From Pseudooceanicola nitratireducens (GTDB taxonomy: Bacteria; Pseudomonadota; Alphaproteobacteria; Rhodobacterales; Rhodobacteraceae): a stretch of DNA of 64,000 bases. The notes beneath the pieces were generated by a model. That model saw only the letters and a program-made list of their open reading frames with translations. It was not told where the DNA came from and did not search any database. Position 1 is the stretch's first letter. Every line of letters begins with the position of its first letter. Below are positions 1-64,000 of the stretch, in pieces. The stretch covers positions 132,355 through 196,354 of the forward strand of contig NZ_FNZG01000002.1 in the NCBI RefSeq assembly GCF_900109195.1, in the 5' to 3' direction. Both the position numbers and the translations under genes were made by a program.

Positions 1-281
1 TACTTGTTGCGGTTGGATTTGCCGTAGGTCTCGATCACGCTGTCGATGGCTTCCATCAGCGCGGGGCTGTCGGCCAGGCCCAGCTTCTTGATCAGGAAGT
101 TTTCCTTCACCGTCTCAAGTTCGCCTTCCTGGCTGGCCGCCACGGTCGAGGCGTCGGCGTTGTAGATCGACGGACCGCAGCCGATGGTCACCTTGGTCAG
201 CAGATCCATGTCGGGGGTCATCCCGCACTTTTCCTTCAGGTCTTCCGCGTATTGCGCGATCAAATCGTCACGTTTGCCCAT
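1..281 (-). CDS. DUF2853 family protein, C-terminus cut by window edge
   Basis: The reverse frame starts with ATG at 281 and runs off the left edge after 93 codons. It begins MGKRDDLIAQYAEDLKEK, and the last visible residues are YGKSNRNK. I recognise it from memory as the small, roughly 110-residue DUF2853 family common in Rhodobacteraceae. It has no signal peptide, no membrane segment and no catalytic motif that I can name, so it is probably a small soluble, mostly helical cytoplasmic protein of unknown function. A purine-rich AAGGGAC lies just upstream as ribosome binding site. It is followed by an unrelated reverse gene, ahcY, more than 200 bases upstream of its start. Confidence 0.7.
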   Translation of the reverse strand, partial: MGKRDDLIAQYAEDLKEKCGMTPDMDLLTKVTIGCGPSIYNADASTVAASQEGELETVKENFLIKKLGLADSPALMEAIDSVIETYGKSNRNK

Positions 282-440
282 ATCTGTCCCTTCCAATGAT
301 CGGCCGCCTTAATCCTTGATCACGGCCCTGCGCATATGACCCTATCGCGCCTCATGTCTGGGTAAAGAAAAAAAACCCGCGCCACCGCAGATCGGCCGGT
401 TACGGGGCGTCAGGGCGGTCGCGTCGGTCTTGCGGGCACG

Positions 441-471
441 AAAAAACCCCCGGACGGTCGCCCGGGGGTTT
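441..471 (-). terminator. Rho-independent terminator of ahcY
   Basis: A perfect 10-base inverted repeat (AAACCCCCGG, 444-453, against CCGGGGGTTT, 462-471) has an 8-base loop. Read on the reverse strand it ends in six T residues. It lies 37 bases past the ahcY stop codon. Confidence 0.88.
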
Positions 472-507
472 CGATTCAGCCGATTGAGCCAGCCGCTTGG
501 GGCAGGA

Positions 508-1893
508 TCAATAGCGGTAGTGTTCCGGCTTGAACGGGCCTTCGGGCGTGACGCCGATGTAATCTGCCTGCTCCTTGTTGAGCGAGGACAGCTTGACCCC
601 GATGCGGTCCAGATGCAGGCGCGCGACCTTTTCATCCAGGTGCTTGGGCAGGATGTAGACCTTGTTCTCGTACTGGTCGCCCTTGGTGAACAGTTCGATC
701 TGCGCCAGCACCTGGTTGGTAAAGGACGCCGACATCACAAAGGACGGGTGGCCGGTGGCGTTGCCCAGGTTCAGCAGGCGGCCTTCGGACAGCAGGATGA
801 TGCGATTGCCGTTCGGCATCTCGATCATGTCCACCTGTTCCTTGATATTCGTCCACTTGTGGTTGCGCAGGTTGGCGACCTGGATTTCGTTGTCGAAGTG
901 GCCGATGTTGCCGACGATCGCCATGTCCTTCATCGCGCGCATATGCTCGATCCGGATGACGTCCTTGTTGCCGGTGGTGGTCACAAAGATGTCGGCGATG
1001 CCGACGACCTCTTCCAGGGTGGTGACCTGGTAGCCGTCCATCGCGGCCTGAAGCGCGCAGATCGGGTCGATTTCCGTCACGATCACACGGGCACCCGCAC
1101 CGGACAGCGACGCGGCCGAACCTTTGCCCACATCGCCATAGCCGCAGACCACGGCGACCTTGCCGGCCATCATGGTGTCGGTGGCGCGGCGGATGCCGTC
1201 GACCAGAGATTCCTTGCAGCCGTACTTGTTGTCAAACTTCGACTTGGTGACGCTGTCGTTGACGTTGATCGCCGGGAAGGGCAGCTGACCGTCGCGCACC
1301 AGCTGGTACAGGCGGTTCACGCCGGTGGTGGTTTCTTCGGACACGCCCATGATCGCGTCGCGCGTCTTGGTGAACCAGCCCGGCGAGGCCGCCATGCGCT
1401 TGGCGATCTGCTTCTTGATCACCTCTTCCTCTTCGGACGAGGGCACGGGGATGATGTCTTCGCCCGCTTCGGCGCGTGCGCCCAGCAGGACGTAAAGCGT
1501 TGCGTCGCCGCCATCGTCCAGGATCATGTTCGGGCCGTCCGCGAACATGAAGGATTTGTCCAGGTAATCCCAATGCTCTTCCAGGGTCTGGCCCTTGATC
1601 GCGAAGACCGGCACGCCTGCTTCGGCGATTGCGGCGGCTGCGTGGTCCTGGGTCGAGAAGATGTTGCACGACGCCCAGCGGACATCGGCACCCAGGGCGA
1701 CCAGGGTTTCGATCAGCACGGCGGTCTGGATCGTCATGTGCAGCGATCCGACGATGCGCGCGCCCTTCAGCGGCTTCGCGTCACCGTATTCCGAACGCAG
1801 GGCCATCAGCCCGGGCATTTCCGTTTCCGCGATGTCGAGTTCCTTGCGGCCGAATCCGGCCAGAGAGATGTCTTTGACGATGTAGTCGGCCAT
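508..1893 (-). CDS. ahcY: Adenosylhomocysteinase
   Basis: Hydrolyses S-adenosylhomocysteine to adenosine and homocysteine, clearing the product that inhibits methyltransferases; cytoplasmic, NAD-dependent homotetramer. The 461-residue product has the usual length for bacterial enzymes that carry the family insertion (about 150-190 here). The NAD-binding glycine motif GYGDVGKG is at 251-258, the substrate-domain segment [14 protein letters not shown] at 212-225, and the invariant C-terminal KPEHYRY at 455-461. The ATG at 1893 is preceded by AGGAG at good spacing. It stands alone: an unrelated partial gene lies downstream and a divergent surface-protein gene upstream. I found no convincing SAH or SAM riboswitch in the 190-base leader, although such control is known for this gene in other proteobacteria. 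Confidence 0.98.
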
Positions 1894-2084
1894 CGGATTG
1901 CTCCTGCAAAATGGGTCGGATGCGGCCTAGCACCCCCACCCCTGATGGGCAAGCAAAGCCACCCGTCACGCCCCCTTTTGGCGCAAAAGCATGAACAGTT
2001 TGTTGTGATTTTAAAGATAATCATGGATTACCCTGGCGTCGCTTTTTCGATAGGAAAAGGACATTGCATATTTTGGGGGACGAA

Positions 2085-2768
2085 ATGTCTTTTCTGACGA
2101 AATTCAAACGGGGTCTTGCGACCCTGACCACCACCTTCACCCTGGCGCTTGGCCTGGCCAGCGTCACCGCCACCGACGCCCAGGCTGTCGGCATCCCGCA
2201 CCTGGCCTATGCCAATGCGTCGGGCAGCTTCATGCTGGACAACAACGCCGTTGACGAAACCTTTGCCCTGGGTCTGGGCGGCACCTTCAGCGCCGGTTTC
2301 GATCCGCTGCAGATGTCCGGTGTGACCGCATCCACCGTTCTGGAAGTGACCGGGTCGCTGGACATCACCAGCCCCTTCGGCCCGATGTCGTTTTCCGACA
2401 GCACCCTGATCACCGCCGGCGCACTGGCCGGACTGCTGAACAACATCCTGTCGAACTCGGTCGTGAGCGGGCTGATCAGCCACATCCTGTCGAACGATCC
2501 GGCGGGCTATCCGCTGCTGGGCGGCACGCTGACGTCGAACTATTCGAACGTCGTCACCGGCCCGACCGACATCACCGGCGACTTTACCCTTGGCTACGCC
2601 CACAACCAGACCGCGCTGCCCGGCCTGCCGAGCATCCTGGTGCCCGGCAGCTTCAGCGCCGCGCTGACCATCGACGTGGTGCCCCCGGCGGTTCCGCTGC
2701 CCGCGACCCTGCCGCTGATGCTGGCCGGTTTCGGCGGCCTCGTCGCCCTGCGGCGCAAGCGCGGCTGA
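2085..2768 (+). CDS. VPLPA-CTERM sorting-domain surface protein
   Basis: This 227-residue exported protein has a Sec signal peptide (positive start MSFLTKFKRG, hydrophobic stretch to about residue 34, then AQA). The middle is rich in Thr, Ser, Gly and Asn without any catalytic motif I can name. At the C-terminus is VPLPATLPLMLAGFGGL, then LRRKRG: the tripartite motif, membrane helix and basic tail of the VPLPA-CTERM signal known from Rhodobacterales. Such proteins are thought to be cleaved and anchored or released by a dedicated exosortase; none is in this window. The ATG at 2085 is chosen over an upstream in-frame start because GGGGGA precedes it. Likely a secreted structural or matrix protein; the exact role is unknown. 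Confidence 0.85.
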   Translation: MSFLTKFKRGLATLTTTFTLALGLASVTATDAQAVGIPHLAYANASGSFMLDNNAVDETFALGLGGTFSAGFDPLQMSGVTASTVLEVTGSLDITSPFGPMSFSDSTLITAGALAGLLNNILSNSVVSGLISHILSNDPAGYPLLGGTLTSNYSNVVTGPTDITGDFTLGYAHNQTALPGLPSILVPGSFSAALTIDVVPPAVPLPATLPLMLAGFGGLVALRRKRG

Positions 2769-2796
2769 CCCGAGCAACGCCCTGACCTGACCAATG

Positions 2797-2826
2797 AAAG
2801 GACGGCTTCGGCCGTCCTTTTCTTTT
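2797..2826 (+). terminator. Rho-independent terminator after the VPLPA-CTERM gene
   Basis: A perfect 10-base stem (AAAGGACGGC / GCCGTCCTTT) closed by a stable TTCG tetraloop (2807-2810) runs into a T-rich tail, TTTTCTTTT. It lies 28 bases past the stop codon. Confidence 0.93.
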
Positions 2827-2889
2827 GGCCGCGCCTGTGGTGAAACCGGGGCAGTGCGGAACGGGGCATCGCGGAACAGGGATCAGCGG

Positions 2890-3486
2890 ATGGCGAAACA
2901 GACACGGGCATGGCAGCGGATGCTTTCGGGGCGTCGGCTGGACCTTCTGGACCCGACCCCGGTGGACATCGAGATCGAGGACATCGCCCATGGCCTTGCC
3001 TTCGTCGCGCGCTGGAACGGGCAGACTCAGGGCGATTACCCCTATTCCGTGGCCGAACATTCACTGCTGGTCGAGGCGCTGTTTTCCCGGATGGAGCCGA
3101 AGGCCACCCCCTCGGACAAGCTGAACGCGCTGCTGCACGACGCGCCGGAATACGTGATCGGCGACATGATTTCGCCGGTCAAGGCCGCGGTGGGGCCGGG
3201 CTATGGCGCGCTGGATGATCGTCTGACCGCCGCGATCCACATCCGCTTTGGCCTGCCCGCGCAGACGCCGGTGAAGCTGAAGAAGAAGATCAAGAAGGCC
3301 GATACGGTTTCAGCCTGGATGGAGGCGGTGCAGATCGCCGGGTTCTCCATCGGTGAGGCCGACAAGATCTTTGGCCGCCCCGATGCCGCGCTGATCGAGG
3401 GGCTGGACATCCACCTGCGCCCGCCGGTCGAGGTGCGCCGCGATTTCACCGCCCGCCACGCCGAACTGCTGAAGGAGATGAGCTGA
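2890..3486 (+). CDS. HD-domain phosphohydrolase (YfbR-like)
   Basis: A 198-residue soluble protein of the HD superfamily. The metal-binding residues are visible as H57 (in SVAEHSLLVEAL) and H83-D84 (in LLHDAPEYVIGDM), with a later Asp in KKADTVSAWMEA. The layout resembles the 5'-deoxynucleotidase YfbR, so a nucleotide phosphohydrolase role is plausible, but the substrate cannot be read from sequence. An upstream in-frame start at 2794 would place the N-terminus inside the preceding terminator, so the ATG at 2890 (MAKQTRAWQRML) is chosen. Its stop overlaps the start of the next gene (TGATG), suggesting translational coupling to the acetyltransferase. Confidence 0.85.
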   Translation: MAKQTRAWQRMLSGRRLDLLDPTPVDIEIEDIAHGLAFVARWNGQTQGDYPYSVAEHSLLVEALFSRMEPKATPSDKLNALLHDAPEYVIGDMISPVKAAVGPGYGALDDRLTAAIHIRFGLPAQTPVKLKKKIKKADTVSAWMEAVQIAGFSIGEADKIFGRPDAALIEGLDIHLRPPVEVRRDFTARHAELLKEMS

Positions 3487-3965
3487 TGCATATCCGCCGC
3501 GCGGGGCGACTGGACGCACGGGCCATGGCCGACCTGCTGAACGAGGTCATCGCGATTGGCGGCACCACGGCTTACGTCGATCCGGTCAATGCCGATTATC
3601 TGACGGCGCGCATGGCCGAAGATCATGCCATCTGGCATCTGGCTGAAGATGACGCCGGTGAATTGCTGGGTTTTCAGTGGGTGTCACCAATGGAAGGCAC
3701 GGATGAATTCGTCGCTGAAATCGCCACCTTCGCCCGTGCGGGCCGCACCGGGCTGGGCATCGGATCGGCGCTGTTCGAGGCCACCAAAGCCGCCTGCATC
3801 GCCGAGGGTTACAACTGGATCCGCGCCAATATCCGTGCCGACAATGCGGGCGGTCTGGCCTATTACCAGTCGCGCGGGTTTGAGGATTACGGCCGGATCG
3901 AAGGCCACCGGATGGGCAACGGTCAGGTCGTGGACAAGGTGCTGAAGCGGTACGAGCTGCGCTGA
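3486..3965 (+). CDS. GNAT-family N-acetyltransferase
   Basis: A 159-residue acetyl-CoA-dependent acyltransferase of the GNAT fold. The acetyl-CoA-binding motif is GRTGLGIGSALFEATKAAC (about residues 82-100), a variant of the R/Q-x-x-G-x-G/A signature, followed by the typical NAGGLAYYQSRGFEDYGR stretch near 122-139, where the Tyr usually acts as general acid. The substrate is unknown; phosphinothricin-type and ribosomal-protein-type members look similar. The ATG overlaps the stop of the HD hydrolase gene by one base, so the two are probably co-translated. A convergent membrane-protein gene ends 7 bases downstream. Confidence 0.9.
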   Translation: MHIRRAGRLDARAMADLLNEVIAIGGTTAYVDPVNADYLTARMAEDHAIWHLAEDDAGELLGFQWVSPMEGTDEFVAEIATFARAGRTGLGIGSALFEATKAACIAEGYNWIRANIRADNAGGLAYYQSRGFEDYGRIEGHRMGNGQVVDKVLKRYELR

Positions 3966-3972
3966 GGCGCGA

Positions 3973-4356
3973 TCAGTCCTCGGGGTTTGGCGTGACGGGA
4001 CGCGCGCGAAGGACCGGGCCCTGATGCGCCACCGCGGCGGCGGGTTTTCCGAACGAGGGTTCGCGCCGGTCCTTTGCCTGCGCCGAAGGTCCAACCGAAG
4101 CAGGGGCCGTTGCCACCACCGCAGACCGGGCGCTTTTCTTCAGGCTGGCGTCAATGCTTTTCAACGATCCCCGCATGTCCGAAATCATCAGGATCGGCGC
4201 AAAAGCCATGACCGAGAAGACAAAGCTGACGCCAAAACCGATCAGCGCACCGGCCACACCAGCCTGAAAATACCCGATCGCCGTGGCGACGATCAGCAGC
4301 ACCCAAAGCGCGACTTCCGCAAGGACATCGTAGGATCTGATGATGACCCGGATCAT
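3973..4356 (-). CDS. Small two-helix membrane protein, unknown function
   Basis: I do not recognise the family. The 127-residue product has two strongly hydrophobic segments (about residues 8-30 and 33-58, ending VMAFAPILMI), followed by a cytoplasmic-looking tail rich in Ala, Pro, Lys and Arg that is probably disordered. A longer in-frame start exists, but GGGAG lies seven bases before the ATG at 4356, which gives MIRVIIRSYDVLAEVALW. It sits just downstream of regA on the same strand, about 95 bases from the regA stop, and may share its transcript; no functional link is known to me. Confidence 0.65.
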   Translation of the reverse strand: MIRVIIRSYDVLAEVALWVLLIVATAIGYFQAGVAGALIGFGVSFVFSVMAFAPILMISDMRGSLKSIDASLKKSARSAVVATAPASVGPSAQAKDRREPSFGKPAAAVAHQGPVLRARPVTPNPED

Positions 4357-4450
4357 GAGCATTCTCCCGCAGGTTGGACCGGCCCGGGCAAGGGCCAGAC
4401 CCGCCCAATACCCTTGGACGGGGCCACTGCGAAGAGGGGGATGGATCACA

Positions 4451-4999
4451 TCAGCGTGGTGAGCGTTTGGCCAGGATGCGCTGCAGCGTACGGCGGTGCA
4501 TGTTCAGGCGCCGGGCGGTTTCGCTGACGTTGCGGTCGCACAGCTCGTACACCCGCTGGATATGTTCCCAACGGACTCGGTCCGCGCTCATCGGGTTTTC
4601 CGGCGGCGGGGGCAGTTCGTCCCCACGGGCCAGCAGGGCGTTGGTGATATCGGTGGCATCGGCGGGTTTCGCCAGATAGTCGGTCGCGCCGATCTTGACC
4701 GCGGCCACGGCCGTGGCGATGGCCCCGTAACCGGTCAGCACGACGATGCGGCTGTCGGGACGCTTTTCGCGCAGCACCTCGACCACGTCGAGCCCGTTGC
4801 CGTCCCCAAGCCGCAGGTCGCAGACCGCATAGGCGGGCGGACGGTTGGTGACGATGGCCTTGCCGGCGGCGACGCTGTCGGCGGTCTCGACTTCGAAACC
4901 GCGTTTCTCCATCGCCTTGGCCAGCCGTTTCAGAAACGGTTCGTCGTCATCCACCAGCAGGAGGGTCTTGTCCTCGCCCAGATCCAGCTCTTCAGCCAT
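4451..4999 (-). CDS. regA: Global redox response regulator RegA/PrrA
   Basis: DNA-binding partner of the redox sensor kinase RegB, controlling photosynthesis, respiration, carbon and nitrogen fixation genes in the Rhodobacter group. The 182-residue product has a receiver domain (about 10-125) with acidic pocket DDD (17-19), phosphoacceptor D61 (VCDLRLGDG), T89 and K111. A proline hinge PPPPENP (130-136) links it to a Fis-type helix-turn-helix whose recognition segment NVSETARRLNMHRRTLQRIL (157-176) is nearly invariant in this family. Length and architecture are exactly family-typical. It lies downstream of prrC on the reverse strand, divergent from regB, the classical arrangement. Confidence 0.97.
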   Translation of the reverse strand: MAEELDLGEDKTLLLVDDDEPFLKRLAKAMEKRGFEVETADSVAAGKAIVTNRPPAYAVCDLRLGDGNGLDVVEVLREKRPDSRIVVLTGYGAIATAVAAVKIGATDYLAKPADATDITNALLARGDELPPPPENPMSADRVRWEHIQRVYELCDRNVSETARRLNMHRRTLQRILAKRSPR

Positions 5000-5082
5000 G
5001 CGACAGGTCTCCTGCTTGTGTGCCTTTTTAAGGTCTTACGGTTCTACCTTGCGTCCGGATCAGCGTCAAATGTCGGAACGTC

Positions 5083-5709
5083 CTACATCGCGTCCAGGAA
5101 ACAGCCGATCTGCTCGGCCATCTTGTCGGCGGGAATGTCGCGGCGGAAGAATTCAACAAAGCCTTCGCCGGGCAGCGTCAGGTAGGAAAAGGTCGAGTGG
5201 TCGACCAGGTAATAGTCGTCGCCATCTTCAGACGGCTGCTTCTTGAAATAGGTGCGATAGGCCTTGCTGGCGGCGGCGACCTGTTCCGGCGATCCGGTCA
5301 GACCCAACATGCGGGGATGCAGGTAGTCGGTGAAATCGGCCAGCTGTTCGGGGGTGTCACGCTCCGGGTCGATCGAGATGAAGACCGGCTTCACGATCTT
5401 GCCCTGCTCTTCCAGGATGGTGACGGCCTCGGCGTTGCGGGCGGCGTCATAGGGGCAGATGTCGGGGCAATAGGTATAGCCAAAGTAGATCAGCGTGGGT
5501 TCGTCGATCACATCGACATCCGTCACCGTCTGGCCGGTTTCATCCACCAGCGTGAAGGGCCCGCCGATCTGACCCGCGCCACCGGCCACCGCACTGGCGC
5601 GGCACTGGGCGAACCGGTCATCCGCACCGCGTCCCATGGTGACGACATAAATTGCGCCGCACAGGGCAATGACAAGAATGGCCGAAAGGATGGCGATGAT
5701 ACGGGTCAT
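5083..5709 (-). CDS. senC: SCO1/SenC copper chaperone PrrC
   Basis: A membrane-anchored thioredoxin-fold protein that delivers copper to cytochrome oxidase and, in Rhodobacter, links oxidase state to the Reg/Prr kinase. The 208-residue product has an N-terminal anchor helix (about 4-24), the copper-binding CPDIC (C81, C85) and distal H171 in VDHSTFSYL, the full SCO set. The ATG at 5709 is preceded by AAGGGAC; a longer in-frame start would run into the regB promoter region. It is transcribed with regA and divergent from regB; about 90 bases separate the two start codons. Confidence 0.96.
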   Translation of the reverse strand: MTRIIAILSAILVIALCGAIYVVTMGRGADDRFAQCRASAVAGGAGQIGGPFTLVDETGQTVTDVDVIDEPTLIYFGYTYCPDICPYDAARNAEAVTILEEQGKIVKPVFISIDPERDTPEQLADFTDYLHPRMLGLTGSPEQVAAASKAYRTYFKKQPSEDGDDYYLVDHSTFSYLTLPGEGFVEFFRRDIPADKMAEQIGCFLDAM

Positions 5710-5798
5710 GTCTGTCCCTTGGTGTGATTGCGCGTTCGTGGTGGCACACATATCAAGGGGGGGACAGGGTGCAATTGAGACAAGAGAGCACATCCACC

Positions 5799-7196
5799 AT
5801 GGCAAACACAGACTTTCCAGTGCTCAAAGGCCAGGAACGGGGCAATTGGATCCGTCTGCGCACGATCACATTGTTGCGATGGGGCGCAATCTTCGGCCAG
5901 CTGGCCGCGCTTCTGGTGGCGCAGCATATCTACGGGCTGGCGCTGGAATACGGTCTTTGCTTCATGGTCGTCGGCGTTTCGGTGATCGGCAACCTGGTCG
6001 CCAGCTTCGTCTTTCCCGAAAGCAAACGCCTGTCCGAGGCCGAGAACCTGCTGATCGTTCTGTTCGATCTGGTGCAGCTGGGGCTTCTGCTGTTCCTGAC
6101 GGGGGGGCTGCACAATCCCTTCTCGATCCTGGTGATCGGGCCGGTGACCGTGTCGGCCATGGCGCTGACGGGCCGGTCGACGATCTTCATCGGCACCATC
6201 GCCATCACCATCGTCACACTTCTGGCCGAGGTGCATCTGCCCCTGCGGACCTCTCAGGGGTTCATCCTGCAGGTCGCGGATGTCTTTCTGTTCGGGCAAT
6301 GGCTGGCGATCGTGATCTCGGTCATCTTCCTGGGCATCTATTCCCGCTGGATCGCGACCGAGATGCATTCCATGTCCGACGCACTTCAGGCGACGCAGAT
6401 GGCGCTGGCGCGGGAACAGAAGCTGACCGACCTGGGCGGCGTGGTGGCCGCCGCCGCGCATGAACTGGGCACGCCGCTGGCCACGATCAAGCTGACCTCG
6501 TCCGAGCTGGCCGAGGAGCTGGACGACCGCCCCGACCTGGCCGAGGACGCGCGGCTGATCCGCGATCAGGCCGACCGGTGCCGCGACATCCTGCGGTCGA
6601 TGGGGCGCGCCGGGAAGGATGACCTTCACCTGCGGCAGGCCCCGCTGAGCACGGTGATCGAAGAAGCCGCCGAACCGCATGTGAACCGGGGCAAGGCGGT
6701 GCATTTCGGCTTTGGCCCGGAAGAGGGCGGCGATCCCCTGCCGCCGTCGATCCTGCGCCAGCCCGAGCTGATCCACGGGCTGCGCAACCTGATCCAGAAC
6801 GCAGTGGATTTCGCCGAGGCCAACGTCTGGGTCGAGGCACAGTGGTCCGCCGATGTCATCGCCATCCGCATCATGGACGACGGGCGGGGTTATGCGCCGC
6901 AGGTCATCGGGCGGATCGGCGATCCCTTTGTCCGTCGCCGCCGCTCGGCCCCTGATCCGACGCAGCGCCCGGGGTACGAAGGCATGGGCCTTGGGTTGTT
7001 CATCGCCAAGACGCTTCTGGAACGCACGGGGGCGGAGCTGAGCTTTGCCAACGGTGTCGACTGGTTCGGCCGGTTGGGCACCAATTCGGAACGCACCGGC
7101 GCGGTGGTCGAGGTCGTCTGGCCCCGCACCAAGATCGACGCCGTGGCAGGCGTCAACGCCATCCCCGTCGGAGAAAATCCCACCTTCACCGGTTGA
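5799..7196 (+). CDS. regB: Redox sensor histidine kinase RegB/PrrB
   Basis: Integral membrane kinase that senses the quinone pool and cytoplasmic redox state and phosphorylates RegA. The 465-residue protein starts MANTDFPVLKGQERGNWIRL and has about six membrane helices (25-182). The ubiquinone-binding heptapeptide GGLHNPF is at 102-108. The H-box with phosphoacceptor H221 (AAAHELGTPLAT) follows, and the redox-box cysteine C261 (DRCRDIL) is at the position equivalent to the redox-active Cys of Rhodobacter capsulatus RegB. The C-terminal ATPase has the N-box (NLIQNAVDFAEA) and the G-boxes DDGRGY and GMGLGLFIAKTLL. All functional residues are intact. The start is the ATG at 5799; the Shine-Dalgarno sequence is poor. 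Confidence 0.96.
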   Translation: MANTDFPVLKGQERGNWIRLRTITLLRWGAIFGQLAALLVAQHIYGLALEYGLCFMVVGVSVIGNLVASFVFPESKRLSEAENLLIVLFDLVQLGLLLFLTGGLHNPFSILVIGPVTVSAMALTGRSTIFIGTIAITIVTLLAEVHLPLRTSQGFILQVADVFLFGQWLAIVISVIFLGIYSRWIATEMHSMSDALQATQMALAREQKLTDLGGVVAAAAHELGTPLATIKLTSSELAEELDDRPDLAEDARLIRDQADRCRDILRSMGRAGKDDLHLRQAPLSTVIEEAAEPHVNRGKAVHFGFGPEEGGDPLPPSILRQPELIHGLRNLIQNAVDFAEANVWVEAQWSADVIAIRIMDDGRGYAPQVIGRIGDPFVRRRRSAPDPTQRPGYEGMGLGLFIAKTLLERTGAELSFANGVDWFGRLGTNSERTGAVVEVVWPRTKIDAVAGVNAIPVGENPTFTG

Positions 7197-7201
7197 CGCT
7201 T

Positions 7202-7237
7202 AATAACGTCAGGTTATTGTGTTTACCGATCGTAAAC
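7202..7237. promoter_or_regulatory. Two adjacent inverted repeats before the PAS gene
   Basis: AATAAC (7202-7207) / GTTATT (7213-7218) and GTTTAC (7221-7226) / GTAAAC (7232-7237) each have a 5-base spacer and lie side by side in the 83-base gap between regB and the PAS gene. They are AT-rich relative to their surroundings. They could be operator half-sites or a weak regB terminator; no T-tract follows the first. Confidence 0.4.
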
Positions 7238-7279
7238 TAATTTGGCGTCTTGTTAAGGTTGTGTTTCTGGGTGGCGATC

Positions 7280-8806
7280 ATGGCTCTTGGCCTATGGGAT
7301 TTCCTGTTGATCTGCGTCGTCTGTGTGCTGACGGCACTTCTGGTTCTGCCGGTGCTCTGGCGCCAACTGGACAAGCGGTCTTCGGGTCAGGGCGACGCCG
7401 GTGCGCTGCGCCTTGCCAACGGCCGCGTGGTGGAATGCGACGCGTCCTTGCAGCTGCAACTGGACGGTGACGGATGGACCGGCGATCTTCGGGATCTCAG
7501 GCCCTATTTCTCGTTCCGGTTCAGCGGTCTGCCCGTGACCTTCCCGGTCTATCATGCCGACGGCAGTTGGAGCTTTCAGCCCCATTCGCCCTCTGATCCC
7601 GCGGTCCTTCTGGTGGTACGCAAGGGCGGCGTGCTGTCGATCGTGCTGGATGACCCCGGCAGCACCCAGACTATGGCGGATCATGTCACGGCTTTTCGCG
7701 CCTATGTGCACAGGATGGCCAAGTGGATTTCCGATGCGACCCCGCATCCCAACTGGATGCTGGATCCAGATGGCAAGGTCATCTGGTCTAATCTTGCCTA
7801 CAAGGCGCTGAAGCGGCATGCAGCCGAGCCGGCCGCCGAAGATCTGCCTGTCCTGCGCTGCGGGCAGGAAGACGCCCCCTATACCGAACGCCATCAGAAC
7901 CGCGTGCGGTTCCGTACAAGGGATGACCTGCCGGACCGCTGGTATGATGTCACCGTCTCGCCCAGGCGGGGGCTGACCCTGTACCTCGCCACCGATGTCA
8001 CGGCCGTGGTGAAGGCCGAAAAGGCGCAGCGGTCTTTCGTGCAGACCCTGACCAAGACCTTCGCCCAGCTGTCGACCGGGCTGGCGATCTTTGATCGCAA
8101 CCGGCGGCTGGCACTGTTCAATCCGGCGCTGATCGACCTGACGTCTCTGTCGCCGGAATTCCTGTCGGCCCGGCCCAATTACCAAAGCTTTTTCGACAAG
8201 CTGCGGGATGAGATGATCATGCCCGAGCCGCGCAATTATTCGAACTGGCGCGACCAGATCTTGGACCTGATCTCGCGCGCCGAAAGCGGCCAGTACGAAG
8301 AAACCTGGAACCTGGCGCAGGGCAAGACCTATCGGGTCACCGGGCGGCCGCATCCCAACGGGGCCGTCGCCTTCCTGTTCGAAGACATCAGCGCCGAGGT
8401 CACGCTGACCCGCCGGTTCCGCGAACAGCTGGACATCGCCCAGGCGGTGATGGAGTCGCTGGATGACGCGATCGCCGTCTTCTCGCCCCAGGGGGTGCTG
8501 AGCTATACGAACCCCGCCTACCAGGATCTTTGGGGGATCAGCGGCGGGGCGACGCAGCTGGACCAGAAGGTGGCGGATGTCTCGTCCCATTGGCAAAAGG
8601 TCTGCGGCCCCGATCCCACCTGGGGCGATTTCCGCGATTTTGTCGTCGGCTTCGGGGACCGCTGCGAATGGGACGCCCGCGTCAGGATGAGCGATGGCCG
8701 CCAGATGGATTGCCGTTTCAAGCCGCTGCAGGGCGGGGCAACGCTGGCAACCTTCCGTATCCTTCAGACCCGGGTGCCGCTGCAGGAAATCAGCTCCTAC
8801 TCCTGA
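7280..8806 (+). CDS. Membrane-anchored PAS-array protein, DivL-like without kinase domain
   Basis: A 508-residue protein with one N-terminal membrane helix (about 1-29) followed by at least three PAS-like regions; PAS hallmarks are visible in LDPDGKVIWSNLAYKAL, LAIFDRNRRLALFNPALIDL and IAVFSPQGVLSYTNPAYQDLW. It ends with LQTRVPLQEISSYS, with no HisKA or ATPase domain. In alphaproteobacteria the gene before tsaE-amgK-murU-addBA-trxA is, from my knowledge of Caulobacter, divL, the PAS-containing pseudokinase that controls CckA and CtrA. Position and architecture suggest a shortened DivL. The ATG at 7280 is chosen over an upstream TTG at 7250; neither has a strong ribosome site. A plain orphan PAS sensor is the alternative. 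Confidence 0.7.
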   Translation: MALGLWDFLLICVVCVLTALLVLPVLWRQLDKRSSGQGDAGALRLANGRVVECDASLQLQLDGDGWTGDLRDLRPYFSFRFSGLPVTFPVYHADGSWSFQPHSPSDPAVLLVVRKGGVLSIVLDDPGSTQTMADHVTAFRAYVHRMAKWISDATPHPNWMLDPDGKVIWSNLAYKALKRHAAEPAAEDLPVLRCGQEDAPYTERHQNRVRFRTRDDLPDRWYDVTVSPRRGLTLYLATDVTAVVKAEKAQRSFVQTLTKTFAQLSTGLAIFDRNRRLALFNPALIDLTSLSPEFLSARPNYQSFFDKLRDEMIMPEPRNYSNWRDQILDLISRAESGQYEETWNLAQGKTYRVTGRPHPNGAVAFLFEDISAEVTLTRRFREQLDIAQAVMESLDDAIAVFSPQGVLSYTNPAYQDLWGISGGATQLDQKVADVSSHWQKVCGPDPTWGDFRDFVVGFGDRCEWDARVRMSDGRQMDCRFKPLQGGATLATFRILQTRVPLQEISSYS

Positions 8807-8849
8807 CGCTTGTGCTTGCGGCCCGGGGCGGCACAAGTAATGTCGGCCT

Positions 8850-9317
8850 ATGTCGGAATTCAGCCATGTCGTCCTGTCCCGAACCGCGGACCAGACTGCC
8901 GCGCTTGCGCAGCACATCGGCGCGGGCCTGCGGCCGGGCGACGTTCTTCTTCTGGAAGGGCCGGTCGGGGCTGGCAAAAGCCATTTTGCCCGCGCCCTGA
9001 TCCTGTCGCTGCTTGAGGTGCCCGAGGACGTGCCCTCGCCCACCTTCACGCTGGTTCAGACCTACGACACCCCCCGGGGCGAGGTCTGGCATTCCGACCT
9101 GTACCGCCTGTCCAGCCCGGACGAGGTGATCGAACTGGGCCTGACCGAGGCCTTCGAGGACGCGATCTGCCTGGTGGAATGGCCCGACCGTCTGGGCGAT
9201 CTGTTGCCCGAAGGCGCCCTGCGCATTGCGCTTTCGCCCGAGGGCGACGATATCCGCCGCATCACCCTGACCGGCCCCGCGCGCTGGCAGTCGCTTCTGG
9301 AGGATGCCGATGTCTGA
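8850..9317 (+). CDS. tsaE: tRNA threonylcarbamoyladenosine ATPase TsaE
   Basis: ATPase that works with TsaB and TsaD to make N6-threonylcarbamoyladenosine at position 37 of ANN-decoding tRNAs; cytoplasmic and essential in many bacteria. The 155-residue product has the P-loop GPVGAGKS (37-44), the TsaE hallmark PSPTFTLVQTY (about 63-73), HSDLYRL, and the EWPDRLGDLLPE segment. Length is family-typical. It starts 44 bases after the PAS gene, and its last codons overlap the start of amgK, so translation of the two is probably coupled. Confidence 0.97.
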   Translation: MSEFSHVVLSRTADQTAALAQHIGAGLRPGDVLLLEGPVGAGKSHFARALILSLLEVPEDVPSPTFTLVQTYDTPRGEVWHSDLYRLSSPDEVIELGLTEAFEDAICLVEWPDRLGDLLPEGALRIALSPEGDDIRRITLTGPARWQSLLEDADV

Positions 9318-10320
9318 GACCCCTTCTGAGACCCCCCGCGAGACGCTGAAACAGGCGTTCCTGGACACGACCCCCTGGGCACAGGCGGAACGGTGGATGA
9401 TCGCCGGCGATGCCTCGAACCGGAAATACGACCGGCTGCGGATGGGCGACGACACCGCCATCCTGATGGACGCCCCGCCCGAGAAGGGCGAAGACGTCGC
9501 GCCCTTTGTTGCCGTTGCGGATTACCTGACCGGGCTTGGCCTGTCGGCCCCGAAGATCCTGGCCCGCGACATGGCGCGCGGTTTTCTTCTGCTGGAAGAT
9601 CTGGGCGACGATCTGTTTGCGCGGGTGGCCGTGGCTGATCCCGCGCTGGAAACCCCGATGTACCGCGCCGCCATCGACGCGCTGATCGCCCTGCACCGCG
9701 CCGATCCGATGCCGGGGCTTGCCGCCTATGACGCCGGGGTGATGACCCCCCTCGCCGCGCTGGCCTATGACTGGTACCTGGCCGAAAGCCTTGGTGCCCG
9801 TCCGGACGCTCGCGCGGAATTCTGCACGGCGATGGGGCCGCTTCTGGCCGGTCACGCTGCAACCGACGTCACCATCCTGCGCGATTACCATGCCGAGAAC
9901 CTGCTGTGGCTGCCCCACCGCGATGATGCCGCACGGGTCGGATTACTGGACTTCCAGGACGCGATGCTGGGCGATCCGGCCTATGATCTGGTCTCGCTTC
10001 TGATGGATGCGCGTCGCGATGTCCCGCCCGCGCTGGCCGATGAGATGATCGGTTACTATACGCAGGCGTATGGCCTGGACCGCGCGGCGTTCGAGACCCG
10101 CTATCACGTGGTCGGTGCCCAGCGGAACCTGCGCATCCTGGGTGTCTTCGCCCGGCTGTCCCGCCGCGATGGCAAAAAGCATTATGTCGATCTGATCCCG
10201 CGCGTCTGGGATCACCTGATGGTCAACCTTGCGCATCCCGCGCTGGCCCCGGTCGCCGCGCTGATCAAGCGCGATCTGCCCGCGCCGGATGCGCAGATCC
10301 TGGACAGGTTGCGCCGATGA
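9310..10320 (+). CDS. amgK: N-acetylmuramate/N-acetylglucosamine anomeric kinase
   Basis: Phosphorylates MurNAc or GlcNAc at C1 in cell-wall recycling, feeding MurU. The 336-residue protein has the aminoglycoside-phosphotransferase fold: nucleotide-lobe segment GDASNRKYDRL (33-43), the catalytic loop RDYHAENLLW (D192, H194, N197) and the metal-binding LLDFQDAMLGD (D214). Many such kinases are annotated only as phosphotransferases; the coupled murU-like gene directly downstream makes AmgK the best reading. Of two in-frame ATGs, the second (9310) is chosen because GGAGG lies six bases before it. It overlaps tsaE by 8 bases. Confidence 0.86.
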   Translation: MSETPSETPRETLKQAFLDTTPWAQAERWMIAGDASNRKYDRLRMGDDTAILMDAPPEKGEDVAPFVAVADYLTGLGLSAPKILARDMARGFLLLEDLGDDLFARVAVADPALETPMYRAAIDALIALHRADPMPGLAAYDAGVMTPLAALAYDWYLAESLGARPDARAEFCTAMGPLLAGHAATDVTILRDYHAENLLWLPHRDDAARVGLLDFQDAMLGDPAYDLVSLLMDARRDVPPALADEMIGYYTQAYGLDRAAFETRYHVVGAQRNLRILGVFARLSRRDGKKHYVDLIPRVWDHLMVNLAHPALAPVAALIKRDLPAPDAQILDRLRR

Positions 10321-10991
10321 TGCCCGATGCACTGATGCTGTTTGCCGCCGGGTTCGGCACCCGGATGGGCGCGCTGACCAAGGATCGGCCCAAGCCTCTG
10401 GTCCAGGTCGCGGGGCGTCCGCTGATCGACCATGCGCTGGACCATGCGCGCGGCGTGATCACCGGACCGAAGGTTGCCAACCTGCATTACCTGCCCGACC
10501 AGCTTGAAGATCATCTGGCCGGCACCGATGTGCATTGCCTGCGCGAAGGGCCCGAGATCCTGGAAACCGGCGGCGGGCTGCGCAATGCCCTGCCGCTGCT
10601 TGGGTCGGGTCCTGTGTTCACGATGAACTCGGATGCCGTCTGGGCCGGGCCGAACCCGCTGCAGATGCTGCGCGATCACTGGCGCGACGGGATGGAGGCG
10701 CTGCTGCTGTGCATCGACCCCGCCCGCGCCGTCGGCCATTCCGGCACCGGGGATTTCCTGCCCGGTCCTCCGGTCACGCGCGGCCCGGGGCTGATCTATA
10801 CCGGGGCGCAGATCCTGCGGACCGAGGGGCTGATGCAGATCGAAGAGGCGTCATTTTCCCTGAACCTGCTGTGGAACGACATGCTAAAGCGCGGCACGCT
10901 GCATATTCTTCCATACGATGGCGAATGGTGCGACGTGGGCCGCCCTGAAGGCATCGCCCTGGCCGAGGACATGCTGGCCCGCCATGTTTGA
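10317..10991 (+). CDS. murU: N-acetylmuramate-1-phosphate uridylyltransferase
   Basis: Transfers UMP from UTP to MurNAc-1-phosphate, producing UDP-MurNAc by the recycling route that bypasses MurA. The 224-residue nucleotidyltransferase carries the sugar-nucleotide signature AAGFGTRMGALTKDRPKPL (10-28) with the conserved Lys, then VAGRPLIDHAL, the ETGGGL segment and NSDAVWAG for metal binding. ATGA overlap with amgK supports a single pathway unit. Two ATGs are adjacent (10317 and 10320). Alternative: a general mannose- or glucose-1-phosphate guanylyl/thymidylyltransferase, less likely given the neighbour and small size. Confidence 0.88.
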   Translation: MMPDALMLFAAGFGTRMGALTKDRPKPLVQVAGRPLIDHALDHARGVITGPKVANLHYLPDQLEDHLAGTDVHCLREGPEILETGGGLRNALPLLGSGPVFTMNSDAVWAGPNPLQMLRDHWRDGMEALLLCIDPARAVGHSGTGDFLPGPPVTRGPGLIYTGAQILRTEGLMQIEEASFSLNLLWNDMLKRGTLHILPYDGEWCDVGRPEGIALAEDMLARHV

Positions 10992-13911
10992 TCCATCCGA
11001 CAAGCCCCGCCTTTTCGGCCTGCCGCCAGGTGCAGATTTTCCCAGCCACCTGGTCGACGGTCTGATCGAACGCGCGGCGCATTTCGGGCCGGACCTGCTG
11101 GGCAGGACCACGCTGATCGTCAACACGCGGCGGATGGCGCGGCGGATCCGGGCGCTGTTCGATGCCGGCCCTCCGGGGCTTGTCCCGCGCATCCGGCTGG
11201 TCACCGACCTGGGCGAGGATATGGCCCTGTCGCGCATCCCCGCGCCCGTGTCGCCCCTGCAGCGGCGGCTCGAGCTGATCCCCCTGGTCCGCGCCCTGAT
11301 GGAGCAGGAGCCGGACATCGCCCCGCGCGCCGCCCTGTTCGATCTGGCCGACAGCCTGGCGCGGGTCTTTGACGAAATGCGCGGCGAAGGCGTGTCCTTT
11401 GACGCGATCCGCGATCTGGATGTCTCGGCCCATTCCGATCACTGGGCGCGGGCGCTGAAGTTCCTGACCATCGTCGACGCGGTCGAAGATGACACCCCGG
11501 TGCCCGACCCATCGGCGCGGATGCGCATGGTGGCCGAAGCCCTGGCAAAGGATTGGGAAACCACCCCGCCCGACGGGCCGGTGATCGTCGCGGGCTCTAC
11601 TGGGTCGCGCGGGGCGACGAATCTGCTGATGCAGGCGGTGGCGCGGCTGCCGCAGGGGGCCGTGGTGCTGCCCGGTTTCGATTTCGACCTGCCGCATGCG
11701 GTCTGGGAAAGGAACCTGAACGACGCCCTGACCGGAGAGGACCACCCCCAGTACCGCTTTGGCCGCTTGATGGCGACGCTTGGGCTGAAACCCCGCGACG
11801 TGGCCCGCTGGCGGTCGACCGACCAGAACGACGCGCGCAACCGCCTTTTGTCGCTGGCCATGCGCCCGGCGCCTGTGACGAACCAATGGCTGACCGAAGG
11901 CCCGCAGCTGCGTGACCTGGACGTGGCGATGCGCGGGGTCACATTGCTCGAGGCACCTTCGGCCCGGGAAGAGGCGCAGGCGATTGCCCTGCGACTGCGC
12001 AAATCGGCCGAGGACGGGCAGCGTGCCGCGCTGATCACGCCCGACCGTCTGCTGGCGCGGCAGGTCAAGGCGGCGCTGGACCGTTGGGACATCCTGCCTG
12101 ACGATTCCGCCGGTGAACCGCTTAGCCTGACGCCGCCAGGCCGGTTCCTGCGCCAAGTGGCCGAGCTGTGGCACTCCGACGGAACCGCGGGCGATCTGCT
12201 GGCGCTGCTGAAACATCCGCTATGCCATTCCGGCGCCGATCGCGGCCCGCACCTGGTGCTGTCCCGCGCGCTGGAGCTTGAGCTGCGGCGCAACGGCCCG
12301 CCCTTCCCCGATGCCGACACGATCCGCCGCTTTGCCGCCGAACGGCCCGAGGCGATCGCGCCTGCCTGGGCCGATTGGGTGATCCGGCTGGCGCGTCCGG
12401 TCGCGGATCAGGTGATGACGCTTTCCGATCGGCTGGATCATCTGATCGTCCGGGCCGAGGCGTTGTCGCGCGGCTCGACCGCTGATACGGACGGACGGCT
12501 GTGGCTGGGCACCGCCGGCGAAGGCGTGCAAGCCAAGATCGCCGACCTGATCGAGGCCGCCCCCGTGACCGGAGAAATCGGGCCGCAGGATTTCTCGAAC
12601 ATGCTGAACGCGGTGCTGCGCGGGGCCGAGGACCGCGACAGCACCACGCCGCATCCCGACATCCTGATCTGGGGCACGCTTGAGGCCCGGGTGCAGGGCG
12701 CCGACCTGGTGATCCTGGGCGGTCTCAACGAAGGCACCTGGCCCGAGATGCCGCCCCCCGATCCCTGGCTGAACCGCACCATGCGCGCCCAGGCGGGCCT
12801 GTTGCTGCCCGAACGCACCATCGGGCTGTCGGCGCATGATTTCCAGCAGGCCGCCGCCGCACCCGAGGTCTGGATCACCCGCGCCCTTCGGGGAAGCGAG
12901 GCGGAAACCGTGGCCTCGCGCTGGCTGAACCGGCTGACCAACCTGCTGACCGGGCTTGGCGCAAGCGGACAGGGCGAATTGGCCGCCGCCCGCGCCCGTG
13001 GGGCAGAGTGGCTGCACCTGGTCGAGGCGCTGGACCGGGTCGACAGCGTGCCGCCCGCGCCGCGCCCCTCGCCCAGCCCGCCACCCGCTGCGCGGCCACG
13101 CAAGCTGTCGGTGACGCAGATCAAGACGCTGATCCGGGATCCTTATGCGATCTACGCCCGCGAGGTTCTGCGCCTGTCACGGCTGGACCCGCTGATGAAG
13201 GAACCCGACGCGCTGGAACGCGGCACCAAGCTGCACAAGGTGATGGAGGTCTTCGTGCCTCAGGTCACCGAAGACCCCAGCCTGCTGACCGAGGATCACC
13301 TGATCGCCGTCACGCGCGAAGTTCTGGGCGAAGAAGTCCCCTGGGCCGAGGCGCGGATCCTCTGGCTGGCGAAGATGGCGCGCAATGCCGCCGCTCTGAT
13401 CGACGGCGAACGCAACCGCCAGGCCGCCGGGCATCCGGTCGGGTACGAGGTCGGCGGGCGCGCCACCCTTTCGGGCACTGGGTTCGACCTGACGGCCAAG
13501 GCCGACCGCATCGACCTGGACGCCAATGGCAATGCGCTGATCTACGACTACAAGACCGGGCAGATGTCGTCGCCCAATGCGCAGATGTCCTTTGACCTTC
13601 AGCTTCTGCTGATGGCGGCAATGGCGGAACGGGCCGCGTTCCACCAGATCGACCCGCGCCACGTGGTCCGCGCGGCCTTTGTCGGGCTGGGGTCGGACAC
13701 GAAAGAGGTCGACGCGCCGCTGGACAAGATTTCCTCCGATGAGGTCTGGGCCCGGTTCGAAGGCCTGATCCGGCGTTACCTGGACGACGGCCAGCCCTTT
13801 ACCGCGCGGCGTGCCATGTTCAAGTCCACGGATCAAAGCGATTACGACCACCTGGCCCGCTACGGCGAATGGGACATCGCCACCCCCGCACGGAAGGAGC
13901 CGGTGGAATGA
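10984..13911 (+). CDS. addB: Double-strand break repair protein AddB (alphaproteobacterial type)
   Basis: Nuclease subunit of the AddAB helicase-nuclease that resects double-strand breaks for RecA. The 975-residue protein starts MFDPSDKPRLFGLPPGADF, has the helicase-like but degenerate N-terminal half, the segment LNEGTWPEMPPPDPWLNRTM, and a C-terminal PD-(D/E)XK nuclease with KADRIDLDANGNALIYDYKT, where Asp and the YDYKTG lysine form the active site. I see no Walker A motif, as expected for alphaproteobacterial AddB. The ATG at 10984 overlaps the last codons of murU; its stop shares ATGA with addA. Confidence 0.96.
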   Translation: MFDPSDKPRLFGLPPGADFPSHLVDGLIERAAHFGPDLLGRTTLIVNTRRMARRIRALFDAGPPGLVPRIRLVTDLGEDMALSRIPAPVSPLQRRLELIPLVRALMEQEPDIAPRAALFDLADSLARVFDEMRGEGVSFDAIRDLDVSAHSDHWARALKFLTIVDAVEDDTPVPDPSARMRMVAEALAKDWETTPPDGPVIVAGSTGSRGATNLLMQAVARLPQGAVVLPGFDFDLPHAVWERNLNDALTGEDHPQYRFGRLMATLGLKPRDVARWRSTDQNDARNRLLSLAMRPAPVTNQWLTEGPQLRDLDVAMRGVTLLEAPSAREEAQAIALRLRKSAEDGQRAALITPDRLLARQVKAALDRWDILPDDSAGEPLSLTPPGRFLRQVAELWHSDGTAGDLLALLKHPLCHSGADRGPHLVLSRALELELRRNGPPFPDADTIRRFAAERPEAIAPAWADWVIRLARPVADQVMTLSDRLDHLIVRAEALSRGSTADTDGRLWLGTAGEGVQAKIADLIEAAPVTGEIGPQDFSNMLNAVLRGAEDRDSTTPHPDILIWGTLEARVQGADLVILGGLNEGTWPEMPPPDPWLNRTMRAQAGLLLPERTIGLSAHDFQQAAAAPEVWITRALRGSEAETVASRWLNRLTNLLTGLGASGQGELAAARARGAEWLHLVEALDRVDSVPPAPRPSPSPPPAARPRKLSVTQIKTLIRDPYAIYAREVLRLSRLDPLMKEPDALERGTKLHKVMEVFVPQVTEDPSLLTEDHLIAVTREVLGEEVPWAEARILWLAKMARNAAALIDGERNRQAAGHPVGYEVGGRATLSGTGFDLTAKADRIDLDANGNALIYDYKTGQMSSPNAQMSFDLQLLLMAAMAERAAFHQIDPRHVVRAAFVGLGSDTKEVDAPLDKISSDEVWARFEGLIRRYLDDGQPFTARRAMFKSTDQSDYDHLARYGEWDIATPARKEPVE

Positions 13912-16900
13912 TCCGCGACGCGGCAACCCAGCGCCAGGTCGATGCGGCCCGGCCCGATGTCTCGACCTGGCTGGCGGCGAATGCAGGGTCCGGCAAGACG
14001 CGGGTGCTGACCGACCGTGTGGCGCGTTTGCTGCTGGATGGCGTGTCGCCGCAGCACATCCTGTGCCTGACCTACACCAAGGCCGCCGCGACCGAGATGC
14101 AGAACCGGCTGTTCAAGCGTCTGGGCGCCTGGGCCATGCTGCCCGACGCCGATCTGCGCGCCGAACTGGCCACGCTTGGCGTGGATCAGGGGGTGAACCC
14201 GGAAAAGCTGGGCCATGCGCGCACCCTGTTTGCCCGCGCGATCGAAACGCCAGGCGGGCTGAAGATCCAGACGATCCACTCGTTCTGCGCCTCGCTTCTG
14301 CGACGCTTCCCGCTAGAGGCCGGGGTCAGCCCCCAGTTTACCGAGATGGAGGACCGCCAGGCCGCGCTGCTGCGTGCCGAGGTGATCGACCGCATTGCCC
14401 GCGGTCCTCAGGCGCATCTGCTGGAACGGGTGGCGCTGTTCTATTCCGGCATGTCGATGGAATCGCTTGGCGCCGCGATCACCGGCCACGCCGATCAGCT
14501 GGCCCGCCACCCCGGACGCGCCGCCCTGGCCCAGGGGCTGGGCTTACCCGCCGGCTACGACGCCGCCCAGCTGCTGGACGAGGTTTTCCTTGGCACCGAA
14601 ATGGACGATCTGGCCGCCCTGATCGAGGTCTGCAAAGCCAGCGGGACGAACGATCAGAAGACGGCCGCGAAACTGGCGCAGATCACCGGGCCGAACGCCG
14701 CCGCGCTGGCGATCCTGGAAGGGGCCTTCCTGACCGGGGCCGGCGCGAAGGACCCGTTTACCGCCAAGATAGGGTCACTTCCTGCGAAGAAGGCGCAGAA
14801 GGACAACCCCGATCTGATGGACCGGATCGACCCGCTGATGGCCCGGGTCGAGACCGCGCGCGACCGGCGTCTGGCGCTGTCGGTGCTGGACAAGACCGAG
14901 GCGCTTTATGACCTCGCCACCGTGTTCCTGCGCGACTACGCCCATGCGAAACTGCTGCGCGGGGCGATGGACTTTGACGACCTGATCCTGCGGACGCGGG
15001 ATCTTCTGACGAACCGCGATGTCTCGGCCTGGGTGCTGTTCCGGCTGGACGGCGGCATCGACCACATCCTGGTGGACGAGGCGCAGGATACCTCGCCCGT
15101 GCAATGGCAGGTGATCCAGGCCCTGGCGCGGGAATTCACCAGTGGCGAAGGCGCGCAGGACGACAAGACGCGCACCATCTTCGTGGTGGGCGACAAGAAA
15201 CAGTCGATCTATTCCTTCCAGGGGGCCGATCCGTCCGGGTTCGACCGCATGCGCGAGGATTTCGGCGAACGGCTGGCCGCGCTTGGCACGCCGCTACAAC
15301 GCATGGCGCTGGCGCATTCCTTCCGGTCGTCGCCTGCGGTGCTGTCTCTGGTCGATCAGGTCTTTGAAGGCCGGGTCGAGGCCGGGTTCTCGCCTGAGGA
15401 AACCCATATTGCCTTTCACGACACCCTGCCCGGCCGTGTCGATCTGTGGCCCGCCATCGAAAAGACCGACCAGGAAGAGGACGGCGAATGGGACGATCCC
15501 GTCGATCTGCCCGGCGCGCAGGATCACAACGTGGTTCTGGCCGACCGGATCGCGACCCGCATCCGCCGCATGATCGACGACCGCACCCCCCTGCCCCTGG
15601 GTGGTGGCAAGGCGCGGCCCCTGCACGAAGGCGACATTCTGATCCTGGTGCGCCGCCGCGCCCGGCTGTTTCACGAAATCATCCGCGCCTGCAAATCCAG
15701 GCGGTTGGAGATCGCCGGGGCCGACCGTCTGAAGATCGGGGCCGAGATGGCGGTGAAGGATCTGACCGCGCTGCTGTCCTTCCTCGCCACGCCCGAGGAT
15801 GATCTGAGCCTGGCTGCGGTGCTGAAATCGCCGCTGTTTGGCTGGGATGAACGGGCGCTGTTCGATCTGGCCCACAAACGCGAAAGCCGGCACCTCTGGC
15901 CCGCGCTGGACCAGCACCCCGCGCATGAACCGACCTGGAGCGTGCTGCGCGATCTGCGCGACAATGCGGATTTCCTGCGGCCCTACGAGCTTCTGGAACG
16001 GGTGCTGGTGCGCCACGACGGGCGGCGGCGCATGATGGCGCGGCTTGGGGTCGAGGCGCAGGATGGCATCGACGCGCTGCTGGATCAGGCGCTGGCCTAT
16101 GAACGCAGCGAGATTCCCAGCCTGACGGGCTTCCTAATCTGGCTTCAGGGCGACGACCCCGAGGTCAAACGCCAGATGGAAAGCGCCGGGTCGCGCATCC
16201 GGGTGATGACCGTGCATGGCTCCAAGGGGTTGGAGGCGCCGGTGGTCTTCATGCCCGAAACCCAGGCGCGCCGCGTGCAGCCCGGTGGCGACCTGATCGC
16301 GGGGGATGGTATCGCCTGGTGGAACACCCGCGCGGACGAGGCCCCGGCGACCCTGCGCGAGCTGGAAGAAACCCGCCGCCGCAAGCAGGAAGAAGAGGCC
16401 GACCGCCTGCTGTATGTCGCCATGACGCGGGCCGAGAAATGGCTGATCGTGGCCGCCGCCGGCGATCTGGGGAAAAGCGGCGACACCTGGTACGACCGGA
16501 TCCGCAACGGGATGGTCAAACTGGGCGCGCTGCCACTTGAGGCGCCGGGCGGCGAAGGGCTGCGGCTGGAAACCGGCGACTGGACGGCGCTTGAGGTCAG
16601 CGACCCGCCCGCGCCCGTCGACCGGTCTGTCGCCCTGCCCGACTGGGCGCAGCGCCGTCCGCCGACGCCTGCGCATCCGGGCAAGACGCTGGCACCCTCG
16701 GATCTGGGCGGGGCCAAGGCTCTGCCGGGCGAAGACGGCCTGGACGAAGAGGCCGCGAAGCGTCGGGGCCGTCAGGTGCACCGCCTGCTGGAACACCTCG
16801 TCGGCGTCGATCCGGCAGAATTCGACACCCTGGCCGCCGATCTGCTGGCGCGCGGGCCCGACCGGGCCGAGGGCGAGGAACTGGCCCTGCTGGGCACCGA

Positions 16901-17270
16901 GGCCCGGCGCATCCTGCAGGCCCCGCATCTGGCGCATATCTTCGGGCCCCAGGCGCTGGCCGAGGTCTCGGTATCCGCTGCGTTGGCAGAACTGGACGGG
17001 CAGCGGATCCATGGCACGATCGACCGGCTGATCGTGTCGGACGACCATGTTCTGGCGGTGGATTTCAAGACGAACGCAAGCGTGCCCGACACGCTGCACC
17101 AGGTGCCCGACGGGCTTATGCGCCAGATGGGGGCCTATGCCGCCGCGCTGACGCAGATCTATCCCGACCGCCGGATCGAGGTCGCCCTGCTGTGGACGCG
17201 GACCGGGACGCTGATGGTGCTGCCTCATGATATTGTGATAGCGGCCTTGCGCGCTACTACAGCTTCTTGA
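13908..17270 (+). CDS. addA: Double-strand break repair helicase AddA (alphaproteobacterial type)
   Basis: Helicase-nuclease subunit that unwinds DNA from breaks together with AddB. The 1120-residue product has a UvrD-like core: Walker A ANAGSGKT (24-31), TYTKAAATEM, the Walker B region LVDEAQDTSPVQW, VGDKKQSIYSFQGA, MTVHGSKGLEAPVVFMPE and LLYVAMTRAEKWL. A C-terminal nuclease domain follows with HGTIDRLIVSDDHVLAVDFK. The ATG at 13908 is preceded by AAGGAG and overlaps the addB stop, so the frame reaching further upstream is not used. The gene completes the tsaE-amgK-murU-addB-addA run; trxA follows after 61 bases. Confidence 0.97.
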   Translation: MIRDAATQRQVDAARPDVSTWLAANAGSGKTRVLTDRVARLLLDGVSPQHILCLTYTKAAATEMQNRLFKRLGAWAMLPDADLRAELATLGVDQGVNPEKLGHARTLFARAIETPGGLKIQTIHSFCASLLRRFPLEAGVSPQFTEMEDRQAALLRAEVIDRIARGPQAHLLERVALFYSGMSMESLGAAITGHADQLARHPGRAALAQGLGLPAGYDAAQLLDEVFLGTEMDDLAALIEVCKASGTNDQKTAAKLAQITGPNAAALAILEGAFLTGAGAKDPFTAKIGSLPAKKAQKDNPDLMDRIDPLMARVETARDRRLALSVLDKTEALYDLATVFLRDYAHAKLLRGAMDFDDLILRTRDLLTNRDVSAWVLFRLDGGIDHILVDEAQDTSPVQWQVIQALAREFTSGEGAQDDKTRTIFVVGDKKQSIYSFQGADPSGFDRMREDFGERLAALGTPLQRMALAHSFRSSPAVLSLVDQVFEGRVEAGFSPEETHIAFHDTLPGRVDLWPAIEKTDQEEDGEWDDPVDLPGAQDHNVVLADRIATRIRRMIDDRTPLPLGGGKARPLHEGDILILVRRRARLFHEIIRACKSRRLEIAGADRLKIGAEMAVKDLTALLSFLATPEDDLSLAAVLKSPLFGWDERALFDLAHKRESRHLWPALDQHPAHEPTWSVLRDLRDNADFLRPYELLERVLVRHDGRRRMMARLGVEAQDGIDALLDQALAYERSEIPSLTGFLIWLQGDDPEVKRQMESAGSRIRVMTVHGSKGLEAPVVFMPETQARRVQPGGDLIAGDGIAWWNTRADEAPATLRELEETRRRKQEEEADRLLYVAMTRAEKWLIVAAAGDLGKSGDTWYDRIRNGMVKLGALPLEAPGGEGLRLETGDWTALEVSDPPAPVDRSVALPDWAQRRPPTPAHPGKTLAPSDLGGAKALPGEDGLDEEAAKRRGRQVHRLLEHLVGVDPAEFDTLAADLLARGPDRAEGEELALLGTEARRILQAPHLAHIFGPQALAEVSVSAALAELDGQRIHGTIDRLIVSDDHVLAVDFKTNASVPDTLHQVPDGLMRQMGAYAAALTQIYPDRRIEVALLWTRTGTLMVLPHDIVIAALRATTAS

Positions 17271-17331
17271 TCTTCCCCCGATGGCTCCTTAGGTTGACGT
17301 CCCAAGCGCAGCCCCGTTCAGGAGACTTCCC

Positions 17332-17652
17332 ATGTCTACAGTCGCAGTGACCGACGATACCTTTGAATCCGAAGTGAAAAACTCCGATGTCCCCGTCGTG
17401 GTGGACTTCTGGGCCGAATGGTGCGGCCCGTGCAAACAGATCGGCCCGGCCCTGGAAGAACTGGCGGAAGAGTTTGGCGGCAAAGTGAAAATTGCCAAGG
17501 TCGACGTTGATTCGAACCCGAACAGCCCGATGCAGATGGGCGTGCGCGGCATCCCCGCCCTGTTCATCTTCAAGAACGGCGAAGTGGTGTCGAACCGCGC
17601 CGGCGCGGCCCCCAAGGCCGTGCTGAAATCCTGGATCGAAGAGTCGATCTAA
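17332..17652 (+). CDS. trxA: Thioredoxin
   Basis: Cytoplasmic dithiol-disulfide reductase, electron donor for ribonucleotide reductase, PAPS and methionine sulfoxide reductases. The 106-residue length is canonical. The active site is WCGPC (C31, C34), with the buried Asp in VVDFWAEW and cis-Pro P75 in [16 protein letters not shown] precedes the ATG. It is the last gene of the forward run from tsaE and ends in a strong terminator; a weak TTGACG element in the 61-base gap after addA may allow separate transcription. Confidence 0.98.
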
Positions 17653-17675
17653 GCCTGACGGCATTTGCGAATTTC

Positions 17676-17706
17676 AAAGGGCACCCCCGGCGGGTGCCCT
17701 TTTTCA
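17676..17706 (+). terminator. Rho-independent terminator of trxA
   Basis: A perfect 11-base stem (AAAGGGCACCC 17676-17686 / GGGTGCCCTTT 17692-17702) with a 5-base loop, followed by further T residues. It lies 24 bases past the trxA stop. Confidence 0.95.
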
Positions 17707-17722
17707 TTTCATTGCATGGCCA

Positions 17723-18238
17723 TTAGTCGATGGAACGGCGACCGATCAACCAGCCTGAACCCGTTACCAAAAGAGCATCTTGATGTGGAATTTCATCAAA
17801 TTCCTCAATTGTTATCGTTTCACCAGGATTGGCAGCTTTTGAAGAAGACGAGGTTTTAATGACCTCACCCATTGAGCCTTCGAGCTCATATGTGACGCTA
17901 ATCAGCTTTTTCTCGTCGGTCAGGTTCGTGACGCTGAATTCCCACTTATAGAGTACAGTGGAAACAGGCCTGTTCCACAAATCCCAAAAACTCCCAATTT
18001 TTAGGGTTTCTGTTTTGACTCTCAACCCTCTGAAACTGTCGTAAACATACGCAAGGGGCGGATCTTCTTTTTCGTCATCACCCCAGTCGATACGAGTATC
18101 CGGAGCCTTGCTTGCTGCGCCGAATTCACGCGGTATCTCTCTATTATATGCCACATATATGTTAAAAAACCCCAACAACAGAACCGCAACTGGAAGGGAG
18201 GTAAATCCCAAACCATACCATACAGGGTGATATCTCAT
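17723..18238 (-). CDS. AT-rich orphan, membrane-anchored protein of unknown function
   Basis: I do not recognise this 171-residue protein. It starts MRYHPVWYGLGFTSLPVAVL, with one hydrophobic segment (about 8-30), then a hydrophilic outward-facing region with beta-rich segments such as TVLYKWEFSVTNLTDEKKL and a serine run (SSSSK). No catalytic motif is visible. Base composition is striking: 17761-17820 has 21 G+C in 60 bases, against about two thirds for neighbours, and codon use is correspondingly AT-ending. This suggests recent transfer. It lies between the trxA terminator and a KpsS-like gene on the same strand. The absence of stops and the sensible anchor support a real gene, but no function can be assigned. 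Confidence 0.65.
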   Translation of the reverse strand: MRYHPVWYGLGFTSLPVAVLLLGFFNIYVAYNREIPREFGAASKAPDTRIDWGDDEKEDPPLAYVYDSFRGLRVKTETLKIGSFWDLWNRPVSTVLYKWEFSVTNLTDEKKLISVTYELEGSMGEVIKTSSSSKAANPGETITIEEFDEIPHQDALLVTGSGWLIGRRSID

Positions 18239-18321
18239 GTTTTCCTCAAATTATCTTGGTTGCTTCCTATTTTTGAAGAAACCCAATTTCAAGAGTACGG
18301 AACAGACAGGGACAAGGGAAA

Positions 18322-19209
18322 TTACCACCCTGCCCGGTCCAGCGCCGCGCCGATGCTTTCGCGCACCGTAGGGTGGCCCGCGTTGACGCTGTTCATCTGC
18401 CAGAACCAATAGACGTAGCGGGCGAAATCCGGGGCATGGCCGGCGATGCGGTCAAAGGCCGTCAGATCCTCGGGCGTGGCTTTCAGGCAGATGTGGTGGA
18501 AATCAATCTGACCGAACAGCACCGAAGGCTTGCCAAAGAACATCGCGTTGAAGGCGGCGGCGGAATTCATCGTCACCACGTAGTCGCAGCTTTGCAGCAG
18601 CGGCTCCATCTGGCCCATGACGATGCGCAGGCGCGGATGGGCGGCGGCAAGCGCGTCCAGCGTGATCAGATCGGCCTGGGTATAGGCCTCTTTCGGGTGC
18701 AGGCCGGCCACGACGCGGCGGGTGCGGTCCGACTGCAGTGTGTGGCGGATCATGTCGACGGGCGTGCAGCTTTGGAAGGACCGCTTTTCACGGATCCGGC
18801 CCTGCAGCGGGACATAGATCAGACCTTTGCGGCTGGCCTGTTGCGGGGCGTCGTTGAACAGGCGTTTTTGCCAGCGGGCATAGAAGGCTGTGGCGTCCGA
18901 TTCAGGGACTATTGCAGCGGAATAGTCGGATTTTGCCACATGCCAGCTCCAGCGCTCTGCGCTCGGCTCGATCGCCCAGAAGGGGTAGTGATAGACGCGG
19001 CGAACACAGAGCCCCCCGGGCGGGGGTGGCACCATATGGGTGATCGCCCGCGTGCCCGGCCCGCGCCCCAGATCGCCCTGATCGGCAAAATCCACCCCAT
19101 GCCCCCGGTCGCGCAGGACCGCGACCAGATGGGCAAAGAAATTATGGTCGCCATTTTCGGCACTACGCCGCAGAACAGGGTCTAAGTATAGGGTCACATG
19201 CTTGGCCAT
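18322..19209 (-). CDS. KpsS/KpsC-like (Capsule_synth fold) putative glycosyltransferase
   Basis: A 295-residue soluble protein. The C-terminal half has features of the capsule-export KpsS/KpsC transferase fold: GLHPKEAYTQADLITLDAL, then LLQSCDYVVTMNSAAAFNAM followed by FFGKPSVLFGQ, a typical nucleotide-sugar-domain arrangement in which a Ser/Asn-rich loop precedes GKP. YVPLQGRIREKRSFQSC near the centre is also characteristic. Known relatives add Kdo or other sugars to capsule lipid anchors, but no other capsule genes are nearby, so the substrate is unknown. GC content is normal, unlike the adjacent AT-rich orphan. It is divergent from hslV, with 125 bases between starts. Confidence 0.6.
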   Translation of the reverse strand: MAKHVTLYLDPVLRRSAENGDHNFFAHLVAVLRDRGHGVDFADQGDLGRGPGTRAITHMVPPPPGGLCVRRVYHYPFWAIEPSAERWSWHVAKSDYSAAIVPESDATAFYARWQKRLFNDAPQQASRKGLIYVPLQGRIREKRSFQSCTPVDMIRHTLQSDRTRRVVAGLHPKEAYTQADLITLDALAAAHPRLRIVMGQMEPLLQSCDYVVTMNSAAAFNAMFFGKPSVLFGQIDFHHICLKATPEDLTAFDRIAGHAPDFARYVYWFWQMNSVNAGHPTVRESIGAALDRAGW

Positions 19210-19281
19210 GGGGCGACGCTATCCCCGGACCCCGGCGGGCTCAAGATCAGGCGCCGCCAAGCGGGCAAAAAGGCCCAAGGG

Positions 19282-19312
19282 TTGTCGCCGGGCGGTCCGC
19301 GTCTCATATAGT
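19282..19312 (+). promoter_or_regulatory. Possible hslV promoter
   Basis: TTGTCG (19282-19287) and TATAGT (19307-19312) lie 19 bases apart, just upstream of hslV. The -10 is good, the -35 is weak and the spacing is long; a heat-shock sigma factor site could overlap but is not clear. Confidence 0.35.
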
Positions 19313-19334
19313 CCGTCAACGACAGGAGCATTGA

Positions 19335-19892
19335 ATGGCACAGAACGAATTTCCCGGCTGGCACGGCACCACGATCATCGGTGTGCGCAAGGGCGGACAG
19401 GTGGTTGTGGCCGGTGACGGCCAGGTCAGCCTGGGCCAGACCGTGATCAAGGGCAGCGCCCGCAAGGTGCGGCGGCTGTCCCCCGGCGGCTATGATGTGG
19501 TCTGCGGCTTTGCCGGATCCACCGCCGATGCCTTTACCCTGCTGGAACGGCTGGAAGCCAAGCTGGAGGCCACGCCCGGCCAGCTTCAGCGCGCCAGCGT
19601 CGAACTGGCCAAGGACTGGCGCACCGACAAGTACCTGCAAAAGCTCGAGGCGATGCTGATCGTCACCGACGGCAAGGAATTGTACGTGATCACCGGTGCC
19701 GGCGACGTGCTGGAACCCGAACACGGGATCGCGGCCATCGGATCGGGCGGCAATTACGCCCTGGCCGCCGCGCGCGCCATGATCGACAGCGACCAGTCGG
19801 CCGAAGACATCGCCCGCAAGGCCATGTCCATCGCCGCCGACATCTGTGTCTATACCAACGGAAATCTGACCGTCGAAACGATCGACGGCTAA
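19335..19892 (+). CDS. hslV: ATP-dependent protease proteolytic subunit HslV
   Basis: Threonine-peptidase core of the HslUV (ClpYQ) protease in the cytoplasm. The 185-residue precursor reads [11 protein letters not shown] then TTIIGV, so removal of 11 residues exposes catalytic T12. The Gly-rich [13 protein letters not shown], the conserved Lys in SARKVRRL and the [14 protein letters not shown] segment are intact. AGGAG lies upstream of the ATG. hslU starts 9 bases after the stop, so the two subunits are co-transcribed. Confidence 0.98.
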
Positions 19893-19901
19893 GGAAACCA
19901 T

Positions 19902-21209
19902 ATGACCGACCTGACCCCCCGCGAAATCGTATCGGAACTGGACCGTTTCATCATCGGCCAGAAGGATGCCAAACGTGCCGTGGCCGTGGCGCTGCGGTCG
20001 CGCTGGCGGCGTCGGCAGCTGGCCGATGACCTGCGCGACGAGGTGTTCCCGAAGAACATCCTGATGATCGGCCCGACCGGTGTCGGCAAAACCGAAATCT
20101 CGCGCCGGCTGGCGAAACTGGCCCGTGCGCCTTTCATCAAGGTCGAGGCGACCAAGTTCACCGAGGTCGGCTATGTCGGGCGGGACGTGGAACAGATCAT
20201 CCGCGACCTGATGGACAGCGCCGTCGCCATGGTGCGCGAACACATGCGCGAGGACGTCAAGGCTTCGGCCCACCAGATGGCCGAGGACCGCGTGATCGAA
20301 GCCATCGCCGGGACCGACGCCCGCGACAGCACGAGAGAGATGTTCCGCAAGAAGCTGCGCAGCGGAGAGCTGGACGATACCGAGATCGAGCTGGACGTGG
20401 CCGACAACTCCAACCCCATGGGCATGATGGATATTCCCGGGCAGCCGGGCAGCCAGATGGGCATGATGAACCTGGGCGACATCTTCGGCAAGGCCTTTGG
20501 CGGACGCACCGTGCGGCGCAAGATGAAGGTGTCTGAAAGCTACGAGGTCCTGATCGGTGAAGAGGCCGACAAGCTGCTGGACGATGAAACCGTGAACCGC
20601 GCCGCGCTGTCGGCGGTCGAGGAAAACGGCATCGTCTTTCTGGACGAGATCGACAAGGTCTGTGCCCGGTCGGATGCGCGCGGCGGCGATGTGTCCCGCG
20701 AAGGCGTGCAGCGCGACCTGCTGCCGCTGATCGAAGGCACCACCGTCAGCACCAAGTACGGCGCGGTGAAAACGGATCATATCCTGTTCATCGCCTCCGG
20801 CGCCTTCCACGTCGCGAAACCCTCGGACCTGCTGCCGGAACTTCAGGGCCGTCTGCCCATCCGGGTCGAGCTGAATTCTCTGACCGAGGCCGATTTTGTC
20901 GCCATCCTGACCGAGACGGACAACGCCCTGACGCGCCAATACACCGCGCTGATGGAAACCGAAGGCGTCACCGTCGACTTCACCGAAGATGGCATCGCCG
21001 CCCTGGCCCGCACCGCGGCCGAGGTGAACCAGTCGGTGGAAAACATCGGCGCCCGGCGGCTTTACACCATCATGGAGCGCGTCTTCGAAGAGCTGTCGTT
21101 CCACGCGCCGGACAAGTCGGGCGAAAAGATCCTGGTGGATGCCGGTTTTGTCGAGGCGAATATCGGTAAGCTCGCTGCCTCGGCCGATCTAAGCCGCTAC
21201 GTGCTGTGA
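19902..21209 (+). CDS. hslU: HslUV protease ATPase subunit HslU
   Basis: AAA+ unfoldase that feeds substrates to HslV. The 435-residue protein has the N-terminal [20 protein letters not shown], Walker A GPTGVGKT (57-64), the pore motif in [19 protein letters not shown], an intermediate domain rich in Met/Gly (about 165-195), Walker [14 protein letters not shown], sensor 2 in [18 protein letters not shown], and the C-terminal LSRYVL that docks into HslV. All functional elements are present. Confidence 0.98.
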
Positions 21210-21222
21210 TCGCCACATGACA

Positions 21223-21260
21223 CCGGCCCGCGCCTGCTTTGACGCATTGGCGCGGGCCGG
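21223..21260 (+). terminator. Strong inverted repeat after hslU
   Basis: A perfect 12-base GC stem (CCGGCCCGCGCC 21223-21234 / GGCGCGGGCCGG 21249-21260) has a 14-base loop and lies 13 bases past the hslU stop. No T-tract follows, so it may act as an mRNA 3'-end barrier or assist Rho rather than terminate alone. Confidence 0.55.
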
Positions 21261-21303
21261 ACCTTCGGCTTAGCTAGACGCAGGTTTGTCCAATCGGGTC
21301 GCC

Positions 21304-22413
21304 ATGCGTCTGTTCCTTCTGCTTCGTTTCCTGATCCTTGGTCTTGTTCTGGCCGGGTGTGCCGATCCGACCTATGCGCCGGTGCGGCCCGACACCGGGG
21401 GGCTGGGCGACATTCAGGGCGTCATTGTCGTCACCAACCGCGCAAGGACGGGCGACGGTTTCTATGGATCGGGCCGCAGCGACGTGATGTCCTATCAGGC
21501 CGTCGATGTGTCGATCCCGCGCGACAGGGCCATGGGGTCCCTGCCCGTCTCTATCCGCAATGCAAAGCCGGGGCAGCATTTCCTGATCTCGGGCAGTCGC
21601 GGCCTTGCGGGCCGGGACGGGTTCCGCACCGATCTACGCCGATCCCTGTCGGCCCTTCCGGGGGATGAACGCGATCTGCTGATCTTTGTTCACGGCTACA
21701 ACAACTCCTATTCCGACGGGATCTATCGCACCGCGCAGCTGATGCATGATTTCGACGTAAAGGGGCTGGCACTGCATTACTCCTGGCCCAGTGCGGCGCA
21801 TCCCCTGGGCTATTCCCATGACCGCGACAGCCTGCTGTTTGCCCGCGACGGGCTGGAAGCGATGCTGCGCGACGTCGCCGGGACGGGTGCACGCAACGTG
21901 GTTCTGGTCGGCCATTCGCTTGGGGCGATGCTGGTGATGGAAACCCTGCGCCAGATGGATATCCGCGATCCCGGCCTGCCCGACAGGCTGCTGAACGGGG
22001 TCGTGCTGATTTCGCCCGACATCGACGTGGATCTGTTCCGCGCGCAGGCTCATCGTATTCGCACCCTTCCGGAACCCTTCGCGATCTTCACGTCGCGCAA
22101 GGATCGCGCGCTTCAGCTGTCGTCGCGGGTCAACGGGAAATCGGAACGTCTTGGCAGCCTGTCTCAGGCCGAGGAGCTGGCGGATCTGAACGTCACCGTC
22201 GTCGATGTGACCGCCTTCAGCACGACGATGGCGCAGTCGCATTTCACCGCCGGATCCTCTCCGGGGCTGATCGCGCTTCTGTCGCAGGGGCGGGCGCTGG
22301 ATCAGACCTTTGCCACGCCGAACCGGGCGACACGGGCGGGGCTTCCCGGTGTCGTCGTGACGGTGCGCAATGCGACGCAGGTGATCTTGTCGCCGGGGCT
22401 GCTGCGCAATTGA
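21304..22413 (+). CDS. Lipoprotein alpha/beta hydrolase (DUF900 type)
   Basis: A 369-residue putative serine hydrolase. The N-terminus MRLFLLLRFLILGLVLAGCA is a lipoprotein signal with lipobox LAGC and acylated C19. The catalytic domain contains LIFVHGYNNSYSDGIYRT (oxyanion region), the nucleophile elbow VGHSLGAMLVMETL and ISPDIDVDLFRAQAHRI, typical of DUF900 hydrolases. Substrate unknown; cell-envelope lipids or peptides are possible. The ATG at 21304 is chosen for the signal peptide; an upstream TTG (21286) is possible, and neither has a good ribosome site. It converges with smr, ending 19 bases away. Confidence 0.85.
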   Translation: MRLFLLLRFLILGLVLAGCADPTYAPVRPDTGGLGDIQGVIVVTNRARTGDGFYGSGRSDVMSYQAVDVSIPRDRAMGSLPVSIRNAKPGQHFLISGSRGLAGRDGFRTDLRRSLSALPGDERDLLIFVHGYNNSYSDGIYRTAQLMHDFDVKGLALHYSWPSAAHPLGYSHDRDSLLFARDGLEAMLRDVAGTGARNVVLVGHSLGAMLVMETLRQMDIRDPGLPDRLLNGVVLISPDIDVDLFRAQAHRIRTLPEPFAIFTSRKDRALQLSSRVNGKSERLGSLSQAEELADLNVTVVDVTAFSTTMAQSHFTAGSSPGLIALLSQGRALDQTFATPNRATRAGLPGVVVTVRNATQVILSPGLLRN

Positions 22414-22432
22414 TTTCAGGATCAGCCGGGGA

Positions 22433-23029
22433 TCAGCGCATCCGGCGCAGATAGACGTAATAGGCCCCGCCGCCGCCATGGCTTTGATGTGCCGGGGTGA
22501 TCTGAAGCACCAGCCCGGACAGGGGCGGCACCGACAGCCAATGGGGCACGTTGTGGCGCAGGATGCCACGGCGCACGGGGATCGGCCCGTCTTCGTCGCG
22601 GTCCTTGCCCTTGCCGGTGATCACCAGGACCAGACGCCGCCCTTCGCTGGCGGATCGCATGATGAACCCGGTCAGCGCGGGATGGGCGCGGTCCATGGTC
22701 ATGCCATGCAGGTCGATCCGCGCCTCGGGCGACAGCTTGCCACGCTTCATCCGCGTGTGGGTCTTGCGATCCATATGGACCGGGGCCTTGTGCAGACGGT
22801 CCGCAACGCTGCCCATCAGGTCGTGACCGGGCGCACCCCCCTGCCCTTTCTGGCCCAGCCGGAAGGCCGGCAGGGGATCGCGGGGCGCGGGGCCGGATTT
22901 GACCTCTGGCTTGGCGGGTGTCTTGCGCGCCTCGGGATCGGGTTTCAGCTTGGGGCGGTGCATCCGTTCCGCCGTGCCAGCCACCTTCCGCCAGAGGTCA
23001 AGCTCTTCCGGGCGAAGACGGCGGCTCAT
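22433..23029 (-). CDS. Smr/MutS2-domain endonuclease-like protein
   Basis: A 198-residue protein with a basic, proline-rich N-terminal half (about 1-85) and a C-terminal Smr domain: the DLHGMT box in ARIDLHGMTMDRAHPAL, then VLVITGKGKDRDEDG and the C-terminal GGGGAYYVYLRRMR. Smr domains nick DNA or cleave RNA, including mRNA on collided ribosomes; which substrate this stand-alone form uses is unclear. Its ATG overlaps the mltA stop (ATGA), making it the third gene of timA-mltA-smr. This order is, to my knowledge, conserved in Rhodobacteraceae. Confidence 0.9.
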   Translation of the reverse strand: MSRRLRPEELDLWRKVAGTAERMHRPKLKPDPEARKTPAKPEVKSGPAPRDPLPAFRLGQKGQGGAPGHDLMGSVADRLHKAPVHMDRKTHTRMKRGKLSPEARIDLHGMTMDRAHPALTGFIMRSASEGRRLVLVITGKGKDRDEDGPIPVRRGILRHNVPHWLSVPPLSGLVLQITPAHQSHGGGGAYYVYLRRMR

Positions 23030-24060
23030 AGGTTGTCCTCGGGCAGCTGGGCATAGGCGCGCTGGATCGGAAGCAGCACGACCATGCGGCCGGGGTCCTT
23101 CATGCGCCCTGCCCTGCGGCCGGCCTTGTCACCGGTGCCGATGAAGACATCCGCGCGCTGCGTGCCCTTGATTGCGGATCCGGTGTCCTGGGCGACGGTC
23201 AGACGACGCAGCGGGACCTCTCCGCGGACTTCGATCCAGACGGGCGCGCCAAGGGGCGTGAATTCGGGATCGACGGCGATGCTGCGCCCGGGGGTGATCG
23301 ACCGGTTCATGGCGCCACGCGGCCCTTCGGAGGGGTTAAGATCGTCGATTTCGCGGAAGAAGACATAGCTGTCGTTGTGGCGCAGAAGCTCGGGCCCGTC
23401 GATGGGATTGCGCCGCACCCAGTTCTTGATCACCTGGGCCGAGACCTGGTGCACGGAATAGACCCCGCGCCGCACCAGTTCGCGCCCGACGGATCGGTAT
23501 TCATGACCGTTCTTGCCGCCATAGCCGACACGGATCATCGTGCCATCGGTCAGGCGGATCCGGCCAGAGCCCTGGATTTGCAGAAAAAACAGCTCGACCG
23601 GGTCATCGACCCAGGCGATTTCCAATCCACGGCCGGTCAGGGCATCGGTGGTCTCGATCTCGCGCCGGGACAGGTAGGTGCCGTGCCGTGCCTCGGGCGG
23701 CATACGGTAGATCGGATAGCGGTACATGTCCGTCCTGCTGCGCGATCCCCGCAGTTCCGGTTCGAAATAGCCGGTGAACAGAGCATCGTCGGGATCACCG
23801 ATCAGGACAGGCGTGAAGAACAGTTCGAAAAAGGTGCGGGCGTTGGTCTGCTGGCCTGCAATGGAACAGATCGACCGCCAGTCGGGGGCGGTCAGATCGG
23901 GGCAGGTTTCCAGAAAGGCATCCAGGGCTGCGGCATGGTCGTCCTTGTCCCAGCCGGAAAGCTGGGCATAGGACAGGATCCGGTAAGGGGTTTCAGCCCA
24001 AGCCCCGGACCCGGCAAGGGTCAGGGCGGCCAGCACTGCGGCCAGCCGCGCGCCGATCAT
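23026..24060 (-). CDS. mltA: Membrane-bound lytic murein transglycosylase A
   Basis: Cleaves the glycan strand of peptidoglycan, releasing 1,6-anhydroMurNAc products that can feed the recycling enzymes encoded at 9.3-11 kb. The 344-residue precursor has a signal peptide (MIGARLAAVLAALTLAGSGA, then WA), with no lipobox, so it is probably periplasmic rather than a lipoprotein as in Escherichia coli. Family segments are FTGYFEPELRGSRSR, FFLQIQGSGRIRL and the 3D-domain AQDTGSAIKGTQRADVFIG, with conserved D292 and D304 in the catalytic cleft. ATGA overlaps with timA upstream and smr downstream. Confidence 0.95.
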   Translation of the reverse strand: MIGARLAAVLAALTLAGSGAWAETPYRILSYAQLSGWDKDDHAAALDAFLETCPDLTAPDWRSICSIAGQQTNARTFFELFFTPVLIGDPDDALFTGYFEPELRGSRSRTDMYRYPIYRMPPEARHGTYLSRREIETTDALTGRGLEIAWVDDPVELFFLQIQGSGRIRLTDGTMIRVGYGGKNGHEYRSVGRELVRRGVYSVHQVSAQVIKNWVRRNPIDGPELLRHNDSYVFFREIDDLNPSEGPRGAMNRSITPGRSIAVDPEFTPLGAPVWIEVRGEVPLRRLTVAQDTGSAIKGTQRADVFIGTGDKAGRRAGRMKDPGRMVVLLPIQRAYAQLPEDNL

Positions 24061-24719
24061 TCGCCCGTGGCGACAAGCTGCCAGTTCGGATCGTCGCTTC
24101 CCATGTTGCGGGCAAAGGTCCAGACGTCGCGCTGCGTCTTGACGGCCTTGGGATCGCCTTCGATCACTTCACCGGCGCGGTCGCGCACGGCAAAGGTCAG
24201 CTGGCCGACGAAGCGCACGGTCAGTTCACCTTCGCGGGTGGCCTCGTCCAGTTCGGCATCGACAAGCTGCAGTTCCTTGACGCCGACGAAATCGGCCTCG
24301 ACCGTCAGGCCCTTGGCTTCGCGTTCGTTCACCACGTAGGCAAAGCTTTCGTATACCTCGTTCGAGAGGAAGGGTTTGATGTCGGCCATCTCGCCCTTTT
24401 CGAAGCCCATCAGGATCATTTCATAGGCACCGCGCGCGCCAGACAGGAATTCCGACACGGAAAACGACGGCTCAAGCTGTTTCATGCGGGCCAGGGCACC
24501 GGCGGCGGGGCTGTTTTCCGGAACATGGTCGATGATGTCGTGGTCAGGGCCGCCTTCGATCACCTCAAAGTTACCGCGGGTGTCGGTGGTGGTCGGGCCA
24601 GACCGCGGCACGGGCGGCTTTTCAAAGCCGTCGCGCGTGCCCAGAACGGACCGCAGACGCAGGATCAGGAACACCGCGATACCGGCAAGAACCAACAGCT
24701 GAAGAATAGGCGAGTTCAT
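24057..24719 (-). CDS. timA: Tim44/TimA family membrane protein
   Basis: A 220-residue protein with a single N-terminal membrane helix (MNSPILQLLVLAGIAVFLIL), a variable linker, and the Tim44-like domain from about residue 85: FLSGARGAYEMILMGFEKGE, then MADIKPFLSNEVYESFAYVV and VGVKELQLVDAELDEATREG. It is the bacterial relative of mitochondrial Tim44; bacterial members sit at the inner membrane and their exact role is poorly known. The ATG at 24719 has AAGGGG upstream. It heads the timA-mltA-smr operon and is divergent from fxsA. Confidence 0.9.
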   Translation of the reverse strand: MNSPILQLLVLAGIAVFLILRLRSVLGTRDGFEKPPVPRSGPTTTDTRGNFEVIEGGPDHDIIDHVPENSPAAGALARMKQLEPSFSVSEFLSGARGAYEMILMGFEKGEMADIKPFLSNEVYESFAYVVNEREAKGLTVEADFVGVKELQLVDAELDEATREGELTVRFVGQLTFAVRDRAGEVIEGDPKAVKTQRDVWTFARNMGSDDPNWQLVATGE

Positions 24720-24850
24720 CAAATCCCCTTCGGGTACAGAGCGCTTGGACTGGTCGGACATGGAAATGGCCCGGTTCCGTCCTTATGTAGGTGACAGGGT
24801 GCGGTAAGTCTACTGCACCGGGATTTAACTGGGACATACAGGAGGCCCCC

Positions 24851-25363
24851 ATGTGGCTGTTGCTGGCCTTTATCGCCATTCCGATGATCGAAATCGCCCT
24901 GTTCATTCAGGTCGGCGGTCTGATCGGGCTGGGCTGGACGCTTCTTATCGTTCTTGGCACCGCGATCCTGGGCACCTGGCTGGTGCGCACGCAGGGGGCC
25001 ATGGCGATGAACAACCTGCGCCGCAGCTTCTCCGAATTGCGCGACCCGACGGAGCCATTGGCCGATGCCGCGATGATCCTTGTGGCGGGCGTGCTGCTGC
25101 TGACCCCGGGGTTCTTCACCGACGCGCTCGGGTTTGCCCTGCTGACGCCGCCCTTCCGCCGCGCGGCCTTTGTCTGGCTGCGCAGCAAGGTGAAGGTGCA
25201 GTCGTTTTCCATGGGCCAGGGTATGGATCGGGGCATGGGATCCGCGCAGGGTCCGTCGCGGCGCCATACGCCCGACCATGAAGACGTGATCGACGGCACC
25301 TATCACGAGGTTTCGCCACCCAAGCAGCCGACGCATAATCCGTCGGGCTGGACCAAGCATTGA
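24851..25363 (+). CDS. fxsA: FxsA family inner-membrane protein
   Basis: A 170-residue membrane protein beginning MWLLLAFIAIPMIEIALFIQ, then LIGLGWTLLIVLGTAILGTW and the conserved MILVAGVLLLTPGFFTDALG, the signature of FxsA. In Escherichia coli FxsA influences exclusion of phage T7 by the F plasmid; its normal role is unknown. The C-terminal tail (about 118-170) is hydrophilic and Gly/His-rich. The start at 24851 is set by AGGAGG five bases upstream. It is followed by secB on the same strand. Confidence 0.92.
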   Translation: MWLLLAFIAIPMIEIALFIQVGGLIGLGWTLLIVLGTAILGTWLVRTQGAMAMNNLRRSFSELRDPTEPLADAAMILVAGVLLLTPGFFTDALGFALLTPPFRRAAFVWLRSKVKVQSFSMGQGMDRGMGSAQGPSRRHTPDHEDVIDGTYHEVSPPKQPTHNPSGWTKH

Positions 25364-25467
25364 TCGCTGGCGCCCTGCTAATCCAGGCGGGGCGTGGCTT
25401 TTCGTTGAGACGCCCGGCGCAAGCTGATAGAGCGCTAGGCGATTGACAAACCCTTTGGGAGAGATTG

Positions 25468-25959
25468 ATGGCCGAGGCTGATACCGGCGCCGCACCGCAG
25501 GCACCGCAGATCAAGATGAATGTCCTGTCGCAATACATTCGCGACATGTCCTTTGAAAACATCCTGGCGCAGAAACCCGCGTCGGGTCAGGTGCAGCCGG
25601 ACGTGAAGGTCCAGGTCGCGCTGGACGTAAAGAAGCGTGAAGCCGATCACCAGTTCGAAGTGGTGATGAAGCTGACGGTGAAATCCGTCGCTCAGGGCAC
25701 CGAAGACGCGCTGTTCCTGCTGGAAGTCGAATATGCCGGCCTGTTCCACATCGAAGGCGTGCCGGAAGACCAGATGCACCCCTTCCTGCTGATCGAATGC
25801 CCGCGCATGCTGTTCCCCTTCGTGCGCCGCATCGTGTCGGATGTGACCCGCGACGGTGGCTTCCCGCCGCTGAACCTGGAAAACATCGACTTCGTGAACC
25901 TGTACCGCACGGAACTGCAGCGTCGCGCCGCAGCCCAGCAGCCGGTCGGCACGGCCTAA
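25468..25959 (+). CDS. secB: Protein-export chaperone SecB
   Basis: Tetrameric cytoplasmic chaperone that holds presecretory proteins unfolded and hands them to SecA. The 163-residue product has an Ala/Pro-rich start (MAEADTGAAPQAPQIKMNVL), YIRDMSFENI, the substrate-binding beta sheet (VALDVKKREADHQFEVVMKL), HPFLLIECPRMLFPFVRRIV and the SecA-binding region DGGFPPLNLENIDFVNLY. GGGAGA lies before the ATG at 25468. Its end faces the dnaQ stop across a 47-base gap. Confidence 0.97.
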   Translation: MAEADTGAAPQAPQIKMNVLSQYIRDMSFENILAQKPASGQVQPDVKVQVALDVKKREADHQFEVVMKLTVKSVAQGTEDALFLLEVEYAGLFHIEGVPEDQMHPFLLIECPRMLFPFVRRIVSDVTRDGGFPPLNLENIDFVNLYRTELQRRAAAQQPVGTA

Positions 25960-25977
25960 GCCCTTGCCGAACCCATA

Positions 25978-26013
25978 GGCCTGATCCGACGGGATTCTGA
26001 CCGGGATCAGGCC
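25978..26013. terminator. Inverted repeat between convergent secB and dnaQ
   Basis: A perfect 10-base repeat (GGCCTGATCC 25978-25987 / GGATCAGGCC 26004-26013) with a 16-base loop spans the dnaQ stop codon. It may serve both genes but has no T-tract on either strand. Confidence 0.4.
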
Positions 26014-26699
26014 GAATAGGTTTTCCAGATCGCGCCGTCGCCCAGCTTGTCGACAAATTCGGCATGGGCGGCGGCTTCTTTTTCGGTGATGCGGCTGTCC
26101 AGCTTTACCGGGCGCGGTTTCGGCCGCCAGTCATCCGCCGCCTGACCGTTGGATCCGCCGCTGCTGGTGGCCAGGCCAAAGTCCGGCTGTCGTCCCCCGA
26201 CCAGTTCCAGATAGACCTCGGCCAGGATTTCTGAATCGAGCAACGCGCCGTGCAGGGTACGGGACGAGTTGTCGATGCCGAACCGCCGGCACAGCGCATC
26301 CAGCGAGGCAGGAGAGCCGGGGAACCGCTGCCGCGCGATGGCCAGCGTGTCGATTGCCTGTTCCCAGGGGATCTGCGGCAGGTTCAGCCAGCCCAGTTCG
26401 GCGTTCAGGAACTTGATATCGAAGGCGGCGTTGTGGATCACCAGCTTGTCGGTCTTGATGAAGTCCAGAAACCCCTGGGCCAGATCCTTGAACAGGGGCT
26501 TGTCGCGCAGGAAATCGTCGCCCAGCCCGTGCACCTTGAAGGCCTCTTCCGGCATGGGACGTTCGGGGTTGATATAGACGTGATAGGTTTCGCCGGTCGG
26601 CACGTGGTTCCACAGCTCGACCGCGCCGATTTCCACCAGACGGTCACCCTGAAAAGGCTCAAACCCGGTTGTTTCCGTATCAAGGACGATCTCACGCAT
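26007..26699 (-). CDS. dnaQ: DNA polymerase III epsilon subunit (proofreading exonuclease)
   Basis: 3'-5' exonuclease that edits replication errors in the Pol III core. The 230-residue product starts MREIVLDTETTGFEPFQGDR, with Exo I residues D7 and E9, Exo II D94 (VIHNAAFDIKFLN), and Exo III H150 and D155 (LHGALLDSEILAEVYLEL), a complete DEDDh set. The C-terminal tail that binds the polymerase subunit (about 172-230) is present. The start overlaps the last codons of coaE, with AAGGA placed inside coaE. Last gene of maf-aroE-coaE-dnaQ. Confidence 0.96.
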   Translation of the reverse strand: MREIVLDTETTGFEPFQGDRLVEIGAVELWNHVPTGETYHVYINPERPMPEEAFKVHGLGDDFLRDKPLFKDLAQGFLDFIKTDKLVIHNAAFDIKFLNAELGWLNLPQIPWEQAIDTLAIARQRFPGSPASLDALCRRFGIDNSSRTLHGALLDSEILAEVYLELVGGRQPDFGLATSSGGSNGQAADDWRPKPRPVKLDSRITEKEAAAHAEFVDKLGDGAIWKTYSA

Positions 26700-27285
26700 C
26701 TGCCAGTTCCTTCCGGATCTTCGCAACAATTGCCCGGACCTGATCGCGGGCGTGGTCCAGAGTATCGGTGATGACGACATGATCCGCCAGCGCGCGTTTC
26801 TCGGCGTCGGGCATCTGCTTGGACTTGATCATCATGAACTGGTCTTCGGTCATGGTGCCACGGGCCAGGACCCGGTCACGCTGCACATCTTCGGGGACCG
26901 AGACAACGACGGTGGTGTTCACCATGCGGTGGCCAGAGCCTTCGAACAGCAAAGGGATGTCCAGCACCACGATATCGGCGTCGCTTTTTGCGATAAAAGC
27001 TTGGCGATCCTCGGCCACCAGCGGATGCACGATCTGTTCGATCTGACGCAGAGCCGTGGGATCGGCGGCAATCGCGGCCTTCAGGGCGTCGCGGGACACG
27101 GTGCCATCAATCACCGCATCGGGAAAGGCGTCCTGCATCGGCGCAACGGCCGCGCCGCCAGCGGAATACAGGCGATGCACGGCGGCATCGGCATCCCAGA
27201 CGGCACAGCCTTCTTCGGCAAAGATCTTGGCGGTGGTGGATTTCCCCATGCCGATGGATCCGGTCAGCCCGATCAGATAGGTCAT
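26692..27285 (-). CDS. coaE: Dephospho-CoA kinase
   Basis: Final step of coenzyme A synthesis: phosphorylates dephospho-CoA at the ribose 3' hydroxyl. The 197-residue P-loop kinase has Walker A GSIGMGKS (9-16), DADAAVHRLY, and DIPLLFEGSGHRM in the lid region, all CoaE hallmarks. ATGA overlap with aroE upstream and an 8-base overlap with dnaQ downstream show tight coupling. Confidence 0.97.
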   Translation of the reverse strand: MTYLIGLTGSIGMGKSTTAKIFAEEGCAVWDADAAVHRLYSAGGAAVAPMQDAFPDAVIDGTVSRDALKAAIAADPTALRQIEQIVHPLVAEDRQAFIAKSDADIVVLDIPLLFEGSGHRMVNTTVVVSVPEDVQRDRVLARGTMTEDQFMMIKSKQMPDAEKRALADHVVITDTLDHARDQVRAIVAKIRKELADA

Positions 27286-28127
27286 GCCAGAACCGCCTTT
27301 CGGGTCGCATCGGTCACGACAGGCGTCGCGCCAAACCAGCGTTCAAAACCGGGCACGGCCTGATGCAGCAGCATGCCCAGACCATCGACGGTCTGACAGC
27401 CCCGGGCGGCGGCGGTGCGCAGCAGATCGGTTTCCAGCGGGGTATAGACGATATCGGTCACCAGCTGATCGGCGTGCAATTCAGACAGGTCCATCTCCAA
27501 CGGCGCCTTGCCAGCCATGCCAAGCGCGGTGGTATTCACGACCAGACGGCCGTCGCCCAGACGGGCAGGGGCCTTGTCCCAGTCGATCACCTCGATGTCG
27601 CCGTCGAAGGCCTGGGCCAGATCCTCGGCCCGGGCGCGGGTGCGGTTCGACAGGATCAGGCGCGGCACCCCGGCATCCAGCAGAGAACAGATCACCGCGC
27701 GGGCGGCACCCCCGGCCCCAAGGATCACTGCCGGACCCGAGGCAGGATCCCAGTCGGGCGCGGACTGGCGCAGGTTTTCCAGGAACCCGAACCCATCCGT
27801 ATTGTCCGCGTGCAGCGTGCCATCGGGACGGAAGGTCAGCGTATTGGCGGCGCCGATCTTTTGCGCGCGGTCGGAAATCTCATCGGCCAGATCCATCGCC
27901 ATTTCCTTGTGGGGCAGGGTGGCGTTGACCCCGCGAAACCCCATTTTCGGCAATGTTTTCAGGGCCTCTTTCATATCCTCGGGTTCGATATGCAGGGGCA
28001 CGTAATGACCCGTAAGACCCATCTGATCCAGCCAGTGACGAAACAGCACGGGCGATTTGGAATGCGCGATCGGGGCACCGATGACACCGGCAAGCGGCAG
28101 CTGGGGCAGGGCATTTGGCTGGGTCAT
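27282..28127 (-). CDS. aroE: Shikimate dehydrogenase
   Basis: NADPH-dependent reduction of 3-dehydroshikimate in aromatic amino acid synthesis. The 281-residue protein shows [20 protein letters not shown] (shikimate-binding SKS), [14 protein letters not shown] with the catalytic Lys, [13 protein letters not shown] and the cofactor glycine motif [15 protein letters not shown] with the NRT segment that favours NADP. The ATG at 28127 overlaps the maf stop (ATGA); a much longer in-frame extension lies inside maf and is rejected. Confidence 0.97.
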
Positions 28128-28720
28128 GTGGTGATCATCCCACGGTCGTTCAGGAAGGTCAGAAGGGGCAGAAGCGGCAGCCCCAGGATCGAGAAATAGT
28201 CGCCGTCGATGCGCGCGAACAGGCGGCTGCCCTCGGCCTCGACCTGGTAACCGCCGACGCAGTATTTCACCGCGTCCCAATTCCGCGACAGGTAGTCGTC
28301 GATATAGGCGTCGGACAGCACGCGCATGGTCAGTCGCGCCTCGCCTATGAACCGCCAGATCGGCCGGGCCTCGTGAAAGATCACGGCGGCGGAATAGAGG
28401 CGATGCGTCTGACCCGACAGACGGCGCAGCTGATCGCCGGCCTCTTCGATGCTGGCGGCTTTGGACAGAAGCGCGCGGTCCAGCTCCAGCACCTGGTCGC
28501 AGCCCAGCACGAAATCCTCGGGGTTTTTCACGGCAATCCGCTGCGCCTTGGCCTCGGCCAGGGCGTCAGAGATATCGCGCGGGCGGGTGCCCTCGGCCAG
28601 AAGCGAGGCCTTGATCATCTCTTCATCGACGGGCGCGGTCTGGACCCGAAAGGGCACCTGCGCGCGGGTCAGAAGCTCGGCCCGAATGGAGGAACCAGAA
28701 GCAAGGATGAGCTGGGACAT
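28124..28720 (-). CDS. maf: Maf family nucleoside triphosphate pyrophosphatase
   Basis: House-cleaning pyrophosphatase acting on dTTP/UTP or modified pyrimidine nucleotides. The 198-residue protein begins [17 protein letters not shown], with the family ASGS-xxR motif, then [13 protein letters not shown], the catalytic [10 protein letters not shown] and the [17 protein letters not shown] segment (the E-x-x-G region). First gene of maf-aroE-coaE-dnaQ. A perfect DnaA box overlaps its start codon, so its promoter lies inside the putative replication origin. Confidence 0.94.
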
Positions 28721-28728
28721 GTGGATAA
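28720..28728 (-). promoter_or_regulatory. Perfect DnaA box
   Basis: TTATCCACA on the reverse strand, overlapping the first base of the maf ATG. DnaA bound here could also repress maf. Confidence 0.75.
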
Positions 28729-28742
28729 GATCCGGGAAAACG

Positions 28743-28757
28743 TTAGGGATTTGTTAA
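28743..28757 (+). promoter_or_regulatory. CtrA-like site
   Basis: TTAG, seven bases, TTAA: one mismatch from the TTAA-N7-TTAA consensus of the alphaproteobacterial cell-cycle regulator CtrA. It lies 15 bases from the perfect DnaA box. Confidence 0.45.
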
Positions 28758-29051
28758 GGGTGGTTTCTGAAGAATTAACACCCCGGAGGCAAGACGTGGG
28801 AAACCATCCCCGTTCTCCCATCCGATGCACCCATCTGTCCCTGTGTTGGCAAGGGTAACTTGAACCCCGTGGATGGATCGCTTGGCCCAAGTTTTGCCCC
28901 AAAGTTGATCCCAGTTTTCCCAAAAGCGCCGTAAAGTCGCAAGCAATTGTGAAATATAGGAAAATCACCGTCATCGCACGGGCAAGGGGATTTCGTACAC
29001 ACAGTTTCCCACAGGATGTGGCGAAATGTGGGCAGCTTTGTGGCAAGTCAG

Positions 29052-29060
29052 TAATCCACA
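29052..29060 (+). promoter_or_regulatory. DnaA box with one mismatch
   Basis: TAATCCACA differs from TTATCCACA at one position and lies 18 bases before the AT-rich tract. Confidence 0.55.
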
Positions 29061-29077
29061 GAAAGTCGCGCCCCTAC

Positions 29078-29117
29078 TAATATCATCAATCTTTTTCTTT
29101 TATATTTTTAAGAATAA
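29078..29117. other. AT-rich candidate DNA unwinding element
   Basis: Forty bases with only five G/C, in a genome of roughly 65 percent GC. It is the most AT-rich tract I saw in the window and lies directly beside the DnaA-box cluster. It also overlaps the hemJ promoter region, which could account for part of its AT-richness. Confidence 0.6.
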
Positions 29118-29126
29118 GGAAGACGG

Positions 29127-29573
29127 ATGACCGACCTTCTCGCGACCCTCTATCCGTGGACCCTGTCCCTGCACATCATGTCCGTGATTGCCTGGATGGC
29201 GGGTATCTTCTATCTGCCCAGGCTCTTCGTGCATCACGTGGAACAGGCCGACAACGCGCAGACCGATGAATTGTTCCAGATGATGGAGCGAAAGCTTCTG
29301 AAGCTGATCATGAACCCTGCCAGCATCGCCACCTGGATCTTTGGCCTGATGCTGGTCTTTACGCCGGGGATCGTCGACTGGGGCATGGTCTGGCCCTGGA
29401 CCAAGGCGGCGGGCGTTATCACCATGACCTGGTTCCATCATTGGCTTGGGAAACGGCGCAAGGACCTTGCCGCCGGGACCAATAGGGTGACCGGACGCCA
29501 GTACCGGATGATGAACGAATTACCGACGCTTCTGATGATCCTCATCGTGCTCTCGGTGGTGGTGAAGTTCTGA
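29127..29573 (+). CDS. hemJ: Protoporphyrinogen IX oxidase HemJ
   Basis: Oxidises protoporphyrinogen IX to protoporphyrin IX in heme and bacteriochlorophyll synthesis; inner-membrane protein of the UPF0093 family. The 148-residue product has four hydrophobic segments, the conserved H16 and W[10 protein letters not shown] pattern ([26 protein letters not shown]), and the conserved [15 protein letters not shown] near the C-terminus. AAGGAAG lies before the ATG. hemH (far right) and hemW (36.8 kb) are also in this window. The upstream region is the putative origin. Confidence 0.93.
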
Positions 29574-29577
29574 CAGA

Positions 29578-29606
29578 TTGACTTGGGGCCCTGTGGCCCT
29601 TAAATC
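29578..29606 (+). promoter_or_regulatory. Candidate rho promoter
   Basis: TTGACT (29578-29583), a 17-base spacer and TAAATC (29601-29606), just past the hemJ stop, leaving a leader of about 85 bases before the rho ATG. The -35 and spacing are good; the -10 is moderate. A leader is expected because rho is autoregulated in many bacteria. Confidence 0.45.
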
Positions 29607-29694
29607 GCTGTCCAAGCCGCCCGTCCGGGCGGAGCGATTCCCCATTCTGAAGGTCCAGCGCGCCCCCCAAGGGGCCGGACGCCGGAGTTATTCC

Positions 29695-30966
29695 ATGACC
29701 ACGAACCGTTTGAACCTGTCCGACCTCAAGGCGAAAAGCCCCAAGGACCTGCTGTCCATGGCCGAAGAGCTTGAGATCGAGAACGCCTCGACCATGCGCA
29801 AGGGTGAGATGATGTTCCAGATCCTGCGGGAACGTGCGGACGAGGAATGGGAAATCGGCGGCGACGGCGTGTTGGAAGTGCTGCAGGACGGCTTTGGCTT
29901 CCTCCGCTCTCCGGAAGCTAACTATCTGCCGGGCCCGGATGACATTTACGTCTCGCCCGACATGATCCGCCAGTATTCGCTGCGCACCGGTGACACGGTC
30001 GAAGGGCTGATGAAGGAACCCGACGAGAACGAGCGGTACTTCGCCCTGACCAGCGTCACGCAGATCAACTTTGAAGACCCGGAGAAGGCCAAGCACAAGG
30101 TGTCGTTCGACAACCTGACGCCGCTGTACCCGGATGAGCGTCTCAAAATGGAGATCGAGGATCCAACCATCAAGGATCGCTCGGCCCGGATCATCGACCT
30201 GGTGGCCCCGATCGGCAAGGGGCAGCGATCGCTGATCACCGCGCCGCCGCGGACCGGTAAGACGGTTCTGCTGCAGAACATCGCCAAGTCGATCGAAACG
30301 AACCATCCTGAATGCTACCTGATCGTCCTGCTGATCGACGAACGTCCCGAAGAGGTGACGGACATGCAGCGGACCGTGAAGGGCGAGGTGATCTCCTCGA
30401 CCTTTGACGAACCGGCGACGCGCCACGTTGCGGTTTCGGAAATGGTGATCGAAAAGGCCAAGCGCCTGGTCGAGCATAAACGAGATGTTGTGATCCTTCT
30501 TGACTCGATCACAAGACTTGGTCGTGCCTTCAACACTGTGGTGCCGTCCTCGGGTAAGGTCCTTACCGGTGGTGTGGACGCCAATGCTCTGCAACGTCCC
30601 AAGCGGTTCTTTGGTGCGGCGCGGAACATCGAAGAGGGCGGTTCGCTGACAATCATCGCGACTGCGCTGATCGACACCGGCAGCCGGATGGACGAAGTTA
30701 TCTTCGAAGAATTCAAGGGCACCGGTAACTCGGAAATCGTGCTGGATCGCAAGGTCGCGGACAAGCGCGTCTATCCGGCGATGGACATCCTGAAGTCCGG
30801 CACCCGGAAAGAAGACCTTCTGACCGACAAGATCGATCTGCAGAAGACCTTTGTCCTGCGTCGCATCCTGAACCCGATGGGCACCACGGACGCGATCGAA
30901 TTCCTGATTTCGAAGCTGAAGCAGACCAAGACGAACAGCGAATTCTTCGATTCGATGAACGGCTGA
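29695..30966 (+). CDS. rho: Transcription termination factor Rho
   Basis: Hexameric RNA helicase that ends transcription. The 423-residue product has the N-terminal helix domain ([20 protein letters not shown]), the cold-shock-like RNA-binding domain with DGFGFLRSP (65-73), Walker A APPRTGKT (183-190), [13 protein letters not shown], the Q-loop region [14 protein letters not shown] and the R-loop. No insertion is seen. The ATG at 29695 follows GGAG; the frame is open further upstream, but the extension covers the promoter. mnmE follows after 25 bases. Confidence 0.98.
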
Positions 30967-30991
30967 TCCCGCGCCCTTGGGAGGGGCGATT

Positions 30992-32275
30992 ATGGATACG
31001 ATCTTTGCCCTGGCTACGGCGCCCGGAAAAGCGGGCGTCGCTATCGTGCGTTTGTCGGGGCCATCGGCCTGGCAGGCGGTTGCGGCGCTATGCGGCTCTG
31101 TTCCTGCGCCCAGAGTCTCGGGTTTGCGGGTTCTGACCGGCCGTGACGGCGTGCTGGACGAAGCGCTGGTGCTGACCTTTGAAGAGGGCGCAAGCTTTAC
31201 CGGAGAGAAGGTGGCCGAGTTTCAGCTGCATGGATCCACAGCCGTGGTCGATGCGGTTTTGGCTGAACTGGGCGCGATGGAAGGCCTCCGCAGCGCGGAG
31301 GCCGGCGAATTTACCCGCCGTGCCTTGGAAAATGGGCGGCTGGACCTGGCCCAGGTCGAAGGGCTTGCCGATCTGATCGACGCGGAAACCGAAGTGCAGC
31401 GCAAACAGGCGCAGCGTGTTCTGTCGGGAGAGCTGGGCGACAAGGCCGAAAGCTGGCGGCGCGATCTGATCCGCGCGGCGGCCCTGATCGAAGCGACGAT
31501 TGATTTCGCCGATGAAGAGGTTCCCGTCGACGTCAGCCCCGAGGTGATCGCGCTTTTGATGCGTGTCCGGGGTGATCTTGAGAAAGAGATCAAGGGCGTT
31601 GGCATTGCGGAACGTTTGCGCACCGGGTTCGAGGTTGCCATTGTCGGCGCGCCGAACATCGGGAAGTCGACTTTGCTGAATGCGCTGGCAGGGCGGGATG
31701 CGGCGATTACCTCGGACGTGGCGGGGACGACGCGCGACGTGATCGAAGTTCGGATGGATCTTCAGGGCTTGCCCGTGACGATGCTGGACACGGCTGGCTT
31801 GCGGGAAACTGAAGATGCCGTCGAAGCGATTGGCGTCGAGCGGGCGAAAGTCCGGGCGCAGCAGGCGGACATGCGGGTTTTCCTTGTTGCGGAAGGCGAG
31901 GCACCTGCCTTTGATCCCTTGGACGGCGACTTGGTTCTGGTCGGCAAGGCGGATCTGGTTGGCGAAGTTGCTGGGCGTGTGTCTGGCGTTACTGGATTCG
32001 GCGTGTCTGAACTCGTTGCCTCGGTTCGCGATCGGTTGAAGACGCTGGCCGCTGGACGCGGTGTTGCCACGCGGGATCGGCATCGCTCGGCCATGGTGGT
32101 TGGTCTTGCTGACATTGAGCGCGCGCTGGAAAAGATCGGAGCGGGGGGCGAGGTCGCCGAACTAGCTGCGGAAGATCTTCGCGCATGTGTTCGCGCGCTG
32201 GATTCTTTGGTTGGCCGGGTCGATGTCGAAATGCTATTGGACGACATCTTCTCAAGTTTTTGCATCGGCAAGTAG
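30992..32275 (+). CDS. mnmE: tRNA modification GTPase MnmE
   Basis: With MnmG it installs 5-carboxymethylaminomethyl groups at U34 of tRNAs. The 427-residue protein has the folate-binding N-terminal domain ([20 protein letters not shown]), the helical domain with [20 protein letters not shown], the GTPase domain with G1 GAPNIGKS (219-226), DVAGTTRD and DTAGLR, and the C-terminal CIGK whose Cys is essential. GGGAGGGG precedes the ATG. From here to rsmG the third codon positions carry more T than in most of the window. Confidence 0.97.
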
Positions 32276-32278
32276 GAG

Positions 32279-32294
32279 TGTTTCACGTGAAACA
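32279..32294. promoter_or_regulatory. parS: parS centromere site 1 (perfect), at the mnmG start
   Basis: TGTTTCACGTGAAACA matches the canonical 16-base ParB-binding palindrome at every position. It lies between mnmE and mnmG and contains the GTG used to start mnmG. parA and parB are 2.5 kb downstream. Confidence 0.97.
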
Positions 32295-34152
32295 ATCTGA
32301 CTTCGACGTTATCGTGATCGGCGGAGGTCACGCAGGCAGTGAAGCCGCGGCAGCGTCCGCGCGCCTTGGCGCGCGGACCGCGCTGGTTTCGCTGAAAAAG
32401 GCAGGCATCGGTGTGATGTCCTGCAATCCGGCCATCGGCGGTTTGGGTAAGGGCCACCTGGTTCGCGAAATTGACGCCATGGACGGTGTGATGGGCCGGA
32501 TTGCAGACCTTGCCGGGATTCAGTTCCGTCTGTTGAACCGGCGCAAAGGTCCAGCAGTGCAGGGGCCGAGGGCCCAGGCAGACCGCAAGATCTATCGCAC
32601 CGAAATGCTGCGAGAGCTGGAAGGCACGCAGAACCTGACGATCGTTGAAGGCGAAGTCGTAGACCTGATCCTGCAGTCCGGCGCGATTGCCGGCGTCGTT
32701 CTGGCCGACGGGGCCGAGCTGAGCGCCTCTGCCGTTGTGCTGACGACCGGAACGTTCCTGCGCGGCGTGATCCATATTGGCGATGTCTCGAAACCCGGCG
32801 GTCGCATGGGCGACAAGCCCTCGGTCAAACTGGCCGAGCGTATCGATCAATTTGCTCTTCCGCTTGGTCGTTTGAAAACGGGGACTCCTCCGCGCTTGGA
32901 TGGGCGAACGATCAATTGGGATGGGCTGGAAGAGCAGCCGGGAGACGATGATCCGACGCTGTTTTCCTTCCTGTCCAAGGGTGTTTTCGCGCCGCAGGTG
33001 TCTTGCGGGATCACGCATACGAACGAAAAAACGCACGAGATTATTCGCAGAAACCTCGACCGCTCGGCCATGTACGGCGGCCATATCGACGGGATCGGCC
33101 CGCGCTATTGCCCGTCGATCGAGGACAAGATCGTTCGCTTTGCCGATAAGACCTCGCACCAGATTTTCCTGGAGCCCGAGGGCCACGATGACCCGACGAT
33201 TTATCCGAACGGGATTTCGACCTCGCTTCCTGTCGACGTGCAAGAGGACTACATCCATTCGATCAAGGGTCTGGAAACCGCGAAGATCCTGCAGCCCGGC
33301 TATGCCATCGAATACGATTACGTCGATCCTCGTGCTTTGGATCTGACCCTGAACGTCAAGGATGTCCCCGGTCTGTACCTCGCGGGGCAGATCAACGGAA
33401 CAACCGGGTATGAAGAGGCTGCGGCACAAGGTCTGGTGGCCGGCCTGAACGCCGCCGCGAAATCAATGGACAAGGAAGAGATTCGGTTTAGCCGGTCGAA
33501 CAGCTATATCGGCGTGATGATCGACGATCTGACGACGCGCGGTGTCACAGAGCCGTATCGCATGTTCACCTCTCGCGCAGAATTCCGCCTGTCGCTGCGT
33601 GCGGATAATGCCGATCAACGGCTGACCCCCCTGGCGTTGGACCTTGGCTGCGTCGGCGAAGTCCGTCGTTCGGCTTTCTCGGACAAGATGGAGCGTCTGG
33701 AAGCGGGTAGGGGGCTTCTTGAATCGGAAAGCTATTCGCCTCAGGACGTCGCGAAGATCGGCGTGAAGGTCAGCAATGACGGGACGCGCCGCAATCTGTA
33801 CCAATTGCTTGCGTTCCAGGATGTAGCTTTCGAAGACCTTGGTCAGCTTTTGCCTGCGATTGAAGGGATTGATCCAGAGATCCAAGAACAGTTGGCGAAA
33901 GATGCGCTTTATGCGAATTACATCGCGCGTCAGGAAAAAGATGTCGAGGCCGTCAAGCGGGATGAGGCGCATGTTATCCCGGCAAACCTCGACTATGCTT
34001 CGCTGGATGGCTTGTCGTCGGAGCTTCGTTTGAAGCTGTCGAGCGCCAAGCCTGAGAACCTGGCTCAAGCGGCTCGTGTTGAGGGGATGACTCCGGCCGC
34101 GTTGACTTTGCTGCTGGCCCGGATCCGTAAACAGGCGAAGAAATCGGCGTGA
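32287..34152 (+). CDS. mnmG: tRNA modification FAD enzyme MnmG (GidA)
   Basis: FAD-dependent partner of MnmE in wobble-uridine modification. The 621-residue product starts [20 protein letters not shown] with the dinucleotide motif GGGHAG (12-17), then [54 protein letters not shown] and the helical C-terminal domain that binds MnmE. The GTG at 32287 is chosen because AGGAG lies eight bases upstream; an alternative GTG at 32278 would add MFH. Either way the start codon region is the parS palindrome, so its synonymous freedom is restricted by ParB binding. Confidence 0.97.
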
Positions 34153-34154
34153 CG

Positions 34155-34754
34155 ATGCTGGACAATGTTTCACGTGAAACACTCGATAAGCTCGAGCATT
34201 ACGCAGATCTCTTGGCCAAGTGGAATCCACGCATCAATATCGTGGCAAAGTCCACGATAGGGGAGGCCTGGACGCGGCACATTGTCGATAGCGCGCAGGT
34301 TTTTGCGGCCTCCGACAAACAGGACGGGCAGTGGCTGGACATGGGCAGCGGCGGGGGATTCCCTGGGCTGGTCTGCGCCATCATCGCGGCAGAGAAGTCA
34401 CCGGACCTGAAGTTCACCCTGGTGGATTCCGATCAACGAAAATGCGCCTTTCTGCGCAATGTCGCGCGCGAGACCGGGACGCAGGTCACCGTGATTGCGA
34501 AACGTTTGGAACAGATTGACCCGGTCAACGCGGATGTCATATCGGCCCGCGCCCTGGCCAGTTTGTCTGATCTGCTGCCTTTTGCAAAACGGCACGGAAA
34601 TCAGGCAGCGACGGTGCTTTTTCAAAAGGGCCGTAACTGGCAGGCCGAAGTCGCAGAAGCCAGCCGGGATTGGCGCTTCCAACACGAAGTTCTGCCCAGT
34701 ACAACTGATCCCGAGGCAGTGATCCTGAGAATCAAGGAACTTGAGCATGTCTGA
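34155..34754 (+). CDS. rsmG: 16S rRNA m7G527 methyltransferase RsmG (GidB)
   Basis: Methylates G527 of 16S rRNA with SAM; loss confers low-level streptomycin resistance in many bacteria. The 199-residue protein starts MLDNVSRETLDKLEHYADLL, where NVSRET is encoded by the second parS site. The SAM pocket is WLDMGSGGGFPGLVCAI; ISARALASLSDLL follows. A GTG at 34149, overlapping the mnmG stop, is an alternative start. Its last codons overlap parA. Confidence 0.95.
   Translation: MLDNVSRETLDKLEHYADLLAKWNPRINIVAKSTIGEAWTRHIVDSAQVFAASDKQDGQWLDMGSGGGFPGLVCAIIAAEKSPDLKFTLVDSDQRKCAFLRNVARETGTQVTVIAKRLEQIDPVNADVISARALASLSDLLPFAKRHGNQAATVLFQKGRNWQAEVAEASRDWRFQHEVLPSTTDPEAVILRIKELEHV
34166..34181. promoter_or_regulatory. 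parS: parS centromere site 2 (perfect), inside rsmG
   Basis: A second perfect TGTTTCACGTGAAACA, 1887 bases from the first and within codons 4-9 of rsmG. It lies 581 bases from the parA start. Confidence 0.97.
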
Positions 34755-35556
34755 TATTCTGAACATGGGCGGACCGAAAATCGTGGCGATTGCCAACCAG
34801 AAGGGCGGGGTGGGCAAGACGACGACGACGATCAACCTTGCTGCGGCGCTGGCGGAATTCGGGAACAACGTGCTGATCATCGATCTGGATCCGCAGGGCA
34901 ACGCCTCGACCGGGTTGGGGATCGAAACCGAAGCGCGCGAAAACACGACTTACGAGCTGATCCTGGATGACGCGGCGCTGGAAGATGTGATCCTTGCCAC
35001 CGACGTGAAGGGGCTGAGCATCGTTCCGTCGACGGTCGATCTGTCCTCGGCCGATATTGAATTGATCGCGAACGAAAAACGCAGCTTCCTTTTGCACGAC
35101 GCGCTGCGGCAGCCGGCGATGGAAAAATATGGTTTCGACTATATCCTGATCGACTGCCCGCCGTCGTTGAACCTGCTGACGGTCAACGCGATGGTCGCGG
35201 CGCATTCAGTCCTCGTCCCACTGCAAAGCGAATTCTTTGCGCTGGAAGGTCTGTCGCAATTGATGCTGACGATCCGAGACGTGCGCCAATCCGCGAACCC
35301 GAACCTGCGAATGGAGGGTGTCGTTCTGACGATGTACGACATGCGCAACAACCTGTCGCAACAGGTCGAACAGGATGCGCGGGATAACCTTGGCGATATC
35401 GTCTATCAGACCCGAATCCCGCGAAATGTGCGTGTCAGCGAAGCGCCGTCCTATGCGATGCCCGTGCTGGAATTCGACACGACATCGAAAGGGGCCCAGG
35501 CCTACCGGGCCCTGGCGCAAGAGTTTCTGGCAAAGAACGAACCGGCCGAAGCTTGA
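34747..35556 (+). CDS. parA: Chromosome partitioning ATPase ParA
   Basis: Walker-type ATPase that moves ParB-bound origins to the cell pole. The 269-residue protein has the deviant Walker A KGGVGKTT (19-26) with its signature lysine, IIDLDPQGNASTGLG, the switch region LIDCPPSLNLLTVNAM and VLTMYDMRNNLSQQVEQDAR. The ATG at 34747 is preceded by AAGGA inside rsmG and overlaps rsmG by 8 bases. parB follows after 11 bases. Confidence 0.97.
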   Translation: MSDILNMGGPKIVAIANQKGGVGKTTTTINLAAALAEFGNNVLIIDLDPQGNASTGLGIETEARENTTYELILDDAALEDVILATDVKGLSIVPSTVDLSSADIELIANEKRSFLLHDALRQPAMEKYGFDYILIDCPPSLNLLTVNAMVAAHSVLVPLQSEFFALEGLSQLMLTIRDVRQSANPNLRMEGVVLTMYDMRNNLSQQVEQDARDNLGDIVYQTRIPRNVRVSEAPSYAMPVLEFDTTSKGAQAYRALAQEFLAKNEPAEA

Positions 35557-35567
35557 GGAGAATGAGC

Positions 35568-36461
35568 ATGAGCAAGAATCAAAGAAACCGCGGCCTCGGG
35601 CGTGGGCTGTCGGCCTTGATGGCGGATGTGAACGCGGATCAACCGTCGGTGGCGGCCGAGGCTCCGGCTGGGCCGCGCCGTCCGGACCTGCTTGTTCCGG
35701 TTGAAAAGGTTGTTCCGAACCCGGACCAGCCGCGCCGCACTTTTACCCAGGCTCAACTTGATGAACTCGCTGCTTCGATCAAGGAGAAGGGGATCATCCA
35801 GCCCCTGATCGTGCGCGAACGGGGTGAGACATATGAAATCGTTGCCGGTGAACGTCGCTGGCGTGCTGCGCAGATTGCCAAGTTGCACGAAATTCCGGTG
35901 TTGCTCCGCGACTACGACGACACCGAAGTGCTGGAAGTCGCGATCATCGAAAACATCCAGCGGGCGGATCTGAACCCGGTGGAGGAAGCCGCCGGCTACC
36001 GTCAGCTGATGGACCGCTTTGGCCACACACAGGAAAAACTGGCCGAGGCGCTTGGGAAAAGCCGCAGCTACATTGCCAACCTGCTGCGCCTGCTGAACCT
36101 TCCTACGGATGTGCAGGATCTGCTGAAGGATGGGAAACTGTCCGCCGGGCATGCACGGGCATTGATTACTGCTGACAATCCCTCAGTCCTGGCGGCCCAG
36201 GTGATCGCGGGCGGGCTGTCGGTTCGGGAAACCGAAAAGCTGGCCAACCAGGAAAAACCAGAGCCGAAGAAGGCGAAAACCACTGCCGCGCCCGAGAAGG
36301 ACGCAGACACCCGTGCGCTGGAAGGGGACCTGTCCGCGGCGCTTGGCATGAACGTGACGATCAACCACCCGGCCAGTGGCGATGGCGGCACGATCAGCAT
36401 CCGCTACAAGGATTTGGATCAGCTGGACGAATTGTGCCGGATCCTCAGCGCGGCCCGTTAG
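35568..36461 (+). CDS. parB: Chromosome partitioning protein ParB
   Basis: CTP-dependent DNA clamp that loads at parS and spreads. The 297-residue product has the ParA-stimulating N-terminus (RNRGLGRGLSALMADV), VVPNPDQPRR (51-57), the CTPase motif GERRWRAA (94-101), ENIQRADLNPVEEAAGYRQL, a helix-turn-helix (TQEKLAEALGKSRSYIANLL), and a C-terminal dimer domain. GAGGAG lies seven bases before the ATG at 35568. Its 3' end overlaps the convergent DUF454 gene by 17 bases. Confidence 0.97.
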   Translation: MSKNQRNRGLGRGLSALMADVNADQPSVAAEAPAGPRRPDLLVPVEKVVPNPDQPRRTFTQAQLDELAASIKEKGIIQPLIVRERGETYEIVAGERRWRAAQIAKLHEIPVLLRDYDDTEVLEVAIIENIQRADLNPVEEAAGYRQLMDRFGHTQEKLAEALGKSRSYIANLLRLLNLPTDVQDLLKDGKLSAGHARALITADNPSVLAAQVIAGGLSVRETEKLANQEKPEPKKAKTTAAPEKDADTRALEGDLSAALGMNVTINHPASGDGGTISIRYKDLDQLDELCRILSAAR

Positions 36462-36804
36462 GACGCGTCCAGAGGAACAGCATCACGCAAGACAGCGTGA
36501 CGGCCTGGATCGCAATCAGATGCCAGGCCAGGCCCATCACGACCGAAAGCAAAAGAACGGCGGCGCAGGCAAGCGTCGCCATTTTCTTTGCGCGCGGGGC
36601 CACGGCACCATGTGTCTGCCAATCCACGATCGATGGCCCAAATGTAGGGTGCGTTAACAACCACTTGTGTAGGCATTCAGAGGAACGGGCAAAGAAGAAG
36701 GCGGCCAGAAGGATGAAGGGCACGGTTGGAATCAGGGGCAGGACCACGCCGACAAAGCCGCAAAGCAGGCTTAAACAGCCAAGTCCGGCCCAAAGATAGC
36801 GCAT
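36445..36804 (-). CDS. DUF454 (YbaN) inner-membrane protein
   Basis: A 119-residue protein with three to four membrane helices. The family pattern is clear: LGCLSLLCGFVGVVLPLIPT, VPFILLAAFFFARSSECLHKW, and LLTHPTFGPSIVDWQTHGAV, followed by a C-terminal hydrophobic pair. Function is unknown. It lies next to hemW on the same strand, 4 bases after it in transcript order is nothing but the hemW 3' end upstream-facing, so co-transcription is uncertain. Its stop lies inside the 3' end of parB. Confidence 0.88.
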   Translation of the reverse strand: MRYLWAGLGCLSLLCGFVGVVLPLIPTVPFILLAAFFFARSSECLHKWLLTHPTFGPSIVDWQTHGAVAPRAKKMATLACAAVLLLSVVMGLAWHLIAIQAVTLSCVMLFLWTRPNGPR

Positions 36805-36807
36805 CCG

Positions 36808-37962
36808 TTACTCCAACAGTTTGGCGATCACCGCGTTCAGGACCAGCCGACCCTGGTCGGTGGCGCGCAGAATGGGTCCGCTCTGCTCAACCATGCCCAT
36901 ATCGGAAAGTTCCTGCAAAGAGGTTGAGGGTAAGGGGCGTCCGGCCAAGGCGCCATAGCGGTCGATGTCGATGCCGTCCGACAGGCGCAGGCCCATCAGC
37001 AGGAATTCGGTCGCCTGATCGTCGAACGTCAGGGCGCTGCGCAACTTGTCGCCCGAACCCTGTTCCACATGTGACAGCCAGGCGTCGGGCATGCGGATCG
37101 CCTCGGTCGCCAAGCGGGTGCCGTTCAGGGTCAGGCGGCCGTGGGCACCGGGCCCAATGCCGACGTAATCGCCATACCGCCAATACAGCGTGTTGTGCCG
37201 GGATTCAGCGCCGGGGCGGGCGTGGTTGCTGACCTCGTAGGTGTTGAACCCGGCGGCCACGGCAACCTCTTGCGTGATGTCGTACATCGAGGCGCTGTCG
37301 TCTTCGTCAGGCAGCCCGCGCAGCTTGCCGATGCGGTAACGATCCCCAAAGGTGGTGCCATCTTCGATCGTCAGCTGATACAGCGAAAGATGGTCAATCG
37401 CCATATTCAGAGCCTGTTTCAGCTCGGCCCGCCATTGATCGGGGGTCTGGTCCTGACGGGCATAGATCAGGTCAAAACTGACGCGATCAAAGGTGGATCG
37501 GGCGATGTCGAAGGCCTTCAGCGCCTCATCCACCGAATGGATACGGCCCAGACGTTTCAGATCGCGGTCGTTCAGGGCCTGAATACCCATGGAAATGCGC
37601 GAGACGCCGGCCTGATTATAGGCTCTGAACCGGGCGGATTCGACCGAACCGGGGTTTGCCTCAAGCGTGACTTCCAGATCATTGGCACGCGGCCAATGGT
37701 GCCGAATGCGGTCAAGGATGGCATGCACCGTTTCAGGCGGCATTAGGCTGGGCGTGCCGCCGCCGAAGAACACCGACCGCACGACGCGGCCCGGGGTTTC
37801 CGCGGCGTGGCGGTCGATCTCTTTCAGATAGGCGGACAGCCAGCGCGCCTGATCAATCTGGCGCGAGACATGGGAATTGAAGTCGCAATAGGGGCATTTG
37901 GCCTGACAGAAGGGCCAGTGGATATAGATGCCGAACCCGCCGGCTTCCCAATCCTCAGCCAA
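36808..37962 (-). CDS. hemW: Heme chaperone HemW (radical SAM, coproporphyrinogen oxidase-like)
   Basis: Radical-SAM relative of HemN that, in characterised cases, binds heme and delivers it to respiratory enzymes. The 384-residue form starts at a TTG ([20 protein letters not shown]), with the cluster motif CQAKCPYC (C19, C23, C26), [12 protein letters not shown] and [20 protein letters not shown]. HemN-specific N-terminal residues are absent, which favours HemW. The TTG start overlaps the rdgB stop by 8 bases and gives the family-typical N-terminus; an ATG at 37992 would add ten residues. It ends the rph-rdgB-hemW group. Confidence 0.92.
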
Positions 37963-38563
37963 AACAGCCGTCGACGAGTTTGCGGAAGGCATCCGCGCGG
38001 TGCGACATGTCGTGTTTGCGGGCCGGATCCATTTCACCGAAGGTTTCGGTTTCGCCGTCGGGCAGAAAGACCGGGTCAAAGCCAAAGCCCTGATAGCCGC
38101 GCATCGGCCAGACATAGCGGCCGTTCACCTTGCCCTCGAACACCTCGTCGTGGCCGTCGGGCCAGGCCAGGACGAGGGTGCAGTTGAAGGCGCAGGTCCG
38201 GGGTTCGGGCGCGGACTTTTCCTCAAGCAGGGACCAGACCTTGGTCATTGCCATGGGAAAATCGCGCCCGTCCGGGGTTTCCGCCCAATCGGCAGTGAAC
38301 ACGCCCGGCGCGCCATTCAACGCGTCGACCGTGATGCCGCTGTCGTCTGACAGGGCCGGCAGCCCGGTGGCCTTGGCGGCGTAATGTGCCTTGATCCGGG
38401 CGTTGCCGACAAATGTGTTCTCGGTCTCTTCCGGTTCATCCAGTCCGTGATCGGCGGCCGAAGACACTTTGATGCCAAACGGCGTCAGGAGAGCCGCGAT
38501 TTCCCGCAGCTTCCCCTTGTTGTGGCTGGCAATAACCAGTTGATTTTCTTCGAACTTTCGCAT
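37955..38563 (-). CDS. rdgB: XTP/dITP pyrophosphatase RdgB
   Basis: Removes non-canonical purine triphosphates (dITP, XTP) from the pool. The 202-residue product has the Ham1 signature [10 protein letters not shown] (13-22), [38 protein letters not shown] with the catalytic Asp, [12 protein letters not shown] and the C-terminal [10 protein letters not shown]. It begins just past the rph stop and overlaps hemW, forming rph-rdgB-hemW, a conserved alphaproteobacterial order. Confidence 0.97.
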
Positions 38564-38564
38564 T

Positions 38565-39278
38565 TCAGCTACAGGCTGCCTTCTGGATTTCGACCAGTTC
38601 GCCCACGCCTTTTTCGGCAAGGTCCATCAGCTTGTCCATCTGCTCACGCGAGAAGGTAGAGCCCTCGGCGCTCATCTGTACCTCGATCAGCTTTTTCGAT
38701 CCGGTCAGGATGAAGTTGCCGTCAACTCCGGCGTCGCTGTCTTCGGGGTAGTCGAGGTCGAGCACCGCCTGGCCGGCGTAGATGCCGCAGGACACGGCCG
38801 CCACGGGATCGACCAGCGGATCGCTGACCACGTCGCCGGCCTTCATCAGCTTGTTCACTGCAAGGCGCAGGGCAACCCAGCCGCCGGTGATCGCGGCACA
38901 GCGGGTGCCGCCGTCGGCCTGGATCACATCGCAGTCGATCGAGATCTGGCGTTCACCCAGGGCAGAACGATCCACGCCGGCGCGCAAGGCGCGGCCGATC
39001 AGGCGCTGAATCTCGACGGTGCGGCCGCCCTGTTTCCCGGCCGAGGCCTCGCGCCGCATCCGCGACGAGGTCGAGCGGGGCAGCATGCCGTATTCGGCGG
39101 TGACCCAGCCCAGGCCCGAGCCCTTGATGAAGGGCGGCACGCGGTCTTCGATCGTGGCGGTGCAGATCACATGGGTGTCCCCAACCTTGATAAGGCAGGA
39201 CCCTTCGGCGTGTTTCGTGATCCCGGTTTCGATTGAAACCTGGCGCATTTCGCTTAAATCTCGTCCTGATGGTCGCAT
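38565..39278 (-). CDS. rph: Ribonuclease PH
   Basis: Phosphate-dependent 3' exoribonuclease that trims tRNA precursors. The 237-residue protein starts [20 protein letters not shown], has [69 protein letters not shown] and the [16 protein letters not shown] active-site stretch. AAAGGGAT precedes the ATG at 39278, inside a palindromic GGGATATCCC (39280-39289). It is divergent from hrcA, with 145 bases between. Confidence 0.97.
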
Positions 39279-39423
39279 GGGATATCCCTTTCCAAAGCTT
39301 GGGTCCGGCCGGAGCTTGGGCCCGATCTGGGTTTGGGATAGTCCTGCCTTGACGGGGAACGCAAGCCCGGACTGGGTGCGCCTGTTTCGACATTCGACCT
39401 CGGTGGAGGGGTCTGACGACGCA

Positions 39424-40488
39424 ATGAACGACAAGACACGCATTCTGAACGAACTCAACGACCGGTCGCGCGAAGTGTTTCGCCGCGTGGTCGAAGGCTA
39501 TCTGACCAACGGAGAGCCGGTCGGATCCCGCACCCTGACCCGCAGCATGAGCGAAAAGGTCAGCGCCGCGACGATCCGCAACGTCATGCAGGACCTGGAA
39601 TTCCTGGGCCTTCTGGACAGCCCGCATGTCAGCGCGGGTCGGATCCCGACGCAGCAGGGGCTGCGGATGTTCGTGGACGGGCTGCTTGAGGTCGGGGATC
39701 TGGACAACACCGACCGCGAAAAGATCGACGCGACCATTGGCAACGGTGGCGGTGACGTGGGCGGAATGCTGGATCGCATCGGGTCTGCGCTGTCGGGGGC
39801 GACGCAGGGGGCGTCGCTGGTGCTGGCGCCCAAGCATGAGGCGCCGATCAAACATATCGAATTCGTCGCACTCGGGTCCGACCGGGCGCTGGTCGTGCTG
39901 GTCTTTGCCGATGGCCACGTGGAGAACCGCCTGTTCCATCCGCCGCCGGGCCAGACGCCGTCGTCTATGCGCGAGGCGGCGAACTTCGTGAACGCCCTGG
40001 CCGAGGGCCGCACGCTGAGCGAGCTGGGCCAGGTCATCAAGACCGAGATCGCCAAGCGGCGGCAGGAAATCGACGTTCTTGCCCGCGATCTGATCGATTC
40101 GGGTTGGGCCGAATGGGACGATCAGGGCGCGCGGTATGAACGGCTGATCGTGCGCGGACGGGCCAATCTTCTGGGCGAAGACGCCGCCGAAGAGGACTTG
40201 GAACGCATCCGCACCCTGTTCGACGATCTGGAGCGCAAGCGGGATATCGCGGAATTTCTGGAACTTGCCGAAGAGGGCGAGGGCGTGCGGATTTTTATCG
40301 GCTCGGAAAACAAACTTTTTTCACTTTCGGGTTCCTCTCTGGTGGTCTCTCCCTATATGAACGCGGACCGAAAGATCATCGGTGCGGTCGGGGTCATCGG
40401 GCCCACGCGGCTGAACTATGGACGCATCGTGCCGATTGTGGATTACACCGCGCAGCTGGTAGGCCGGATGATCGCGGACCGGAGTTAG
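39424..40488 (+). CDS. hrcA: Heat-inducible transcription repressor HrcA
   Basis: Repressor of chaperone operons through the CIRCE element. The 354-residue product has the N-terminal winged helix ([20 protein letters not shown], then PVGSRTLTR and [19 protein letters not shown]), a GAF-like core and the C-terminal [20 protein letters not shown] with [18 protein letters not shown]. The frame is open upstream through the rph start; ATG 39424 gives the family-typical N-terminus, but its GGAGG is 14 or so bases away. I see no CIRCE upstream of hrcA, so it is probably not autoregulated this way. grpE follows after 9 bases. Confidence 0.96.
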
Positions 40489-40497
40489 AGGTAGACA

Positions 40498-41055
40498 ATG
40501 GCTGGACCTGAAAACGACGACTTCCTGGATGACATCGATGCCGCCGAGGCCGATGCCTATGCGGATGAAATCGACGAGATGGACGACGAAACCATCGAAA
40601 TCGATGCCCTGCGTGCGGAACGTGACGGGCTGAAGGACAAGTGGATGCGCGCGATGGCGGATGCCGAAAACGCGCGCAAGCGGGCCGACAAGCAACGCCG
40701 CGAAGCCGAGCTGTACGGCGGGTCGAAACTGGCGCGCGATCTGCTGCCCGTCTACGACAACATGAAGCGCGCGCTGGAAGCGGCGGGCGAGAAATCCGAA
40801 GAGACCTCGGCGCTGATCGAAGGCGTCGAGCTGACGATGCGTGAACTGCTGAACACCTTCAAGAAGCACGGGATCGAGCCGATCGTTCCCGAAGTTGGCG
40901 ACAAGTTCGACCCGAACGTGCATGAAGCCATGTTCGAGGCCCCGGTGCCCGGTACCAAGGCCGGCGACATCATCCAGGTGTCCGCCGAAGGGTTCTGGCT
41001 GTCGGACCGCCTGCTGCGTCCGGCGCAGGTTGGGGTGTCGTCGACACCGGCCTGA
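40498..41055 (+). CDS. grpE: DnaK nucleotide exchange factor GrpE
   Basis: Homodimeric exchange factor for DnaK. The 185-residue protein has an acidic start (about 1-40), a long coiled coil (LRAERDGLKDKWMRAMADAE, NARKRADKQRREAELYG) and the beta domain with GVELTMRELLNTFKKHGIEP, DPNVHEAMFEAP and GYWL-like EGFWLSDRLLRPAQVGVS. Co-transcribed with hrcA. It converges with mutS. Confidence 0.97.
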   Translation: MAGPENDDFLDDIDAAEADAYADEIDEMDDETIEIDALRAERDGLKDKWMRAMADAENARKRADKQRREAELYGGSKLARDLLPVYDNMKRALEAAGEKSEETSALIEGVELTMRELLNTFKKHGIEPIVPEVGDKFDPNVHEAMFEAPVPGTKAGDIIQVSAEGFWLSDRLLRPAQVGVSSTPA

Positions 41056-41078
41056 GTTTTCGCCTGTGTCAGGGTCTG

Positions 41079-41096
41079 ATCCGGCCAGGGCCGGAT
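41079..41096. terminator. GC inverted repeat between convergent grpE and mutS
   Basis: ATCCGGC (41079-41085) / GCCGGAT (41090-41096) with a four-base loop lies 24 bases past grpE. No T-tract is present, so termination activity is uncertain. Confidence 0.4.
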
Positions 41097-41110
41097 GCCT
41101 GCGGCGCGAG

Positions 41111-41128
41111 TATTTTCGGCAAGATGAT
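41111..41128 (+). repeat. Copy A of a dispersed intergenic motif
   Basis: TATTTTCGGCAAGATGAT matches 49954-49971 at 16 of 18 positions; both copies are intergenic and follow GC-rich sequence. I recall similar elements between Rhodobacteraceae genes. Function unknown. Confidence 0.55.
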
Positions 41129-41142
41129 CGAGGGGCGTTGCG

Positions 41143-43785
41143 CTATTGGCGCGACGCCGCTTTCAATTTGTACAGCATGTCGAGCGCATCGCGCGGCGTC
41201 AGGTCGTCCGGGTTGACCTGATCCAGAAGGTCCAGCGCGGGCGAGGCGGCGGGCGCGGGTGCGGCCACGGGGGCAGGGGGCGCGGCGGCGAAAAGCGGCA
41301 GGTCGTCGATGATCGCCTTGGGTTTCTGGCCGCCTTCGCGGTCGCCTTTTTCCAGCGCATCGAGCACTTCGCGGGCACGGGCGACGACGCTGTCGGGCAG
41401 ACCGGCGAGGCGCGCGACCTGGACACCATAGCTGCGGTCGGCGGCACCGCGAATGACCTCGTGCAGGAAGATCACGTCGCCATCGTGTTCGCGTACCGCG
41501 ACGGTGGCGTTTTCGACGCAAGGCAGTTTGCCCGCCAGTTGCGTCATCTCGTGGTAGTGCGTGGCAAAGAGCGCGCGGGAACGGTTGACCTCGTGCAGGT
41601 GTTCAAGCGTGGCCCAGGCGATCGACAGGCCGTCGTAGGTCGCGGTGCCCCGGCCGATTTCATCCAGGATCACCAGGGCGCGGTCATCGGCCTGATTGAG
41701 GATGGCGGCGGTTTCCACCATCTCGACCATGAAGGTCGAACGGCCGCGCGCCAGGTCGTCGCTTGCGCCGACGCGGCTGAAGAGCTGGGAAATCGTCCCT
41801 ATTTCGGCGGATTCCGCCGGAACATGGCTGCCCATCTGGGCCAGAAGGGTGATCAGTGCGGTCTGCCGCAGGAAGGTCGATTTACCGGCCATGTTGGGGC
41901 CGGTCAGCAGCCAGATCGACGAGGGATCGCCGGACAGGTCGGCGTCATTGGCGATGAAGGGCGTGCCGTCGCGGCGCAGCGATTGTTCGACCACCGGGTG
42001 GCGGCCGCCGGTGATGCGCAGGGCGCGGTCGTCGGTGATCTTCGGGCGACACCAGTTTTCTGCAATCGACAGATCGGCAAGCGCGGTGGCAAGGTCGAGT
42101 TCGGACAGCGCGCGGGCGGTGTCCGTCAGGTCGGACGAGCGGGCGAGGATTTCCGATTTCAGCCTGTCATAGAGCCGCTTTTCGATATCGAGCGCGCGGC
42201 CCCCGGCGTTGAGGATGCGGGTCTCCATCTCGCTGAGTTCAGGCGTGGTAAAGCGCAGCTGGTTGGCGGTGGTCTGGCGATGCTTGAACCTTTCGTTCAG
42301 CGGTTCGGACAGCATCTTGTCGGCGTGGGTCGCGGTGACCTCGATGAAATAGCCCAGCACGTTGTTGTGCTTGATCTTGATCGAGGGGATGCCGGTCAGG
42401 TCGGCGTATTCGGTCTGCATCGCCGCGATGACGCCACGGCCTTCGTCACGCAATTGGCGGGATTCGTCCAATTCAGTGTCGAATCCGGGGGCGATGAAGC
42501 CGCCGTCGCGGGTCAGAAGCGGGGGTTCGGCCACAAGGGCCGCGTCGAGCAGGGACAGCAGATCGTCATGGCCGGTCAGGGCGCCGGTGGCCTGGGCCAT
42601 CAGCGGCGGCAGATCGGCGGTGGACAGCTGGGCGGTGATCGCTTCGGCTTGGGTCAGCCCGTTGCGGATCGCGGCCAGGTCGCGGGGGCCGGCGCGGTCG
42701 ATGGCCAGGCGCGACAGGGCGCGGTCCAGGTCGGGCACGCGGCGAAGGGCCTCGCGCAGGGATTTTGCGGTCGGGCGATCCGCGACCATGGCATCGACGG
42801 CGGCGAGACGGTCGTTGATCGTGGTGATGTCGCGCGACGGGCTGGAAAGACGGCGTTCCAGCAGGCGCGCGCCGCCCGGTGTCACGGTGCGGTCGATGGC
42901 CGACAGCAGCGATCCGGCGCGGCCACCGGACAGCGCATGGGTCAGTTCCAGGTTGCGGCGGGTCGCGGCGTCGATCTGCACCGTGCGGTCCGAGGCTTCG
43001 CGCAGCGGTTTGCGCAGCAGCGGCAGTTTGCCCTTTTGCGTGATGTCGAGGTAGTCGACGATGGCGCCCATGGCGGCGATCTCGGCACGGGTGAAGGTGC
43101 CGAAGGCGTCGAGCGACGCGATCTTGAACAGCGCGCAAAGCCGGTCCGTGGCGCTGGTGCTGTCGAAGGATCCGCGCGAAAGCGGCGTCAGCGAAATCCC
43201 GAAATCAGAGACTGTTTCAGCGTAATCGCGTTCGATTTCGTCCGGGATCAGCAGTTCCGACGGGGCCAGCCGCGCCAGCTCCGGGCCCAGGCGGACGGTG
43301 GCCATGGGCATGACGTGGAAGGCCCCGGTCGAGATGTCGACCCAGGCCAGCGCTGCGTCGTCGCGCACCACGGCAAAGGCGGCAAGGTAGTTGTGCCGGC
43401 GGGCGTCCAGCAGGCTTTCCTCGGTCAGGGTGCCGGGGGTGACAAGGCGGACGACGTCGCGGGCCACCACGGATTTCGACCCGCGTTTCTTCGCCTCTTC
43501 GGGGGATTCCATCTGTTCGCCGACGGCCACGCGAAATCCCTTGCGGATAAGTGTCAGCAGGTAGTTTTCCGCCGAATGTACCGGAACGCCGCACATGGGG
43601 ATGTCTTCGCCCAGGTGTTTGCCGCGTTTGGTCAGCGCGATGTCGAGCGCCTCGGCCGCGGCGACGGCATCGTCGAAGAACAATTCGTAGAAGTCGCCCA
43701 TCCGGTAGAACAGCAGCGCATCGGGATATCCTGATTTGATCTCAAGATATTGCGCCATCATCGGCGTGACGGTGTCTTTGGCCAC
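41143..43785 (-). CDS. mutS: DNA mismatch repair protein MutS
   Basis: Recognises mismatches and recruits MutL. The 880-residue product starts with GTG at 43785 (VAKDTVTPMMAQYLEIKSGY), then the mismatch-wedge FYRMGDFYELFFDDA with the Phe-x-Glu element, the clamp region, Walker A TGPNMAGKST, the ABC-like signature STFMVEMVETAAIL, Walker B ALVILDEIGRGTATYDG and ATHYHEMTQL. The frame is open far upstream but that part is antisense to maeB. The GTG has a GGGGGG Shine-Dalgarno-like run seven bases before it, held in a possible hairpin. It converges with grpE. Confidence 0.97.
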   Translation of the reverse strand: MAKDTVTPMMAQYLEIKSGYPDALLFYRMGDFYELFFDDAVAAAEALDIALTKRGKHLGEDIPMCGVPVHSAENYLLTLIRKGFRVAVGEQMESPEEAKKRGSKSVVARDVVRLVTPGTLTEESLLDARRHNYLAAFAVVRDDAALAWVDISTGAFHVMPMATVRLGPELARLAPSELLIPDEIERDYAETVSDFGISLTPLSRGSFDSTSATDRLCALFKIASLDAFGTFTRAEIAAMGAIVDYLDITQKGKLPLLRKPLREASDRTVQIDAATRRNLELTHALSGGRAGSLLSAIDRTVTPGGARLLERRLSSPSRDITTINDRLAAVDAMVADRPTAKSLREALRRVPDLDRALSRLAIDRAGPRDLAAIRNGLTQAEAITAQLSTADLPPLMAQATGALTGHDDLLSLLDAALVAEPPLLTRDGGFIAPGFDTELDESRQLRDEGRGVIAAMQTEYADLTGIPSIKIKHNNVLGYFIEVTATHADKMLSEPLNERFKHRQTTANQLRFTTPELSEMETRILNAGGRALDIEKRLYDRLKSEILARSSDLTDTARALSELDLATALADLSIAENWCRPKITDDRALRITGGRHPVVEQSLRRDGTPFIANDADLSGDPSSIWLLTGPNMAGKSTFLRQTALITLLAQMGSHVPAESAEIGTISQLFSRVGASDDLARGRSTFMVEMVETAAILNQADDRALVILDEIGRGTATYDGLSIAWATLEHLHEVNRSRALFATHYHEMTQLAGKLPCVENATVAVREHDGDVIFLHEVIRGAADRSYGVQVARLAGLPDSVVARAREVLDALEKGDREGGQKPKAIIDDLPLFAAAPPAPVAAPAPAASPALDLLDQVNPDDLTPRDALDMLYKLKAASRQ

Positions 43786-43791
43786 GTGAAA

Positions 43792-43813
43792 CCCCCCGGT
43801 TGGATTGGGGGGG
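43792..43813 (-). promoter_or_regulatory. Hairpin covering the mutS ribosome binding site
   Basis: On the reverse strand a run of seven C (43813-43807), a nine-base loop and six G (43797-43792) can pair. The six G residues are the only Shine-Dalgarno-like sequence before the mutS GTG, so pairing would hide it. Confidence 0.4.
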
Positions 43814-43908
43814 ACCTTACAAATCCCTCTTCGCAGGCGAAAGCCGAAATGGTTGAGTGACGTGCAGGCATTGGGTAAGACGCCAAAGCCCAATGAGGAG
43901 TAGGCCAC

Positions 43909-46170
43909 ATGTCCAAGTCGAAATCCCGGATCACGCCTGAAGACGCGCTGGCGTTCCACCTGGAACCCGCCCCCGGCAAATGGGAGGTCTCGGCCACGGT
44001 CCCGATGACGACACAGCGCGATCTGTCGCTGGCCTATTCGCCGGGCGTTGCTGTTCCATGTGAAGCAATCCACGCCAACCCGGAAACCGCCTATGATTAC
44101 ACCAACAAGGGCAACCTTGTGGCCGTGATTTCCAACGGGACGGCGGTTCTTGGGCTGGGCAACCTTGGCGCGCTGGCCTCGAAACCGGTGATGGAGGGCA
44201 AGTCGGTCCTGTTCAAACGCTTTGCGGACGTGAACTCGATCGACCTTGAGCTGGACACCGAGGACACCGAAGCCTTCATCAACGCGGTCAAGCTGATGGG
44301 CCCGTCCTTTGGCGGCATCAACCTGGAAGACATCAAGGCGCCCGAGTGTTTCATCATCGAACAGCGCCTGAAGGAAGAAATGGACATCCCCGTCTTCCAC
44401 GACGACCAGCACGGCACCGCCGTGATCTGCGCCGCCGGTCTGCTGAACGCGCTGAAGATTTCCGGCAAGAAGATCGAGGACTGCAAGATCGTGCTGAATG
44501 GCGCGGGTGCGGCTGGGATCGCCTGCATCGAACTTCTCAAACGCATGGGCGCGCGGCACGAGAACTGCATCGTCTGCGACACCAAGGGCGTGATCTACCA
44601 GGGCCGTACCGACGGCATGAACCAGTGGAAATCGGCCCATGCCATCACCACGGACCTGCGCACGCTGGAAGAGGCGATGGAGGGCGCGGACGTCTTCCTG
44701 GGTGTCTCGGTCAAGGGCGCGGTGACGCGGGATATGGTCGCCAGCATGGCCAAGGATCCGGTGATCTTCGCCATGGCGAACCCCGATCCCGAAATCACCC
44801 CCGAAGAAGCCCACGAGGTACGCGAAGACGCCATCGTTGCCACGGGCCGGTCGGATTATCCGAACCAGGTGAACAACGTCCTTGGTTTCCCCTATCTCTT
44901 CCGTGGCGCACTGGACATCCACGCCCGCGCCATCAACGACGAAATGAAGATCGCCTGCGCCGAGGCCCTGGCCGAACTGGCGCGCGAAGATGTTCCGGAC
45001 GAGGTCGCGATGGCCTATGGCAAGGCGCTGACCTTCGGGCGGGATTACATCATCCCGACGCCCTTCGATCCGCGCCTGATCTACCGCGTGCCGCCCGCCG
45101 TGGCGCGGGCCGGCATGGACACCGGGGCCGCGCGGCGCCCGATCGTCGACATGGACGCCTATGAGCTGAGCCTGAAGTCCCGCATGGATCCGACGGCGAA
45201 CATCCTGCGGTCGATCAACACGCGGGCGCGGAATGCGCAGGCCCGCATGATCTTTGCCGAAGGCGATGACCCCCGCGTGCTGCGCGCGGCCGTCATGTAC
45301 CAACGCAACGGCCTGGGTGAGGCCCTGGTTGTCGGACGCGAAGCGGATGTGAAGAAAAAGCTCGAGGCCGCCGGTCTCGGCGACGCGGTGGGCGAATTGA
45401 AGGTCGTCAACGCCGCCAACACCGAGCACCTGGATGAATACAAGGCCTTCCTGTACAACCGGTTGCAGCGCAAGGGCATGGATCAGCACGACATTCACCG
45501 TCTTGCGGCTCGGGATCGTCACGTCTTTAGCGCGCTTATGCTGGCCCATGGGCATGGCGATGCGCTGATCACCGGGGCGACGCGGAAATCGGCGCATGTG
45601 CTGGAACTGATCAACCACGTCTTCGACGCCGATGCGGCGCATGGGGCGGCCGGTGTCACGGCGCTGATCCACAAGGGGCGGATCATCCTGGTTTCGGATA
45701 CGCTGGTGCACGAATGGCCGGACGAGGAAGACCTGGCCAATATCGCCGAACGCTGTGCCGAGGTCGCCCGCGACCTGGGTCTGGAGCCACGCGTGGCCTT
45801 TGTCAGCTTCTCGACCTTCGGCTATCCGGTCTCGGAACGGGCCGAGAAGATGCACGTGGCGCCCAAGGTTCTGGCGCAGCGCGGTGTGGATTTCGAATTC
45901 GACGGGGAAATGACCGTGGACGTGGCGCTGAACGCCCGTGCGCGCGAAAATTATCCCTTCGCCAAGCTGACCGACAACGCCAATATCCTGGTGGTTCCGG
46001 CCCGCCATTCGGCCAGCATCAGCGTCAAGATGATGCAGGAACTGGCCGGGGCCACGGTGATCGGGCCGATCCTGTCGGGCGTCGACAAGCCGATCCAGAT
46101 CTGTTCGACCGGCTCGACCGTGAACGACATCCTCAACATGGCGCTTCTGGCGGCCAGCAAGGTCAGCTGA
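43909..46170 (+). CDS. maeB: NADP-dependent malic enzyme with C-terminal phosphotransacetylase-like domain
   Basis: Oxidative decarboxylation of malate to pyruvate, supplying NADPH and pyruvate. The 753-residue protein joins a malic-enzyme domain (about 1-430; SLAYSPGVAVPCEAI, YDYTNKGNLVAVISNGTAVL, FHDDQHGTAVICAAGLLNAL and the cofactor motif LNGAGAAGIACIELL) to a phosphate-acetyltransferase-like domain (about 435-753; FAEGDDPRVLRAAV and ITGATRKSAHVLELI) thought to be regulatory, as in rhizobial TME/DME. GAGGAG lies upstream, just after a CATTGGG/CCCAATG repeat (43869-43895). Its stop overlaps the next start (TGATG). Confidence 0.97.
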   Translation: MSKSKSRITPEDALAFHLEPAPGKWEVSATVPMTTQRDLSLAYSPGVAVPCEAIHANPETAYDYTNKGNLVAVISNGTAVLGLGNLGALASKPVMEGKSVLFKRFADVNSIDLELDTEDTEAFINAVKLMGPSFGGINLEDIKAPECFIIEQRLKEEMDIPVFHDDQHGTAVICAAGLLNALKISGKKIEDCKIVLNGAGAAGIACIELLKRMGARHENCIVCDTKGVIYQGRTDGMNQWKSAHAITTDLRTLEEAMEGADVFLGVSVKGAVTRDMVASMAKDPVIFAMANPDPEITPEEAHEVREDAIVATGRSDYPNQVNNVLGFPYLFRGALDIHARAINDEMKIACAEALAELAREDVPDEVAMAYGKALTFGRDYIIPTPFDPRLIYRVPPAVARAGMDTGAARRPIVDMDAYELSLKSRMDPTANILRSINTRARNAQARMIFAEGDDPRVLRAAVMYQRNGLGEALVVGREADVKKKLEAAGLGDAVGELKVVNAANTEHLDEYKAFLYNRLQRKGMDQHDIHRLAARDRHVFSALMLAHGHGDALITGATRKSAHVLELINHVFDADAAHGAAGVTALIHKGRIILVSDTLVHEWPDEEDLANIAERCAEVARDLGLEPRVAFVSFSTFGYPVSERAEKMHVAPKVLAQRGVDFEFDGEMTVDVALNARARENYPFAKLTDNANILVVPARHSASISVKMMQELAGATVIGPILSGVDKPIQICSTGSTVNDILNMALLAASKVS

Positions 46171-47042
46171 TGGCGATCTGGAACCTTGGCTCGGTGAATG
46201 CGGATCTGGTCTATCGCCTGCCGCATCTTCCCGCGCCGGGGGAAACGCTGGCCGCGCTGTCGCATCAGCGGGGCCTGGGCGGCAAGGGCGCGAACATGTC
46301 CGTGGCCGCCGTGCGGGCCGGCGGTGATGTGCATCATATCGGGGCCGTGGGCGAAGACGGCGTCTGGATGCGCGACCGGCTGGAAGACTACGGGGTCGGC
46401 GTGGCCCATATCCGGGTGGTCGATGCGGCCTCGGGTCATGCGATCATCGCGCTGGATGGATCGGGTGAAAACCAGATCATCATTCATCCCGGGGCCAATA
46501 TCCTGGTCGAGATGCCGGTGCTGGAAGAGGTGCTGTCCCGTGCCAGTGCCGGGGATATCGCCGTCTTTCAGAATGAAACCAACGTGCAGCGCGACTTTGC
46601 CCGGGCTGCGCGCGATCGCGGTCTGCGGGTCTGCTATGCGGCGGCGCCCTTTTCGGTCCAGGCGGTGCGCGACGTGCTGGACCAGATCGACATCCTGGTG
46701 ATGAACGCGGTCGAAGCCGCCCAGTTGGAGGCCGAGATGGGCCTGGCCGTGGCGGATATTCCCGTGGCGGACGTGGTGATCACGCTTGGGGCGGATGGAT
46801 GCCGCTGGCTGCACCAGGGGCGCGAACGGCATTTCGATGCGCCGCGCGTCACGCCGGTCGATACCACCGGTGCGGGCGATACGTTCACCGGCTACCTTCT
46901 GGCGGCGCTGGACAACAAGCAGGACATGGCGCGTGCCATCAGCCGGGCCCAGATGGCCGGTGCGGTCATGGTAACAAGGCTGGGAACGGCCGACGTGATC
47001 CCCACCCAGGATGACATCGACCAATTTTTTGCAAGTTTCTGA
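46170..47042 (+). CDS. PfkB family carbohydrate kinase (ribokinase-like)
   Basis: A 290-residue sugar or nucleoside kinase. It has the N-terminal PfkB signature around RGLGGKGANMSVAAVRAGGD (34-53), substrate-binding GSVNAD (7-12), and the C-terminal ATP-site DTTGAGDTFTGYLLAAL with the catalytic Asp of GAGD. The N-terminal pattern most resembles ribokinase, but the substrate is not established. It is translationally coupled to maeB (TGATG), an odd partner for a ribokinase. No sugar transporter genes are nearby. Confidence 0.88.
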   Translation: MAIWNLGSVNADLVYRLPHLPAPGETLAALSHQRGLGGKGANMSVAAVRAGGDVHHIGAVGEDGVWMRDRLEDYGVGVAHIRVVDAASGHAIIALDGSGENQIIIHPGANILVEMPVLEEVLSRASAGDIAVFQNETNVQRDFARAARDRGLRVCYAAAPFSVQAVRDVLDQIDILVMNAVEAAQLEAEMGLAVADIPVADVVITLGADGCRWLHQGRERHFDAPRVTPVDTTGAGDTFTGYLLAALDNKQDMARAISRAQMAGAVMVTRLGTADVIPTQDDIDQFFASF

Positions 47043-47128
47043 ACATCGCCTGAAACTTATTCCCGAAGCCTTACGTGATTGGATGTGACGGCCGAGATTG
47101 GCCGCTATCCAACACGGGAGCTTTTTGA

Positions 47129-47542
47129 ATGAAACGTTTTGTACTGACCGCCGCAGCCATCGTAACCGCCGGCGCCGCTTTTGCAGCGAGCCACGGCATG
47201 GCACCGATGGTCGAAGGCATGGACCAGGATGTCTCGGGCGGGACCGTCACGGCATCCAAGATCGTTGCGCCGGAAAACGGCTGGCTGGTGGTGCACCGCA
47301 CCGACGCCGAGATGAAGCCGGGCCCCGTGGTGGCCTATGCGCCGATCCGCATGGGTGAGACCATGGACGTGACCGCGATCCTGACGGAAGAGGTCGCCTC
47401 GGGCGAGATGCTGATGCTCATGGTGCACTCGGAAGCGGGCGGCATGAAGACCGGCATCTTCGAATACACCCTGGGTGCAAAAGAAGACGGTCCGATCAAG
47501 CCCGATGGCAATCTGGTGATGAAAGTCATCACGGCCAAGTAA
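47129..47542 (+). CDS. Secreted DUF7282-like protein
   Basis: A 137-residue exported protein with signal peptide MKRFVLTAAAIVTAGAAFAA. The mature part is one beta-rich domain: VTASKIVAPENGWLVVHRTD, then GPVVAYAPIRMG, the MDVTAIL segment, SGEMLMLMVHSEAGG and LGAKEDGPI with a final VMKV strand. This pattern of GW-V-V-H, GPV and DGP fits what I know of DUF7282, a domain found in halophilic archaea and bacteria. No function is known; the periplasm or cell surface is likely. The gene stands alone, with a weak GGGAG upstream. Confidence 0.72.
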   Translation: MKRFVLTAAAIVTAGAAFAASHGMAPMVEGMDQDVSGGTVTASKIVAPENGWLVVHRTDAEMKPGPVVAYAPIRMGETMDVTAILTEEVASGEMLMLMVHSEAGGMKTGIFEYTLGAKEDGPIKPDGNLVMKVITAK

Positions 47543-47698
47543 TCGGCTAAGTCATCTGGCAAGAAACCCACCCAGCCGGGCAGGACCGATCACCGGCCCT
47601 GCCCGCAAGATGCCAGACCACATAGATAATTCGGCCTGCCCCACAGGTTCGGATGCCGGTTCGAAGGGTCTTTCGTTGTGGTGGTGCCCCGGACCGGC
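47543..47698 (+). ncRNA. Structured intergenic segment, possible 3' UTR or small RNA
   Basis: No credible gene lies in 47543-47860. Nested repeats TCTGGCA (47555-47561) / TGCCAGA (47611-47617) and, within them, CGGGCAGG (47577-47584) / CCTGCCCG (47598-47605) would fold into a two-tier stem, and a strong terminator follows at 47700. This may be a long structured 3' UTR of the DUF7282 gene or a separate small RNA. No known family was recognised. Confidence 0.4.
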
Positions 47699-47699
47699 G

Positions 47700-47739
47700 A
47701 AAGGGACCGCGCCCCAGAAACCGCGGTCCCTTTCTTTTT
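47700..47739 (+). terminator. Strong Rho-independent terminator
   Basis: A perfect 12-base stem (AAAGGGACCGCG 47700-47711 / CGCGGTCCCTTT 47722-47733) with a 10-base loop, running into CTTTTT. It lies about 160 bases past the DUF7282 gene, so the transcript has a long 3' end or a separate RNA ends here. Confidence 0.9.
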
Positions 47740-47798
47740 GTCCCGTCCATTTCGGCGCACTCCCGGTGCTGGGCGATGTCCCGACGCGGGACCGCCGC

Positions 47799-47827
47799 TT
47801 GGCAATCCGCATCCAGTTTCCTAGCCT
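47799..47827 (+). promoter_or_regulatory. Candidate promoter of the aminotransferase-sulfotransferase pair
   Basis: TTGGCA (47799-47804), 17 bases, TAGCCT (47822-47827), 33 bases before the ATG and directly after the strong terminator. The -35 is good; the -10 is weak. Confidence 0.4.
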
Positions 47828-47860
47828 GCCCGAAACGGGGACAGAGCCAGGAACAATGCG

Positions 47861-48757
47861 ATGCAGGACCAGACCACCCATGACGCCGTCGAAGATCCGC
47901 GCAATGCGGATCTGAAATTTCATCTCAACGGCCGGATCGTCGGAGGAGAGGCCGCCGTCGTCAGCATCTACGACAGCGGCTTCATGCTGGGCGACGGCAT
48001 CTGGGAAGGGCTGCGGCTGTACGATGGGCGCTGGGCCTTTTTGGACGACCACCTGGACCGGCTGTTCGAGGCCGCGAAGGCCATCGACCTGGACATCGGC
48101 ATGACCCGCGATCAGGTCGTTCAGGCGTTGGAGGATCTGCGCAAGGCCAACGGCATGCAGACCGACGCCCATGCCAGGCTGATGGTGACGCGGGGCCGCA
48201 AGGTGCGGCCGTTCCAGCATCCGTCGCTGTCGCGCTCTGGTCCGACGGTGGCGATCATCATGGAACATTCGGTGCCCCAGGCCGGGCGGCCTTTGCGCCT
48301 GGCCACGGTGCCGCATGTTCGGGGGCTGCCGATGACGCAGGATCCCAAGCTGAATTCCCATTCCAAGCTGAACTGCATCCTGGCTTGTATCGCCGCCGAA
48401 AAGGCCGGCGCGGACGAGGCGCTGATGCTGGATGTGCATGGTTTCGTGAACACCACCAATGCCTGCAACTTCTTCATCGTGCGGAAAGGGGCGGTTTGGA
48501 CCTCGACCGGGGATTACTGCATGAACGGCATCACCCGCGCCAAGGTCATCGACCTGTGCCGCGCCAATGACATCCCTGTGTTTGAGAAGAACTTTTCCCT
48601 GGTCGACTGTTACGGCGCAGACGAGGCTTTTGTGACCGGCACCTTCGGCGCGCAATCCCCGGTCGGAGAGATCGACGGACGCGTGATCGGCAGCGGCGAG
48701 ATCGGCCCGGTGACGGAACGGATCCGCGCGCTGTACAAGGACCTGGTGGCGCAATGA
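47861..48757 (+). CDS. Class IV aminotransferase (branched-chain/D-amino acid type)
   Basis: A 298-residue PLP enzyme of fold type IV. Catalytic K169 lies in KLNSHSKLNCILACIAAEKA; E186 in DEALMLDVHGFVNTTNACNF contacts the PLP pyridine nitrogen; the phosphate-binding GITRAKVIDLCRANDIPV and GTFGAQSP loops follow. It resembles branched-chain amino acid aminotransferases, but the substrate loops are not decisive and a D-amino acid or other specificity is possible. Its stop overlaps the start of a sulfotransferase-like gene (ATGA), so the two products are made together. Confidence 0.88.
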   Translation: MQDQTTHDAVEDPRNADLKFHLNGRIVGGEAAVVSIYDSGFMLGDGIWEGLRLYDGRWAFLDDHLDRLFEAAKAIDLDIGMTRDQVVQALEDLRKANGMQTDAHARLMVTRGRKVRPFQHPSLSRSGPTVAIIMEHSVPQAGRPLRLATVPHVRGLPMTQDPKLNSHSKLNCILACIAAEKAGADEALMLDVHGFVNTTNACNFFIVRKGAVWTSTGDYCMNGITRAKVIDLCRANDIPVFEKNFSLVDCYGADEAFVTGTFGAQSPVGEIDGRVIGSGEIGPVTERIRALYKDLVAQ

Positions 48758-49473
48758 GGATCGCCTGCTGGTCCGGCCCGCGCAACCTGTCGACGGCGAT
48801 GATGTACTGCTTTGGGCAGCGGGCCGATTGCGCCGTGGTGGATGAACCCTTCTATGCCGCTTACCTGGCCCAGACCGGGCTGGCGCATCCGATGCGGGAT
48901 GCGGTCCTGGCGTCGCAATCGCAGGATGGTGCAGAGGTCGCGGGAATGCTGGCAGGCGACGTGCCCGGGGGACGCGCGCTTTGGTATCAGAAGCACATGT
49001 GCCAGCATATGATCCCGTCGATTCCGCGCGGTTGGATGGCCGGAGCAAAGCATGTCTTCCTGATCCGCCATCCCGCCCGCGTCGCTGCCAGTTTCGCCAA
49101 GGGGTACGAGGCGCTGACGCTTGAGGATATCGGGTTCCTGCAACAGGCCGAGCTGTTCGATTTCGTCACTGAATCAGGGGGATATCCCGTGGTGATCGAC
49201 AGTTTCGACATCCGCCGGGACCCCGAGGGGATGCTGCGCAAGCTGTGCGACGCGCTTGGCATCGGGTTTGATCCGGCGATGCTGTCCTGGCCTGCGGGTG
49301 GCATGGCAGAAGACGGCATCTGGGCCCCGCATTGGTACGGGGCCGTGCATCGGTCGACCGGTTTTGCTGGCCCCGAGGGGGACCTGCCGGAGCTTTCGGA
49401 CAAGCTGGCCGAGATTGCCGAGGCCGCAATGCCCGCCTATCGCGCGATGGAGGCGCGGAAGATCCAGCCCTGA
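48754..49473 (+). CDS. Sulfotransferase-like P-loop protein coupled to the aminotransferase
   Basis: A 239-residue protein with the PAPS-sulfotransferase fold signature: an N-terminal phosphate loop CWSGPRNLSTAMMYCFGQ (5-22) and the 3'-phosphate segment HVFLIRHPARVAASF (about 104-118). WYQKHMCQHM in between is also typical. In other bacteria such proteins occur next to or fused with class IV aminotransferases, from memory; the reaction is not known. Whether it transfers sulfate or only binds a nucleotide cannot be told from sequence. Translational coupling to the preceding gene is direct. Confidence 0.75.
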   Translation: MRIACWSGPRNLSTAMMYCFGQRADCAVVDEPFYAAYLAQTGLAHPMRDAVLASQSQDGAEVAGMLAGDVPGGRALWYQKHMCQHMIPSIPRGWMAGAKHVFLIRHPARVAASFAKGYEALTLEDIGFLQQAELFDFVTESGGYPVVIDSFDIRRDPEGMLRKLCDALGIGFDPAMLSWPAGGMAEDGIWAPHWYGAVHRSTGFAGPEGDLPELSDKLAEIAEAAMPAYRAMEARKIQP

Positions 49474-49495
49474 GGTCGGGTGGATGCGGCTACGG

Positions 49496-49780
49496 TTAGC
49501 CCAACAGCTGGCTGAGCTTCAGTGCCACGGACATGTCGCCCGTGACCTTGATCTTGCCCATGGCAAAAGCGGTCATCGGGTTCAGCTTGCCCGCGATCAG
49601 CTTGGCCAGGTTCGGTTCCGAGATGCGGATCGTGCAATCGGCGTCGCGGCCATCCAGATGGGCGGTGTCGCCATCCAGCGTGATTGCGCCGTCGTCGCCG
49701 CAGTCGAACTTGATCGAATTGTCCAGAGGTTTGCGGGCCAGCGCCTGTTGCAGCGTGGCGGCGATATCGGTCAGTGCCAT
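49496..49780 (-). CDS. SCP2 sterol-carrier-domain protein
   Basis: A 94-residue single-domain SCP2 protein (MALTDIAATLQQALARKPLD through SVALKLSQLLG), with the hallmarks DGAITLDGDTAHLDG, DCTIRISEPNLAKLIAGKLN and MTAFAMGKIKVTGDM. SCP2 domains bind lipids, fatty acyl-CoA or sterols in a hydrophobic tunnel; stand-alone bacterial forms are poorly characterised. The frame is open far upstream, but the extension is low-complexity intergenic sequence. A perfect 13-base palindrome of GntR-operator type lies about 95 bases upstream. Confidence 0.92.
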   Translation of the reverse strand: MALTDIAATLQQALARKPLDNSIKFDCGDDGAITLDGDTAHLDGRDADCTIRISEPNLAKLIAGKLNPMTAFAMGKIKVTGDMSVALKLSQLLG

Positions 49781-49874
49781 GAATTTCGTGTCCCTGATGG
49801 CTTTGCGCAATCTAGGGGGTGGGTGTGAAGATTTCGCAATCGTGACGCTGCGTTGGGGGGTGCCTTTTTGCGGG

Positions 49875-49887
49875 GTGGTCTGACCAC
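49875..49887. promoter_or_regulatory. GntR/FadR-type operator candidate
   Basis: GTGGTCTGACCAC is a perfect odd-centred palindrome whose core TGGTCTGACCA matches the TGGT-N3-ACCA pattern of FadR-subfamily GntR regulators. It lies upstream of the SCP2 gene; the regulator is not in this window. Confidence 0.45.
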
Positions 49888-49919
49888 GTAAGCGGCGCGG
49901 CTTGGCTGGCGTCGGGCGG

Positions 49920-49941
49920 GCGAGGGGTTTTACCCCCTCGC
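49920..49941. repeat. Hairpin GCGAGGGG/CCCCTCGC
   Basis: Eight perfect base pairs and a six-base loop, immediately followed by the copy B motif. The pair of elements looks like one compound intergenic repeat. Confidence 0.5.
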
Positions 49942-49953
49942 GCTCCCCCAGGA

Positions 49954-49971
49954 TATTTTTGGCAAGAGGAT
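49954..49971 (+). repeat. Copy B of the dispersed intergenic motif
   Basis: TATTTTTGGCAAGAGGAT, 16 of 18 identical with 41111-41128. Confidence 0.55.
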
Positions 49972-50027
49972 GGGGGTGGGGGGCGTGAAATAGGATGGGG
50001 GGCGTGAAATAGGATGGGGGCGTGAAT
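49967..50027 (+). repeat. G-rich short tandem repeat
   Basis: Three units of AGGATGGGGG...CGTGAA type: 25 bases (49967-49991), 19 bases (49992-50010) and 17 bases (50011-50027), differing mainly in the length of the G run. Slippage-type origin is likely. Confidence 0.75.
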
Positions 50028-50044
50028 AGTGGATTAGGATGCAA

Positions 50045-50076
50045 AAAAGCCGCCGGGGTGGGGACCGGCGGCTTTT
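50045..50076 (-). terminator. Rho-independent terminator of argG
   Basis: A perfect 12-base stem (AAAAGCCGCCGG 50045-50056 / CCGGCGGCTTTT 50065-50076); on the reverse strand it ends in six T. It lies 22 bases past the argG stop. Confidence 0.93.
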
Positions 50077-50097
50077 CCGTGTGGTGTGGTGCGCGGC

Positions 50098-51321
50098 TTA
50101 CTTGAAGCGGCGGTTGCGCGCGGCCAGAAGTTTCAGGCGCAGCGCGTTCAGCTGGATGAAGCCCTGGGCGTCCTTCTGGTCGTAGGCACCGGCGTCTTCT
50201 TCGAAGGTCACATGGGCCTCGGAGTAGAGCGAGTGGTCGGACCAGCGCGCGATGGTGCGGGCGGAGCCCTTGTAGAGCTTGAGACGGACGGTGCCTGTCA
50301 CGTGCTCCTGGCTCTTGTCGATCAGGGCCTGCAGCATTTCGCGTTCGGGCGAGTACCAGAAGCCGTTGTAGATCAGTTCCGCGTAGCGCGGCATGATCGA
50401 ATCCTTCAGGTGTCCAGCACCCGAATCCAGCGTGATCTGTTCGATTCCGCGGTGCGCTTCGAGCAGGATGGTGCCGCCCGGCGTTTCATAGACGCCGCGG
50501 GACTTCATGCCGACAAAGCGGTTTTCCACCAGGTCGAGGATGCCGATGCCGTGTTTCCCGCCCAGCTCGTTCAGCTTGGTCAGGATGGTGGCCGGCGACA
50601 TCGCCTCGCCGTTGATCGCCACCGCGTCGCCCTTTTCGAAGGTGATCTCGACGATCTCGGGGGTGTCGGGGGCATCTTCGGGGCGGGTGATGCGCTGCAG
50701 CACGTAGTCGGGCGCGTCCTGGGCGGGATCTTCCAGCACCTTGCCTTCGGACGAGGTGTGCAGAAGGTTCGCATCCACCGAGAAGGGCGCTTCGCCGCGT
50801 TTGTCCTTGGCGATCGGGATCTGGTGCTGTTCGGCGAATTCCAGAAGCTTGGTCCGCGAGGACAGGTCCCATTCGCGCCAGGGGGCGATGACCTTGATCT
50901 CGGGGTTCAGGGCATAGGCCGAGAGTTCGAAGCGAACCTGGTCGTTGCCCTTGCCGGTGGCGCCATGGGCGACGGCATCGGCACCGGTCTGTTCGGCGAT
51001 CTCGATCAGGCGCTTGGAAATCAGCGGACGCGCGATCGAAGTGCCCAGCAGGTAGAGCCCTTCGTAAAGCGCATTGGCGCGGAACATCGGGAAGACGAAG
51101 TCGCGGACGAATTCTTCGCGGATATCTTCGATGAAGATGTTCTCGGGCTTGATGCCCAGAAGTTCGGCTTTCTTGCGGGCGGGATCAAGCTCCTCGCCCT
51201 GGCCGAGATCGGCGGTGAAGGTCACGACCTCACAATGGTATTCGGTCTGCAGCCATTTCAGGATGATCGAGGTGTCGAGGCCCCCGGAATAGGCCAGGAC
51301 GACTTTCTTCGGCGCGCTCAT
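50098..51321 (-). CDS. argG: Argininosuccinate synthase
   Basis: Condenses citrulline and aspartate with ATP to argininosuccinate, the seventh step of arginine synthesis. The 407-residue protein has the PP-loop SGGLDTS (12-18), [15 protein letters not shown] with the substrate-binding lysines, [20 protein letters not shown] and [27 protein letters not shown] precedes the ATG at 51321. It has its own terminator and stands apart from other arg genes. A 13-base direct repeat lies in its leader. Divergent from ilvA. Confidence 0.98.
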
Positions 51322-51329
51322 GCTGTCCC

Positions 51330-51357
51330 CTTGTCTTGGTTCTGCTTGTCTTGGTTC
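51330..51357 (-). repeat. Tandem 13-base repeat in the argG leader
   Basis: CTTGTCTTGGTTC occurs at 51330-51342 and again at 51345-51357, period 15. It lies between the argG ribosome site and the ilvA side and could be a pair of protein-binding sites or a chance duplication. Confidence 0.5.
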
Positions 51358-51482
51358 CGCCGGGCGATAGCGGGTTTTGGACAGGCATACAAGGTGCTGC
51401 GCCTTGTGAGGCAGGGCGATGCCGGCGAAGGCGTCTATGCTCTGGGCTTGTTTCGCGGACGGCAAAGGGGCAATGAAGACGA

Positions 51483-52718
51483 ATGAGCGATATCGAAATC
51501 TTCCGGGACCGGGCGCGCGCTGCGATGGTGGCGATGCGGCAGGTCTTTCCCGCCACGCCCCTGATGCGCAACGATCACCTGTCGGAAAAGTTCGGGGCCG
51601 AGATCTGGCTGAAGCGCGAAGACCTGACGCCGGTGCGGTCCTACAAGCTGCGCGGGGCGTTCAATGCCATGCGGCGGGCGCAGGGGGCAGATCTGTTCGT
51701 CTGTGCCAGCGCCGGGAACCATGCGCAGGGCATGGCCTATATGTGCCGCCACTTCGGCAAGCGGGGCGTGATCTTCATGCCGGTGACAACGCCGCAGCAG
51801 AAGATCGACAAGACGCGGATCTTTGGTGGCGACTTCGTCGAGATCCGGCTGGTGGGCGATTACTTCGATGACACCCTGGCCGAGGCGCAAAGCTTTTGCG
51901 CGGCCGAGGGTGGGCATTTCCTGGCTCCCTTCGACGATGACGACGTGATCGAAGGGCAGGCAACCATCGCCGCCGAGATCGAGGCCGAGCTGCCGGGCGG
52001 GGCCGATCTGATCGTTCTTCCCGTGGGCGGTGGGGGGCTTTCGGCCGGGATCAGAAGCTATTTCGGCCCGGATCAGAGCCTGAAGTTCGTCGAACCTGCC
52101 GGCGGTGCATCCCTGGCTGCGGCGGTCGAGGCCGGGGGCCCGGTGACCCTGAACAAGGTCGACAGTTTCGTCGATGGGGCTGCCGTGGCGCGGATCGGCG
52201 CGCGGCCCTGGGACCGGCTGAACGGCATCGACAGAGCGGATGTCCTGGCCGCGCCCGAGGACCGGATCTGCACCACCATGCTGGAGATGCTGAACATCGA
52301 AGGCATCGTGCTGGAACCGGCGGGCGCGCTGGCGGTGGATGCGCTGGATGCGATCCGGGATCAGATCCGGGGCAAGCGGGTGATCTGCATTACCTCGGGC
52401 GGGAATTTCGATTTCGAACGGCTGCCCGAGGTGAAGGAACGTGCGCAGCGGTTTTCTGGGGTGAAGAAGTATTTCATCCTGCGGCTGCCGCAGCGGCCCG
52501 GGGCGCTGAAGGAGTTCCTGAACCTGTTGGGGCCGGGCGACGATATTGCGCGCTTTGAATACCTGAAGAAATCCGCGCGCAACTTCGGGTCGGTTCTGAT
52601 CGGGATCGAGGCGAAGGAGGCCCGCGATTTCGAAGGGCTGTTCCAGCGGCTGGATGACAGCGGCTTTGCCTATCGGGACATCACGCAGGACACGATCCTG
52701 GCCGAATTCCTGATCTAG
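51483..52718 (+). CDS. ilvA: Threonine dehydratase (biosynthetic, one regulatory domain)
   Basis: PLP enzyme making 2-oxobutanoate from threonine for isoleucine synthesis. The 411-residue product has the PLP lysine K55 in [24 protein letters not shown] for phosphate binding, [15 protein letters not shown], and a single C-terminal ACT-like domain (about 325-411; [20 protein letters not shown]) for feedback control, so it is the short form rather than the two-domain Escherichia coli form. It is divergent from argG; the ribosome site is weak. Confidence 0.95.
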
Positions 52719-52739
52719 CGCCCCCTGTACAAGCCGCGT

Positions 52740-53078
52740 CTAAGCCGCGATTCGCATCGGAAATTCCGCCAGGAACAGGTCGCGGCTTTCGCGGTAGACC
52801 TGTCCCAGCTGTGTCAGGTCGACCTGGTCGGGCAGGCCGCGGGCGGCCAGTGCTTCGCCTTCGGCGGCGAGGGTGGTGAAGCGGTCGAACCCCAGGTTCA
52901 GCGCGCATCCCTTGACGAAATGCAGGGCCGATTCCAGGTCTTCGGCCATGCCGATGGTCTGCATGGCGGTCTCGGCCTCTTCCATGAACAGGGCGATGAC
53001 CTCGTCCAGGCCGTCACGGCCGACGTCGTTGCACAATTCGCGGACCTTGGCCCAATCTATCAGCTCGGGTGTGTTCAT
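52740..53078 (-). CDS. Hpt-domain phosphotransfer protein
   Basis: A 112-residue stand-alone histidine phosphotransfer protein. The four-helix bundle carries the HxxKG motif ALHFVKGCALNLGF with phosphoacceptor H53 and K56, preceded by VIALFMEEAETAMQTI and followed by LAAEGEALAARG. It is shorter than ChpT and has no dimerisation or ATPase-like part, so it is a typical Hpt. AAGGA four bases before the ATG at 53078 fixes the start. It is divergent from a REC-PP2C protein (starts 120 bases apart), its likely partner or a partner of its upstream kinase. Confidence 0.9.
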   Translation of the reverse strand: MNTPELIDWAKVRELCNDVGRDGLDEVIALFMEEAETAMQTIGMAEDLESALHFVKGCALNLGFDRFTTLAAEGEALAARGLPDQVDLTQLGQVYRESRDLFLAEFPMRIAA

Positions 53079-53198
53079 GCGGTCCTTCATAGCGGCGCGG
53101 GCTTACCGAATTCTCAATCGATGCAAAAAAATTCTCGCGTTAATGGTTTGTTGGGACCGGGGTGCCAATCTGCCGGGGTTGAGGCACGGACAGGCGGC

Positions 53199-54494
53199 AT
53201 GGATCAGGCAAAGCGCGACTCGGCGGCCGGGCAATGTCCGGTCGCTCCGCACCCGGCATCGGGGTCGTTGTCGGGCGAACGGGCCGGGGCGCGGCGCGTG
53301 CTGGTGGTCGACGACAGCAAGATGCAGCGCCGCATCCTGGCGGTGACCCTGGCCAAATGGGGCTACAGCGTGGAAGAAGCGGGCAGCGCCGACCAGGCCA
53401 TCGACATCTGCCGCCGGGCCCCGCCGGATATCGTCATTTCCGACTGGATGATGCCCGGCATGTCGGGGCCGGATTTCTGCAAGATCTTCCGGGGCATGGC
53501 GCGGGACACCTATGGGTATTTCATCCTTCTGACCTCGAAGGCCGACAAGGTCGACGTGGCCGAAGGGCTGATCAGCGGGGCGGATGATTTCCTGACGAAA
53601 CCGGTGAATTCCGGCGAACTGCGCGCGCGTCTGACGGCGGGCGACCGCGTGCACCGCATGCACTGGGAACTGACGCGCAAGAACCGGCTGATCGCGGACA
53701 CGCTGCATGAATTGCAGCAGCTTTACGATTCCATCGACAGCGACCTGATCGAGGCGAAGAAGCTGCAGCAATCCCTGGTCCGCGAACGCGAGGTTCGGAT
53801 TGGCCCGGCGCGGATTTCGCAGCTGCTGCGTACGGCAGGGCGGGTCGGCGGCGATCTGGTCGGCTTTTACCCGGCGGGGCCGGACCGGGTGGCGGTGTTT
53901 TCGCTGGATGTTTCGGGGCATGGGATCAGCTCGGCGCTGATGACGGCGCGGCTGGCGGGGTTCCTGTCTTCGTCCGTTCCGCAGCAGAACATCGGGCTGG
54001 GGCCGGACGGAACGGCGCTTCGGCCCGACCGGATTGCCGCCCGGCTGAACGAAATCGCGCTGCGGGAATTCGATGGCGGGCATTATTTCACTCTCGCGCT
54101 GGCGGATCTGGACCTGCGCGACGGGCACCTGCGGCTGGTGCAGGCGGGCCATCCGCATCCGCTGATCCAGCGGGCCGAGGGGCGGATCGACATGCTGGGG
54201 CAGGGCGGTTTCCCGGTCGGACTGATCGACGACGCCGGGTTCGAGATGATCGAGGCGCGGTTGAACCCCGGAGACCGGCTGATCCTGGCCTCGGATGGGG
54301 TGACCGAATGCGCCGATCCGCAGGGCACCCTGCTGGGCGACGAAGGGTTCATCCGCATGCTTGAAACATTGGCCGAGGTGCCGGGCCGCAGGCTGTTGGA
54401 AACCATCGCCTGGAAGCTGGCCGATCGCACCGCCGAAGACCGGTTCGAGGATGACGTATCGGCCATCAGCCTGGAATACCTGCGCCCCGGCTAG
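53199..54494 (+). CDS. REC-PP2C phosphatase, RbaY/RsbU-like
   Basis: A 431-residue response regulator with a phosphatase output. After a short tail, the receiver domain (about 32-150) has VVDDSK, phosphoacceptor D82 (ISDWMMPGMSG), T112 and K134. A helical linker, about 155-200, precedes the SpoIIE/PP2C domain (about 205-431) with metal-binding LDVSGHGISSALMTARLAGF, LVQAGHPHPLIQ, LILASDGVTECADP and ASDD-like EDDVSAISLEY. Such proteins dephosphorylate STAS anti-anti-sigma factors; in Rhodobacter capsulatus RbaY acts so with RbaV and RbaW. No STAS or anti-sigma gene is in this window. Start ATG 53199. Confidence 0.88.
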   Translation: MDQAKRDSAAGQCPVAPHPASGSLSGERAGARRVLVVDDSKMQRRILAVTLAKWGYSVEEAGSADQAIDICRRAPPDIVISDWMMPGMSGPDFCKIFRGMARDTYGYFILLTSKADKVDVAEGLISGADDFLTKPVNSGELRARLTAGDRVHRMHWELTRKNRLIADTLHELQQLYDSIDSDLIEAKKLQQSLVREREVRIGPARISQLLRTAGRVGGDLVGFYPAGPDRVAVFSLDVSGHGISSALMTARLAGFLSSSVPQQNIGLGPDGTALRPDRIAARLNEIALREFDGGHYFTLALADLDLRDGHLRLVQAGHPHPLIQRAEGRIDMLGQGGFPVGLIDDAGFEMIEARLNPGDRLILASDGVTECADPQGTLLGDEGFIRMLETLAEVPGRRLLETIAWKLADRTAEDRFEDDVSAISLEYLRPG

Positions 54495-54533
54495 GTGGTG
54501 AAATCAGACTCTGAACCGGGCGATTTCGAAGGA

Positions 54534-54968
54534 TCAGCGCAGCAGCCGGGCCACCAGATCGGCGCTGCCGGTTTCCGCCAGAAGATCCACCGCCAGATCG
54601 GCAGGCGTCCAGATCGCGGTATGGCCGGGTTCGCGCGGCGGCCCATGGGGGCGGATCGGACGGGCGACATAGATGGCGCAGATCTTCTCGGCCCATTTGT
54701 CGTATTCGGGCATATAGGTGAACCGCCGGAAGGCCCCGATGCGACGGGGGGCGGCGATGCGATAGCCGGTTTCCTCGAACACCTCGCGGTGCAGGGCAGT
54801 AAGGGGATGTTCGCCCGGATCGATGCCGCCGCCGGGCAATTGAAATTCCGGCGTGGGTTCGGCCTGATGGGTCAGTAGAAGCGACCCGTTCAGCGGAAGG
54901 ATCGCGTAGACTCCTGCGCGGAACGCATAGCGGCGATGCTTTTCGGGGGGCTCTCCGTAACGGCGCAT
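54534..54968 (-). CDS. Nudix hydrolase
   Basis: A 144-residue Nudix protein. The 23-residue Nudix box spans 47-69: G47, E53, then REVFEETGY (61-69), complete for metal-dependent pyrophosphohydrolysis. It starts MRRYGEPPEKHRRYAFRAGV and ends TGSADLVARLLR. Substrate unknown; Tyr/Arg-rich N-terminus and size fit an ADP-ribose or nucleotide-sugar hydrolase, but this is not decisive. It converges with the REC-PP2C gene and is divergent from hslO, whose start is 85 bases away. Confidence 0.9.
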   Translation of the reverse strand: MRRYGEPPEKHRRYAFRAGVYAILPLNGSLLLTHQAEPTPEFQLPGGGIDPGEHPLTALHREVFEETGYRIAAPRRIGAFRRFTYMPEYDKWAEKICAIYVARPIRPHGPPREPGHTAIWTPADLAVDLLAETGSADLVARLLR

Positions 54969-55052
54969 GGGGCTCTGCCTTGTAACGGGGCATCATTGCC
55001 CCTAGGTGCTGGCCAAGATATGCCTGTGACAGGCTCAGAAGGAAACCCCACG

Positions 55053-56042
55053 ATGATCGGATCGAAACTGGCCTGGGACGACACCGTCCTGCCCTTTCAG
55101 CTTGATGCTTCTGACGTGCGCGGCCGCGTGGCGCGGCTGGACGGCGTGCTTGGCGGCATCCTCAAGCAACATGACTACCCCCCGCAGGTCGAGGCGCTGG
55201 TCGCCGAGATGGCCCTGCTGACCGCGCTGATCGGCCAGACGATCAAGCTGCGCTGGAAACTGTCGCTTCAGGTGCAGTCCAAGGGCGCGGTGCGCATGAT
55301 CGCCACCGATTACTACGGCCCCGAGAAAGAGGGCGACCCGGCCCGCATCCGGGCCTATGCCAGCTTTGACCGTGACCGGCTGACCGACAGCGCACCCTTT
55401 GACCAGATCGGCGAAGGCTATTTCGCGATCCTGATCGACCAGGGCAAGGGTATGCAGCCCTACCAGGGGATCACCCCGCTGGCCGGTGGATCGCTGCGCG
55501 CCTGCGCCGAGGCCTACTTTGCCCAGTCCGAACAGCTTCCGACCCGGTTTTCGCTGTCCTTCGGCAAGTCGACGGAAGCGGGCGGTGTCGAACACTGGCG
55601 CGCCGGCGGCGTGATGATCCAGGTGATGCCCGAGGCCGGCGAACATGTCGCCGGTGAGGGCGGCACGGGCGAAGGCGGTCTTCTTGTGGCCTCGGACCTG
55701 GTTGAAGGCGACCGGGAAGAGGATTGGAACCGCGTGAACTTCCACCTTGATACGGTCGACGATCTAGAGCTGATCGGCCCAAGCGTCGCGCCGACCGATC
55801 TGCTGGTCCGACTGTTTCACGAGGAACAGCCGCGCGTCTTCGGATCCCAGCCGGTGCGCTTTGGCTGCACCTGTTCCGAGGATCGCGTGCGTCAGTCCCT
55901 GTCGATCTATTCCGCCAAGGATATCGAGAAGATGACCACCGACGACGGCCAGGTCACGGCGGATTGCCAGTTCTGCGGCGCGCATTACGTGCTGGATCCG
56001 AAAAGCGTCGGCTTCGAGGCCGGAACATCGGATGAAGGCTGA
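55053..56042 (+). CDS. hslO: Redox-regulated chaperone Hsp33
   Basis: Holdase chaperone activated by oxidative stress through zinc release and disulfide formation. The 329-residue protein has the family N-terminal domain (PFQLDASDVRGRVARLDGVL) and, at the C-terminus, the four zinc Cys as CTC (in FGCTCSEDRVRQ) and CQFC (in ADCQFCGAHYVLD), complete for a redox switch. AGAAGGA lies before the ATG at 55053. A 14-of-16 parS-like palindrome falls in its coding region (55813-55828). The next gene overlaps its end by 11 bases. Confidence 0.96.
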   Translation: MIGSKLAWDDTVLPFQLDASDVRGRVARLDGVLGGILKQHDYPPQVEALVAEMALLTALIGQTIKLRWKLSLQVQSKGAVRMIATDYYGPEKEGDPARIRAYASFDRDRLTDSAPFDQIGEGYFAILIDQGKGMQPYQGITPLAGGSLRACAEAYFAQSEQLPTRFSLSFGKSTEAGGVEHWRAGGVMIQVMPEAGEHVAGEGGTGEGGLLVASDLVEGDREEDWNRVNFHLDTVDDLELIGPSVAPTDLLVRLFHEEQPRVFGSQPVRFGCTCSEDRVRQSLSIYSAKDIEKMTTDDGQVTADCQFCGAHYVLDPKSVGFEAGTSDEG

Positions 56043-56634
56043 CGCCCGGGTTTATGATCGCATCCGCGAGGCCCTGTCCCGCCCGGGGCAGGGCTCCTCG
56101 GATTTTGATCTGAACGGGGCTGGGGGGATCGCAGATCCCTCCAAGCTGCGGCCGGCCGGTGTGCTGGTGCCGCTGATCGAACGCGACGGCCAGGTCAACG
56201 TGATCCTGACCAAGCGGACCTCGCATCTGAAGCATCACCCCGGGCAGATCGCCTTTCCCGGGGGCAAGGTCGAACCGACTGATGCCGATGTCACCGCCGC
56301 CGCGCTGCGCGAATCCCACGAGGAAATCGGCCTGCCGCCCGAGCTGGTCGAGGTTCTGGGCTACCTGCCCAAGCATGAAACGGTCAGCGTCTTTTCGATG
56401 ACGCCCGTTGTTGCGCGGGTGACGGCGGATTTCGTCAAACGCCCCGAACCCGGTGAGGTCGAAGAGGCGTTCGAGGTCCCCCTGGCGCATCTTCTTGATC
56501 CGGCGAACTACCTGGTGCACGGGCGCCGCTGGCGCGGGCAGCGCCGGTATTATTACGCCGTGCCCTATGGGCCCTATTACATCTGGGGTGCCACGGCGCG
56601 GATCTGTCGGGTTCTTGCGGATCGGATGGCGTGA
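56032..56634 (+). CDS. CoA pyrophosphatase-type Nudix hydrolase
   Basis: A 200-residue Nudix protein of the NudL/CoAse type. KRTSHLKHHPGQIAFPGGKV is the CoA-binding UPF0035 motif, then the Nudix box continues with ALRESHEEIGLPPE. It is expected to split CoA into 3',5'-ADP and 4'-phosphopantetheine. The gene overlaps hslO by 11 bases upstream and cca by one base (TGATG) downstream, so hslO-nudL-cca-like form one unit. Confidence 0.93.
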   Translation: MKADARVYDRIREALSRPGQGSSDFDLNGAGGIADPSKLRPAGVLVPLIERDGQVNVILTKRTSHLKHHPGQIAFPGGKVEPTDADVTAAALRESHEEIGLPPELVEVLGYLPKHETVSVFSMTPVVARVTADFVKRPEPGEVEEAFEVPLAHLLDPANYLVHGRRWRGQRRYYYAVPYGPYYIWGATARICRVLADRMA

Positions 56635-57800
56635 TGCGGGTCACGGGTGCCTGGCTGACGCATCCGGGAACGCGCGCCGTCTGTGATGCGCTGACCGGGG
56701 CCGGGCATCAGGCGCTGTTTGTCGGCGGCTGCGTGCGTGATGCGCTTCTGGGCCGTGCGGTTGGGGATATCGACATCGCCACCGACGCCACGCCCGACCA
56801 GGTGATCGCGGCGGCCAGGGCCTCGGGCCTCAAGGCAGTCCCCACGGGCATCGACCACGGCACCGTCACTCTTGTGGCCGAGGGGCTGGGGCACGAGGTC
56901 ACGACCTTTCGTCACGACGTGGACACCGACGGCCGCCACGCCACCGTAGCCTTTTCCACCGACGTGGCCAAGGACGCGGCGCGGCGCGATTTCACCATGA
57001 ATGCGCTTTATGCCCGGCCTGACGGCACGCTGGTTGATCCCCTGGGCGGGCTGGCGGATCTGAAGGCGCGGCACCTGCGCTTTGTGGGCGACCCGGATCA
57101 GCGCATCGCAGAGGATTACCTGCGCATCCTGCGCTATTTCCGGTTTCACGCCTGGTATGGCGATCCCGACCGTGGGATCGATGCCGATGCCCTCTCGGCC
57201 ATTGCCGCGGGGGCCGAGGGGCTGGAACAGCTGTCCCGCGAACGCATCGGGCGCGAGGTGATCAAGCTGCTGCGCGCCCCCGATCCCGCGCCCTCCGTTG
57301 CCGCCATGCGCCAGACCGGCGTGCTGGGCCATGTGCTGCCCGGTGCCGATGACCGGGCGCTGGCTGTTCTGGTGCATCTGGAAGGCGATCTTCCCGCCGA
57401 TCCGCTGCGACGTCTGGCGATCCTGGGCGGGGTGGATGTGGCGGATCATCTGCGCCTTAGCCGGGCCGAGGCAAAGCAGCTGGATCTGCTGCGCGACGGC
57501 ATAGGCGACATGCGTGGGGCCGGCGAATTGGGCTATCGCCATGGGGTCGCGACGGGGCGCGACATCCTGCTGTTGCGGGCGGCGCTGTTTAAAACACCGC
57601 TGGACCCGCAGGCCACGGTTGATCTGGAAAAGGGCGCAAAGGCGCAATTTCCGGTAGCGGCCAAGGACCTGATGCCCGCCTATCAGGGCGCGGCACTTGG
57701 GGCTAAACTCGCCGAATTAGAGACGAAATGGATCGCCTCGGGCTTTGCGCTGACGCGCAGGGACCTGTGCGGGAATGACACTGCCCCGGGGGATGGCTGA
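56634..57800 (+). CDS. cca: CCA tRNA nucleotidyltransferase / poly(A) polymerase family
   Basis: Adds or repairs the 3' CCA of tRNAs. The 388-residue protein has the class II nucleotidyltransferase motif GGCVRD (31-36) and the catalytic DID (45-47) in AVGDIDIATDA, RRDFTMNALYARPDG, DPLGGLADLKARHLRFVGDP, EDYLRILRYFRFHAWYG and the ERIGREVIKLL helix. These fit the bacterial CCA-adding or poly(A) polymerase group; the C-terminal body is of alphaproteobacterial type, so CCA addition is favoured. ATG 56634 overlaps the preceding stop. Confidence 0.92.
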   Translation: MRVTGAWLTHPGTRAVCDALTGAGHQALFVGGCVRDALLGRAVGDIDIATDATPDQVIAAARASGLKAVPTGIDHGTVTLVAEGLGHEVTTFRHDVDTDGRHATVAFSTDVAKDAARRDFTMNALYARPDGTLVDPLGGLADLKARHLRFVGDPDQRIAEDYLRILRYFRFHAWYGDPDRGIDADALSAIAAGAEGLEQLSRERIGREVIKLLRAPDPAPSVAAMRQTGVLGHVLPGADDRALAVLVHLEGDLPADPLRRLAILGGVDVADHLRLSRAEAKQLDLLRDGIGDMRGAGELGYRHGVATGRDILLLRAALFKTPLDPQATVDLEKGAKAQFPVAAKDLMPAYQGAALGAKLAELETKWIASGFALTRRDLCGNDTAPGDG

Positions 57801-57842
57801 GCGCGCGAAAGGGTCTACATTGAGCCGGAAAGGTAGTTTCCG

Positions 57843-59690
57843 ATGCACTTGATGTCCCGCCTGATCGATCCGTTCAAACCCGCCGACGGCCCGCCGCCGA
57901 CCACGCTTGTGCCTTACATCAACTGGATGCTGAAAGGGGCCTGGCCGATCGTGATGATCGCCGTGGTGCTGTCCGCCCTTGCCGGCACGGTCGAGGTCGG
58001 ATCGGCCTGGGTGCTGGGCGCGGTGATCGACAGCGCGACCCAGGCGGGGCCGGATCAGGTGTTCCAGGGCGAAAGCTTGATGCTGATCTTGTTGGCGCTG
58101 GCCTTCTTCACGCTCGCCCGGCCGGTGATGATGGGGCTGAGTTCCGCCGCCAACACGCTGTTCCTGATGCCCAATATCTTCAGCGTGACGCTGTCGCGGC
58201 TGTATCGCTGGACGCTTGGGCAAAGCGTGACCTATTTCGACGACGATTTCGCGGGCCGCATTGCGCAGAAGCAGATGCAAAGCGCCAGCGCCATGACCGA
58301 AATCGCGATGGAGACGATCAACTCGGTGGTCTTCGCGCTGGCCTCGCTGGTCGGCTCGGCGCTGTTGCTGATGACGATCGACAGCGGGCTTCTGGTGGTC
58401 TTTGCGCTTTGGATGGTCGCCTATGTGGCGCTGATCCGGTATTTCCTGCCGCGCATCCGCAAGCGGTCCAAGACGCGGGCGGCGGCGCGGGCGATGGTGT
58501 CAGGCCAGGTCGTCGACACGATCACCAATATCAAGACGGTCAAACTGTTCGCCCACGCCGATCACGAAGATCGCGTGGCCTTGGGGGCCATCGGCACCTT
58601 CCGCCAGCGCGCGCTGGAATTCGCCCGTGTCATGGTCGCCTTCCGCGTCACGCTGTTTGCGCTGTCGGGCCTGTTGCCGGTGCTGCTGGTCGGCGGGGCG
58701 CTTTGGGTCTGGTCTTCGGGCGGGACCAGCCTTGGGTCCGTGGTGGCGGCGGGCACGGTGGCGATCCGGCTGGCGCAGATGTCGGGCTGGGTGTCCTTCA
58801 CCTTGATGGGGATCGCGTCGAATATCGGTGAGGTCGAGGATGGCATGCGCACCCTGGCGCGGCCGGTCCGGTTGCAGGATCAGCCCGGTGCGCGGGATCT
58901 GGCGGTGCCCGACGGGGCCATCCGGTTCGACGGTCTGGGCTTTGCCTATGGGCGCGACGTGGGTGGCGTGCAGGACATCACGCTGGACATCGCGCCGGGC
59001 GAAAAGATCGGCATTGTCGGGGCTTCGGGCGCGGGGAAATCGACGCTCGTCGCGCTTCTCTTGCGGCTCTATGATGCGGAACAGGGTCGCATTCTGATCG
59101 ACGGGCAGGACATCGGCACGGTGACGCAGGACAGTCTGCGGCGGCAGATCGGCATGGTCACGCAAGACACCGCGATGTTCAATCGCTCGGCGCTGGAAAA
59201 CATCCGCTATGGCCGTCCCGACGCGACCGAGGAAGAGGTCTTTGCCGCCGCCCGCAAGGCCGAGGCCGACACCTTCATCCGCGCGCTGTCCGACCATCTG
59301 GGCAACGAAGGTTACGAGGCCCGGCTGGGCGAACGCGGCGTGAAACTCTCTGGCGGGCAAAGGCAGCGGATCGCCCTGGCGCGTGCCATCCTCAAGGACG
59401 CGCCGATCCTTGTGCTGGACGAGGCGACCTCGGCCTTGGACAGCGAAGTCGAAGCCTCGATCCAGGAGGCGCTGGAAGGCGTGATGCAGGGCAAGACGGT
59501 GCTGGCCGTGGCGCACCGTCTGTCGACCATCGCGCATATGGACCGGATCATGGTGCTTGAGGCCGGGCGCATCGCGGAACTGGGCACGCATGAAGAACTT
59601 CTGGCGCGTGACGGGCTTTATGCACGCTACTGGGGGCGGCAGTCCGGCGGCTTTATCGGGTCCGAGATGGAAAGCGCGGCGGCGGAATAG
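57843..59690 (+). CDS. ABC exporter, fused membrane and ATPase domains
   Basis: A 615-residue half-transporter. Six membrane helices span about 30-330 and the nucleotide-binding domain follows, with Walker A GASGAGKS (393-400), the Q-loop GMVTQDTAMF, signature LSGGQ (502-506), Walker B ILVLDEAT (522-529) and the H-loop in AVAHRLSTIAHM. It is a type IV ABC exporter of the MsbA / multidrug group, probably a homodimer in the inner membrane. Substrate unknown. It begins 42 bases after cca and is followed by an RNA methyltransferase gene 39 bases on. Confidence 0.94.
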   Translation: MHLMSRLIDPFKPADGPPPTTLVPYINWMLKGAWPIVMIAVVLSALAGTVEVGSAWVLGAVIDSATQAGPDQVFQGESLMLILLALAFFTLARPVMMGLSSAANTLFLMPNIFSVTLSRLYRWTLGQSVTYFDDDFAGRIAQKQMQSASAMTEIAMETINSVVFALASLVGSALLLMTIDSGLLVVFALWMVAYVALIRYFLPRIRKRSKTRAAARAMVSGQVVDTITNIKTVKLFAHADHEDRVALGAIGTFRQRALEFARVMVAFRVTLFALSGLLPVLLVGGALWVWSSGGTSLGSVVAAGTVAIRLAQMSGWVSFTLMGIASNIGEVEDGMRTLARPVRLQDQPGARDLAVPDGAIRFDGLGFAYGRDVGGVQDITLDIAPGEKIGIVGASGAGKSTLVALLLRLYDAEQGRILIDGQDIGTVTQDSLRRQIGMVTQDTAMFNRSALENIRYGRPDATEEEVFAAARKAEADTFIRALSDHLGNEGYEARLGERGVKLSGGQRQRIALARAILKDAPILVLDEATSALDSEVEASIQEALEGVMQGKTVLAVAHRLSTIAHMDRIMVLEAGRIAELGTHEELLARDGLYARYWGRQSGGFIGSEMESAAAE

Positions 59691-59729
59691 GCTTGGCCTT
59701 TCGCCTTCGGTCGCGCTAATCGGGGCGGC

Positions 59730-60953
59730 ATGACGGAACATGTGATTGAACGGCTGGGACATCAGGGCGACGGAATCGCGCCCGGCCCGGTCTTTGCCCC
59801 GATGACCCTGCCTGGAGAGGTGGTGAGTGGAACCCTGAACGGCCAGCGGCTGGATCAGGTGCGGATCGTCACGCCCTCGTCCGATCGGGTTGCCGCGCCC
59901 TGCCGGCATTTCAAGACCTGCGGCGGCTGCCAGGTGCAGCACGCCAGCGACGGCTTTGTCGAACATTGGAAGGCCGGGATCGTGCGCGAAGCGCTGCGCG
60001 CCCAGGGGATCGAGGCCGAGATCGCCGGGGTCGAGACCTCTCCGCCCAAGTCGCGCCGCCGCGCGGGTCTGTCGGCGCGGCGCACGAAAAAGGGCGCGAT
60101 GGCGGGCTTTCATGGCCGCGCCTCTGGCACCATCGTGGAAATCCCCGACTGTCAGCTGCTGCACCCGGATCTGATCGCCGCCCTGCCCGTGGCCGAGGCG
60201 CTGGCCGTCGCCGGTGGATCGCGCAAGGGTGAGCTGAACGTGTCCGTCACCCTGTCGGACGGCGGGCTGGACGTGGCGGTGCGCGATGGCAAGCCGCTGG
60301 ACCGCGATCTTGAGGTCGCGCTGGCCCAGCAGGCCGAGGCGCTGGATCTGGCGCGGCTGTCCTGGGACGGTGAGGTCATCGCGATGCGCCGCGCGCCCGG
60401 TCAGATCTTTGGCCCCGCCCGCGTCGTGCCGCCGCCGGGGGCCTTTCTTCAGGCGACACCCCAGGGCGAAGCCGCGCTGCTGCGTGCCGTGACGGAAATC
60501 ACCGAAGGGGCCGCGAGGATCGCGGACCTGTTCGCCGGCTGTGGCACCTTTGCCCTGCCGCTGGCCCGCCGGGCCGAGGTTCTGGCCGTGGAAGGCGACC
60601 GCGCCATGATCGCCGCGCTGGATCGCGGCTGGCGCGAGGCGCAGGGCCTGAAACGGGTCGAGGGCGTGACCCGCGATCTGTTCCGAAACCCCCTTCTTCG
60701 GGACGAATTCAAGGGCATCGACGCCGTGGTCATCGACCCGCCCCGCGCCGGGGCCGAAGCGCAGGTGACCGAACTGGCCGAGGCCCGCGTGCCGGTGATT
60801 GCCCATGTGTCCTGCAACCCCGTGACCTTCGCCCGGGATGCCGCGCGGCTGATCGCGGCGGGATACGCCATGGGGCCGGTCCGGGTTGTCGATCAGTTCC
60901 GCTGGTCGAGCCACGTGGAGCTGGTGGCGGGCTTCCGCCTCACATCAGCGTGA
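59730..60953 (+). CDS. RumA/RlmD-like RNA m5U methyltransferase
   Basis: A 407-residue SAM-dependent RNA uracil-5-methyltransferase. Four Cys for an iron-sulfur cluster are visible: C58, C64, C67 (PCRHFKTCGGCQVQH) and C141 (IPDCQLLHP). The TRAM-like N-terminus is short. The SAM site is IADLFAGCGTFALPLARRAE, the catalytic DPPRAG follows, and the nucleophile C362 lies in HVSCNPVTFARD. It could target 23S rRNA (RlmD- or RlmC-type) or a tRNA; the single alphaproteobacterial homologue is not resolved by sequence. Confidence 0.92.
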   Translation: MTEHVIERLGHQGDGIAPGPVFAPMTLPGEVVSGTLNGQRLDQVRIVTPSSDRVAAPCRHFKTCGGCQVQHASDGFVEHWKAGIVREALRAQGIEAEIAGVETSPPKSRRRAGLSARRTKKGAMAGFHGRASGTIVEIPDCQLLHPDLIAALPVAEALAVAGGSRKGELNVSVTLSDGGLDVAVRDGKPLDRDLEVALAQQAEALDLARLSWDGEVIAMRRAPGQIFGPARVVPPPGAFLQATPQGEAALLRAVTEITEGAARIADLFAGCGTFALPLARRAEVLAVEGDRAMIAALDRGWREAQGLKRVEGVTRDLFRNPLLRDEFKGIDAVVIDPPRAGAEAQVTELAEARVPVIAHVSCNPVTFARDAARLIAAGYAMGPVRVVDQFRWSSHVELVAGFRLTSA

Positions 60954-61021
60954 GCGGCAACGCCGCGCTACCGTGACGCCCGCGTTTTCGGTATAAGGCC
61001 GAAAAAAACGAGGCAGTGTTC

Positions 61022-61522
61022 ATGCGTATTCTTTCTATCGTGCTGATGCTCGGGCTGATGCTGGGCCTGGCCAGCTGCGGGTCGTCGAAGTTCGGCACCT
61101 ATCGCGGCCCCGAGGTGACCCGGGTTCTGGTCTACAAGGCCGACCGCAAGATGTACCTGATGCACCATGAAAAGGTGCTGAAAAGCTACGACATCTCGCT
61201 TGGGTTCGCGCCGGTCGGGCACAAGCAGTTCGAAGGCGACGGCAAGACCCCCGAAGGCACCTATCGGATCGACCGCCGCAACCCGAACAGCGAATTCCAC
61301 CTGTCGGTCGGGATCAGCTATCCCAACACCAACGATGTGGCCTTTGCGGCCTCTCAGGGGAAAAGCGCGGGCGGCGACATCTTCATCCACGGCTATCCCG
61401 AACGGTTCAAGAAGGCCCCGGTGCCGGACTGGACGGCGGGCTGCATCGCGGTGAAGGACAAGGAGATCGAGGAGATCTACGCCATGGTCCGCGACGGCGC
61501 GATCGTGACGATCTATCCCTGA
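61022..61522 (+). CDS. L,D-transpeptidase-like lipoprotein (YkuD domain)
   Basis: A 166-residue lipoprotein: MRILSIVLMLGLMLGLASCG, with lipobox LASC and acylated C19. The YkuD domain follows, with the catalytic H123 (IFIHGYPERFKK) and C141 in DWTAGCIAVKDKEIEEIY. Its product would make 3-3 crosslinks or attach proteins to peptidoglycan. GAGG lies eight bases before the ATG at 61022; an upstream GTG is possible. It shares a bidirectional terminator with the convergent CAP gene, and another L,D-transpeptidase lies 0.8 kb on. Confidence 0.92.
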   Translation: MRILSIVLMLGLMLGLASCGSSKFGTYRGPEVTRVLVYKADRKMYLMHHEKVLKSYDISLGFAPVGHKQFEGDGKTPEGTYRIDRRNPNSEFHLSVGISYPNTNDVAFAASQGKSAGGDIFIHGYPERFKKAPVPDWTAGCIAVKDKEIEEIYAMVRDGAIVTIYP

Positions 61523-61544
61523 TCGGATCCCACAATTCAGACAA

Positions 61545-61575
61545 AAAAAACAGGCCGGGGTTCGGCCTGTTTTTT
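61545..61575. terminator. Bidirectional terminator between two envelope genes
   Basis: A perfect 13-base stem (AAAAAACAGGCCG 61545-61557 / CGGCCTGTTTTTT 61563-61575) with A-run and T-run on opposite ends, so it ends transcription both ways. Confidence 0.95.
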
Positions 61576-61602
61576 GTTATTTTTCAATTGGTTGGGCCGG
61601 GT

Positions 61603-62151
61603 TTACATGCCCGGCTGGCCCGCGCTCATCGAGCCCATGATCATGGTCCACCAGATCTTGCCGTTGTTTTCCTGGTACCAGGCAAAGCCCATGTCGGTGG
61701 CACGGCGGTCCAGGATCACGCGGCGGGTGTCGTCCTGATCCATCCAGGCCGACAGGGTCTCAAGCTCGGTCTCATAGGTTTCCGAGATGTTTTCACCGAT
61801 CAGCAGGCCCGCGTATCCGACGCGCTGCACCCGGTCGATGGGCGAAGACCCGTCGGACCCGAAGTGCCAAGGGCGGTTCTGGCGCGACATGTCCTGCGCA
61901 TGGGTGGCGGCGGCGGCGGTCAGGCGGTTGTCCAGCTGAACCGGCGCGGCCCCGGATGCGGCGCGCAGGGCGTTCACAGAATCCAGGATCTCGTAGGGGA
62001 TCTTGGCCTTGCCGTTTGCCGGGATGCGATAGAGTTTCGGCAGGGGTTTTCCATCCGCGGCCAGGCGCGGCGGATTCGAGCTGACCGGCACCGCGGGGGT
62101 ACAGGCCTGAAGGGCGATCAGCGTCGAGGCAATCAAAAAGGCAAACCGCAT
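61603..62151 (-). CDS. CAP (SCP/YkwD) domain lipoprotein
   Basis: A 182-residue lipoprotein (MRFAFLIASTLIALQACTPA, lipobox LQAC, C17). The CAP domain has SVNALRAASGAAPVQLDNRL, ATHAQDMSRQNRPWHFGSDG (the metal-site His), NISETYETE and the final MGFAWYQENNGKIWWTMIMG. CAP proteins of bacteria are secreted with unclear roles; several are tied to cell-wall or surface functions. The ATG at 62151 is chosen for the signal peptide. Confidence 0.88.
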   Translation of the reverse strand: MRFAFLIASTLIALQACTPAVPVSSNPPRLAADGKPLPKLYRIPANGKAKIPYEILDSVNALRAASGAAPVQLDNRLTAAAATHAQDMSRQNRPWHFGSDGSSPIDRVQRVGYAGLLIGENISETYETELETLSAWMDQDDTRRVILDRRATDMGFAWYQENNGKIWWTMIMGSMSAGQPGM

Positions 62152-62341
62152 GGTCGGTAAATCCCGGTCAAACATCGTTCGGTTAGGCTTAGCGAAAGCG
62201 GCGTGAGGATTCAAACCCACTTCGGCGTGAACACGGGCGTGTTGCCGCCCGATGGAACCAAGTCAACGCGGATTGATTTGTTTCTGCGCAGTTTGCCCCA
62301 TATAGTCAGGTATCCCCAATTCCGATCCATTCAGGTCTGAT

Positions 62342-62962
62342 ATGAGCAGCACTTTCCATTCCCGCCGCGCCTTCCTGGCCGGCACCGCCGCGACGCTTGC
62401 GGCCCCTGCGTTTGCGCAGCAGGCGGACGAATCCCTTTATGCGTCGCCCTTCGAAAATTCCACCGAGGTCGAGCGCGACCTTGATGAACCGGCGGTCCGC
62501 CGCAATATCTCTAGCTTCCGGTCGCTGGACTGGCGGCCCTATTTCTCGAACACGCGCAACGGTGCGATCCTGGTCGATATCGACAGCCGCGCGCTGCACT
62601 ACTGGTCCGAGGATCAAAGCGATTACCGCCTGTATCCGACATCCGTTCCGGTCAGCGAAGAACTGACCCGCCGGGGCCGCACCACGGTGATCCAGAAGGT
62701 TGTTAAACCGACCTGGCGCCCGACCCCCGCGATGCGTAAGCGCAACCCGGAATGGCCGTCGGTCGTGGAAGGCGGTGCGCCGGACAATCCGCTTGGTCCG
62801 CTGGCATTGTATCTGGGATGGACCTACTACCGGATCCACGGCACCCACGACACCCGCAAGATCGGGCGCAAGTCGTCGAACGGGTGCATTGGCCTTTATA
62901 ATGAACATATCACCCAGCTTTTCGACCTGACCAAGGTCGGAACCCAAGTGTTGCTAATTTGA
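62342..62962 (+). CDS. L,D-transpeptidase with Tat-type signal
   Basis: A 206-residue periplasmic enzyme of the ErfK/YbiS group. The N-terminus MSSTFHSRRAFLAGTAATLA carries a twin-arginine SRRAFL (7-12) with cleavage near AFA (24-26). The YkuD domain has H166 and H169 (YRIHGTHDTRK) and C182 in SSNGCIGLYNEH, the intact catalytic set. Tat export of an L,D-transpeptidase is typical of this proteobacterial group. The start follows directly on the ATG at 62342; the gap to the CAP gene is 190 bases and shows no other gene. Confidence 0.9.
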   Translation: MSSTFHSRRAFLAGTAATLAAPAFAQQADESLYASPFENSTEVERDLDEPAVRRNISSFRSLDWRPYFSNTRNGAILVDIDSRALHYWSEDQSDYRLYPTSVPVSEELTRRGRTTVIQKVVKPTWRPTPAMRKRNPEWPSVVEGGAPDNPLGPLALYLGWTYYRIHGTHDTRKIGRKSSNGCIGLYNEHITQLFDLTKVGTQVLLI

Positions 62963-63104
62963 CGACATCGCGGCGATGCAGCATGGCGGATGCTTAACAA
63001 GCATTTGCAATCGCCAGAATTTGCTGCTTAGAACGAAGTACGAGGTAAGTCTTGGGTGCCGGATAGGTGTGTTTGCCGTCCGGCGTATATCTGGAGGATA
63101 CGAT

Positions 63105-63284
63105 ATGAAAAAACTCGTTCTCGCCGCAGCTCTGGCCGCAGCAGCTTCGACCGCAACCGCAGGTTCCTACGCGGAGCCGGTTGTTGAAGCACCCGTCATC
63201 GTCGAAGAAACCGCTTCTTCGTCCGCTGGCATCCTGATCCCGCTGCTGCTGCTGGCCGTCGTGGCCGTTGCTGCATCGAACTAA
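63105..63284 (+). CDS. Small secreted protein with C-terminal hydrophobic segment
   Basis: A 59-residue protein with a clear signal peptide (MKKLVLAAALAAAASTATA), a short acidic middle with a PVVEAPVIVEETASSS repeat-like stretch, and a C-terminal hydrophobic segment ILIPLLLLAVVAVAASN. GGAGG lies seven bases before the ATG, and a strong terminator follows, so it is a real monocistronic gene. I recall similar tiny proteins in other Rhodobacteraceae but know no function. It may be a membrane-anchored peptide. Confidence 0.8.
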   Translation: MKKLVLAAALAAAASTATAGSYAEPVVEAPVIVEETASSSAGILIPLLLLAVVAVAASN

Positions 63285-63306
63285 GATCAGCTGATTCAGT
63301 TCAGGG

Positions 63307-63336
63307 AAAAGGCGGTGCTTCGGCACCGCCTTTTTT
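63307..63336 (+). terminator. Rho-independent terminator of the small secreted protein
   Basis: A perfect 12-base stem (AAAAGGCGGTGC / GCACCGCCTTTT) closed by TTCG (63319-63322) and followed by T residues, 22 bases past the stop. Confidence 0.95.
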
Positions 63337-63454
63337 CGTTTGGGGTCTTCGATATATCGGGATTGCGCGCCGCCGGGGTGATCCGGGCCGCAGTCCGGCC
63401 CGGTCCTTGATCCAACGGTCAGCACCCCAAGGCTGTGCCCAAGGGCTGGACCTG

Positions 63455-64000
63455 TCAGTCCAGCCAGCCCTTCAGGTTTGCCTCAATCTGCCCGGTAAGC
63501 GCGGCGATATGGGCCTCATCGTCGTTCAGGCAGGGAATATAGGTGAATTTTTCACCACCCGCGTGTTCGAAGCTTTCCTTGATCTCTTCGTTGATCTCTT
63601 CCAGCGTTTCGATGCAGTCGGCGCTGAAGGCGGGCGCGATCACGGCGATCTTCTTGTTGCCGGCCTCGGCCTGGCGCGCGACTTCTTCGACCGTGTAGGG
63701 CTGCAGCCAGTCCTCGGGGCCGAATTTCGACTGGAAAGTCGTCATGATGCGATCGTCGGACCAGCCCAGCCGTTCCTTCAGCAGGCGCGTCGTCTTCTGG
63801 CACTGGCAATGGTACGGGTCGCCCTCGGTCAGATAGCGGAACGGCAGACCGTGGTAGGAACAGATCAGTATATCGGGCTGTTCGTCGGCCGCGGCATAGG
63901 CGCGTTCCACCGATGCGGCCAGCGCGTCGATATAGGCGGAATCGTCGAAATAGGGCGGCAGGGTGCGGGTCGCGGGCTGCCACTTTTCCTCCATCAGGGC
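63455..64000 (-). CDS. hemH: Ferrochelatase, N-terminal part beyond window edge
   Basis: The last step of heme synthesis, iron insertion into protoporphyrin IX. The frame is open to the right edge, so only the C-terminal 181 residues are seen. They include LICSYHGLPFRYLTEGDPYH, with the catalytic His of SYHGLP, CQCQKTTRLLKERLG, SKFGPEDWLQPYT and VIAPAFSADCIETLEEINEE, then IKESFEHAGGEKFTYIPCLN. An internal ATG at 63994 is not the start. It is the partner of hemJ (29.1 kb) in the same pathway. Confidence 0.96.
   Translation of the reverse strand, partial: ALMEEKWQPATRTLPPYFDDSAYIDALAASVERAYAAADEQPDILICSYHGLPFRYLTEGDPYHCQCQKTTRLLKERLGWSDDRIMTTFQSKFGPEDWLQPYTVEEVARQAEAGNKKIAVIAPAFSADCIETLEEINEEIKESFEHAGGEKFTYIPCLNDDEAHIAALTGQIEANLKGWLD

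Follow-up and report, generated by a model that had tools for sequence, protein, structure and literature searches.

The chromosomal origin of Caulobacter crescentus, Cori, belongs to the hemE type, which is also found in Rickettsia. The place and kind of Rhodobacteraceae origins are already known, as they have been predicted near parAB. For 101 Rhodobacteraceae, oriC was predicted from DnaA boxes, GC skew and closeness to parAB/par, according to excerpts of PMC6699656, and oriC1 of Rhodobacter sphaeroides is described in excerpts of PMC6315104. A DnaA-trio system is described for Bacillus subtilis in excerpts of PMC8287927 and PMC10721633. The excerpts of PMC8287927 define the basal unwinding system as a DnaA box, a spacer, the length of which peaks at 10-13 bases, and at least three 3'-NAN-5' triplets; deviant DnaA-trios are suspected there in origins missed by the search. 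According to the excerpts of PMC10721633, DnaA captures two bases of each 3'-GAT-5' trio, the first and the second; the G is contacted by Arg202 and Glu228, and the middle adenine by Asn187. On the top strand, the canonical trio asks for T in the middle.

Here we analyse a 64,000-nucleotide stretch of the Pseudooceanicola nitratireducens genome (the window). Its intergenic segment at 28721-29126, flanked by maf and hemJ, is very probably the chromosomal origin, oriC, as judged from its DNA and gene neighbourhood. What is less expected is that its unwinding repeat and DnaA may follow a reading code other than the textbook one.

The segment resembles Cori, as described in excerpts of PMC1914354, in its DnaA boxes and AT-rich 40-mer. 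In other alphaproteobacterial families, a sequence model of the element finds it ahead of hemE, flanked by maf and hemJ. In contrast to Cori, which was compared by description, the genome's own hemE is remote, maf itself rather than COG1806 borders the gap, and a single CtrA-like site with one mismatch takes the place of five CtrA sites. Like the 101 Rhodobacteraceae origins predicted in the excerpts of PMC6699656, the locus has DnaA boxes, a step in skew and a nearby parAB, and the likeness to R. sphaeroides oriC1 (excerpts of PMC6315104), which was compared by criteria and not by coordinates, lies in DnaA boxes, a skew step and closeness to the par locus. The order of box, 13-base spacer, triplets, three of them NAN, and AT-rich stretch is that of B. 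subtilis, as given in the excerpts of PMC8287927 and PMC10721633. It differs from B. subtilis in that the arrays of relatives are mostly CTA-CAT-CAT-CAT-like, those of other alphaproteobacterial families are in many cases C-phased with a free middle base, and residue 187 of alphaproteobacterial DnaA is Tyr, Phe or His instead of Asn.

Organization of the gap between maf and hemJ

The gap extends over 406 bases from maf, which starts at 28720 on the minus strand, to hemJ, which starts at 29127 on the plus strand, and corresponds to the gene-free segment of about 400 bases reported in the initial annotation. Its G+C content is 0.478, versus 0.635 for the whole window. The 40-base tract with five G/C that had been annotated is real: it is located at 29078-29117, is T-rich on the plus strand, and no other 40-mer within the 64 kb is as low in G/C. 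It is the likely unwinding region. Ten proteins flanking the gap were scanned. Curated cut-offs are passed by AroE, CoaE, DnaQ, Rho, MnmE and MnmG, and a domain model by ParB; Maf, HemJ and ParA give family matches that fall short of the cut-offs. The name of rsmG comes from reading the sequence alone.

The gap contains both the low-GC region and DnaA boxes, although the boxes are few. The perfect box TTATCCACA (28720-28728, minus strand) overlaps the start codon of maf by one base, and its place is conserved in the family alignment. In that alignment it is followed by a second box at 28732-28740, which is degenerate in the window. The weak box TTTCCCACA (29005-29013, plus strand, two mismatches) occupies a box place conserved in the family, and a second weak box, TTCGCCACA (29017-29025, minus strand, two mismatches), was identified in the box scan. 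The conserved box TAATCCACA (29052-29060, plus strand, one mismatch) lies beside the unwinding element, so that the annotated set of one perfect box and several near boxes amounts to one, one and two boxes with zero, one and two mismatches, respectively. This last box is followed on the plus strand by a GC-rich spacer of 13 bases (29061-29073), which separates it from the triplet array CTA CTA ATA T CAT CAA TCT (29074-29092). The array is DnaA-trio-like when read on the complementary strand.

The box count of the window was rejected as proof of an origin, because near boxes in the 64 kb are no more frequent than chance predicts: 12 boxes with at most one mismatch were observed versus 11.6 expected, and four boxes with at most two mismatches in an equal span also occur elsewhere, for example near 25618. 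Sites of the form TTATNCACA number 24 in the 4.06 Mb draft genome, one of them in the gap, versus 31 for the reversed pattern.

The annotated CtrA-like site (TTAG-N7-TTAA, one mismatch, 28743-28757) is the only such site in the window, but its place is not conserved in relatives, as the 79-sequence alignment has no majority sequence there. An IHF-like place with the family consensus TAA-N4-TTGATATTAA lies at 28940-28952 on the minus strand and was named for its likeness to the IHF consensus; in the window it is degenerate, without an exact match. The gap also contains a terminator-like stem with a T tail on the minus strand (28778-28797; one found, 0.5 expected). A scan of 28500-29300 against Rfam at curated cut-offs gave no match.

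The divergent orientation of the flanking genes and the overlap of a DnaA box with the maf start codon could also fit a DnaA-regulated promoter region serving maf and hemJ in place of an origin. A scan of 28600-29200 that covers sigma-70-like promoters only found none, which speaks against this explanation; together with the distribution of the element and the skew described below, it leaves a promoter region highly improbable.

Conservation among relatives

A search with HemJ gave 284 loci, of which the best 80 were taken as named relatives. Among these best 80 of 284, the order maf-gap-hemJ is kept in 78, rho is next after hemJ in 79, and both maf and rho are present in 77; all exceptions fall at contig ends. 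HemJ is 89% identical to that of P. onchidii and DnaA is 93% identical to that of a P. batsensis genome, and the nearest relatives are Pseudooceanicola-like.

Together, 79 gaps, including that of the window, contain 53 perfect DnaA boxes, compared with 0.3 in shuffles. Boxes with at most one mismatch number 240 and occur in 78 of the 79 gaps, compared with 8.5 in shuffles. The alignment of the 79 sequences has several conserved box places and one IHF-like place, and its conserved end consists of TAATCCACA followed by the spacer, CCCTAC, the triplets and the T-rich tract. Exact CtrA sites exceed chance, being present in 15 of the 79 gaps (0.7 in shuffles), as do sites with at most one mismatch, present in 51 (23.7 in shuffles). 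Among 28 loci of other families there is no clear excess, with exact CtrA sites in two (0.2 in shuffles) and sites with at most one mismatch in four (3.9 in shuffles). Exact IHF sites occur in 14 of the 79 gaps (2.1 in shuffles), in none of the 28 other-family loci and not in the window. CtrA and IHF may have roles at the gap.

Distribution of the element and position of hemE

A sequence-only model of the gap end, comprising DnaA box, spacer, triplets and T-rich stretch, was derived from the sequences of 78 relatives, the window being excluded from the training set. In the genome of P. nitratireducens the model has a single match at E up to 10, located at 29048-29115 on the plus strand with an E of 2.7e-11 (scoring covered 150 of the 377 first-look candidates). 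Across the order, 166 of 196 genomes have a match at E 0.001 and 179 at E 0.05, where some of the 13 matches weaker than 0.001 may be due to chance; all 196 genomes are labelled as the same family, and training genomes may be among them. The remaining 17 of the 196 have no match at E 0.05, and about ten order genomes have a second one. All six matches whose neighbours were read, the one in the window included, lie between maf and hemJ-rho.

Across the class, 23 of 115 genomes were matched at E 0.01, two within the family and 21 outside it. Nine of the 21 out-of-family matches share the orientation of hemE and lie upstream of it, at distances of 50 to 260 bases. Beside rho, one match lies between rho and maf and another between rho and dnaQ, and ten of the 21 adjoin none of the tested genes. 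The occurrence of the element before hemE or beside rho in other families indicates that it tracks the origin neighbourhood and not hemJ alone, which would not be expected of a promoter region shared by maf and hemJ.

The gene order around hemE was read in 28 loci of other families, which are best matches rather than a random sample and reach about 1.5 kb beyond the gene. The set was kept whole, although a box-and-triplet end is not clearly recognizable in three loci (L185, L186 and L200), and one locus from the own family (L172) was dropped. hemJ is downstream of hemE on the same strand in 27 of the 28 loci, and maf is upstream on the opposite strand in 12; three loci read maf, about 1.2 kb, hemE, hemJ, rho. 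The hemE of P. nitratireducens is at C18:559854 (C18 being the contig that carries the gap), about 400 kb away, and does not border the proposed origin; the initial annotation had pointed out its absence. The gene order in other families accounts for this: the Rhodobacterales arrangement appears to be the hemE type without hemE, in which the origin abuts hemJ.

Position of parS sites and GC skew

Two perfect parS sites, at 32279-32294 and 34166-34181, are positioned 3.2 kb and 5.0 kb to the right of the gap. They confirm the pair that had been annotated and are the only perfect sites in the genome, which also has a pair with one mismatch at C18:68810 and C18:188167. The plus-strand genes parA (34741-35556, below curated cut-offs) and parB (35553-36461, passing its domain model) follow. 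All five relatives inspected likewise have exactly two perfect parS sites in their genomes, both beside the homologous locus. The window has further parS-like sequences at 29230-29245 (three mismatches), 44052-44067 (three) and 55813-55828 (two), the first of which falls within hemJ and is separated from the proposed origin by about 100 bases.

The genome is a draft of 32 contigs, and its skew was sampled on contig C18 only. The mean skew is 0.007 to the left of the gap (six samples over the 160 kb from the contig start to the gap) versus 0.042 to the right (16 samples). The step at the gap is significant (Mann-Whitney p 0.0012), although the skew on the left is about zero and not negative. 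In one relative, GAI101, the skew reverses its sign from the sample at 2.60 Mb to that at 2.70 Mb, within 40 kb of the homologous gap near 2.66 Mb. In a second relative, CP023454.1, the gap lies at about 50 kb; the old sign persists in the sample at 60-80 kb and has given way to the new one at 200 kb, so that the change is offset by up to 150 kb. In both relatives, a few samples inside the arms carry the wrong sign. The samples from C18:1-50000 (L083, L084) have G+C contents of 0.556 and 0.590, versus 0.627-0.664 in the other samples, and this DNA was perhaps acquired. A skew step at the gap is a further point against a mere promoter region.

The near-zero skew between dnaA and the gap, together with the proximity of dnaA (C18:77427), would also fit a true origin located 84 kb leftward, at dnaA, in which case the gap would be a relic or serve to titrate DnaA. 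However, the only model match is at the gap, with the pair of perfect parS sites close by, and in four relatives the distance between dnaA and the homologous gap varies from 49 to 153 kb, so that dnaA keeps no fixed place beside it. We consider an origin at dnaA extremely improbable. The assignment of oriC to the gap, already made in the initial annotation, is supported by the model trained without the window, the matches across the order, the element before hemE, the parS sites and the skew step.

Triplet repeat and residue 187 of DnaA

The repeat in the window passes the loose rule published in the excerpts of PMC8287927, with the box at 29052-29060, the 13-base spacer and CTA CTA ATA as three NAN triplets. 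At least three NAN triplets within 16 bases of a box were found in 54 of 79 Rhodobacterales gaps (10.6 in shuffles) and in 10 of 28 other-family loci (2.2 in shuffles).

The triplets of the other families were also searched for C-phased runs, which have 3'-G on the strand below. This search fixes C in the first place and bars G, and the informative quantities are the run length relative to shuffles and the middle letters only. In the 28 other-family loci, the longest C-phased run has a mean of 4.46 triplets versus 2.71 in shuffles, and runs with T in the middle have a mean of 2.86 versus 2.43. C-phased runs of at least four triplets occur in 19 of the 28 loci, and their middle letter on the top strand is A in 31, C in 37 and T in 31 per cent. 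Such runs with a box within 25 bases are present in 13 of the 28 other-family loci and 27 of the 79 Rhodobacterales gaps, compared with 0.3 in shuffles of each set. Triplet stretches such as CAACAACAACAAC and CCACCACCACCACC, without lower-strand adenine, are found upstream of hemE (L149:1501-1560, L155:1501-1551 and L178).

CTA-CAT-CAT-CAT, the form common in Rhodobacterales, allows two readings, one C-phased and the other shifted by one base with a middle adenine. Runs with T in the middle were discarded as evidence in Rhodobacterales, as they are confounded by the T-rich tract. The array of the window carries an extra T, and those of its nearest relatives an extra base. Because of the extra T and a longest C-phased run of only three triplets, the window itself is not a good example of a C-phased array.

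DnaA sequences were aligned to the B. subtilis protein in entry 8btg; the position numbers were counted by hand and agree with the residues named in the excerpts of PMC10721633. The dnaA gene of P. nitratireducens (L081:1501-2868, equal to C18:77427-78794, minus strand) encodes Tyr where the B. subtilis protein has Asn187. The alphaproteobacterial sample comprises 66 rows, namely the own sequence, 29 from other families (30 genomes, one of which gave none), 30 of the 80 named relatives and six more, and these sets may overlap. Position 187 is Tyr in 61 of these rows, Phe in three and His in two, and Asn in none of the 66. In 20 rows from other proteobacteria, the best matches among 67 genomes, it is Thr in 17 and Asn, Leu and Ala in one each. 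Tyr, Phe or His is thus present in 66 of 66 alphaproteobacterial versus 0 of 20 other proteobacterial rows, and an aromatic residue at 187 marks the alphaproteobacterial rows in this sample of aligned sequences. The prevalence of Thr in the non-alphaproteobacterial rows shows that other proteobacteria do not generally carry Asn either. Glu228 is kept in all 60 alphaproteobacterial rows checked, and position 202 is Lys. Lys202 was dropped as a mark of the class, as it is also present in 19 of the 20 non-alphaproteobacterial rows.

Discussion

The mechanism proposed for the window is modelled throughout on the excerpts of PMC8287927 and PMC10721633. DnaA would load on boxes across the gap, and a DnaA filament starting from the box at 29052-29060 would extend over the GC-rich spacer onto the triplets from 29074. 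The filament would capture the lower strand and open the T-rich stretch to about 29117 for helicase loading. ParB bound to the parS sites at 32279 and 34166 could then help to move the new origins apart.

The residue at position 187 may be linked to the free middle base of the triplets. We tentatively suggest that alphaproteobacteria might use a re-coded DnaA-trio, in which the first base (3'-G) is read and the middle base is free because an aromatic DnaA residue replaces Asn187, so that the origin code and the initiator would have changed together across the class. We regard this as a real possibility, but not as the probable outcome. Our searches, which covered open-licence PMC papers only, gave no report of a deviant alphaproteobacterial trio or of the aromatic residue.

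The assignment of oriC to the segment between maf and hemJ would locate the origin of a Rhodobacterales bacterium known from a draft genome and account for the absence of its textbook neighbour, hemE. The joint deviation of the triplets and of DnaA residue 187 gives a way to test directly the deviant DnaA-trios suspected in the excerpts of PMC8287927.
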